From Nanobdellati archaeon (GTDB taxonomy: Archaea; B1Sed10-29; WALL01): a stretch of 34,398 nucleotides of DNA. The DNA lies in the NCBI GenBank assembly GCA_015522845.1, contig WALL01000024.1, positions 1-34,398 on the forward strand. Direction: 5' to 3'. How positions within the stretch are numbered: the first letter of the stretch is position 1; each line of letters starts with the position of its first letter. Shown here piece after piece: positions 1-34,398 of this stretch. The translations under genes and the position numbers were made by a program. Below the pieces are notes generated by a model that worked only from the letters and a program-made list of their open reading frames with translations, ran no database searches and was not told where the DNA came from.

Positions 1-525
1 ATGATAGTCGCCGTCGGCTCAGAGAGGAAGTCCAAGCAGGAGGCGGTGCGCAGGGCGTTCGCCCACTACTACCATGATTTTGAGGTTTTAGGCACTGCCT
101 GCGATTCTGGTGTCTCGGACCAGCCCCTTACCGACGGGGAGACAATCCAAGGCGCAATTAACCGCGCGAAACGCGCGCTGGAGCACGGCGACATCGGCGT
201 GGGCATCGAGGCAGGGCTGAAAAAAGTCCCAGAAGTACCCACCAGCTACTTCAACACGACTTGGTGCGCCATAATAGATAAAAACGGCTTTTTAACAATC
301 GGCTCATCCCCCGATTTCGAGTACCCGAGGAAAATAGCAGAGGATGCCCTGGGGGGCACCGAGGTTTCAAAATCCGCAGCAGAGCTGTACAATATGAATG
401 AAACAGAGCTGAAGGAAAGCGGGGTGATAGCCAAGCTTACCCGTGGCGTTATGCCCCGGTCGGACTACACTTATTATGCCGTGCTGATGGCGCTCATCCC
501 CCGGCTGCAGCCAGAGCTATTCTAA
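1..525 (+). CDS. DUF84 / YjjX-like inosine/xanthosine triphosphatase
   Basis: MIVAVGSERKSKQEAVRRAF start, GIEAGL and TRGVMPRSDYTYYAV blocks typical of the DUF84 NTPase family; ORF begins with ATG at the window edge. Confidence 0.8.
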   Translation: MIVAVGSERKSKQEAVRRAFAHYYHDFEVLGTACDSGVSDQPLTDGETIQGAINRAKRALEHGDIGVGIEAGLKKVPEVPTSYFNTTWCAIIDKNGFLTIGSSPDFEYPRKIAEDALGGTEVSKSAAELYNMNETELKESGVIAKLTRGVMPRSDYTYYAVLMALIPRLQPELF

Positions 526-725
526 GTCCTTGCAGCAAGCTTTATGTCATCTGCTGTTACCGTCTTCCTTCCAGCGTGCTTGGCAAGCTGTACTGCCTGG
601 GAGGATATGTCCGTGGCAACCTCTTCTAAGACTTCAATCAGCGCATCGCAGGCTGTTGCGCTCACCCTTGGCGCCCCTGCGTTCCTTATGAGCCGCTCAA
701 CGGCGGCTTTTGGCAATTCAGACAT
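522..725 (-). CDS. Archaeal histone (HMf-like histone fold)
   Basis: MSELPKAAVERLIRNAGAPRVSATACDALIEVLEEVATDISSQAVQLAKHAGRKTVTADDIKLA matches the archaeal histone pattern (AGA.RVS, AKHAGRKTVTADDI). Start chosen at the internal Met. Confidence 0.95.
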   Translation of the reverse strand: MSELPKAAVERLIRNAGAPRVSATACDALIEVLEEVATDISSQAVQLAKHAGRKTVTADDIKLAART

Positions 726-805
726 TTTTAACACTCCTTTTTCCAATAGCCCAAACGGATGGCTGTATTATCTAATAAGGGAACAGGGTTATATACCTTT
801 GCCCG

Positions 806-2563
806 TTATTTTACCGTAACACTCTTTGCGAGGTTTTTCGGCTTGTCTGGGTCGCAGCCCCTAAGCACAGCCAAGTAATAGGACAGTATCTGTATCGGGA
901 TTATGTTCAGCAGCGCGTTCGCCTCGCCGAATGTTGGGATTGGGATGTGGAAGTCAAAAATTTCGTTGTTCTCAGGCGACAGCCCAATTATGTAGCCGCC
1001 CCTGCTCTTTATCTCCATGGCATTGCTGATGATCTCGTTGTGCGTCTCGTCGCCCGGTGCAATCACGATGCAGGGTGTCCCCTCTTCGATGAGTGCAATT
1101 GTGCCGTGCTTTAGCTCCCCCCCCGGAAATCCTTCGGCGTGTATGTAGGACACTTCTTTTATCTTTAGCGCAGCCTCCAGTGCAGTTGGGTAGTTGGTCC
1201 CGCGCCCAATCACATATATGTTCTCCTTTTCCCTTAGCTTTGATGCAAGCTCAACAAGCTTGATCTTTGTCTCGGCGGAGGTTAGCCGCTCAATTTCCGC
1301 CACCGACTTTTCAATGTGCGCCCTTGCCTCTGCAAGCCTGCCAGCCGATGCATACGCTAGCATTGTAAGCAATGCAACCTGTGAGGTATACGACTTGGTG
1401 CTTAGCACGCATATCTCAGGGCCAGCGTTCATCATGACCGACCAGTGTGCAGCACGCATTAGCGAGGAGCCCATCACATTTGTTATTGCCAGCACCTTCG
1501 CGCCCTTAGACTTTGCCACTTTCACGGCCTGCATTACGTCAGCAGTCTCGCCGCTCTGGCTGATTGGTATCACAAGCGTCCGGTCGGTCAGGAAGTCCTC
1601 GTAATATGGGAACTCGCTTGCATACACAACGTTTATATGCTTTTTTGCTATCTTTGAAAACACATACGATGCAGTAAGGGCGGCGTGGTAGGAAGAGCCG
1701 CAAGCAACAAAGAAGACGCCAAAGGCCTCATTTATCCTTTTCGCTATTCCCATTATCTCGCTGTCACTATGGGCAAGCACCTGCCTCATTGTCTCGTTTT
1801 GCTCGCTTATCTCCTTCATCATGTAGTGCTCGAACTCGCCCTTGCTTGCCTGCTCCGCGCTCCAGCTCACCTTTTCAATGGGGCGCCGTATTGGGCTGCC
1901 TGTCCCAATATCAACTATCTCAAGGCCCCTGTCCAGCACAGCCATCTCCTCGTCGCCAAGGAAGACCACATCCTTTGTATAGTCAATAAACGCAGGAACA
2001 TCGCTTGCGAGGAACCACTCACCATCGCCTATCCCAATGACAAGCGGCGACTCTTTCCTTGCGCCGATTATCTCGCTCCCATTGCGCCTTATTGCTACAA
2101 GGGCATAGGAGCCCTTTAGCTGCTGCAGCGCCTTGCGCACTGCTTCCTTGAAGCTTTTTTCCTTTGCATATTCCTCAATGAGGTGGGCAATGACTTCCGA
2201 GTCAGTGTCTGATTTGAATACATGCCCCTTGGCAGAGAGCTCATCCCGCAGCTCCTGGTAGTTTTCAATTATCCCATTATGGGCAATTGCAATTGCACCA
2301 TCGCATGACAGGTGCGGGTGGGCGTTCCTTTCGGTTACGCCGCCGTGTGTTGCCCAGCGTGTGTGGCCAATGCCCATGTGGGAGCTTGGAAGCTTCCCAT
2401 CAAAATCGCTGAGCTTGCCTGTCCTTTTTATTGTAGCCAGCTCCTCCCCATTTTGTGCAGTTATCCCCCAAGAGTCATACCCCCTGTACTCAAGGCGCTT
2501 AAGGCCGCTAAGCAGTATGTCAGAGGCATTCCGCTTGCCCTTGTAGCCGATTATACCGCACAT
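806..2563 (-). CDS. glmS: Glutamine--fructose-6-phosphate aminotransferase (isomerizing)
   Basis: Mature start MCGIIGYKG (Cys nucleophile), HTRWATHG, ACGSSYHA, SQSGETAD, ending LAKSVTVK. The 12-aa upstream extension in the ORF track is not expected because Cys2 must become N-terminal. Confidence 0.96.
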   Translation of the reverse strand: MCGIIGYKGKRNASDILLSGLKRLEYRGYDSWGITAQNGEELATIKRTGKLSDFDGKLPSSHMGIGHTRWATHGGVTERNAHPHLSCDGAIAIAHNGIIENYQELRDELSAKGHVFKSDTDSEVIAHLIEEYAKEKSFKEAVRKALQQLKGSYALVAIRRNGSEIIGARKESPLVIGIGDGEWFLASDVPAFIDYTKDVVFLGDEEMAVLDRGLEIVDIGTGSPIRRPIEKVSWSAEQASKGEFEHYMMKEISEQNETMRQVLAHSDSEIMGIAKRINEAFGVFFVACGSSYHAALTASYVFSKIAKKHINVVYASEFPYYEDFLTDRTLVIPISQSGETADVMQAVKVAKSKGAKVLAITNVMGSSLMRAAHWSVMMNAGPEICVLSTKSYTSQVALLTMLAYASAGRLAEARAHIEKSVAEIERLTSAETKIKLVELASKLREKENIYVIGRGTNYPTALEAALKIKEVSYIHAEGFPGGELKHGTIALIEEGTPCIVIAPGDETHNEIISNAMEIKSRGGYIIGLSPENNEIFDFHIPIPTFGEANALLNIIPIQILSYYLAVLRGCDPDKPKNLAKSVTVK

Positions 2564-2701
2564 TGCTATTTTTTTCGCTGGCTCATTTATAAATATCAAT
2601 TAAAATTAGGGCTTTACCGGTGCTATCGTATTATAAGAGACTATGCGAATCTGCCTTTAATACAGTTATATTTATATTTATCCATTATAATAAGTATTTT
2701 A

Positions 2702-3565
2702 ATGGTATCACTATCAACTAAGACCAAAGAGATTGGCTGCCGCATCCTCCCACCAAGCGAGTTGCGCTTGCTCCTTGAGCCGACACGGTGGGAAATACTG
2801 CGCGCCATTGCAAAAAAGCCGAATTACGCAAGTGCAGTTGCACGCGAGCTTGGGCTGAACGAGCAGCTTGTCCACTATCATTTTAAGCAGCTTAAAAAAT
2901 CCGGTGTTATTTCAGTCATTAGGACCGAGGAAAGGCGGGGCGCACTGACACGCTATTTTGCAGTCAAGGACAGCGCTTTCTCTGTCCTATTGCACGAGGA
3001 TTGGTCCCAGCGCGGGAAAGCGGTGCCCCCCATCCTGCGCGGGTTTTACCCATCTGGCTCATTTGAGGGGGAGGTGATAGTTGGCTCCCCGGACCCCCAC
3101 GGGCCCTTTCAAGCAAGGGCACGTGACGGCTTTTATGCTGCAGACCTTGCACTTTATCTTGGCACGCTAAGCGAGCGGGCACGCCCCTCTGTCAGGCTTG
3201 ACACCGAAGTGCGTGAAGATGAGCTTAAGGGGAACATAATCCTTGTTGGCGGCCCCATTGTGAACCTTATAACAGCAAAGATAAACAGCTCGCTCCCAAT
3301 CCGCATTACCACAGGCGAGCGCCATGGGGTCTTCTCAGAGAGGACAGGGAAGCACTACTACGAGAAGGCAGGGATGGTGCTGCGCACAAGCAATCCGTGG
3401 GGGGATGGCGAGCTGCTGGTGGTTGCCGGGAAAAGCATCTCGGGGACAAAGGCAGCCATACTTTCCATCGTCCAAAGCGCCAAGCTGCTTAGCGGGCACA
3501 ATGTTGTCAAGGGCGCAGACCTTGATGGGGATGGCGTTGTTGACTCGGCTGAAATATTGGAATGA
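2702..3565 (+). CDS. Winged-HTH (ArsR-like) regulator fused to an S-layer-like domain with a C-terminal EF-hand-like loop
   Basis: N-terminal wHTH (LLLEPTRWEILRAIAKKPNYASAVARELGLNEQLVHYHFKQLKKSGVI); C-terminal half with NIILVGGPIVNLITAKINSSLPI and terminal DLDGDGVVDSAEILE. Start ATG 2702 follows an A/T-rich promoter region. Confidence 0.75.
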   Translation: MVSLSTKTKEIGCRILPPSELRLLLEPTRWEILRAIAKKPNYASAVARELGLNEQLVHYHFKQLKKSGVISVIRTEERRGALTRYFAVKDSAFSVLLHEDWSQRGKAVPPILRGFYPSGSFEGEVIVGSPDPHGPFQARARDGFYAADLALYLGTLSERARPSVRLDTEVREDELKGNIILVGGPIVNLITAKINSSLPIRITTGERHGVFSERTGKHYYEKAGMVLRTSNPWGDGELLVVAGKSISGTKAAILSIVQSAKLLSGHNVVKGADLDGDGVVDSAEILE

Positions 3566-3796
3566 CTACCTCTTTTTTACAGCCCACATAGACAGGTCTT
3601 TCAGCAGCTTTAGCACAAGCACAGCCAAGAATAGCCAAGCTGGATACCACAGCGCCGGGCTGTTCGCGTACACTGACCCGTAGTATGCGCCAGCAGCAAA
3701 AACTGCTATAAGAAGGGAAAGCAGGACAGTGGCAAGGTCTTCAACGGTATCCATAAGCTCGTCAAACAGCTTTTTTAGTATGGTGTGCTCTGCCAT
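3566..3796 (-). CDS. Small membrane protein (two predicted hydrophobic segments)
   Basis: MAEHTILKKLFDELMDTVEDLATVLLSLLIAVFAAGAYYGSVY...PAWLFLAVLVLKLLKDLSMWAVKKR; stop abuts the stop of the convergent gene. Confidence 0.6.
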   Translation of the reverse strand: MAEHTILKKLFDELMDTVEDLATVLLSLLIAVFAAGAYYGSVYANSPALWYPAWLFLAVLVLKLLKDLSMWAVKKR

Positions 3797-3868
3797 GCCT
3801 TTATTATGGCTTTGCAGATATAAAACACTTCCCACAATGCTTAAATACGCGCCCGGAGTTATTTGATT

Positions 3869-4129
3869 ATGGACGGGCTTGCTGAAAGCGTGTTTGCGGT
3901 TACCGGCGCGGCACTAATGGGCTATTCATTTGCACTCCTGTTGGTAGTTAAGAAAAAGACAGCAGGGAAAAAATACTCGGACTTTGCCAAGTCCCTCCCG
4001 CTTTTTCCAATGCTATTCATATTTTACTTTGCCCTCTACAGCTTCCCGGTTGCCAAGGAAGCAATAGGCGTGCTTGCGCTGCTGCTGATGTTCTACATTG
4101 GCTACCATGCGCTTAAGGAGGTGCAGTAA
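3869..4129 (+). CDS. Small membrane protein of unknown function
   Basis: Hydrophobic ORF starting MDGLAESVFAVTGAALMGYSF; translationally coupled (TAATG) to the next gene. Confidence 0.6.
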   Translation: MDGLAESVFAVTGAALMGYSFALLLVVKKKTAGKKYSDFAKSLPLFPMLFIFYFALYSFPVAKEAIGVLALLLMFYIGYHALKEVQ

Positions 4130-4401
4130 TGGAGCTATTGCTCCTCCTTTTGCTTGAGTTCTCGTTGGCAATAGCAGCCGTTGGCCTCTACCTGCTAGTA
4201 TCATCAAACGAAAAAAGCGAGTTCCTTGACTGGCTGATACTGGTCCTGCTTTTCTTTGCAGTAATAAAGCTAGCGTCAGTATTCATGCTGTTTTATGGGT
4301 CCACAAACGTTGAGGACGTCACTGCTACGCTTGACTTGGGATTTGCCACAGCATTTACTGCGTTTGTTTTCCTGCGCTGCAGGGAAGTGGGCATACTATG
4401 A
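4129..4401 (+). CDS. Small membrane protein of unknown function
   Basis: Hydrophobic 90-aa ORF overlapping upstream stop and downstream start (ATGA), operon-like. Confidence 0.6.
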   Translation: MELLLLLLLEFSLAIAAVGLYLLVSSNEKSEFLDWLILVLLFFAVIKLASVFMLFYGSTNVEDVTATLDLGFATAFTAFVFLRCREVGIL

Positions 4402-4898
4402 TCGTTGTGACCGGGACGCCGGGCACTGGCAAGACATCAGCCGCCCGCATAATTGCCCGCCTCCTTAAGCTCCAGCTCATTGAAGCAAACAAGCTTGTTA
4501 GGAGGAAGCGCCTTTACACTGGCACTGAGGATGGCTCGCTCATAGTGGACATGCCAGCACTAAGGGGGGAGCTTCTCCATTTCACAGGCGTTGTGGAGGG
4601 GCATGTGCTCTGCGAGCTAAGGCTTCCTGCACAGGCAATAGTGCTGCGCGCCTCGCCAAGGGCGCTGCGCCGGCGGCTTGCGCCGCGCCACTATAGCAAA
4701 AGGAAGCTTGAGGACAACATTGGGGCTGAGGCGCTGGACTACTGCTCAATAATGGCAAGGGAAAACTATAGGCGCGTTGTGGATGTTGACACAACCGGGC
4801 TAACCGCTTCTGAAACAGCCAAAAAGGCAATCAGCTTCCTGCAGGCAGGCAAGTCTGACTTTGTTGACTGGAGCGGGTATTTTATGAGGAAATTCTAA
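4398..4898 (+). CDS. Putative adenylate kinase (AK6/Fap7-like NMP kinase)
   Basis: Walker A VVTGTPGTGKTSAARIIA, length about 166 aa, R-rich LID-like RALRRRLAPRHYSKRKLEDNI. Confidence 0.82.
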   Translation: MIVVTGTPGTGKTSAARIIARLLKLQLIEANKLVRRKRLYTGTEDGSLIVDMPALRGELLHFTGVVEGHVLCELRLPAQAIVLRASPRALRRRLAPRHYSKRKLEDNIGAEALDYCSIMARENYRRVVDVDTTGLTASETAKKAISFLQAGKSDFVDWSGYFMRKF

Positions 4899-7800
4899 TT
4901 GCCCGCTGCATTGGGGTTTCCACTTTTTTTCCCTTCCTAAACTGCCATATCACAGCAGCCAGGAGCAGCGGCACTGCAAGGAGCGGGGCCTTGGCAAGGG
5001 GCGCCAGCCCTGTCCCCCCCTCGCCTTTAGCTGCCTTTGCATAGTCATATGCCTCGCTTATGCGCCCTGCCGCCAGGCTCTTATTTGCAAGGGCCAGATA
5101 ATGGGCGCTGCCACCCATTGCAATTTCCTTTTCTGCGGCTTGCCTCGCGCTTGCAAGCTTCTCCGTTGCATTGGACTCAAGCGCTGCTGCTGCATCCCTT
5201 ATCTTATCAGGCAGTGCGCCCATCCCCTCTATTTCCTTTAGGCTTTCGATTGTCCCATCATATCTTGTGGCCGCCTTTTTCTGCAGCTTGGCAAGCTTGC
5301 CATAGCTGCTGAGCAAGCCCCTCACGTATTCCCTGCTGACAAGGGTCCCGTTCCCTTTTGCTGCCAGCTCAAGCGCAGCCTTAAGCGGAAGCTCAGCAGG
5401 GATGGCAGCAAGCGATATGCCCTTTGCCAGCCTTTTTGCCTCTGCATTTCCCCTGCTGATTAGCCTGTTGATTTCCCCCTCATGCCTGCTAAAGGAAAGA
5501 TAGCCGTTGCTGCTGCTTGCCTTTGCCATTGCATCGCTAAGCTTGCTTAGCTGCTTGGGCCTTGCTCCAAACTCCTCAAGCAGCTTTCCTGTTTCTGAGA
5601 GGCCATTGTATGCATTAGCTGCTTCTTGGTAGCTCTCTGAGAGAGAAGCCAGCGTGCTTTCCTTTGCTGCTTCCAATACTGCAATATCCGCTTGTGGGTC
5701 CCCAGTCTCCGGTGGTGGGGAAGCGCCTCTCTCTGAGAGCCAAGCCTTAAGCATTGCCAGTTTGGCTTTGGCAAGCTCGCCTTTTTTTGCTTCAGCCTCT
5801 TCCATTAGCTGCGCTTCCCTTGCCTTGCTAATATCCTCAAGCAGCTTCCCCCCCCTGCTGACTATTTCGGCTTGGCTGCCTCCCTTTAGCGACTCATACC
5901 TGCCTTGCAGCTGCTTTTTGTATTTGCTGCTTAGCCCGATAATCCCTGCATGGATTTTCCCAAGCACCTCCTCCGAGGCAGAGGAGAGGTCGCGGTGCAG
6001 GGCTTCTACTGATAGTATCCCAGGGCATTCCGCATTTTGTATGAGTATGCCAGCACTGCCCATTGCCTTTGCATTCCCGCTGCTTGTGTAAATCTTGCCC
6101 CCCGCTCCAGCCGGCTGCCCAAACAGCACGTCCACATGCTGCTTTTTATCGCAGCTTAGCTCCAGGGCATAAGCGCATGCTACCGTTTTTCCATCGCTGC
6201 TGCACGACTGCCTTATTACCTTTAGGGAAGGCGGAACCCGGTAGCTGACAGAGGCAGTCCCGTTAGAAGGGCGGCTTATGCTGGCCTCAACCCCGCTTGG
6301 CGTTAGCCTAACGCCTGGCCCGCTTACAGAAAGGGCATCCCTTGCGCCAAACCCAACAATTGCTTCTGCAACCGGCAACAGCGGCCTTATCTCGCGGCTT
6401 GCGTGTATGATGTCGTAGCTGCCAGACATAAGCAAAGCCGCCTTATGCACCGGCCCGCACCAAAGCGCCTTTTCACGGGATGTGCTTAGGCTATGCACCC
6501 TTTTGTGTGGGGGTATCCCCCCTACCTCAAACCCATATGGGTTGTATACTGTCTTATTCAGCTCAACGATAGCCTCACTGTTGCAGCTGGCCTTCCCAAC
6601 TACCCTTTTTTCTGCCTTCGTTATGAGGAGCTTGCTTGGGCTTATCTCCCCCTTTAGCCCTTCAATCTCATGGTAAAGCGCCTCTGCCCCGGACAGGTGC
6701 CCAAGTGAGCTTTCAGTTACCGTTCCGCTGTAGTATTTTTCTATCCCGCCCATTTTAGCGGCAAGCAGCGGCTGCCCATCACCAGCTTCAGCAAGCCTTT
6801 CTAGCAGCATCCTGGCATCCTTGCGCTCTGATGCAAGCTGGCTGTATGCCTGCCTTGCCTTTCCCATAATGCTTTTTTGCCCTGCAATGGCAATGCGGTA
6901 TGCCCTTCCCAAGCCCGCCACGCAGGATTTGGATGGGCACGCGGATAGCTCCCTTTCAGCTTCCTTAAGCATGAGCTGCTCTTCCAAAACTGGCAAGTCC
7001 CCCGACGCTGCCTTTGCCATGGCCCTAAGCTTATCAACCTCCTGCCTGGCAAGCTCAGCACTTGCTGCACTGCCAGCCCCGATAGCCTTAAGCTCGCCAA
7101 TCGCCCCCAAGTATCTTCCTATTGCGTTAGCATAGCCGCTCTCTTGCCTTGCTGCTTCGCACTCTTGCCTTGCTGCTTCAATTTCCCTGAGGCTTGACGG
7201 GCTGCCGCCAGCAGCTTTTTCCACCTTCATGGAAAGTGCCATGCACTTGCTTGCAAGCCCTTCTTTTGCATTGTCAAGGACCCTTGCTGCAGCATCAATG
7301 CTAGCAATCCCTGCCTTTGCCTCTTCAATTGCAGCGCGCTTTGTAATCGTTGCATTTGCCAGGTATCCCTTGCCTTTTGCTTCGTATTCAAGCGTTGCAC
7401 TCTCCCCGTGTTCCCTTGCAGAGAGCAGGCTTTGCCTTGCGCTTTCAATAAGCTTCCTATAGTCCTGTTCCAGGATGACATTCTTGCTTAGCGCAGCATA
7501 GCTTACCCTGCTTGCCCCTGCTGCTTCCATCCTCCCCTTCTTCTTCTCAAGCCCGCCAGCAGCTAGCTCAAGCCCTTTGCTTTCCTTTGCGTAGGCTGCC
7601 TCCATCAGCGATGCTGCGGTTTTCAGCCTTTTGTTTATCCTCAGTATTTCCTTCAGTGCAGACCTGTTGTTGCCTGCCCCAACGAGAAGGTTGTATGATA
7701 CAGCATAGTTTTCCGGCAGCCTCTCCTTAACAAGGGCCATGGGGGCAAACAGCTCACCTTCCAGCAGTATTGGGATTGCGGAAAATGGCAGGAGCTTTCC

Positions 7801-8478
7801 CAGCTCAGGTGCAGCAACTTCCCTCCATGGCGGCCTATTGCTGCTGGCATCTGCAACCGAGTAGTATTTTGCTATTGCTTTCCTGTAGCATTCCAGCCTG
7901 CCCCCTGGCTCGTAGGCATCTGCTGCCTCGCGGTAAGCTGCAAGCGGATAGCCACCATACCTGATGCTGTTCCCCCCCATCCACTCAAGCGCCTTCCTGC
8001 TGCTGTCCATTATGGAAAATGCGCTTTGGGCAGCATCTGCGGCATCCTTGTTGCCATTTTCAACATGCCAGATTATCTCGTAAAGCCGCTGGGTGCATGC
8101 GGGCGATGCAAAGAAGCATTCCTCCCTTGCAAGCATGAGCGCCCTCTTAGCAGCGCTTATCTCTTCCCACGCGCTTTCTGCCAGCTCTTCCGGCTCGCCG
8201 CTTTTGGTCCCAATCCCCCGGAAATAAGATGCCCTGTGCCCTTCTGAAGAGTAGCCATTTACAAACAAATAATCGCTTATCCTTCCCCCATTCCGCATGT
8301 TCCTGGCAAACTCCCCTATCCAGTCAAGCCACCCAACAGCCGCCTTTGCTGTCGAGCCCGCTTCGCCCGCTATGTATTTCATGTCCTTGTAGCTTTGCTT
8401 TAGCTGGATATCGCTAGCAAACCAGGCAGGCAGAAACAGGACTAGCACTATTACGGCAAATGCATACTCTCTCCCCAT
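4882..8478 (-). CDS. 1198-aa Ala/Glu/Lys-rich coiled-coil protein with N- and C-terminal hydrophobic segments
   Basis: N-terminus MGREYAFAVIVLVLFLPAWFASD; C-terminus LAPLLAVPLLLAAVIWQFRKGKK; long heptad-like interior. One uninterrupted frame. Confidence 0.75.
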   Translation of the reverse strand: MGREYAFAVIVLVLFLPAWFASDIQLKQSYKDMKYIAGEAGSTAKAAVGWLDWIGEFARNMRNGGRISDYLFVNGYSSEGHRASYFRGIGTKSGEPEELAESAWEEISAAKRALMLAREECFFASPACTQRLYEIIWHVENGNKDAADAAQSAFSIMDSSRKALEWMGGNSIRYGGYPLAAYREAADAYEPGGRLECYRKAIAKYYSVADASSNRPPWREVAAPELGKLLPFSAIPILLEGELFAPMALVKERLPENYAVSYNLLVGAGNNRSALKEILRINKRLKTAASLMEAAYAKESKGLELAAGGLEKKKGRMEAAGASRVSYAALSKNVILEQDYRKLIESARQSLLSAREHGESATLEYEAKGKGYLANATITKRAAIEEAKAGIASIDAAARVLDNAKEGLASKCMALSMKVEKAAGGSPSSLREIEAARQECEAARQESGYANAIGRYLGAIGELKAIGAGSAASAELARQEVDKLRAMAKAASGDLPVLEEQLMLKEAERELSACPSKSCVAGLGRAYRIAIAGQKSIMGKARQAYSQLASERKDARMLLERLAEAGDGQPLLAAKMGGIEKYYSGTVTESSLGHLSGAEALYHEIEGLKGEISPSKLLITKAEKRVVGKASCNSEAIVELNKTVYNPYGFEVGGIPPHKRVHSLSTSREKALWCGPVHKAALLMSGSYDIIHASREIRPLLPVAEAIVGFGARDALSVSGPGVRLTPSGVEASISRPSNGTASVSYRVPPSLKVIRQSCSSDGKTVACAYALELSCDKKQHVDVLFGQPAGAGGKIYTSSGNAKAMGSAGILIQNAECPGILSVEALHRDLSSASEEVLGKIHAGIIGLSSKYKKQLQGRYESLKGGSQAEIVSRGGKLLEDISKAREAQLMEEAEAKKGELAKAKLAMLKAWLSERGASPPPETGDPQADIAVLEAAKESTLASLSESYQEAANAYNGLSETGKLLEEFGARPKQLSKLSDAMAKASSSNGYLSFSRHEGEINRLISRGNAEAKRLAKGISLAAIPAELPLKAALELAAKGNGTLVSREYVRGLLSSYGKLAKLQKKAATRYDGTIESLKEIEGMGALPDKIRDAAAALESNATEKLASARQAAEKEIAMGGSAHYLALANKSLAAGRISEAYDYAKAAKGEGGTGLAPLAKAPLLAVPLLLAAVIWQFRKGKKVETPMQRAIRISS

Positions 8479-8521
8479 AAATATCTCCCCGCTGCACTTA
8501 TGGGCACGGGGGAATAAAAGC

Positions 8522-9280
8522 TTAACGCATCACATGCGGTATTGCACCAAGCTCATCGCTTGCCACGAAGCCGCAGCCCATCTCTTTCTTTAGCAAGTCA
8601 CCAGCAAGGCCGCTTATTCGTGCAGCTTTTTTTGCTGCCTCAAATAAGGGCAAGCCCTGTGCCACAAGCCCCCCACATATCCCTGCAAGCACGTCGCCCG
8701 TCCCACCAACGGTCATGCAAGGGTTCCCAGTGTGGTTTTCTGCAACAGCCGTCCCGTTGCTTATAAGGTCAGTGTGCCCCTTCAGCAGCACAATTGCATC
8801 GCCGCGTGCATGCCTTCTCACGGATGCCTTTGTCCCCCTCTCCCCAAACAGCAGCTCAAACTCCTTTGCATGCGGTGTCACGATGCAGTTCTTAAGCTTA
8901 GGCTTTGCCTTGATTGCATCAGCGTCAATTATTTTTGGGATGCTTATCTTTTCGCAGAGCTTCCGCACTGCTGCAGCGGTTTCCTCCCTTTTCCCAAGCC
9001 CCGGGCCAATTACAACGCAGTCAAACCCCCTTGCTGCTTTCACAAGCGGGGCAACATGCCTTGACGCCAAGAAATCCCCTGTAAGCTTTTCTGTTATTAG
9101 GTCTGGTGACCAGGCGTTGATTATATAGGCTGCCTTCTCAGGCGCTGCAACAGCGGATATGTCAGCACCCGTGCGCAACACTGCCATTGCTGCAAGTGCA
9201 GGCGCGCCAACATAGCTTTTGCTGCCGCCTATTATAAGCACCATCCCATTCTCCCCCTTGTGGCTGTTAGGGCTTCGCAT
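8522..9280 (-). CDS. nnrD: ADP/ATP-dependent NAD(P)H-hydrate dehydratase (standalone NnrD domain)
   Basis: GGSKSYVGAPALAAMAVLRTGADIS, VIGPGLGK, VTPHAKEFELLFG, LLKGHTDLISNG, GNPCMTVGGTGDVLAGI. Confidence 0.9.
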   Translation of the reverse strand: MRSPNSHKGENGMVLIIGGSKSYVGAPALAAMAVLRTGADISAVAAPEKAAYIINAWSPDLITEKLTGDFLASRHVAPLVKAARGFDCVVIGPGLGKREETAAAVRKLCEKISIPKIIDADAIKAKPKLKNCIVTPHAKEFELLFGERGTKASVRRHARGDAIVLLKGHTDLISNGTAVAENHTGNPCMTVGGTGDVLAGICGGLVAQGLPLFEAAKKAARISGLAGDLLKKEMGCGFVASDELGAIPHVMR

Positions 9281-9281
9281 A

Positions 9282-10067
9282 TCACTTCACAGGGTATATC
9301 TTATGTGGCTGGCTAAACCATTCCTTCTCAACGGGTATCACATCCCTTGCCCGCAGCCAAAGGTCCATGCCATCCAGGTAGCCAAACCAATAGACAACAA
9401 TCCCTGGCCCCCATATCTCTGTGTAGGGCTTTAGCTGTGCGTTGTAGTCCCGCCTTATCTTCTTTAGGTCGCCAAACGATCCCTTGCTTTCTATCCAGCA
9501 CACCTTTTTCCTTTCCCCCTCGTGGTCTATCATTATTGGCCTGTCAAGCAGGAAGTCAACAGTCTTCTTCCCTTCCCCCTTAAGGTCATTCTCAGTGCGG
9601 TAGCTTATGTTGTTCTTCTTAAGCCATTCCGCAATGCCTGCCTCGCCCTCTATTCCGCGCTTGCGCTGTATCTCGTAGCCTCTCTTTGAATAAACAAGGT
9701 CCTGCGCCTCTGCCTCTTCAAGCTCTTTCCTTATGCGCATATCCCTTACAATGTTATAGTCCTTTAATGCCTCGCGCACCTCCCGCTTCGTCATCCCATG
9801 CTCCCTTAGGACAAGCGAGGCCATTAGCACCGGCGAGAACCCGTTCTTTTCCGCAAGGTGCCCAAACGACTTGCCCTGCTTCCATTCCTCAAGGAGCCGC
9901 CTTCCCCTTGCTGCCACATGGTAGTAATTCCGCTTGATGTTCCTAACGTGCTTTTCTGTGTAAAGCACCAGCAACAGCTCCTTGCTGTAGCCTTCCTTTG
10001 CGAGGCGCCCAATATCCTGTGGGGAGTTCAGCCCATCCCACAGCTTGTTGTACTCGTTTATGTCCAT
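9282..10067 (-). CDS. Archaeal homologue of CDIN1/C15orf41 (TPD-motif, PD-(D/E)XK nuclease-like)
   Basis: KKTVDFLLDRPIMI...KVCWIESKGSFGD...YTEIWGPGIVVYWFGYLDGMD resembles the C15orf41 TPDI..., HWIESKASFGD, FGPGLVIYWYGF blocks. Confidence 0.75.
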   Translation of the reverse strand: MDINEYNKLWDGLNSPQDIGRLAKEGYSKELLLVLYTEKHVRNIKRNYYHVAARGRRLLEEWKQGKSFGHLAEKNGFSPVLMASLVLREHGMTKREVREALKDYNIVRDMRIRKELEEAEAQDLVYSKRGYEIQRKRGIEGEAGIAEWLKKNNISYRTENDLKGEGKKTVDFLLDRPIMIDHEGERKKVCWIESKGSFGDLKKIRRDYNAQLKPYTEIWGPGIVVYWFGYLDGMDLWLRARDVIPVEKEWFSQPHKIYPVK

Positions 10068-10124
10068 TTCAACCTTCCTTAGAAGAAGCAGCTTTATTAG
10101 CGAAAATGATAATATAAAAGGCTT

Positions 10125-10673
10125 ATGGGAAAAATAAGCGGAAATGGGCTAGTCAAGCTTGCAAGGGAGGCAATAGAGGAATATGTGCGCAACGGGCACC
10201 GCATTGCTGCGCCAGCCAGCCCATCAGAAAAGAAAGGTGTGTTCTGCACGCTGAAGACGCGGCACGGCGTGCTCCGTGGCTGTATTGGCTTCCCCTATCC
10301 TGTGAAGCCTTTGGCAGAGGGGGTTGTTGAGGCGGCAATTGCATCTGCAACACAGGACCCCCGCTTCAAGCCGCTCTCCCCAGGCGAGCTTGGCGGCATC
10401 CGCATCGAGCTGACGGTGCTGACAACCCCCAAGGAGCTCTCCTGCCCTAAAAGCGAGATCCCTAAGAAAATAGAGATAGGCAGGCACGGCCTTATTGTTG
10501 AGAACAGCTACACAAGCGGGCTGCTTCTCCCGCAGGTGGCCACCGAAAACGGGAGGATGACGCCGACCGAGTTCCTCGAGGCGACGTGCTGGAAGGCGGG
10601 GCTGCCGCCGCATGCGTGGAAGGAGCAGGGCGTTAGGGTGTACACGTTCACCGGCGAGATATTCAGCGAATAG
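10125..10673 (+). CDS. AMMECR1-domain protein
   Basis: GVFCTLKTRHGVLRGCIGFPYP and the TENGRMTPTEFLEATCWKAGLPPHAWK block. Confidence 0.93.
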   Translation: MGKISGNGLVKLAREAIEEYVRNGHRIAAPASPSEKKGVFCTLKTRHGVLRGCIGFPYPVKPLAEGVVEAAIASATQDPRFKPLSPGELGGIRIELTVLTTPKELSCPKSEIPKKIEIGRHGLIVENSYTSGLLLPQVATENGRMTPTEFLEATCWKAGLPPHAWKEQGVRVYTFTGEIFSE

Positions 10674-10841
10674 TCACATCATGGACTTTGCCGACTTGCG
10701 CATCTTCCGCAGGCACTTCTTGTGGAACCACTGGCCAGCGAACTTCTTGTCAGCCCCGGGCTGGCCGCATATTGCGCATATCTCCCCGCCCCGTGGCGCC
10801 GCTGGCTCTCCCTTATCCTTTTTCTTGCCCCAGGGCCACAT
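10674..10841 (-). CDS. Small treble-clef/LIM-like zinc-binding protein
   Basis: MWPWGKKKDKGEPAAPRGGEICAICGQPGADKKFAGQWFHKKCLRKMRKSAKSMM with C-x2-C ... H-x2-C. Confidence 0.6.
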   Translation of the reverse strand: MWPWGKKKDKGEPAAPRGGEICAICGQPGADKKFAGQWFHKKCLRKMRKSAKSMM

Positions 10842-10890
10842 AATGCGTGTTAGCAAAAGCTGCTTAAATAACCTTACTGCTAACAATATT

Positions 10891-11625
10891 ATGCAGGTGG
10901 GCATTGTTGGCTGTGGGGCAATCGGGAGCTATCTCATAAGGAAGATCCAAAAAGACCATAACTTGCAGCTGGCTTTTGCTTATGACTTGGACAAGGAAAA
11001 GACAAAAAAGGTTAAGGCGCCCACCTTATTCCTGCCTGAACGTGCAGACATTGTTGTTGAGGCAGCTGGCCAGCAGGCAGCAAAAGAGATAGTCCCACTT
11101 GCGCTAAGGCATTGCAATGTGCTAATGCTTTCAGTTGGTGCCTTTGCTGACAAGAAGTTTGAAAGGAAGGCCCGCCTCCTATGCAAGAAGCACAGCCACA
11201 AGGTGCTTGTTCCCTCAGGCGCAATTGCCGGGCTTGATGCGATTTCAGCTGTAAGGGAAAGCCTGAGCTCAGTCACACTTACTACAACAAAGAACCCAAG
11301 AAGCCTTGGCAGGAAGGATAAGAAAAGAACGCTTGTCTTTAGCGGGACGGCACGCGAGGCCTGCATACAACTGCCAAAGAACGTCAATGTTGCTGCAACG
11401 CTATCGCTTGCAGGCATTGGCTTTGACAGGACAAAGGTGATGGTGTATTCAGACCCATCTGTGGAGAGAAACACCCACGAGATAGCAGCAAAAGGGGGCT
11501 TTGGCGAGATGCGTACAATAACAAGCAATGCCCCAAGCAAGGAAAACCCAAAGACAAGCGCACTGGCAGCGCTTTCAGCATTTTATACGCTACAAAGCCA
11601 GAGGCCTGCAGTTGTTGTTGGCTAG
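10891..11625 (+). CDS. nadX: L-aspartate dehydrogenase (NadX-like)
   Basis: MQVGIVGCGAIGSYL Rossmann motif, DIVVEAAGQQA, VPSGAIAGLDAI, SDPSVERNTHEI. Confidence 0.88.
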   Translation: MQVGIVGCGAIGSYLIRKIQKDHNLQLAFAYDLDKEKTKKVKAPTLFLPERADIVVEAAGQQAAKEIVPLALRHCNVLMLSVGAFADKKFERKARLLCKKHSHKVLVPSGAIAGLDAISAVRESLSSVTLTTTKNPRSLGRKDKKRTLVFSGTAREACIQLPKNVNVAATLSLAGIGFDRTKVMVYSDPSVERNTHEIAAKGGFGEMRTITSNAPSKENPKTSALAALSAFYTLQSQRPAVVVG

Positions 11626-11645
11626 CCGGTACAGCCCAACAATTA

Positions 11646-12887
11646 TTATAGCTCCGGGTAAAGCGGGAACTCCGCACAGAGCCCATGCACGCTTTCCCTT
11701 ATTGCCGCCAGCTTCTTGCTGTCGCCCCTGTTAGCTATCGCAGCGTCAATGAGCCGCGCAATCTCGCGCATCTCGCTTTCCCGCATCCCCCTCGTCGTGA
11801 GTGCGGGTGTGCCAAGCCTTATGCCCGATGCAATCCACGGCTTCTGCGGGTCGTTGGGTACCATGTTCCTGTTTGTGGATATGTCAACACCCTCAAGCAG
11901 GCGCTCCGCATCCCTGCCGGTGATGCCCTTCTTGCGCAGGTCGACAAGCATGAGGTGGTTGTCTGTGCCGCCAGAAACCAGCCGGTAGCCGAGCGACATT
12001 AGCTCATCCGCCAGTGCTTTTGCATTCTTCACTACCTGTGAGGCATAGCCCTTGAACTCCGGCTTGAGCGCCTCCCCAAACGCAACTGCCTTTGCTGCAA
12101 TCATCTGCTCGAACGGCCCGCCTTGCATGCCGGGGAAGACGGCCTTGTCAACAGCACTTGCAAGGCTTTCCTTGCACATTATCATTGCACCCTTTGGGCC
12201 GCGCAGCGTCTTGTGGGTTGTGGTGGTTACTATATCCATGTGGGGGAAGGGCTGCGGATGCGCCCCGCCGGCAATCAGCCCCGCAATGTGCGCTATGTCC
12301 GCCATTGCAATGGCACCAACGTCCTTTGCTATCTCGCCAAATTCCTTAAAGTCGACGGTCCGGGGGTATGCGCTGTAGCCGCATAGGAGCAGCTGCGGCT
12401 TTTCCTCCTCGGCACGCTTGCGGACATGGTCCATATCAATCGTTTCAGTTTCCGGATCAAGCGAATAAGACGCTATCCTATAGAACTGCCCTGAGAAGCT
12501 CACTGGCGAGCCGTGGGAGAGGTGGCCACCCTGCGGCAGGTCAATTGAGAGTATCTTGTCGCCAAGCTTGATTGTGGCAAAATAAGCCTCCATGTTTGCC
12601 TGCGTCCCTGCATGTGGCTGGACGTTAACATGCTCGGCATTGAACAGCCGCTTTGCCCTTTCAATTGCCAAATTCTCCGACATGTCGATGAACTGGTTCC
12701 CGCCGTAATAGCGCTTGCCCGGATATCCTTCGGAGTACTTGTTGTTTAGCCAGCTGCCCATCGCTTCCATAACAGCTAGTGAGATAAAGTTTTCTGATGC
12801 TATCAGCTCAAGGCTGTTCCGTTGCCTTCCTAGCTCGAGCCCCATGGCATTTGCTAGCTCAGGGTCGGCAGCATCTAAAATACGCAT
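11646..12887 (-). CDS. glyA: Serine hydroxymethyltransferase
   Basis: [54 protein letters not shown] (PLP Lys), [11 protein letters not shown]. Confidence 0.98.
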
Positions 12888-12949
12888 AAGCTCACCCCCT
12901 TCGTTAGGCAGGGGCGCTATATTAACCCATCGTGCAGTTATTTTTCGAA

Positions 12950-12964
12950 AGGGTTATAAACCCT
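12950..12964. promoter_or_regulatory. Inverted repeat AGGGTT-ATA-AACCCT overlapping a TATA element between glyA and the thyX operon
   Basis: Perfect 6-bp arms read directly from the sequence; TTATAAA at the centre about 25 bp upstream of ATG 12982. Confidence 0.5.
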
Positions 12965-12981
12965 GATTGCATAATAAAAGT

Positions 12982-13215
12982 ATGAAAAAGTATGAGCCAA
13001 CCCAGCCGCTTGGCAAGTCGCTTGCAAGGGAGTTTTTCCGCATTTACGGGCGTGAGCCCTTCAGCCTGAAGGAGCTTTACAGCGGACTCGGCTTTACGCC
13101 GGGGCAAGTGCGTGAGGCAGAGCGGATCCGCCTAGCAGAAGAGGGGGTAGCCCAGCGCCATCTCGAGCCTGTCATTGAGGCGAACATGCGCTATTGGGGA
13201 GAACCCTTTTATTGA
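12982..13215 (+). CDS. Hypothetical 77-aa protein upstream of thyX
   Basis: MKKYEPTQPLGKSLAREFFRIYGREPFSLKELYSGLGFTPGQVREAERIRLAEEGV...; plausible leaderless start about 25 bp from a TATA element; same strand as thyX-folC. Confidence 0.55.
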   Translation: MKKYEPTQPLGKSLAREFFRIYGREPFSLKELYSGLGFTPGQVREAERIRLAEEGVAQRHLEPVIEANMRYWGEPFY

Positions 13216-13235
13216 AGCTATCCCCAAAAAATGCG

Positions 13236-13913
13236 ATGCATGTAAAGCTTGTTAAATATACTGAGGATCCTGAGCGGACGTGTGCCGTTGCTGCAATGTA
13301 CAGTGTAAGGGAGAAAATCCCAGACGAGCTGTTCACAAGCGTAGACTACGACAAGGCAATGCGGGTGCTCAGGCATGTTGTCGCCTCAGGCCACCACTCC
13401 GTGCTTGAGCATGCGAGCTTTACGTTCAATGTTTCAGGAGTGTCTCGCGCACTGACACACCAGCTTGTGCGCCACCGCATTGCAAGCTATACCCAGCAGA
13501 GCCAGCGCTACGTGAAGCTCAAGGAGAAAGGCTACGTTACCCCAAAAACGATATCCAATTCTGAGTTTGCAGAGGAATACCACTCAATGATGGAGAAGAT
13601 AAGCAGCTTCTACCAGCACATGCTTGACAGCGGCATCCCCGCTGAGGACGCACGCTACATACTGCCAAATGCAACCGAAACCAGCATAGTCATTACAATG
13701 AACGCACGTGAGCTGCTTCATTTCTTCACGCTGCGCTCGTGCAACCGCGCGCAGTGGGAGATAAGGCAGTTGTCCGATGAGATGCTCCGCCAGTGCAAGG
13801 AGGTTGCCCCGGTAATATTTGAAAAGGCCGGCCCAGGGTGTATCCGTGGGCCCTGCCCAGAAGGGAAGTTCTACTGTGGGCACCCACGGACCGATGAGAA
13901 GCTTTTCCAATAG
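13236..13913 (+). CDS. thyX: FAD-dependent thymidylate synthase
   Basis: HHSVLEHASFTFNVSGVSRALTHQLVRHRIASYTQQSQRY and LRSCNRAQWEIRQL; ThyX motif RHRxxSxxxQSxRY. Confidence 0.97.
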   Translation: MHVKLVKYTEDPERTCAVAAMYSVREKIPDELFTSVDYDKAMRVLRHVVASGHHSVLEHASFTFNVSGVSRALTHQLVRHRIASYTQQSQRYVKLKEKGYVTPKTISNSEFAEEYHSMMEKISSFYQHMLDSGIPAEDARYILPNATETSIVITMNARELLHFFTLRSCNRAQWEIRQLSDEMLRQCKEVAPVIFEKAGPGCIRGPCPEGKFYCGHPRTDEKLFQ

Positions 13914-13914
13914 T

Positions 13915-15057
13915 ATGAAATCGCATCCTTTTCTTGACAGCCTGGTGCGCATGCGCCAGGAGCTGACGCTTGAGCCGCTAGTTCCAGCTATGCGCGAGCT
14001 TGGGAACCCTGAAAGCCGCCTAAAGGTAATCCAAGTTACGGGCACCAACGGTAAGGGGAGCACCTGCGCAATGTTGGCGAACGGGCTGGAGCACTGCGGG
14101 CTATACACTTCGCCGCACCTTCATGAGCTGAACGAGCGCATACAAATTGACGGCAAGCCAATCAGTGACAGCGAGCTGGACAGCTACGTACGGCGTGTCC
14201 AGCCAGTTGCAGAAAGGCATAAGCTTTCTTTTTTTGAAACACTTACTGCAGTAGCACTTCTTTATTTCGCTGAAAAAAAGTGCAACTACGCCGTGCTCGA
14301 GGTTGGGCTTGGCGGGAGGCTTGATGCTACAAGCATTGCAAAGCCAGTTGTGTCCGTTATAACAAACGTGGATTACGACCACATGCACATACTTGGGAAC
14401 ACCATCCCAGAGATTGCCCGCGAGAAGGCAGGCATAATTAAGGGTGGCATAGTGGTAACAGCCGAGAGGAAGCCGGAAGCGCTTGCTGTAATCAGGCAAA
14501 AGTGTGCCGAGGAGGGCGCAACGCTGGTGGTAGCGGAAAGGAAGGGGTTCAACCTGATGCTCGAGGGCAGCTACCAGCAGGACAACGCCGCCTGCGCCTA
14601 CGAGGCACTGCTTGCGCTTGGGAAAGGCGAAACAAAGGCAAGGGCTGCAGTGGAAACGGCAGCATGGCCCGGCCGCCTTGAGCGCATTGGGCGCTTCCTC
14701 TTTGACTGCGCGCACAACGAGCCGGCTATGCGGGAGCTTGCGGGTTACTTGCGCGGCAAGGGGTTTGAGCTGGTCATTGCAATGAAGGAGACGAAGGATC
14801 ATGAGAAGGCGCTTTCGCTGATTGCCCCGCTTGCAAGGAAAGTGTATGTAACACAATACACTACCGCGCCCTTCCCGTTCCCGGCAAGGGAGCTTTACAA
14901 GATAGCAAAGAGGTACAACCCGCACTGCGAGCTTGTGGAGGATCCGAAGAAAGCACTGAAAAAGTCAGTGGGCTTCACGGTTGTTGCTGGCTCGCTTTTC
15001 CTTGTCGGGGAGCTGAGGGGGCTTGCTACCCAACTAGTAGCTGATAAGGGCGCATAA
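13915..15057 (+). CDS. folC: Folylpolyglutamate synthase / dihydrofolate synthase family
   Basis: VIQVTGTNGKGSTCAMLA, TSPHLHELNERIQIDGKPISD, LEVGLGGRLDATS, EIAREKAGIIK. Confidence 0.93.
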   Translation: MKSHPFLDSLVRMRQELTLEPLVPAMRELGNPESRLKVIQVTGTNGKGSTCAMLANGLEHCGLYTSPHLHELNERIQIDGKPISDSELDSYVRRVQPVAERHKLSFFETLTAVALLYFAEKKCNYAVLEVGLGGRLDATSIAKPVVSVITNVDYDHMHILGNTIPEIAREKAGIIKGGIVVTAERKPEALAVIRQKCAEEGATLVVAERKGFNLMLEGSYQQDNAACAYEALLALGKGETKARAAVETAAWPGRLERIGRFLFDCAHNEPAMRELAGYLRGKGFELVIAMKETKDHEKALSLIAPLARKVYVTQYTTAPFPFPARELYKIAKRYNPHCELVEDPKKALKKSVGFTVVAGSLFLVGELRGLATQLVADKGA

Positions 15058-15074
15058 GGCAGTAACAAGGCCCA

Positions 15075-15995
15075 TCATATCTTTTCCCTTTTCCTTCCGC
15101 TTGACAGGAGCACCACGCGGGATGCCTCCTGCTCGTTCGTGATAGGATAGCCAAGCTCACTGCTTAGCCGTTCGGCAAATGCCTTTACCTCACTATGCCT
15201 CGGCATGTTGCCTATGGTCATCCTCTGCCTGCTGCTCCCAACGAACATGTATGCCTTTACCTCAACAAAGTCTGTGTTGCTCTTCTCAATTAGCCGTGCG
15301 TATCCCTTTTCGTCGAAATCGTTCCACCCCTTAACAAGGGTTATGCGTATCACTTTGCGCGTGTCAAGCGACGGGAAAAGCTCCAAGCTCCTGTTTATCC
15401 TCTCCCAGCTGTCCGGGATCATGGGCACGTTCACTTTTTTGTGCGTCTCTTTGTCGGGTGCGTCAAGCGACATGTAAAGCTGTGTAGGCAGTGTCATGCT
15501 CTCCAGCCGCTCGGGCAGCAGCCCGTTTGTAACCAGGAAAGTGGTGTAGCCTCTCGCCCCGAACGCCTCAATCAGCCCGCCGATCTTTGGATATATTGTA
15601 GGCTCCCCCGCCAGTGAGATGGCCGCCTGGTTTGGGTGCATTGCCTCCTCAAGCTTCTTCTTGTCAGCCCTCTCGTTTCCCCAATATCCCGATAGCAGCT
15701 TCCGCTGGCCCTCCTCGCACTGGTCAATTATGGTGTCTGGCTCGTCCCATTTAGGCATTGGCACGTCGTACTCATGCGGTCTCCAACAGAATATGCACTT
15801 CTGCTGGCACCACGCTACCACCGGAGTCATCTGCAGGCAGCGGTGGGATTGGATCCCATAAAACTTTTGCTTGTAGCAAACCCTGCCGCTTGTGAGGGAC
15901 TCCTTTGTCCAATGGCATAGCTTGACTCCGCTGTGGTTGCATATGTGGTAGTGCTGTTTCACCAGCTTTTCCTCAAGTGGCTTCGGAAGTGGCAT
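15075..15995 (-). CDS. taw1: tRNA 4-demethylwyosine synthase (TYW1-like radical SAM)
   Basis: TPVVAWCQQKCIFCWRPHEYD (CxxxCxxC), ISLAGEPTIYPKIGGLIEAF, YMSLDAPDKETHKKVN, FVEVKAYMFVGSSRQRM. Confidence 0.94.
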   Translation of the reverse strand: MPLPKPLEEKLVKQHYHICNHSGVKLCHWTKESLTSGRVCYKQKFYGIQSHRCLQMTPVVAWCQQKCIFCWRPHEYDVPMPKWDEPDTIIDQCEEGQRKLLSGYWGNERADKKKLEEAMHPNQAAISLAGEPTIYPKIGGLIEAFGARGYTTFLVTNGLLPERLESMTLPTQLYMSLDAPDKETHKKVNVPMIPDSWERINRSLELFPSLDTRKVIRITLVKGWNDFDEKGYARLIEKSNTDFVEVKAYMFVGSSRQRMTIGNMPRHSEVKAFAERLSSELGYPITNEQEASRVVLLSSGRKREKI

Positions 15996-16102
15996 GGGAT
16001 AATTGCCTGTTTTCCACCTTATAAATCCTAGCGATTTTATGGAAAATAGCCAATAGAAAAGCTTTTATATTGAGTGGCAGTAATTAGAGCCGAGGGACAG
16101 GT

Positions 16103-16363
16103 ATGGCAACACGGAAATTTGCTATTGCAAAGCAACTTGGCGGGAAGCGCGTAATAACTAACAAGGGGGAGGAGATAGGCCGGCTCAGTGATATACAGGT
16201 TGACGAGAGGACAGGCGACCTAGAGACGTTCCTGGTTGAGCCAGCGGCTGACTCCAAGCTAGCAGCCAGCCTTCCTAAAGAAGATGATTACATAATGGTG
16301 CCCTTCAAGGCAATATTTGCTGTTAGTGATGTCATAGTCGTTGATGAGACACTAATAGCGTAG
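16103..16363 (+). CDS. PRC-barrel domain protein
   Basis: 86 aa: AKQLGGKRVITNKGEEIGRLSDIQVDERTGDLETFLVEP...YIMVPFKAIFAVSDVIVVD. Confidence 0.85.
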   Translation: MATRKFAIAKQLGGKRVITNKGEEIGRLSDIQVDERTGDLETFLVEPAADSKLAASLPKEDDYIMVPFKAIFAVSDVIVVDETLIA

Positions 16364-16493
16364 GCCCGCCGTGGCTTTTTTCAACCATAATCCCAGTAAG
16401 CTCGCTGGGATGCATATCAAGCGCATGGGCAGCCTCAAAAAGGCTGATTTTTCCGTCCCGGTAAAGAGCGATAATCCTGTCTAGCTTTTGCAT
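16332..16493 (-). CDS. 53-aa mini-HTH protein (UPF0175-like C-terminal motif)
   Basis: Not in the ORF track. MQKLDRIIALYRDGKISLFEAAHALDMHPSELTGIMVEKSHGGPTLLVSHQRL; SD-like GAGGTG 7 nt upstream of the ATG. Confidence 0.6.
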   Translation of the reverse strand: MQKLDRIIALYRDGKISLFEAAHALDMHPSELTGIMVEKSHGGPTLLVSHQRL

Positions 16494-16520
16494 TAACTAA
16501 CACCTCGCTTTTAAGAAAAG

Positions 16521-16603
16521 GGTGGAGTGAGGGGGGTATGGTGATTCTTGGGAACCATTGCGCTGCTCTTGGTAGGATTCAGCGTGAACACCCTCGCTCC
16601 AAC
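16521..16603 (-). ncRNA. Candidate structured RNA: three-way junction, sRNA or 5' leader of the mini-HTH gene
   Basis: Minus strand: GTTGGAGCGAGGG pairs with CCCTCACTCCACC (11 contiguous bp incl. one G-U); inner hairpins CGCTG/CAGCG and ATGGT/ACCAT; TATA box at 16621-16632 places the TSS near 16601. Confidence 0.5.
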
Positions 16604-16620
16604 TACTATTGGTGCTAGTC

Positions 16621-16632
16621 TCATATATAAAG
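16621..16632 (-). promoter_or_regulatory. TATA box (CTTTATATATGA on the minus strand)
   Basis: Centre about 25 bp upstream of the 5' end of the structured-RNA stem. Confidence 0.5.
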
Positions 16633-16665
16633 ATTTCGTCAAATTTACGTAATATGACGTTTTTT

Positions 16666-17667
16666 TCATAGTTTAACCGTCATTTTCTGGCTCTTTTTGT
16701 CAATGAAGGCTTTTCCGCCAAGCTTTTCATTAATCTCATCATAACTAAGCCCTTTTTTCCTCAGGGATCCCACTTTCTCAATGAGCTCAGCAAGCTCCTG
16801 CCAATGCCCGTAAACGGCGTCGCCAGCTTCCTTGTAAAGCTCTGCCTTCCTCTCAAGCTCGGCAATTGCGCCCTCCTGCTGTGCGATTTTCCGCCTTACT
16901 TTTTCCGCCATTCTGCTGTCTGGTGCGGCCTCGGCATGCAGCTCATCAATTGCTTCACTTAGGCTTTTCTTCGGGAAGAACCCCTTGCCTGGGAAGCGGC
17001 GCACCACTGGCTTCCCTGCCTGTATGCCTGGCTCATAGCTTTCTAGATATGACTTTATCAGCCCAAACAGCTTCTCATTTGGCTGCATTGCATTCTTATC
17101 AACACCCGCCTCTGCACAGGCAAGCTCAAGGTAGCTCCCACCCATCTTTATCCCAGAGACAAGCGAGTGTATCACATCTTTCTCGCCAAACAGTGCATTG
17201 AACTGCCCCTTTGTCATCTCCCTTGGGTCAAGCTTTCCGGATGGCGGGAGGGCATAGCGCTCACCCCTCTTGATTTTCCTTGCACTCCATTCCTCATCGC
17301 GGAAAGCCTTCTCTATCAAGCCATCCGCACCCACGATTACCGCATTGCCATGGGAGAAAAGCTCAAACACAAGCTTTTGCCCGCTGTCCAGCCCAAGCAC
17401 AACAATGCGGTCAAAGCCTGGCTGGCTTATGGAGACCAGCTTCCCATGCAGGCGCTTGCGCGCGTATTGTGTGAAGCCGTGGGGCGGCCTTGCTGGACGC
17501 TTATGATGGCTTATGTAAATGCTTTCCGGGACATCGGCCACTATTTCCATATTCCCAAATTTCAGCTTCCAGCCGCTATCCAGGTCGGATATCCTGTCCA
17601 GATAGCTGCCAACCGCCGGCTGCAGCTCTTCCACAACCCAATGTATCTCAAGGTTTGATAGCGGCAT
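16666..17667 (-). CDS. NFACT-N / coiled-coil protein (RqcH/NEMF-like) lacking NFACT-R
   Basis: MPLSNLEIHWVVEELQPAVGSYLDRI, YARKRLHGKLVSISQPGFDRIVVL (DR motif), long coiled coil, ends KKSQKMTVKL. Confidence 0.82.
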   Translation of the reverse strand: MPLSNLEIHWVVEELQPAVGSYLDRISDLDSGWKLKFGNMEIVADVPESIYISHHKRPARPPHGFTQYARKRLHGKLVSISQPGFDRIVVLGLDSGQKLVFELFSHGNAVIVGADGLIEKAFRDEEWSARKIKRGERYALPPSGKLDPREMTKGQFNALFGEKDVIHSLVSGIKMGGSYLELACAEAGVDKNAMQPNEKLFGLIKSYLESYEPGIQAGKPVVRRFPGKGFFPKKSLSEAIDELHAEAAPDSRMAEKVRRKIAQQEGAIAELERKAELYKEAGDAVYGHWQELAELIEKVGSLRKKGLSYDEINEKLGGKAFIDKKSQKMTVKL

Positions 17668-18427
17668 ACGCCTTCCCCCACAGCCTATTAACGACCTCCC
17701 TATCATATAGGAGCATGAATGCAATTGCAACCAGCCCCCCAATGGCGTGTATCTCAAATGAGGCTGGCGTTGCTGCTTCGGTCTTCCTGCCAGTGGTGAG
17801 GGCCCGCTGTGAGCTGACCGCTTGCTCGTACTTTTTCTCCAGCAGCATCTTTTGGGACAGGGCTTTGCTGCCGTAGTTCCCACCGCTCTCACTCTCAAGC
17901 TCTGTGAGGCCGGCCTTTGCCTTTGCGGCTGCAATTATCTTGTTCTCCTCCATATAGTTAAGTGCGCTGTCGGTTGCTGGCAGTATCACATTTGGCACAA
18001 AATACAACACAAGCAGGAGCGCAATAAAGGTGTTTCTTGGCTCAGCCATTGCAGCAGCAACAAGGATGCCGGCTATCCCTGCTGATGCCCCAATAACCCA
18101 AACAGCCGGGTTTAGCAGCGCATAGCCGATCCCCCCAAGCACGCCGCTTGCAATGAATATCCCTATAACGTGGCTGCCGCGAATGTCCTGCTCCAATATG
18201 AAGCCAAATACTAAAAGCGCAATCAAGTTTCCAATTAGGTGCTTCACACCAATGTGCATGAAGAGGTAGGTGAATGAGCCAAGCAGGTTGTAGCCGCTGA
18301 CACCAAGGGGGTAAATCCTGCTTAGCGGGACCACATATGCGCTCCAACCAGATACCACAAAGTAAAACAGGACAAGCAGCGCTGATAAGGACAGCGTTGC
18401 AATTGGCAGCTTGGCCCTTTTTTTCAT
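17648..18427 (-). CDS. Rhomboid-family intramembrane serine protease with extended pre-TM6 region
   Basis: HIGVKHLIGNLIALLVFG, VIGASAGIAGILVA (GxSxG), catalytic-type His in FEIHAIGGLVAIAF; long charged insert between. Confidence 0.85.
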   Translation of the reverse strand: MKKRAKLPIATLSLSALLVLFYFVVSGWSAYVVPLSRIYPLGVSGYNLLGSFTYLFMHIGVKHLIGNLIALLVFGFILEQDIRGSHVIGIFIASGVLGGIGYALLNPAVWVIGASAGIAGILVAAAMAEPRNTFIALLLVLYFVPNVILPATDSALNYMEENKIIAAAKAKAGLTELESESGGNYGSKALSQKMLLEKKYEQAVSSQRALTTGRKTEAATPASFEIHAIGGLVAIAFMLLYDREVVNRLWGKAYAAIKP

Positions 18428-18428
18428 T

Positions 18429-19652
18429 TCAACCCTTCAGAAAGCTTAGCGCAAACTTTGTTATGGAGGGAGAGGCCTTGACAAGCGCCTTTATCAGCTC
18501 TGCAAGCCCCTTGCCATGCCCGAGGTCGACAAGCATCTCTGGCTTTAGCTCGCCCTTCTTTACCAGGTCAGCCACAATGTTAAACTGCTCATCATTTAGC
18601 TTCTCGACAAAGTGCCTAACGTGGAGTATCTTCTTGAACTCCCCGCCACGCTTTTCTTGCCACATCTTTTGGTAAGCCATCAGCTCCTTCTTGCTGGTAT
18701 CTCCCTTTTTGATTGCTGCAGTGCCAACTTCAGCAGCCATCTGCGCTGCCTCCAGTGCTGAGCCCATACCCCCGCCGTGTATTGGGTTTACCATACGTGC
18801 TGCATCGCCAACGAGCATTATGCCATCGCCAACAAACTCGCCAACGGGCTTTGTTACGGGTATCACGCCTGCGTTTATCTCGGTTATTGACGCATCTTTA
18901 AAGCGCTCATGGTTTGCCTCAATCCAAGCATCAAGGCAGTCTTTTGCTGTCTCAGCTGAATCCCCGCTTATGCCTATGCCAACATTTGCGACGTCCTTTC
19001 CCTTTGGGAATACCCAAACGTACCCTCGGGGTGCGACATTTGTCCCAAAGTAAAGCTCCATGTAGTTTGGGTTCTCAATTGGCACGTTCGCCATCTCATA
19101 CTGGTATCCAGAATCGCACTCGCCAAGCGGCATTGCAGTGCGCAGGCCAGCATACCTACCAACCATTGAGTCAACACCGTCGCATGCAACCACGAGCTTT
19201 GCATAGTACTCTTCCTCTTTCCCCTCGCGGCTTACCTTTACACCTTTTACTGCCTTGCCTTCCATCACAAGCCCAGTGACAAGCGCCTTAAGCATGTATT
19301 TTGCACCGCTGCGTATGGCCTTCTCTGCCTCCATCTTTTCCCATTGGCTCCTCTCAATTATATAGCCCGTCTGGCCTGTGCTGCCAGTGTCAATATAGAC
19401 CTTCTCACCGTTTGGTGCGACAAGTGTTGCCCCGGTGATTTCCTGCAGTGCCCAGCGCGGGTTTGGCTTTAGCTTGCCTATTTTTACCCATCTTATTGAC
19501 AGGCCCTCTCCGCAGCGCTTTGGCGGGCCAATCTGCTGCTTCCTATCAATTACAAGGGCCTTCATCCCCCTCTTGGCAAACTCCTGGGCTGCCATGTTGC
19601 CAGCAGGCCCGGCGCCGACTATTATCACATCCCACTCTTTTTCGTAATTCAT
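18429..19652 (-). CDS. Geranylgeranyl reductase family flavoprotein
   Basis: VIIVGAGPAGNMAAQEFAKRG, PPKRCGEGLS, GDGIMLVGDAARMVNPIHGGGMGSALEAAQMAAEV. Confidence 0.92.
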   Translation of the reverse strand: MNYEKEWDVIIVGAGPAGNMAAQEFAKRGMKALVIDRKQQIGPPKRCGEGLSIRWVKIGKLKPNPRWALQEITGATLVAPNGEKVYIDTGSTGQTGYIIERSQWEKMEAEKAIRSGAKYMLKALVTGLVMEGKAVKGVKVSREGKEEEYYAKLVVACDGVDSMVGRYAGLRTAMPLGECDSGYQYEMANVPIENPNYMELYFGTNVAPRGYVWVFPKGKDVANVGIGISGDSAETAKDCLDAWIEANHERFKDASITEINAGVIPVTKPVGEFVGDGIMLVGDAARMVNPIHGGGMGSALEAAQMAAEVGTAAIKKGDTSKKELMAYQKMWQEKRGGEFKKILHVRHFVEKLNDEQFNIVADLVKKGELKPEMLVDLGHGKGLAELIKALVKASPSITKFALSFLKG

Positions 19653-19828
19653 CCTTTCACCACCTTTATTGCGCCAACCGGGCACACCTTTTGGCAGTTT
19701 CCACACTCTATGCACTTGTCAGTGTCAACTACAAGCACCGTCTCCTGCAGCTCAAGCGCCTGCGCAGGGCATACTGACGTGCACCCCCCACAGTGCATAC
19801 ACGTGTTCTCATTTACTTTAGCGGGCAT
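19649..19828 (-). CDS. 2x[4Fe-4S] ferredoxin (59 aa)
   Basis: Not in the ORF track. MPAKVNENTCMHCGGCTSVCPAQALELQETVLVVDTDKCIECGNCQKVCPVGAIKVVKG; two CxxCxxCxxxCP clusters; stop overlaps the start of the GGR gene (ATGA). Confidence 0.93.
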   Translation of the reverse strand: MPAKVNENTCMHCGGCTSVCPAQALELQETVLVVDTDKCIECGNCQKVCPVGAIKVVKG

Positions 19829-19868
19829 GCTAGCACTCCATTGGTTAAGTTAGCCTTTAAACCGTATA

Positions 19869-21095
19869 TTAATGTTTTGGCTCTATGTAGCTGCTCTCGT
19901 TGAACCTAAACAGCATGCGCTTTACGGGAAACCCATCAAACCGGTAGCTCTTAAGGGCCTCTTCCCACGATAGGCCAGCAAAGTCGTCGTACTTCCGTAT
20001 GTCCTCAACATCAAGGACGTGGTCATCGGTTAGCACAACTGCACGCTTGTAGCCATTTTTCATTTCAAGCAGGGCCACCCATGCGTCTTCCCCCATTGCC
20101 CGCAGCATTGAGCAAAGGAGGATAGACTTGTCATCAAAATCGGCGGCACCAATCCGGATTATATCATCAACGCTAAGCCAATAGCTGGCCGACACTTTAG
20201 GGTGGACCTCGGCTATATGGTCCCTAACAAACTCGTAAGCCTGCTGGGGGGTGCGGTATTTTCCCACAAGCTCTCGGACGCCAGGGTTTGCTGGCTGGAC
20301 AAGCTCTTTTAGCTCCTCTGCCTTCTTTGCCTCGTCTATCTCATTTGCATGGCGCTCTATTATTGCTGATAGGACCCCCACTTCCTTTTCTCCTGTGGAG
20401 ATCCTCTTGCGTGCATTGCTAAGCCCCTTGCGCAGCACTCTGTTTTCCCTCTGCAGCATTGCTATCCTCTCATCCCTTGGCTTAATCCCCTCAACTGCTT
20501 TCTCAAGCTCTTTCCTATGCCGCTCTAGCTCGGCAATGCTGCCCATCATTTCCTTAAGGCGCTTGGAGTCTTTCCTGTATTTTTCCCTAAGCTGGTTTTT
20601 CTCAGCAAGCTCCATCTTCTTATCCTCCTCAAGCTCTGTTAGCTGCAAATAAAGCTTACTGCTCTCCTCCTCAAGTGCCCTCTTGTCCTGCTTCAGCTCC
20701 TCAAGCTTCTTTGAGAGCACCGCAAGGTCGCTTAGCTCCTGGAGCTTTGCCTTTCCCTTTGCCATCTCTTCAGGGAGGAACTGCCTGCTTAGCTCAATAA
20801 CTGCTGCGTCTATGTCGCTGTCAAGCTGGTCAATCATCTTAGTGTAGTGGGCATCCTTTGTTACGAACACTGCCTCATCCATAGAGCCAGCCGCATATGC
20901 CCGGTGGAGTGCTTTTTTCTTTGCAGAATATTCTGCCCTCTCAGCTGTAAGCTCTTTTAGGCTGTCCCATACGCTCTTGTCCTCTGCTTTTGGGATTTCC
21001 CTGCCTTTGTGCTTCAGCACAAGTGCAGCGCCAAGGCCTAGTGCTATCCCCACAACACCCGTAGCGGCTGGGATAATGACTGCCTCTATTACCAT
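19869..21095 (-). CDS. Membrane-anchored coiled-coil protein with C-terminal transglutaminase-like domain
   Basis: N-terminal hydrophobic VIIPAATGVVGIALGLGAALVL; long coiled coil; C-terminal AYEFVRDHI...GAADFDDKSILLCSMLRAMGEDAWVAL...DDHVLDVED. Confidence 0.75.
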   Translation of the reverse strand: MVIEAVIIPAATGVVGIALGLGAALVLKHKGREIPKAEDKSVWDSLKELTAERAEYSAKKKALHRAYAAGSMDEAVFVTKDAHYTKMIDQLDSDIDAAVIELSRQFLPEEMAKGKAKLQELSDLAVLSKKLEELKQDKRALEEESSKLYLQLTELEEDKKMELAEKNQLREKYRKDSKRLKEMMGSIAELERHRKELEKAVEGIKPRDERIAMLQRENRVLRKGLSNARKRISTGEKEVGVLSAIIERHANEIDEAKKAEELKELVQPANPGVRELVGKYRTPQQAYEFVRDHIAEVHPKVSASYWLSVDDIIRIGAADFDDKSILLCSMLRAMGEDAWVALLEMKNGYKRAVVLTDDHVLDVEDIRKYDDFAGLSWEEALKSYRFDGFPVKRMLFRFNESSYIEPKH

Positions 21096-21153
21096 TATCG
21101 GGTAATAGGGAGTTTATATATAAATTAAGTTGCTTTAGGCAAAAATATTGCAA

Positions 21154-21191
21154 ATATTTATAAATACCTGTTATGATAATTTAACACAGGT
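21154..21191 (+). promoter_or_regulatory. TATA-rich promoter and ACCTGT-N14-ACAGGT inverted repeat upstream of the 517-aa gene
   Basis: AATATTTATAAAT followed by ACCTGT (21166-21171) and ACAGGT (21186-21191), just before ATG 21198. Confidence 0.4.
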
Positions 21192-21197
21192 GTTGTT

Positions 21198-22751
21198 ATG
21201 CCAAAAGGAAAGGAGTACAAGCGCGTTGGGAAAGCCACGGATGCAGTGAATACGTTTTGGGGGGCTGTGGCACCACGGCTAACAAGGGCGGACAAGCTAA
21301 ACGAGAGATACAAGAGCTATTTAGATGGCGCTAAGCAATACCTTGCTAAGTTTGAGGACCACGGCAACCCGCGCGAAGTGCGCGACTTTTACCTGACACT
21401 AAAGGGCTACAAGCCCGGGGCGCTCCACAGGAATGTCAAGGGGGTTGTCGAGCTGTTGGAAGGCGCGAATAAGAAGGGCATAGAAAATATGAGCGCCAAG
21501 GAAGCGGAGAGCTATGCGGCAGCATTGCGCGGGCACATGCGCGTATTGGATGAGAGGATAAAAGGGAACCACAAAGTTGGGGAATACAAGGATGATGTTT
21601 ACAATGCGCTAAAGGAGCACCTTGATGCACTTGAGGGCGGGGACAAGAATGCAGCGGCCCAGCACCTAGCTGTAGCACTTGAGAAGGCAAGCTCGGCACT
21701 TAAGGCAACAGAGCCAGTCTACAAGGAGGTTGCGCCAACACTTGCCGATATAGACCGCTTCGAGAAGATGGTCCAATTCACTTCCAACCAGGCAAAGCTT
21801 GCTCATGTTGCGTTCACCCTATGGAACAAGCAGCTGCGGTCTGAGACAAAGGCAGCAAGAAAGCTGGTGGAAGCGCACAATAAGCTTTCTAAGCTTATGG
21901 GGGAGAGGGAGCATGCGCTGCCCCCATCGAAGGCAAAGAAATACCTACCTTCATTCCAAAAGGAGAATGAGCTAAAGGAGGAGCTTGGCCAAAAGGGCGT
22001 TTACATACCAGGGGTGCTTGAAAATCCGGGCAATGACATAGAGCTCATTGGGGTGCCTGTAAGTATGCTTAGCAATGATGCAAAGCAGGAAATCATAGAC
22101 CATTATAATAAGCAAAAGTACCTTAGCCGCGCTAACTGGGGCGTAGCTTCCCTTGCGGGGCTTATCTCTGCATCGTCATACTACCTTGCTGAGAAGGCAG
22201 CGCATAACAGCTATACCTCAAAGCTCCTTAGCGAGATAGACAGGCTAAGGTGGAACCAGGCAAACCAGCCGCAGGGCGTTGGGCAGCCTCCAACCCATGA
22301 GGCCCCAGTGGCCCCACTAAAGCCAGCACCGCCCGGCGCACCAACCTCTGAGGTGCTGCAGCAGCCTTTCCACTATGACCCGACGATTATGCTTGCTGCC
22401 CTTACCGGCGCGGTTGGCATCATTAGTGCAGCAAAGCTGAAGGGGCTAGTAAACCGCCGAAAGCTTGGGGCCAAGCTAGCAAGCTTTGAGCCCGGGGACC
22501 TAATATTTACCCCGACCGAGGAGGAGCTGAGGAAGCTAGGCGCACCAGGGCGGGCAGTTAGCGAGCAGGAGCTTAGCACAACGCTTGACTACTTGAACAG
22601 GGCGCATGCAGAGAACAATGGCGAAAGGAACGCATTTGTATTCTTCAAGCCAGGCAAGGGCAAAAACAAGATAGATGATGGGGTGGTGTTCTTTTACCTG
22701 CCAAAGGGGAGCAAAATCCCAGTAAAGCATAGCGGCGCTAGCCAATCATAA
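21198..22751 (+). CDS. Hypothetical 517-aa helical protein with two hydrophobic segments and a Pro-rich loop
   Basis: Long single ORF; hydrophobic WGVASLAGLISASSYYLAE and IMLAALTGAVGIISAAKL separated by PVAPLKPAPPGAPTSE. Confidence 0.65.
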   Translation: MPKGKEYKRVGKATDAVNTFWGAVAPRLTRADKLNERYKSYLDGAKQYLAKFEDHGNPREVRDFYLTLKGYKPGALHRNVKGVVELLEGANKKGIENMSAKEAESYAAALRGHMRVLDERIKGNHKVGEYKDDVYNALKEHLDALEGGDKNAAAQHLAVALEKASSALKATEPVYKEVAPTLADIDRFEKMVQFTSNQAKLAHVAFTLWNKQLRSETKAARKLVEAHNKLSKLMGEREHALPPSKAKKYLPSFQKENELKEELGQKGVYIPGVLENPGNDIELIGVPVSMLSNDAKQEIIDHYNKQKYLSRANWGVASLAGLISASSYYLAEKAAHNSYTSKLLSEIDRLRWNQANQPQGVGQPPTHEAPVAPLKPAPPGAPTSEVLQQPFHYDPTIMLAALTGAVGIISAAKLKGLVNRRKLGAKLASFEPGDLIFTPTEEELRKLGAPGRAVSEQELSTTLDYLNRAHAENNGERNAFVFFKPGKGKNKIDDGVVFFYLPKGSKIPVKHSGASQS

Positions 22752-24118
22752 TGAAACAGCTAAAGCGCATAGTTGACTTCATAGACGATCATGACGAGTT
22801 CATGGTTGTCTGCCACTATGATGCCGATGGGCTGTCGGCAGGTGCAATTGTATCCACACTGCTTGATAGGCTCGGCAAAAAGAACACAGTAGTCCCAACT
22901 AAGCAAATGGACTCTGAGCGCATAAAGCTAATTAAGGAAGGCAAAAACCACATCTTCACTGACTTCGGCTCTGGGCAGATCCCGGTTTTGGAGGAGAACC
23001 TTACAAACTTTGCAATCATTGACCATCATGCCACACTTGGCGAGACAGAAAAGCCGCATTTCAATGCACATTTAGAGGGCCTTGATGGCGCAAGGGAGAT
23101 AAGCGGCTCTGGGATGTCTTACCTTGTTGCTAAGGAATTTGGCTTTAAGGACCTGTCTGCAGTCGCAATTGTTGGTGCGGTTGGCGATATGCAGGACTCG
23201 ACTGGCGCTTTGGTTGGCTACAACCGGAAAATCCTTGCGGATGCTGAAAAGGCAGGGGTCATGGAAGCAAAGAAGGACATACGCCTGTTCGGCAGGCACT
23301 CCCGGCCGCTTGTGCAGTTCATCTCCTTTGCATCCGACCCCATATTCCCTGGCCTGACTGGCGACGAGGATGCAGTAAGGGGGTTCCTCCACGAGCTTGA
23401 TATCCCCCTAAAAGAGGGGGGTAATTGGGCATATTACGTAGACCTTGACGATTCCCAAAAGCGGAAGCTGATATCTGCGCTTTACGTCTATGGGAAGCAG
23501 CATGGCATCCCTGAGCGCTATCTGCACTCGCTTGTGGGGGAGGTATATGAGCTTACCCACGAGCAGGACAAGACGTTTGTGAAGGATGCAAAGGACTTTG
23601 CGACCATGCTGAATGCCTGTGGGCGCCACGAGCAAGGGATTATAGGGGTGCAGGTAGCAAAGGGCGACAGGGGCAGCTATTACAAGAAAGCACAGGCGCT
23701 CCTCCTCATGCACCGCAGGCAGCTTCGCGAGGGGATTGAATGGGCCAAGGCGCATGGCGCAGAGGACCAAGGCACGTTTTACCTTCTTGATGCCGGGGCA
23801 GCCATAAAGGACACACTGATTGGCGTAATTGCAGGCATGCTTTATGGGGCCCAAGTGATTGGGCAGGACAAGCCAGTAATTGGCATTAGCTTTGACGAGG
23901 AGGAGGGCAGGATGAAGGCATCCGGCAGGGCTACCTGGCCACTTGTCCACAGGGGCATACACCTTGGGAAAGCCATGAAGGCGGCAGCATCCTCCGTTGG
24001 CGGGGAGGGCGGGGGCCATAACATTGCTGCAGGCGCACACTTTCCCCCCGAGAAAAAGGGCGAATTCCTCTCTGCGCTGGGAAGGGAGTTTAGTGCCCAG
24101 CTGGCTAACCCGCAATAG
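22751..24118 (+). CDS. DHH-family RecJ-like phosphoesterase/exonuclease
   Basis: VVCHYDADGLSAGAIV, IIDHHATLGE, SGSGMSYLVAKEFG, GGEGGGHNIAAGA; start overlaps upstream stop (TAATG). Confidence 0.92.
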   Translation: MKQLKRIVDFIDDHDEFMVVCHYDADGLSAGAIVSTLLDRLGKKNTVVPTKQMDSERIKLIKEGKNHIFTDFGSGQIPVLEENLTNFAIIDHHATLGETEKPHFNAHLEGLDGAREISGSGMSYLVAKEFGFKDLSAVAIVGAVGDMQDSTGALVGYNRKILADAEKAGVMEAKKDIRLFGRHSRPLVQFISFASDPIFPGLTGDEDAVRGFLHELDIPLKEGGNWAYYVDLDDSQKRKLISALYVYGKQHGIPERYLHSLVGEVYELTHEQDKTFVKDAKDFATMLNACGRHEQGIIGVQVAKGDRGSYYKKAQALLLMHRRQLREGIEWAKAHGAEDQGTFYLLDAGAAIKDTLIGVIAGMLYGAQVIGQDKPVIGISFDEEEGRMKASGRATWPLVHRGIHLGKAMKAAASSVGGEGGGHNIAAGAHFPPEKKGEFLSALGREFSAQLANPQ

Positions 24119-24161
24119 TTTTAAACCCCAATTGAGTATATCACTAACGCGAGGCCGGCCA

Positions 24162-24962
24162 ATGGAAGCCAAGGAAATTAAGGAAAAGGCAAAGCAAATA
24201 CGGCGCTGGGTGCTCAAGAGCACCACTGCTGCCGGCTCTGGCCATCCTGGCGGCTCGCTTTCTGCTGCAGACATAATAGCAACGCTTTATTTCCACACCC
24301 TGCGCCACAGGCCGGAAGAGCCAGATTGGCCGGAGAGGGACCGCTTTGTGCTGAGCAAGGGCCATGCTGCACCCGCACTATATGCTGCCCTTGCACTTGC
24401 TGGCTATTTCCCAACTAGTGAGCTAATGTCCCTCCGGAAGGTAGGGCACATGCTCCAGGGGCACCCAAGCGTGAAGACACCCGGTGTTGAAGCCTGCACT
24501 GGCTCCCTTGGGCAGGGGCTCTCAATTGCAATAGGCATGGCCCTTGCTGCCCGCCTTGACAGGAGGGAAAGCCACACCTACTGCCTTCTTGGCGATGGGG
24601 AGCTTGAGGAGGGCCAAGTGTGGGAGGCTGCAATGTCTGCCCCAAAATTTAAGCTTTCCAACCTAACGGCAGTCATTGACAGGAATAGGCTCCAGATAGA
24701 TGGCCCTACCAGTGAGGTAATGCCCCTTGAGCCGCTTGCCGGGAAGTGGAAGGCGTTTGGCTGGCACGTCATTGAGATAGACGGCCATTCGATCCCGGAG
24801 ATAATTGCTGCACTTTCCCACCGCGAGGAAGGGAAGCCGACCATGGTCATTGCCCACACCATAAAGGGGAAGGGGGTGGCTTTCATGGAAAACGTAGTCT
24901 CGTTCCACGGCAAGGCTGCCACCCCGGAACAGCTTGGCCAGGCGCTGGAGGGGCTGGAATGA
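24162..24962 (+). CDS. Transketolase, N-terminal (TPP-binding) subunit
   Basis: GSGHPGGSLSAADIIATLYF, FVLSKGHAAPALYAALA, TGSLGQGLSIAIGMALA, LLGDGELEEGQVWEA. Confidence 0.95.
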   Translation: MEAKEIKEKAKQIRRWVLKSTTAAGSGHPGGSLSAADIIATLYFHTLRHRPEEPDWPERDRFVLSKGHAAPALYAALALAGYFPTSELMSLRKVGHMLQGHPSVKTPGVEACTGSLGQGLSIAIGMALAARLDRRESHTYCLLGDGELEEGQVWEAAMSAPKFKLSNLTAVIDRNRLQIDGPTSEVMPLEPLAGKWKAFGWHVIEIDGHSIPEIIAALSHREEGKPTMVIAHTIKGKGVAFMENVVSFHGKAATPEQLGQALEGLE

Positions 24963-25876
24963 TTGCAACAAGGGACGCATATGGCGAAGCGCTCCTTGAG
25001 CTTGGCAATGCCAATGAGGATATTGTGGTGCTTGATGCCGACCTTTCTGGGTCGACAAGGACATCAAAGTTTGCCAAGCACTTCCCCGGCCGGTTCTTTG
25101 ACATTGGCATAGCTGAGGCAAATATGATGGGAATTGCTGCGGGCCTTGCATCTTCCGGGAAAATACCATTTGCCAGCACCTTCGCAGTCTTTGCCACGGG
25201 CAGGTGCTTTGACCAAATAAGGGTAAGCATTGCCTATGCCAACCTAAATGTGAAGATAGCTGCCACACATGCAGGCATAACTGTTGGGGAGGATGGTGCC
25301 TCCCACCAAGCGCTTGAGGACATTGCGCTCATGCGCTCACTGCCGAACATGCGCGTTGTTGTCCCATCCGATGCAGCTGAGGCAAGGAAGGCAGTTGCTG
25401 CAATTGCAAGGGAGGCTGGCCCGTTTTACTTGCGGCTTGGGCGCCCAAAAATCCCTGCACTAGGTGAGCAGCCATTTAAGCTAGGCAAGGCAAACATGCT
25501 CAGGGAGGGGAGCGACATAGCCATAATTGCCACTGGCTATATGGTGCATGAGGCACTTAAGGCTGCCGAGGGGCTTCAGCACGCTGGCATAAGCGCAGAA
25601 GTCTTGAATATGCATACAATTAAGCCCCTTGACAAGAAGGCAGCAGTTGCAGCAGCCAAGGGGGCAGGGAGGGTAATTACCTGCGAGGAGCACAGCACCA
25701 TTGGCGGGCTTGGCTCCGCAGTTGCTGAGGCCCTCTCACAGGAATACCCTGTGCCAATGCGCATCATAGGGACAAGGGACACATTTGGCGAGTCCGGGAA
25801 GCCGGATGAGCTGCTAGATAAATACGGGCTGACAGCAGCGCACATTGCTGCTGCAGCCAAGGAGATGGTCAGATGA
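24959..25876 (+). CDS. Transketolase, C-terminal (pyrimidine-binding) subunit
   Basis: [71 protein letters not shown]. Confidence 0.95.
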
Positions 25877-26511
25877 AGCTATTCTTAGACACTGCAGAGG
25901 TATCTGAGATAAGGAAATATGCCCACATACTAAGCGGCGTTACTACAAACCCCAGCCTGATTATGAAGTCCGGCCGGAATTTCCGCGAGGTTGTTGATGA
26001 GATATGCAGGATAGTTGATGGGCCAATAAGCGCTGAAGTGACTGCACCTGATGCCGAAGGCATGTTTGCTGAAGCAAAAGAGATTTCCTCATGGCACAGC
26101 AACATAGTGGTTAAGATCCCAATGAATGAGGAGGGCATACGTGCCGCGCGCCTTTGCAGCGATGCAGGCATCAAGACAAACGTGACCCTTGTATTTTCCC
26201 CTGCACAGGCGCTTCTTGCTGCCGAAGCTGGCGCATCCTTTGTTTCCCCCTTCCTTGGGAGGCTGGATGACATTGGCGAGAGCGGGATAGGCCTAGTAAG
26301 GGACATAGTTGGGGTATATGGCAACTATGGCTATCCAACTGAGATAATTGCTGCAAGCATTAGGAGCCCAACACACGTCATAGAATGCGCTAAGGCAGGG
26401 GCAGACATTGCCACCATCCCACCAGCAGTGATGGCAAAGCTGTACAAGCACCCGCTGACAGACAAAGGCATAACAAAGTTCTTGGAAGACTGGAAAAGCG
26501 CAAAGAAATAG
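25873..26511 (+). CDS. Transaldolase (TalC/fructose-6-phosphate aldolase-like)
   Basis: [76 protein letters not shown]. Confidence 0.95.
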
Positions 26512-27696
26512 CTAGGCTTTTGCCATGAGCGCATGCAGCTCGTCCAGTATGTGCCCTGCAAGCTGCGCCTTGCTGCCAGACAGGCTTTTCACGCTCTTGC
26601 CCCGGCTGACGATGGCAATCTCGCTCTCATCAGAGCCGATTGCCGACGGGCTATTTGCAATGATAAGGTCCAGCCCGTCCTTGAGCAGCTTTGCATAGGC
26701 CCGCCTGACAAGGTCCTCTGCCTCAAGCTTGAACCCGACTATAATCTTGTTTGGGTATAGCGCACGCACCTCCGACACGAGCTTTGGCGTTTGCTTCAGC
26801 TTGAGCGTGAGTGGGTTGCCCGAGCTAATCTTCCCAGTGAACCTCTCCGCAGGCGCATAGTCTGCTATTGCAGCCGCACTTATAAGGGCATCTGCGTCAC
26901 GCATCTCTTCCTTTACTGCCCTTCCCATATCCCAAGCAGAGACAACGCTTATTGCCCTTATCCAAGATGGTGGCTTTTCGCTCCCCGGCCCATAGACCAG
27001 CACGGTATCTGCACCCCTCCTGTAAGCTGCCTTTGCGAGCTCAATGCCCATCTTGCCGCTTGATAGGTTGGCTATCCCCCTGACAGCATCAATTGCCTCG
27101 TAGGTAGGGCCCGCTGTGATGACTATCTTCTTCCCCGCAAGGGTTTTCCTTGACAGCTTTGCAATTGCAATCTCAGCAATCTCGCTGTTGCTTGCAAGCT
27201 TTGCCTTCTCCTCCTCCACGTGCGGATAGATGACGCCCACACCAATTGACTCAAGCTTCTGCAGATTGTCCGCCACTATGGGGTGCCTGAACATGGACTC
27301 GTGCATTGCAGGGACAACCAGCACCGGCTTTTCCGCGCCTATGGCGCAGGTCACGGTGCTGGTGACGGGAGTGTCGCCTATACCCATCGCTATCTTGCTT
27401 ATTGTGTTTGCTGTTGCAGGGCACACCAGCACAAGGTCGGCATAGGCCCCAAGCCGTATGTGCTCCACCTCGCCGGTGAGCGACGTTACAACCTTATTCT
27501 CGCTTGCCCACTCAAGCAGCTTTTCCCCGACCAGCTCCAATGCCGCGTCGCTTGCAACGATATGGATATCTGCACCGTGCCTCATGAGCTCGCGTGCCAG
27601 CTCAGGAACGCGCACTGCGGCAACGCTGCCGCTAACGCATATGGTTATCTTCTTCCCTTCCAGCAGCGAGCCCTTGTTCCCCTTTACCGAAAGCAT
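26512..27696 (-). CDS. coaBC: Phosphopantothenoylcysteine decarboxylase / phosphopantothenate--cysteine ligase
   Basis: ITICVSGSVAAVRVPELAREL, VCPATANTISKIAMGIGD, PAMHESMF, VITAGPTYEAIDAVRGIANLSSGKMGIELA. Confidence 0.95.
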   Translation of the reverse strand: MLSVKGNKGSLLEGKKITICVSGSVAAVRVPELARELMRHGADIHIVASDAALELVGEKLLEWASENKVVTSLTGEVEHIRLGAYADLVLVCPATANTISKIAMGIGDTPVTSTVTCAIGAEKPVLVVPAMHESMFRHPIVADNLQKLESIGVGVIYPHVEEEKAKLASNSEIAEIAIAKLSRKTLAGKKIVITAGPTYEAIDAVRGIANLSSGKMGIELAKAAYRRGADTVLVYGPGSEKPPSWIRAISVVSAWDMGRAVKEEMRDADALISAAAIADYAPAERFTGKISSGNPLTLKLKQTPKLVSEVRALYPNKIIVGFKLEAEDLVRRAYAKLLKDGLDLIIANSPSAIGSDESEIAIVSRGKSVKSLSGSKAQLAGHILDELHALMAKA

Positions 27697-27787
27697 TCAA
27701 TCACCAATGCGCCGAAGCGCGGCTTTCATCTAATGGCGGTACCGCCGGGCCTTACCCCCATGCCATATCCCTTCCAAGAAAGCCCAG

Positions 27788-27873
27788 TGCGGGGGAAGGG
27801 ATTTGAACCCTCGAACGCACTAAGCGACTAGGCCCTGAACCTAGCACATTTGGCCAGGCTTTGCTACCCCCGC
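27788..27873 (-). tRNA. tRNA-Leu, anticodon CAG
   Basis: Minus strand GCGGGGGTAGCAAAGCC...CTAGG-TTCAGGG-CCTAG anticodon arm, long variable arm, GAGGGTTCAAATCCCTT T-arm, CCCCCGCA acceptor; no encoded CCA. Confidence 0.93.
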
Positions 27874-27916
27874 ACAGGGAAAATATTCTGCACAACTCCC
27901 TTTTTAAAGCTCACGC

Positions 27917-28705
27917 CTAGTATCCAATCCCTAGCGCGTCCAGGGCGCTTTTCACCATGGCCCTATGCCTGCCTTTCATCCCCTTCTCATCAAGCACTGC
28001 AAAGCCAACCCCATCTGCAGTCTTCTCTGCCATCTGCGCAACTAGCCCCTTGTCAAGGCTGTCAAGCGCATACTTTGCGCATATGTGGCTAAACGCAACT
28101 TCTTCCATCTTGGAGAATTTTGGAGCATAGTGCCCGCCGCCAAAGCCAATTGCGTGCTCCCACTTTTTCTTGCTCTCAAGCCCGCGGATTATTGCCTCAG
28201 CAACGAACTCTGCTGCTTCACGGTCTTTCCATTGCCTTTCTGTCGAGCCAATCTCCACGAAGAACAAGGGGGTCTTGAACTTGGTTGGGCCGTGGTGGGT
28301 TGCTTCAAGGCATACATCATAGTCAAGCGCGCATCCCAAAAGCTCGCGGTATATGCTGTGCTTTGCGTTTGCAAGCGTGTTTTGGAGGGTGTGGCCCTCG
28401 CCGCCATACTCCGCCTTGCCAAAGTTTCCAGTGGAGTGCACAGTAAGTGTTGGCTTGCCTGACTTAGAGCTGTGCCTTGATGCAAGCACTATGAAGTCCA
28501 GCCCAAGCTGGCTGGCAAGCTCGTCTATGTGCTCTGCGTATATTATGTCCTCGCTTATTGTAGTTGCACGGTAGTGCCCCATACTAAGCACTGGCCTTCC
28601 GCGGAAGCTGCCAAGGCCACTGGCGAAGCCCATACCCTCTAGGGCACTTATTATCCCCATCCCTGCAGGGTCCTGCTCAGAAGCCACTATCCCTATCACT
28701 GCCAC
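27917..28705 (-). CDS. dtdA: D-aminoacyl-tRNA deacylase (archaeal DtdA/GEK1 type)
   Basis: VAVIGIVASEQDPAGMGI, LASRHSSKSGKPTLTVHSTGNFG, LEATHHGPT, FVEIGSTERQW, GFGGGHYAPKF. Probable GTG start at 28705; the ORF track start is upstream. Confidence 0.92.
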   Translation of the reverse strand: MAVIGIVASEQDPAGMGIISALEGMGFASGLGSFRGRPVLSMGHYRATTISEDIIYAEHIDELASQLGLDFIVLASRHSSKSGKPTLTVHSTGNFGKAEYGGEGHTLQNTLANAKHSIYRELLGCALDYDVCLEATHHGPTKFKTPLFFVEIGSTERQWKDREAAEFVAEAIIRGLESKKKWEHAIGFGGGHYAPKFSKMEEVAFSHICAKYALDSLDKGLVAQMAEKTADGVGFAVLDEKGMKGRHRAMVKSALDALGIGY

Positions 28706-28769
28706 TCTTGCTTGTTTCCTTAAATAAAAATGCGCTACTTTTAAATATCTATGCTGGGAAGGTAATAGC

Positions 28770-29435
28770 ATGCCAAGGGAAAAGATTTTTGAGCTAACCA
28801 ATGAGGAGATAAGCCACCATTTTAGGCATGAGTTCCACAAGCCAGAAAACTTGCTTATGCTTGCCGAGTCCCGCAGGGTATACAAGACAGGGGGGGTTGA
28901 GGTACCAGTGCTTGTGCTGTCAGAGCTGCACCCTCGGCTATTAAAGACTTACCTAAATAGGGTAGTCACCCTTGACTTTGAGGGAAAATTTAAGGATGTC
29001 CTTGACCATATTGTTTCCCATATCGTTGTCTCTGAAGTGAAGGAGATGAAGCCAGATAAGTCGGAGGCACTCTTCTCTGACTTTACGCCACTCGTTAGGA
29101 GGAGGCTTACAAACATAACAAATGTGATATTCCTCAAGAAGACAGTCCCAATAAGTGAGATACTAATGGTTGTTGACTATTTCAAAGGCAGCGCCCCAGC
29201 GGAGATAGACACAAAAAAAGCAGAGAAGAAGATAGCGAAATTCCTAATGAGCCACTTTGCAAAGAAAAACCCCCGCTCCGTGACTGGCTTGCTGATGAAA
29301 GGGCCAAAGCATACGTACATACTTGTTGCCTTCCATATGGACTATGGGGAGGAAGCGTTTGGGTTTAAGAAGGCGCGCTCAACTTATAAGGAAATGCTTA
29401 ACCTTGCCCATGAGGACGAGGACCATATGGTCTAG
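28770..29435 (+). CDS. Conserved-looking hypothetical protein (221 aa)
   Basis: Single ORF MPREKIFELTNEEISHHFRHEFHKPENLLMLAESRR...; no family recognised. Confidence 0.65.
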   Translation: MPREKIFELTNEEISHHFRHEFHKPENLLMLAESRRVYKTGGVEVPVLVLSELHPRLLKTYLNRVVTLDFEGKFKDVLDHIVSHIVVSEVKEMKPDKSEALFSDFTPLVRRRLTNITNVIFLKKTVPISEILMVVDYFKGSAPAEIDTKKAEKKIAKFLMSHFAKKNPRSVTGLLMKGPKHTYILVAFHMDYGEEAFGFKKARSTYKEMLNLAHEDEDHMV

Positions 29436-29581
29436 CGGGCTTTTTTAAAATAGCCGTCTTCCCCAAGGGTGTAGTCTGAGCCGCACTCATCACAATGCCA
29501 CTTGTTTCCAATTTTCCTTAGGGGCACCGAATAGCCCTTATTCATATAACATTCTGGGCAGGTTTCCCTAAATTTTGCCAT
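29432..29581 (-). CDS. Small zinc-ribbon protein (49 aa)
   Basis: Not in the ORF track. MAKFRETCPECYMNKGYSVPLRKIGNKWHCDECGSDYTLGEDGYFKKAR; CxxC...CxxC. Confidence 0.72.
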   Translation of the reverse strand: MAKFRETCPECYMNKGYSVPLRKIGNKWHCDECGSDYTLGEDGYFKKAR

Positions 29582-29649
29582 AGCAGCCCTTTCGCTTTTT
29601 GCGAATATAAACCAATATCATTAAAAATTTAGGGGCGCTAATTAGCTTA

Positions 29650-30165
29650 ATGCTAAGATTTTTAGTTGCTATCCTTTGGTATATCCTGCCTGCTTACATT
29701 GCTAATGCTTCTGCAGTGCTGGCAAAAGGCAGGACACCATTAGACCAGAACATTAGGTTTGTTGATGGCCGAAGGCTGCTAGGGAAAGGCAAGACAGTCA
29801 AGGGCTTCGTGCTTGCGGTCCTTGCCGGGACGCTGGCAGGCGCAGCCTTGGGGTATGCAGAAGGTGCACTTGTGGCCAGGACGCTGCTTGCATTTGTACT
29901 GTCTTTTGGGGCAATGGCCGGTGATTCAGCAGGCTCATTCATAAAGAGGAGGTTTGACATAAGGCCAGGGGAGGCTGCCCCGCTATTGGACCAATGGGAT
30001 TTCGTGCTCTCTGCTATGCTCTTTCACTGGGCTTTCCTGCCGTGGATAGCCATACCGCTCCCAACAGTATTGGAAGCGCTTGCCATCCTTGTGCTTACTG
30101 CATTGCTGCATGTTTGCACCAATATAGCCGCTTACCATATGGGTCTAAAAAAGGTGCCGTGGTAG
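29650..30165 (+). CDS. carS: CDP-archaeol synthase (DUF46)
   Basis: YILPAYIANASAVLAKGRTPLDQNIRFVDGRRLLGKGKTVKGF, GDSAGSFIKRR, LLDQWDFVL. Confidence 0.95.
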   Translation: MLRFLVAILWYILPAYIANASAVLAKGRTPLDQNIRFVDGRRLLGKGKTVKGFVLAVLAGTLAGAALGYAEGALVARTLLAFVLSFGAMAGDSAGSFIKRRFDIRPGEAAPLLDQWDFVLSAMLFHWAFLPWIAIPLPTVLEALAILVLTALLHVCTNIAAYHMGLKKVPW

Positions 30166-30235
30166 CCCCGCCCGGATTCGAACCGGGGCCGCTGGCTCCA
30201 AAGGCCAGCATCCTTGGCCGCTAGACTACGGGGCT
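30163..30235 (-). tRNA. tRNA-Gln, anticodon TTG
   Basis: Minus strand AGCCCCGTAGTCTAGCGGCCAAGGATGCTGGCCTTTGGAGCCAGCGGCCCCGGTTCGAATCCGGGCGGGGCTA; anticodon loop CTTTGGA; CCA encoded immediately downstream (30160-30162). Confidence 0.96.
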
Positions 30236-30277
30236 ATAAGCCGCACTAGCATTCTAAGCGCAGCCGTATTTAAGCCT

Positions 30278-30952
30278 TTAGAGGAATGGCCTAACTGAGA
30301 ACCCCCTCTCGCTAATGACTACTGGGTACCAAGCAACAGGGAAGTTTGTTGCAAGCATCTTTGACACAAGGAGCTGCTTCTTGAATTCCCCATTTGGCTC
30401 CTCTGCCTGCTGTAGCTCAATAATGCCATCACAAAGCCCGCTCTCGGCCTTTCCGCCATCCGATACAATAAGTGAGGTTATATTGTTATCCTTAAAGAAC
30501 TCGATTGTCTCATAAAGGCTGCGCCGGTAATCCGCCTTATCGCTTAGCTTTTCTGATAAGGGGGTGGCAGAGTCTATTACAACCCTCCGGGCGCCCATTG
30601 GGACAATTATATTCCTTAGCTTGCCAAGGACCTCACCTTGGAGCTTTGTTGGCCCGAACTTGTCATAATCCTTAGGCTTGAATGAGTAAATGACAAGCTT
30701 TCCCTTTTCCTGCATCTTGGCAAGGTCCCAGCCCAGCATCTCCTCATACCATAGCAGCGTTGTCCCAAACCCGCCAGCTTGTATGAGTATGCCTGGCTCC
30801 CCGTAGTCTTTTACCCCGCCATAGAGGAACTGCAATCCAAGCAAGCTCTTTCCAGTGCCAGCTCCCCCCTTTATAAGCACGGAGCTATTTTCTGGGAATC
30901 CCCCCTCTATAAGCCTGTCCAGCCCAGGGATGGCCGTGTGTATCCTTTGCAT
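30278..30952 (-). CDS. Single-domain KaiC/RecA-like ATPase
   Basis: IPGLDRLIEGGFPENSSVLIKGGAGTGKSLLGLQFLYGG, VVIDSATPLSEKL. Confidence 0.9.
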   Translation of the reverse strand: MQRIHTAIPGLDRLIEGGFPENSSVLIKGGAGTGKSLLGLQFLYGGVKDYGEPGILIQAGGFGTTLLWYEEMLGWDLAKMQEKGKLVIYSFKPKDYDKFGPTKLQGEVLGKLRNIIVPMGARRVVIDSATPLSEKLSDKADYRRSLYETIEFFKDNNITSLIVSDGGKAESGLCDGIIELQQAEEPNGEFKKQLLVSKMLATNFPVAWYPVVISERGFSVRPFL

Positions 30953-31024
30953 GCCCTAACTTATTCAGCATGGCTTATTAAGTTTTGCCCCAACTGTTAA
31001 ATAAGCAGAAGGGGTAATAGCTGT

Positions 31025-32563
31025 ATGCATTGGATAGCCAGCGACATTGCTGCAAGGGCAGAGAAAGGCTTTAATGCTGCATGGGTACAGCTGGTTGACA
31101 TGGCCCCAGAGGGCGGCTACAAGCCGCTAAAGGAAGGCAAGCCCCACGCAGGGAGTGAGCTTGTGCAAAGGCTGAGGCGGGTGCTGCTGGCTGCTGGCTA
31201 TAGCGAGGTGGCCCTGCCTGAGATAATGAGCTATAGTGAGATGGGGGATGCTGCTGGCCCTGCGAAGGCACTTGCAATTGCTGACACCTTTTCACTTGCC
31301 GCATCCGTGCGGCCAAAGCCAGCCATCAGCAAGGCGCAGCTGGACGCAATTAAGGGCATAGCGCCAACCTTTAATGAGGAGAGGAGGGCGGCACTGGAAA
31401 ATGCATTTAGGGGCTATTCAGAAGGCCAGCTTAATTCCCAGCAGCTGCTGTCTGAAATGGTGGGCAAGGCAGGGCTTAGGATGGAGCAGGCGCTTGAGGT
31501 AGCTAACTTGCTAGTTGGCATACCACACCAACAGCAGCAGCAAGCACTGCTTAGGAGAGGCCTTGTATACTCTTGGTTTCCAACCCTGGCGGCGCTATCA
31601 AAAAAGCAGCCACTCCCCCTCCAGCTCTTTTCAATAGGGACAGGGTTTAGGCAGGGCAGGATGAGGGAGGGTACCTTTGTGTCTGGCGCAATAATGGCGG
31701 AGAATGTCTCCCATAAGGACTTAAAGGGGCTTTTGCCTGCAGTGCTGGGCCCGCTAAGTGCAAAGGTGGGGTTTGAGAAAGCTGTGGCAACATCAACTGT
31801 ATTTGTGCCAGGCACCGAGGAGGCTATCTTCGCAGAGGGGCTTCACCTAGGGAGGCTGGGCCTTGCCTCACCAATAGCGCTATCTGCCTATGGGCTGGAG
31901 GCCCCAGTTGCAATATTTGAGCTTAGTGTCGAGCGGCTTGCCATTGCCCTTGGGCTAGGGCATGATGAGAAGGAGATAAAGTACCCCCAGTTTTTTGGCA
32001 AGTGGAAAATGGAAGATAAGGAAATAGCGAGGCTAGTCCACATTGGCCAGAAGCCGCCGGGGTGGGGAAGGGAAATAAAGAACAGGATTATCAAGACATG
32101 CTCACTTTATTATGGCCAGCCTGCCCCATGCGAGTTTAGGATTTTTGAAAAGGAGGTTGGGGACAGCAAGCTTGAAGTGTGGCTTTCATCTGACAAGGGA
32201 ACGCTTTGTGGGAAGGACTTCAGCAATGAGGTGGTGGTGTATGATGGGAACGTGGTCTCAACTCCCCAAATAGCCGCCACGCCGGTGGCAAAAGAGGCGC
32301 TTGCAAAGGGTACAAAGACAGGGATTACACTCATTGGGGCATTTGCAAGCTATGCTGCTGCGGCAATAGAGGCCAACCCCACCAAGGCCCAGGAAATAGC
32401 AGTTGGTAATATAACTAGCCCATCTGAGGCCAACATAGTTGTGCCCCAGCTGGTAATGGACTATATTAAGCAAAATGGGAAGGAATTGGGCATAGCCGGT
32501 AGCCTTGGCTTAAGGGTCGTTGCCCGGGTGAAGCGACTATGGCAGCATGAGCAGCCCCGCTAA
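31025..32563 (+). CDS. O-phosphoseryl-tRNA synthetase (SepRS) homologue, divergent active-site motifs
   Basis: Colinear with SepRS blocks: FSIGTGFR, GLASPIALSAYGLEAPVAIFELSVERLAIAL...YPQFFGKWKMEDKEIARLV, PCEFRIFEKEV...TLCGKDFSNEVVVYDGNV, SPSEANIVV. Confidence 0.78.
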   Translation: MHWIASDIAARAEKGFNAAWVQLVDMAPEGGYKPLKEGKPHAGSELVQRLRRVLLAAGYSEVALPEIMSYSEMGDAAGPAKALAIADTFSLAASVRPKPAISKAQLDAIKGIAPTFNEERRAALENAFRGYSEGQLNSQQLLSEMVGKAGLRMEQALEVANLLVGIPHQQQQQALLRRGLVYSWFPTLAALSKKQPLPLQLFSIGTGFRQGRMREGTFVSGAIMAENVSHKDLKGLLPAVLGPLSAKVGFEKAVATSTVFVPGTEEAIFAEGLHLGRLGLASPIALSAYGLEAPVAIFELSVERLAIALGLGHDEKEIKYPQFFGKWKMEDKEIARLVHIGQKPPGWGREIKNRIIKTCSLYYGQPAPCEFRIFEKEVGDSKLEVWLSSDKGTLCGKDFSNEVVVYDGNVVSTPQIAATPVAKEALAKGTKTGITLIGAFASYAAAAIEANPTKAQEIAVGNITSPSEANIVVPQLVMDYIKQNGKELGIAGSLGLRVVARVKRLWQHEQPR

Positions 32564-32623
32564 TTGACGTATATCCTGTCGAAACATTTAAATAGGCAAC
32601 CCTTGTTTCTCTTTTTGGAGGTG

Positions 32624-32812
32624 ATGCTCTTGGTAGCAAAAATCGTGGAGAAAAACGAGATATGGTTTTATGGGATCATACCATTGGTAGTTGGCCTGCT
32701 ATTTGTCCTTGAGGACTTTGGCATGAAGGTACTGCCTGCTCAAATGACACTTTGGCCAACGATGGTATTTGTGTTTGGCCTGGTTTATGTGCTTATTGAC
32801 CTGATGAAGTAA
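32624..32812 (+). CDS. Small membrane protein (62 aa)
   Basis: MLLVAKIVEKNEIWFYGIIPLVVGLLFVLEDFGMKVLPAQMTLWPTMVFVFGLVYVLIDLMK; GGAGGTG directly upstream of the ATG. Confidence 0.65.
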   Translation: MLLVAKIVEKNEIWFYGIIPLVVGLLFVLEDFGMKVLPAQMTLWPTMVFVFGLVYVLIDLMK

Positions 32813-32835
32813 GCCATAAACCCTTTTTATTTATT

Positions 32836-33504
32836 TTAGAATGTTACAGATAGCCATACTGCTATTATCCCGGCAGCAAGCGACGACAGCAAGTTCACAA
32901 GGTGGTTCCCTATTACCCCCTCATTCTCCAGAGTTGCCCCCAAGACCGAATCAATAATACACCCAAATACCCCTCCCCAAAAGGTGACCCAGCCAACAGC
33001 CATATTCCCAAATAAGAGGAACGCCGTAACCGCCATTACTGCAGACCCCAAAACGTTCATTAGGTTCCCTAGCCGGGATACCCCGCCATTGGCGCCACGC
33101 TTTACTTGGGTTTTTAAATCTAGTATGCTAACTGGGGGGCTTTTTGACAGGACGCCTATCTCTGATGAGAGGGTGTCTGCTGTTACTGATGCGAGGCTAG
33201 CTGAAAACCCAGCAAGGTTGCCGCCAAGCGCAAAAATGAGCGGGACAAGGCCGTTGCCAAGCACGTTTTCAACAGCCCGTTTTTTTTGGGACAGGTGGTA
33301 TCTTGACTTTGTTGAGTATTTGTAGTTTGTTGCGATAGTGCTAAGTGCAAAGAAGAGTATGAACAGCAGCAGCCACCTCCATCCCCCGCTGAACAGCACC
33401 ATATAGCCCATAATCCCGCCGGTTATTGAGCTAAGCTGGTCAAGCCCGCCGCTGAGGAATGCCAAGGCGGATAAGATGGCAGGAACCGTTAGCCAGAGGT
33501 CCAT
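32836..33504 (-). CDS. DUF92 family membrane protein (VTE6/phytyl-phosphate kinase-like)
   Basis: KKRAVENVLGNGLVPLIFAL, SLASVTADTLSSEIGVLSK, GANGGVSRLGNLMNVLGSAVMA, FGCIIDSVLGATLEN. Confidence 0.88.
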   Translation of the reverse strand: MDLWLTVPAILSALAFLSGGLDQLSSITGGIMGYMVLFSGGWRWLLLFILFFALSTIATNYKYSTKSRYHLSQKKRAVENVLGNGLVPLIFALGGNLAGFSASLASVTADTLSSEIGVLSKSPPVSILDLKTQVKRGANGGVSRLGNLMNVLGSAVMAVTAFLLFGNMAVGWVTFWGGVFGCIIDSVLGATLENEGVIGNHLVNLLSSLAAGIIAVWLSVTF

Positions 33505-33508
33505 TGGC

Positions 33509-34117
33509 TCACTTCTTGCTTGGGGCTGAGAGCACCGTGCATTTTACTATCTCTGTCTTGCTGACAGGGTATATCTTCTTAACGGGTTTGAATATCTCCG
33601 GCCCAACCTTCCCGTAAATTATGTCCTGAAGAAGCTTTTCAAATGGCTTCTTGGAAGCCAGGGACATGGCCATCTCCCCCATAATCTTGCGTATCTCTTT
33701 CTGCTGCATAAGCCGTGTTTTCCCATGCCCAAATGAGGTCGCCTTTAGCCGTACCTTATAGCCATCTTTGGTTGTTGCATCAGCAATTGCAGTGATTAGC
33801 GTGCGCATCCGCCGTGTTTGCCTGCCAACATAGCCCCGGCTAAGCTCAAACCCAACAGGGGCAGTCTCAGCAGTTTCCCCTTTTACATTGGTTATCTTAA
33901 ATTTAAGCTGTATGTTTTGGTGGGGTATATTGCCTGTAATCTCCCTGAGTGTGGTCTTTACAATCCTGCCAATGAGGAGCGCCGGATCAGAGCTTAGGGC
34001 CTCCCCAATCTCTTTTCCCTCAAAGCCCTTTGGGGCCTTGACCTTATACCACCGCTTTGCCTTCCAGCTATCCACTGCCTTGCCTTTTTTCCTCTTTTTT
34101 CCCTGTGCCATGTTCAT
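33509..34117 (-). CDS. 30S ribosomal protein S3Ae (eS1)
   Basis: KAKRWYKVKAPKGFEGKEIGEALSSDP, LIGRIVKTTLREITGN, RRMRTLITAIADATTKDGYKVRLKATSFG. Start may be the internal Met at 34111. Confidence 0.94.
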   Translation of the reverse strand: MNMAQGKKRKKGKAVDSWKAKRWYKVKAPKGFEGKEIGEALSSDPALLIGRIVKTTLREITGNIPHQNIQLKFKITNVKGETAETAPVGFELSRGYVGRQTRRMRTLITAIADATTKDGYKVRLKATSFGHGKTRLMQQKEIRKIMGEMAMSLASKKPFEKLLQDIIYGKVGPEIFKPVKKIYPVSKTEIVKCTVLSAPSKK

Positions 34118-34211
34118 CCACCATCTTTTCTATTTTTCCAACCAATTCAATAAGACCAAATGATCCAGTTATGCTTTTCCCCTCAAATTCTGCCTCTATG
34201 CCATACCTCAT
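34068..34211 (-). CDS. Possible 47-aa ORF bridging rps15 and the eS1 gene
   Basis: [47 protein letters not shown]; start overlaps the rps15 stop (TAATG). Short and not in the ORF track. Confidence 0.4.
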   Translation of the reverse strand: MRYGIEAEFEGKSITGSFGLIELVGKIEKMVDEHGTGKKEEKRQGSG

Positions 34212-34398
34212 TACTTCACCAGCAGCGATGCCTCATCTGGGTTATAGTACCAGTCTGGTGGGAGCATCTTCTTCTTCTTGTAGTAGCGCTGGAGGCGCTT
34301 TATCTTTGACTCCACGAGCATTAGGCCATGGCGGTTATGCACATCCCGGGGGTTTTTCTCAAGGTGCTTCCTGAGGAAGACGGCTTTCTTAATTAAGC
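34211..34398 (-). CDS. rps15: 30S ribosomal protein S15 (uS15), 5' end outside the window
   Basis: [61 protein letters not shown]. Confidence 0.93.

Follow-up and report, generated by a model that had tools for sequence, protein, structure and literature searches.

A structured leader RNA of a small HTH gene in Diapherotrites and its possible pairing with the 3'UTR of an unlinked winged-HTH gene

The window analysed here is the whole 34,398-nt contig 24 of the archaeal MAG G000 (0.75 Mb), whose named relatives belong to Candidatus Diapherotrites. Upstream of an unannotated 53-aa open reading frame (ORF), the original prediction had placed a structured leader RNA with its own promoter and had compared it with a cis-regulatory RNA. 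The locus raises the question of whether this leader is complete in itself or whether its conserved parts have a partner elsewhere in the genome. To our knowledge, regulatory RNA of DPANN archaea is almost unexplored, because these organisms are nearly all uncultured.

The promoter, the leader RNA and the HTH gene

The TATA box expected on the minus strand at 16632-16621 is present as CTTTATATATGA, and the leader RNA corresponds to 16601-16523 (minus strand), between this box and the ORF (Table 1). The TATA box is separated from the closing stem, P1, by 21-23 nt in all five genomes that carry the leader. Given this constant distance, P1 marks the predicted transcript start, which agrees with the start near 16601 proposed from the window alone; the constancy is also the best evidence that the sequence offers for a leader on the minus strand.

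The computed fold has a minimum free energy of -26.4 kcal/mol, compared with -17.4 kcal/mol for 200 dinucleotide shuffles (z = -3.4), none of which was as low. Sequence and fold contain the two hairpins as they had been described, CGCUG/CAGCG (P2) and AUGGU/ACCAU (P3), with CCAAGA in each loop. The closing stem also exists, with 10 bp and one C-A mismatch in place of an uninterrupted 11-bp helix, and is followed in all five leaders by a run of three to five U. The Shine-Dalgarno sequence (SD) GAGGTG at 16506-16501 and the ATG at 16493 lie where they had been placed, downstream of the leader; the proposed distance of about 30 nt to the SD has to be shortened, P1 ending about 16 nt before the SD and 29 nt before the ATG.

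No Rfam 15 family matched the leader segment at the gathering threshold or at E <= 1 (the best hit, at E 2.8, scored 10 bits where the cut-off is 80), and no match at E <= 1 was found in the loci of five relatives. We thus agree that the leader is covered by no Rfam family, and also that it is not a tRNA. A riboswitch is recognised by an extended aptamer preceding functionally related genes; here an 11-nt loop and a stem precede one gene only. Two further readings of the leader were rejected: sequestration of the SD by ACUAGCACC/GGUGUUAGU, since ACUAGCACC precedes the predicted start and is not found in G001, and a leader peptide running through the loops (LPRAA...FPR frame), because this frame is broken in G002 and G008. 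A K-turn reading of GCGA-GGUG/UACC-AAGAGC was made by eye only and is not supported as such.

The 53-aa ORF, formerly called HTH-like, is a real gene conserved in seven genomes. Its relatives were found by protein search in G004, G005 and G008 and by profile in G003, and the substitution values (pS 0.83 versus pN 0.15 between G000 and G001; Ka/Ks 0.12 between G005 and G008) indicate that it evolves under purifying selection. The UPF0175 profile weakly matches all six HTH-gene relatives at E below 1 (best E 5.5e-6), the window protein itself scoring 17.7 bits against PF03683, under the gathering cut-off of 27.9. By profile, the window protein and the UPF0175/COG2886 family have the HTH core YxxGxISLxEA in common, whereas the N-terminal part of the family is missing from the window protein. 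Its AlphaFold2 model (mean pLDDT 80.5) has three confident helices (residues 2-12, 18-24 and 29-41), in line with an HTH core, and most Foldseek neighbours of this model are HTH regulators, all with E of 0.8 or above. UPF0175/COG2886 proteins are partners of PIN toxins (PMC2701414); no PIN gene was found among the scanned neighbours of the HTH gene.

The operator-like element upstream of the gene is kept in G001, G003 and G004 and partly in G002 and G008, and its TTGACGAAATCTTTATATA stretch has no other copy in the window when up to three mismatches are allowed. The HTH protein or another regulator may bind at its inverted repeats. A second TTACGTAA cluster is located on contig 31 of G000 (18818-18850, L005). 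Downstream of the HTH ORF, sequence similar to the PRC-barrel gene region is also seen in G001, G004, G005 and G008. Elsewhere in the window (27787-27873, minus strand), ARAGORN matched a tRNA-Leu(CAG) that is below the Rfam gathering threshold.

Table 1. Positions of the features of the HTH locus in the window
Feature	Position	Strand	Basis or remark
NFACT-type gene	end at 16666	minus	upstream of HTH promoter, leader RNA, then 53-aa ORF
Operator-like element CGTCATATTACGTAAATTTGACGAAAT	16633..16659	minus	inverted repeats TTACGTAA and CGTCA...TTGACG; BRE-like CGAAAT at end
TATA box TTTATATA	16624..16631	minus	read directly; spacing to P1 conserved
P1 5' strand UGGAGCGAGGG	16591..16601	minus	fold; compensated changes in relatives; at predicted transcript start
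P2 hairpin CGCUG...CAGCG	16561..16584 (strands 16584-16580 / 16565-16561)	minus	fold; bears invariant loop
Invariant loop CCUACCAAGAG	16566..16576	minus	identical in five genomes
P3 hairpin AUGGU...ACCAU, second CCAAGA loop	16538..16558 (strands 16558-16554 / 16542-16538)	minus	genus-level only
P1 3' strand CCCUCACUCCA	16523..16533	minus	fold; compensated changes in relatives
Extended Shine-Dalgarno GCGAGGUGUU	16499..16508	minus	complementary to ACACCUCGC (two copies) in winged-HTH 3'UTR
Three-helix HTH gene, 53 aa, UPF0175-related	16332..16493	minus	conserved in relatives
PRC-barrel gene, 86 aa	16103-16363	plus	convergent with HTH gene; ORFs overlap 32 bp

Conservation of the leader in two families

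The leader is found upstream of the orthologous ORF in five Diapherotrites genomes of two families (G000, G001, G002, G005 and G008). A DNA search recovered it in G001 (86% identity) and in G002, which retains both loops and has another stem sequence; in G005 and G008, which belong to the other family, a different stem with the same loop CCUACCAAGAG precedes the same ORF. The leader RNA is absent in G003 and G004, though ORF and promoter are present. The P1 strands of the relatives are UGGAGCGAGGG/CCCUUCGCUCCA (G001), UGAAGUGAAGGG/CCCUUCACUUCA (G002), GGAGGGUGC/GCGCCCUCC (G005) and UUGGAGAG/CUCUCCAA (G008). Covariation, which had been named as a check of the stem, is indeed seen: P1 changes in sequence and is kept as a stem, two positions having changed on both strands between G001 and G002. 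The shuffle p values of P1 in the five leaders are 0.084, 0.017, 0.001, 0.012 and 0.004, the window copy being the weakest. P1 pairs were checked by hand because the MAFFT alignment across both families misplaces inner P1, and the G000 pairing was taken from its fold.

The three-way junction that had been described does not persist as a conserved core, which is reduced to P1 and the loop CCUACCAAGAG. The P2 sequence is conserved in G001 and its stem is weaker in G002; P3, with the second CCAAGA loop, is present in G000 and G001, altered in G002 and absent in G005 and G008. Besides the known Diapherotrites members, a contig pattern scan for the motif gave 12 records of other lineages, which we take as chance because about 14 were expected by our own estimate. 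No viral contig contained the motif pattern.

Fold, conservation and selection on the ORF support a structured leader that is preceded by a promoter of its own and leads into a genuine HTH gene. These properties (a structured RNA at the transcript 5' end, with a covarying stem and an invariant loop, always before the same gene) would suit a self-contained cis-regulatory leader, be it a riboswitch, a thermosensor or a protein-binding element. The match in the distant 3'UTR described below would then be a functionless relic of a duplication or inversion. We consider this rather improbable: the lack of Rfam matches extends to the relatives' loci, 11 conserved nt and a stem would make a small aptamer, the gene persists without the leader in two genomes of the family, and a functionless copy would not hold the complementary block CUCUUGGUA invariant in six 3'UTRs. 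The "cis-regulatory RNA" probably represents just one half of a larger system, because both its loop and the SD are complementary to the 3'UTR of an unlinked winged-HTH gene.

The complementary 3'UTR of a winged-HTH gene

Searched in 19 genomes of the class, the loop-motif pattern occurs in the leaders and in few other places (50 motif places were retrieved and scored for stems and open frames). Three of them, non-coding and located in G002, G005 and G008, adjoin the same winged-HTH gene, as does a site with one mismatch in G000. This gene is Penicillinase_R-like, is present by profile in 17 of the 19 genomes (L139-L155) and is unlinked to the HTH locus, lying on contig 34 in G000. These four matches are not independent, because the motif itself led to the partner. 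G001 and G003, which the pattern missed and which were located via the winged-HTH gene, are independent and carry (U)UACCAAGAGCAGC and GCGAGGUGUU on the opposite strand after the stop.

Read on the winged-HTH strand, the 3'UTR consists of a stem GGGUGGG/CCCACCC, a loop of about 95 nt and then, in most cases, a pyrimidine tract (CUAUUUCU, CUCUUUCUUUC) which, as judged from its sequence, is of terminator type. In G000, the segment from the stop to this tract corresponds to 17656-17775 of contig 34. The stem starts 5-9 nt past the stop in the five genomes for which it was selected automatically. In G002, G003 and G008, the next gene on this strand is preceded further on by a TATA-like box of its own. 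When six 3'UTRs are compared, two long blocks prove invariant: GGGTGGG, one strand of the stem, and CTCTTGGTA, which is exactly complementary to UACCAAGAG. The loop itself has a single long invariant block, CUCUUGGUA (hereafter the anchor), the exact complement of the leader loop CCUACCAAGAG; in the predicted 3'UTR fold, this anchor is about half paired (mean unpaired 0.29-0.61). A G/C-rich stem soon after the winged-HTH stop is seen in most genomes, even in those without the HTH gene and the motif. On contig 18 of G001 (L142), a second partial stem copy, AGAAAGGAGGGGGGTGGGAAGCAGCCC, lies beside the 3'UTR, as if the element had been duplicated.

Since a same-sense motif and an antisense match are identical at the DNA level, the partner RNA could also lie on the opposite strand, where GGUGYUU...CCUACCAAGAG would recur in a terminal stem and one protein or ligand, perhaps the HTH or an RNP protein, would bind both RNAs, the leader copy autoregulating the HTH gene. 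The motif, the G-rich/C-rich terminal stem and the upstream GGUGYUU would then be same-sense in both RNAs, GGUG/UACC could pair within the motif, and the opposite strand folds slightly better in some genomes (G002, G001). Wobble pairs in the stem favour the winged-HTH strand in G008 and G006 and the opposite strand in G000, G001 and G012. We nevertheless infer an RNA of the winged-HTH strand, from the proximity of the stem to the stop codon, the pyrimidine tract that follows in this direction and the lack of a conserved promoter on the opposite strand, where a correctly placed TATA box, read by eye, was missing in four of the six cases. Moreover, a shared recognition motif would be permuted in its order relative to the stem between both RNAs and does not require the SD to change jointly with the 3'UTR (see below). 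The covariance model R1 of the leader found no match in the 3'UTRs, which are therefore not second copies of the leader RNA. Such a common binding motif thus appears unlikely.

In a small set of seven genomes, from two related families, the 3'UTR loop was scored genome by genome for gapless complementarity to the HTH leader, against 300 dinucleotide shuffles. The best site reached p <= 0.0033 (the limit set by the number of shuffles) in every genome; for the best two sites, the value was p <= 0.0066. In the genomes of family f1 with leader RNA, the two best sites are the anchor and the SD, and both are complementary in every leader-bearing genome. The leader-loop site extends over 12-16 nt in G000, G001, G002, G005 and G008, with imperfectly matched flanks in G000 and G001; in the window, leader positions 16575-16561 (CUACCAAGAGCAGCG) show this complementarity to the 3'UTR of the genome's own winged-HTH gene, and the leader loop is, tied, the top-scoring complementary site of the 34 kb on both strands. 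The SD complementarity measures 7-19 nt in all seven genomes (third-ranked in G005) and is longest where the leader loop is absent, in G003 and G004 (UUUCGCGAGGUGUUUU, 16/16; UUUUAUUUUUGCGAGGUGU, 19 nt with one break, ~18/19). G004 has neither the leader loop nor the 3'UTR anchor, and G003 retains the anchor although its HTH leader has lost the target. For the SD sites of these seven genomes, the complementarity covers the ribosome-binding site (RBS) of the predicted target and is kept in related species, as expected of a putative anti-RBS sequence.

GGUGU in family f1 and GGUGC in family f2 change jointly in leader, SD and 3'UTR, and the SD differences in f2 are A to G, with pairing kept as G-U. 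Cross-genome pairing is only weakly diagonal. With RNAduplex over whole RNAs, 38 of 980 background segments were as good as the leader/3'UTR pair, energies that are uninformative because G/C-rich stems dominate them.

Chance or codon effects would explain these matches if the motif merely resembled histone LPRAA codons (CTACCAAGAGCAGC) and GAGGTG were simply an SD. GAGGTG is a general SD, and the histone starts of G003 (L157, L169), with their LPRAA codons, match the anchor over 13-15 nt; in one of them, histone b, the region around the SD is also similar to the 3'UTR (E 0.018). This is probably a codon effect, because the match is weaker in other genomes. The anchor, however, lies between genes and five genomes keep it in both places, GCGAGGTGTT, the extended SD, is rare, and the histone starts of other genomes match poorly, which makes this explanation very improbable. 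Histone mRNA was rejected as a target, given the poor match of the histone starts outside G003.

A possible mRNA-to-mRNA control and related systems

On this computed pairing potential we build, tentatively, a preferred reading of mRNA-to-mRNA antisense control, for which 3'UTR-strand transcription, actual pairing and the direction of the effect are presumed from sequence. Transcription would begin at P1, which would close a structure displaying CCUACCAAGAG, with SD and ATG next. In the winged-HTH mRNA, the stem directly past the stop would enclose the loop that carries both CUCUUGGUA(G) and ACACCUCGC. Either intact or as a processed small RNA (sRNA), this 3'UTR would dock through the anchor on the leader loop and pair with the HTH SD; the ribosome site would be masked and HTH translation lowered. 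In the alternative direction, which is just as conceivable, the leader would titrate the winged-HTH 3'UTR. The wider proposition, that two DPANN regulator mRNAs are wired by direct pairing (leader loop and SD against 3'UTR anchor and anti-SD) and co-evolve across two families, we advance a little more guardedly. No account of such a pair in Diapherotrites was found in the literature searched.

The same complementarity would serve a leader released as an sRNA of about 80 nt, acting as a sponge for, or a destabiliser of, the winged-HTH mRNA, with HTH translation incidental. Such an RNA would start at P1, and a U run follows P1 in all five leaders. A U stretch is, however, also found before the SD in G003 and G004, which are without the RNA; the SD belongs to the pairing in 7/7 genomes and the HTH gene is under purifying selection, so that we give this version little credence.

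Pairing of the 3'UTR with the HTH mRNA would have parallels in archaea. In sRNA162 of Methanosarcina mazei, a trans-acting RNA with two separate pairing domains, an unstructured region pairs with the RBS of an mRNA that encodes a transcription factor and masks it (PMC3510493). Trans pairing over the RBS and two separate pairing domains are likewise predicted here from sequence, but sRNA162 is a small RNA of its own, demonstrated by experiment, whereas the partner proposed here is the 3'UTR of another regulator mRNA and the predicted target has a structured docking loop, both known from computation. In sRNA154 and sRNA41 of M. mazei, an anti-RBS sequence, located in a loop in sRNA154, blocks translation initiation (PMC5867862); these are intergenic sRNAs of another lineage, for which we claim no sequence relation. 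Bacterial sRNAs derived from 3'UTRs, such as SdhX (PMC6393394) and that of glutamine synthetase (PMC9731577), resemble the proposed system in that a regulatory RNA from an mRNA 3' end acts on another mRNA; they differ in having their own RNA chaperones and nucleases, the element described here being a large loop closed by a terminal stem, in a DPANN archaeon.

If true, comparative genomics would here have revealed a conserved cross-talk between the 5'UTR of one transcription-factor-like gene and the 3'UTR of another, in minimal genomes, with a leader that is a structured RNA outside every public family. The exact sites given here can be used for compensatory-mutation testing and for reading existing metatranscriptomes.

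Finally, GCGAGGTGTT has seven copies in G000: the HTH SD, two in the partner 3'UTR and four others, of which two are the SDs of H1-like and aspartate carbamoyltransferase-like genes (names by eye). This extended SD also precedes carbamoyltransferase-, orotate phosphoribosyltransferase- and CTP synthase-like genes (names by eye from N-termini), at sites on contig 27 of G000 (L176, L177), contig 16 of G001 (L185), contig 20 of G003 (L178) and contig 53 of G004 (L197). Since pyrimidine (and arginine) genes recur behind GCGAGGTGTT, the winged-HTH 3'UTR could have a small regulon.

Follow-up and report, generated by a model that had tools for sequence, protein, structure and literature searches.

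A SepRS homologue with an eroded catalytic site and a constrained C-terminal domain in Diapherotrites-type archaea

PheRS beta and HisZ are non-catalytic derivatives of class II synthetases with known partners. For SepRS, Mukai et al. 2022 (PMC8762117) describe a degenerate full-length homologue in an Alv-FOS5 Micrarchaeon (section 3.3.2), as well as homologues in pISA35 Micrarchaeota that consist of the C-terminal domain alone and are encoded next to asnS, amounting to one full-length and two short examples. The same study points to the importance of the Asn-X-Gly motif, proposes that such proteins support other aminoacylation systems, and leaves their function open. The question of what non-canonical SepRS homologues do is thus posed by that study, and a further group of them is described below.

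The gene in question lies in a window (the whole 34,398-nucleotide stretch analysed) from a Diapherotrites-type DPANN archaeon, whose genome (G000) comprises 749,914 bases in 46 contigs and is 89.67% complete. Our literature search found no mention of Diapherotrites together with SepRS. We consider its product probably (at roughly 60%) a repurposed SepRS: a pseudo-synthetase that now serves as an accessory protein binding RNA.

The window protein and its catalytic motifs

The reading frame (Table 1) begins with ATG and contains no internal stops. The earlier note had taken its product for a full-length SepRS homologue, and profile and structure comparisons agree. Residues 10–502 are colinear with positions 10–532 of the 533-position TIGR00470 profile (E = 2.9e-58), an end-to-end match whose 197.6 bits nevertheless fall below the curated cut-off of 380.65, at about half its value. 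The closest solved structures are SepRS, and the match to A. fulgidus SepRS 2du3 (E = 1.2e-44, PDB alignment 11–533) is far beyond chance. Superposition of an AlphaFold model, also raised in that note, gave a partial answer: 2du3 led the structure search (E = 3e-35), followed by PheRS and PylRS, but the TM was only 0.50 and the model moderate (pLDDT 77, pTM 0.55, six sequences in the input), with an uncertain domain arrangement.

Mapped on AfSepRS, the substitutions are H186G, T188V, E218G, Q219R, T305R, N325I and G327E, with S233 and the arginines of motifs 2 and 3 unchanged. The Sep-pocket residues H186, T188, N325 and G327, here G, V, I and E, are invariant in 19 canonical rows, and the window protein retains 18 of the 42 catalytic positions that hardly vary across 19 canonical proteins. 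We take the phosphate contacts in the 2007 SepRS structures to be T188, S231, S233 and T305. Motif 2 reads FRQGRM, some six loop residues being absent, and the Asn-X-Gly block reads PVAIFELSVERL, with IFE where canonical SepRS has NLG. The alterations first noticed in motif 2 and in the block before motif 3, including loss of the motif-2 Glu, are therefore real (FRQGRM, E218G, N325I, G327E). The accompanying description of degenerate phosphoserine and ATP motifs holds for the eroded Sep pocket but not for the ATP-contacting R209 and R304, both of which the window protein retains.

Table 1. Features of the SepRS-like gene and its retained neighbours, in window coordinates.
Feature	Position	Strand	Basis
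tRNA-Gln (TTG), neighbour retained in G001, G002 and G007	30160..30235	-	
KaiC-family ATPase, divergent neighbour; synteny retained in G001, G002 and G007	30278..30952	-	
SepRS-like pseudo-synthetase gene, 512 aa	31025..32563	+	ORF, SepRS profile and PDB matches
LLRRGLVYSWF, equivalent to canonical LRSHMTxxWF; H186 to G, T188 to V (Sep-phosphate side)	31547..31579	+	Alignment to SepRS
Motif 2 and loop, FSIGTGFRQGRMREGTFVSGAIM; E218 to G, loop shortened, motif-2 Arg retained (R209)	31628..31696	+	
LHLGRLGLASP, equivalent to EIATFGIYSP; T305 (canonical T or D) to R	31841..31873	+	
Asn-X-Gly strand and motif 3, PVAIFELSVERLAI; N325I, G327E, motif-3 Arg retained (R304)	31904..31945	+	
C-terminal anticodon-binding-type domain, where the degenerate clade is best conserved; E418/E420 to S and K	31979..32524	+	
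C-terminal tail RVKRLWQHEQPR, absent from aligned canonical SepRS; related tail in five relatives	32525..32560	+	

Graded decay and selection within the class

Degenerate SepRS-like proteins occur in 10 of the 19 class genomes examined, and G013 is the sole class member with canonical SepRS motifs. The gene was not detected in the other eight, some of them incomplete, and so is not essential across the class. Both ATP arginines are present in the window genus (G000 and G001). The motif-3 Arg has become Lys in G003, both arginines are gone from G002, G007 and G009, motif 2 and the motif-3 Arg are absent from G015, G017 and G018, and G012 consists of the C-terminal domain alone (192 aa). Since the G009 gene begins at a contig edge, its absent N-terminus is uninformative. 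At the G327 position an acidic or amide residue recurs: E in G000, G001 and G007, D in G009, and N in G015 and G017. A single clade thus spans a graded series, with full-length proteins that retain both ATP arginines at one end and an isolated C-terminal domain at the other.

In a tree of the C-terminal domain, a branch supported at 97/98 sets all ten degenerate members apart, which leads us to read them as one lineage. G003 has the shortest branch among them, their internal order is poorly resolved, and G013 is the first to branch on the canonical side. Outside the class, at least one representative from each of 35 archaeal families was inspected (12, then 23 more); those long enough were canonical, with small exceptions, and among these representatives motif erosion was confined to the class (10 genomes). 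Short SepRS ORFs in G278, G312, G353 and G395 run to contig ends and were discarded. One outside genome with SepCysS, G247 (L153), has the unusual SepRS motifs LISHAT and NSGPGLGR.

The pattern of conservation is inverted. Canonical proteins best keep the catalytic core (mean identity 54%, against 37% in the C-terminal domain), whereas five degenerate members best keep the C-terminal domain (45%, against 35% in the core). At codon positions 1, 2 and 3, G000 and G001 differ by 0.42, 0.33 and 0.66 over the N-terminal and catalytic part and by 0.32, 0.27 and 0.63 over the C-terminal domain, so that position 3 exceeds position 1 and position 1 exceeds position 2 in both halves. Both parts are under purifying selection, the C-terminal domain more strongly. 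This pattern, together with reading frames unbroken in all ten genomes (one beginning at a contig edge), argues against a pseudogene, a reading we rejected. The protein nonetheless changes quickly, at 48% identity between same-genus genomes as against 61–76% for neighbouring genes and CysRS.

Canonical proteins show little or no variation at E418 and E420, which contact the anticodon and are the sites mutated in the tRNA-opal mutant 2du5; in degenerate members these residues are mostly lost. Specific recognition of tRNA-Cys is therefore unsupported; going by the aligned residues, the C-terminal domain has probably been kept as a fold, but with its contact to the GCA anticodon changed. A comparison of the domain's net charge gave no clear difference. 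The tail follows the pattern R(V/I)(K/R)RLWxHEQP(R) at the protein ends of G000–G003 and G007, with a looser version, RIRKLWVYRKGQ, in G009. A search of the 19 class genomes found KRLWxHEQP solely in SepRS-like genes, and we rejected the notion of a tail common to other proteins. The C-terminal domain and tail are accordingly where function should be sought.

Cysteine pathway and gene neighbourhood

SepCysS was sought in the window genome (89.67% complete) and its nine gene-bearing relatives and was found in none of the ten, where solely weak desulfurase-type matches were returned; within the class only G013 exceeded the cut-off. CysRS is full-length in the window genome (C21:23438-24832, 503 bits) and above the cut-off in nine of the ten (G000, G001, G002, G003, G007, G009, G012, G015 and G017), G018 having a 208-aa fragment only. 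A second SepRS was also looked for in the window genome and rejected, as the matches were short and PheRS-like. The earlier note had held that a genome with SepCysS, no CysRS and only this SepRS would imply ordinary activity; the opposite arrangement was found. The tRNA-Cys of G000 has the ordinary identity set of GCA, G37 and U73. In G012, which has the C-terminal-only homologue, the CysRS match (G012:C22:11684-12862) is itself shortened, ending at profile position 394 of 466 in an open frame of 416 aa, possibly at an assembly edge.

Across 397 archaeal genomes, the SepRS C-terminal domain was detected in 141 and SepCysS (E <= 1e-60) in 131. The two are paired in 1 of 11 class genomes with SepRS as against 127 of 130 outside it (Fisher p = 5e-12, indicative only given that the genomes are related). 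The three unpaired outsiders are 62–81% complete, and the two inspected (G287 and G295) have canonical motifs. G013, with canonical SepRS and SepCysS, serves as an internal control tying catalytic decay to SepCysS loss, and finding a SepRS gene is not enough to infer the indirect cysteine pathway. The G013 locus (L085) clusters canonical SepRS, IscU-like, NifS, SufS, tRNA-Cys and SepCysS, with an HNH-repeat, homing-endonuclease-like ORF near SepCysS (L085:14167-15186). CysRS is on the same contig (G013:C24:19982-21352), giving this Diapherotrites-class genome the two cysteine routes together.

In G000, G001, G002 and G007 the gene is flanked by the KaiC-family ATPase and tRNA-Gln(TTG) on one side and by S3Ae on the other, with DUF92 intervening where called; the recurrence of tRNA-Gln(TTG) beside the two genes may be plain synteny. 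Immediate neighbours in the window are KaiC, tRNA-Gln, CarS, DUF92 and S3Ae. Neither asnS nor TRAX/recJ was found next to the window gene, asnS being on contig C9. The G003 gene adjoins cysK, cysS, nifS, iscU and sufS, a setting resembling that of canonical G013, where tRNA-Cys and SepCysS are also near. Between cysS and cysK of G003 lies a LAGLIDADG homing-endonuclease-like ORF (L081:9001-9774). In G012, G015, G017 and G018 the gene sits between asnS and the FttA gene, the latter identified in G012 and assigned by clustering in the other three. However, asnS is present in all 19 class genomes, with or without a SepRS-like gene, and we rejected an asnS link as a general rule. As no neighbour is common to all members, context names no partner. 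Elsewhere in the window are other tRNA- or RNA-related genes: a wyosine-type radical SAM enzyme (15075-15995), an NFACT-type protein (16666-17934), a DHH/DHHA1 protein (22751-24118) and a D-aminoacyl-tRNA deacylase (27917-28885).

Competing readings and comparison with known systems

Three readings had been offered at the outset, namely a changed substrate, a non-synthetase function and a fast-evolving SepRS. A non-synthetase function is the best supported, since most of the family lack motif 2, motif 3 or both, and the fast evolution is borne out by the identities above, but ordinary SepRS activity is contradicted. That the protein still makes Sep-tRNA-Cys, with SepCysS present in some unrecognised form, seems to us most improbable. 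Colinearity over the full length and a canonical tRNA-Cys would suit such an enzyme, but Sep-pocket residues invariant in the aligned canonical proteins are lost, SepCysS is absent and CysRS is present. It is quite unlikely that the protein is a working synthetase, or a ligase using ATP, that has acquired a new substrate. Its changed pocket (N325I, G327E, T188V, T305R) would take another amino acid or metabolite and its changed anticodon glutamates another tRNA, as the recurring acidic or amide residue at G327 and similar replacements noted for Thermoplasmata SepRS-like proteins by Mukai et al. 2022 (PMC8762117) might suggest. However, the motif-2 Glu and loop are lost, the arginines are changed or lost in most same-clade relatives, and AsnRS, CysRS and PheRS genes are all present in G000, leaving no gap among the synthetases checked (not all twenty). 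The survival of both ATP arginines in the window genus makes it conceivable that the protein there acts on some other substrate, though we hold it very unlikely to be an active enzyme with new specificities for both amino acid and tRNA.

A slowly decaying relic, of weak or no function and heading for loss, would account for the fast evolution, the stepwise shortening to a C-terminal domain and the failure to detect the gene in eight genomes. We nevertheless think it unlikely, given the unbroken frames, the excess of third-position changes, the invariant residues and the new conserved tail. As a special case of accessory function, the protein might aid one charging system in trans, such as tRNA-Cys with CysRS, or AsnRS. 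The support of other aminoacylation systems proposed in Mukai et al. 2022 (PMC8762117), the adjacent asnS in the four genomes of the short group and the nearby cysS in G003 all lean this way. Such dedication is possible but doubtful, as asnS occurs regardless of the gene and lies on another contig in G000, the G000 CysRS appears complete, and neighbours vary between lineages.

Repurposing into an RNA-binding accessory protein could have proceeded as follows. An ancestor of the Diapherotrites lineage would have had SepRS, SepCysS and CysRS, as G013 has at present. With SepCysS lost and cysteine coding taken over by CysRS, the freed SepRS may have been retained for another job, its Sep pocket decaying first and its ATP site next while the C-terminal domain stayed constrained, and the short tail would have arisen in one branch. 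We infer the order of these losses from the graded series. The present protein might then act as an RNA-binding accessory or chaperone, its C-terminal domain holding tRNA, possibly beyond tRNA-Cys because the anticodon glutamates have changed, its old catalytic fold serving as an oligomerisation scaffold and its tail docking onto a partner.

Like canonical SepRS (2du3, TIGR00470), the window protein has the fold order, full length and both catalytic and C-terminal domains; unlike it, it is without the Sep pocket, motif-2 Glu and E418/E420, has no accompanying SepCysS and carries an extra tail. It would parallel PheRS beta and HisZ in keeping a class II fold after charging was lost, but those are different families. 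Thermoplasmata SepRS-like proteins share a replaced Asn-X-Gly and an altered Sep pocket (PMC8762117, section 3.3.1). Their genes, however, lie in TRAX and/or recJ operons, unlike the window gene, and the passages on them do not describe the motif 2 and 3 erosion of the present clade. The degenerate homologues of Mukai et al. 2022 come closer, with an altered Asn-X-Gly (IFE for NLG here), eroded motifs, a kept C-terminal domain and a host not dependent on the Sep route, as CysRS, AsnRS and PheRS indicate for G000. Judged by description, the Micrarchaeota proteins likewise comprise full-length degenerate or C-terminal-only forms in DPANN archaea, and the asnS-adjacent short form of pISA35 matches G012, G015, G017 and G018; the window protein, from Diapherotrites, differs in its full length, its KRLWxHEQPR tail and its neighbourhood. 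Degenerate SepRS was thus already known in Micrarchaeota (PMC8762117), to which the Diapherotrites clade is a new and better-populated addition.
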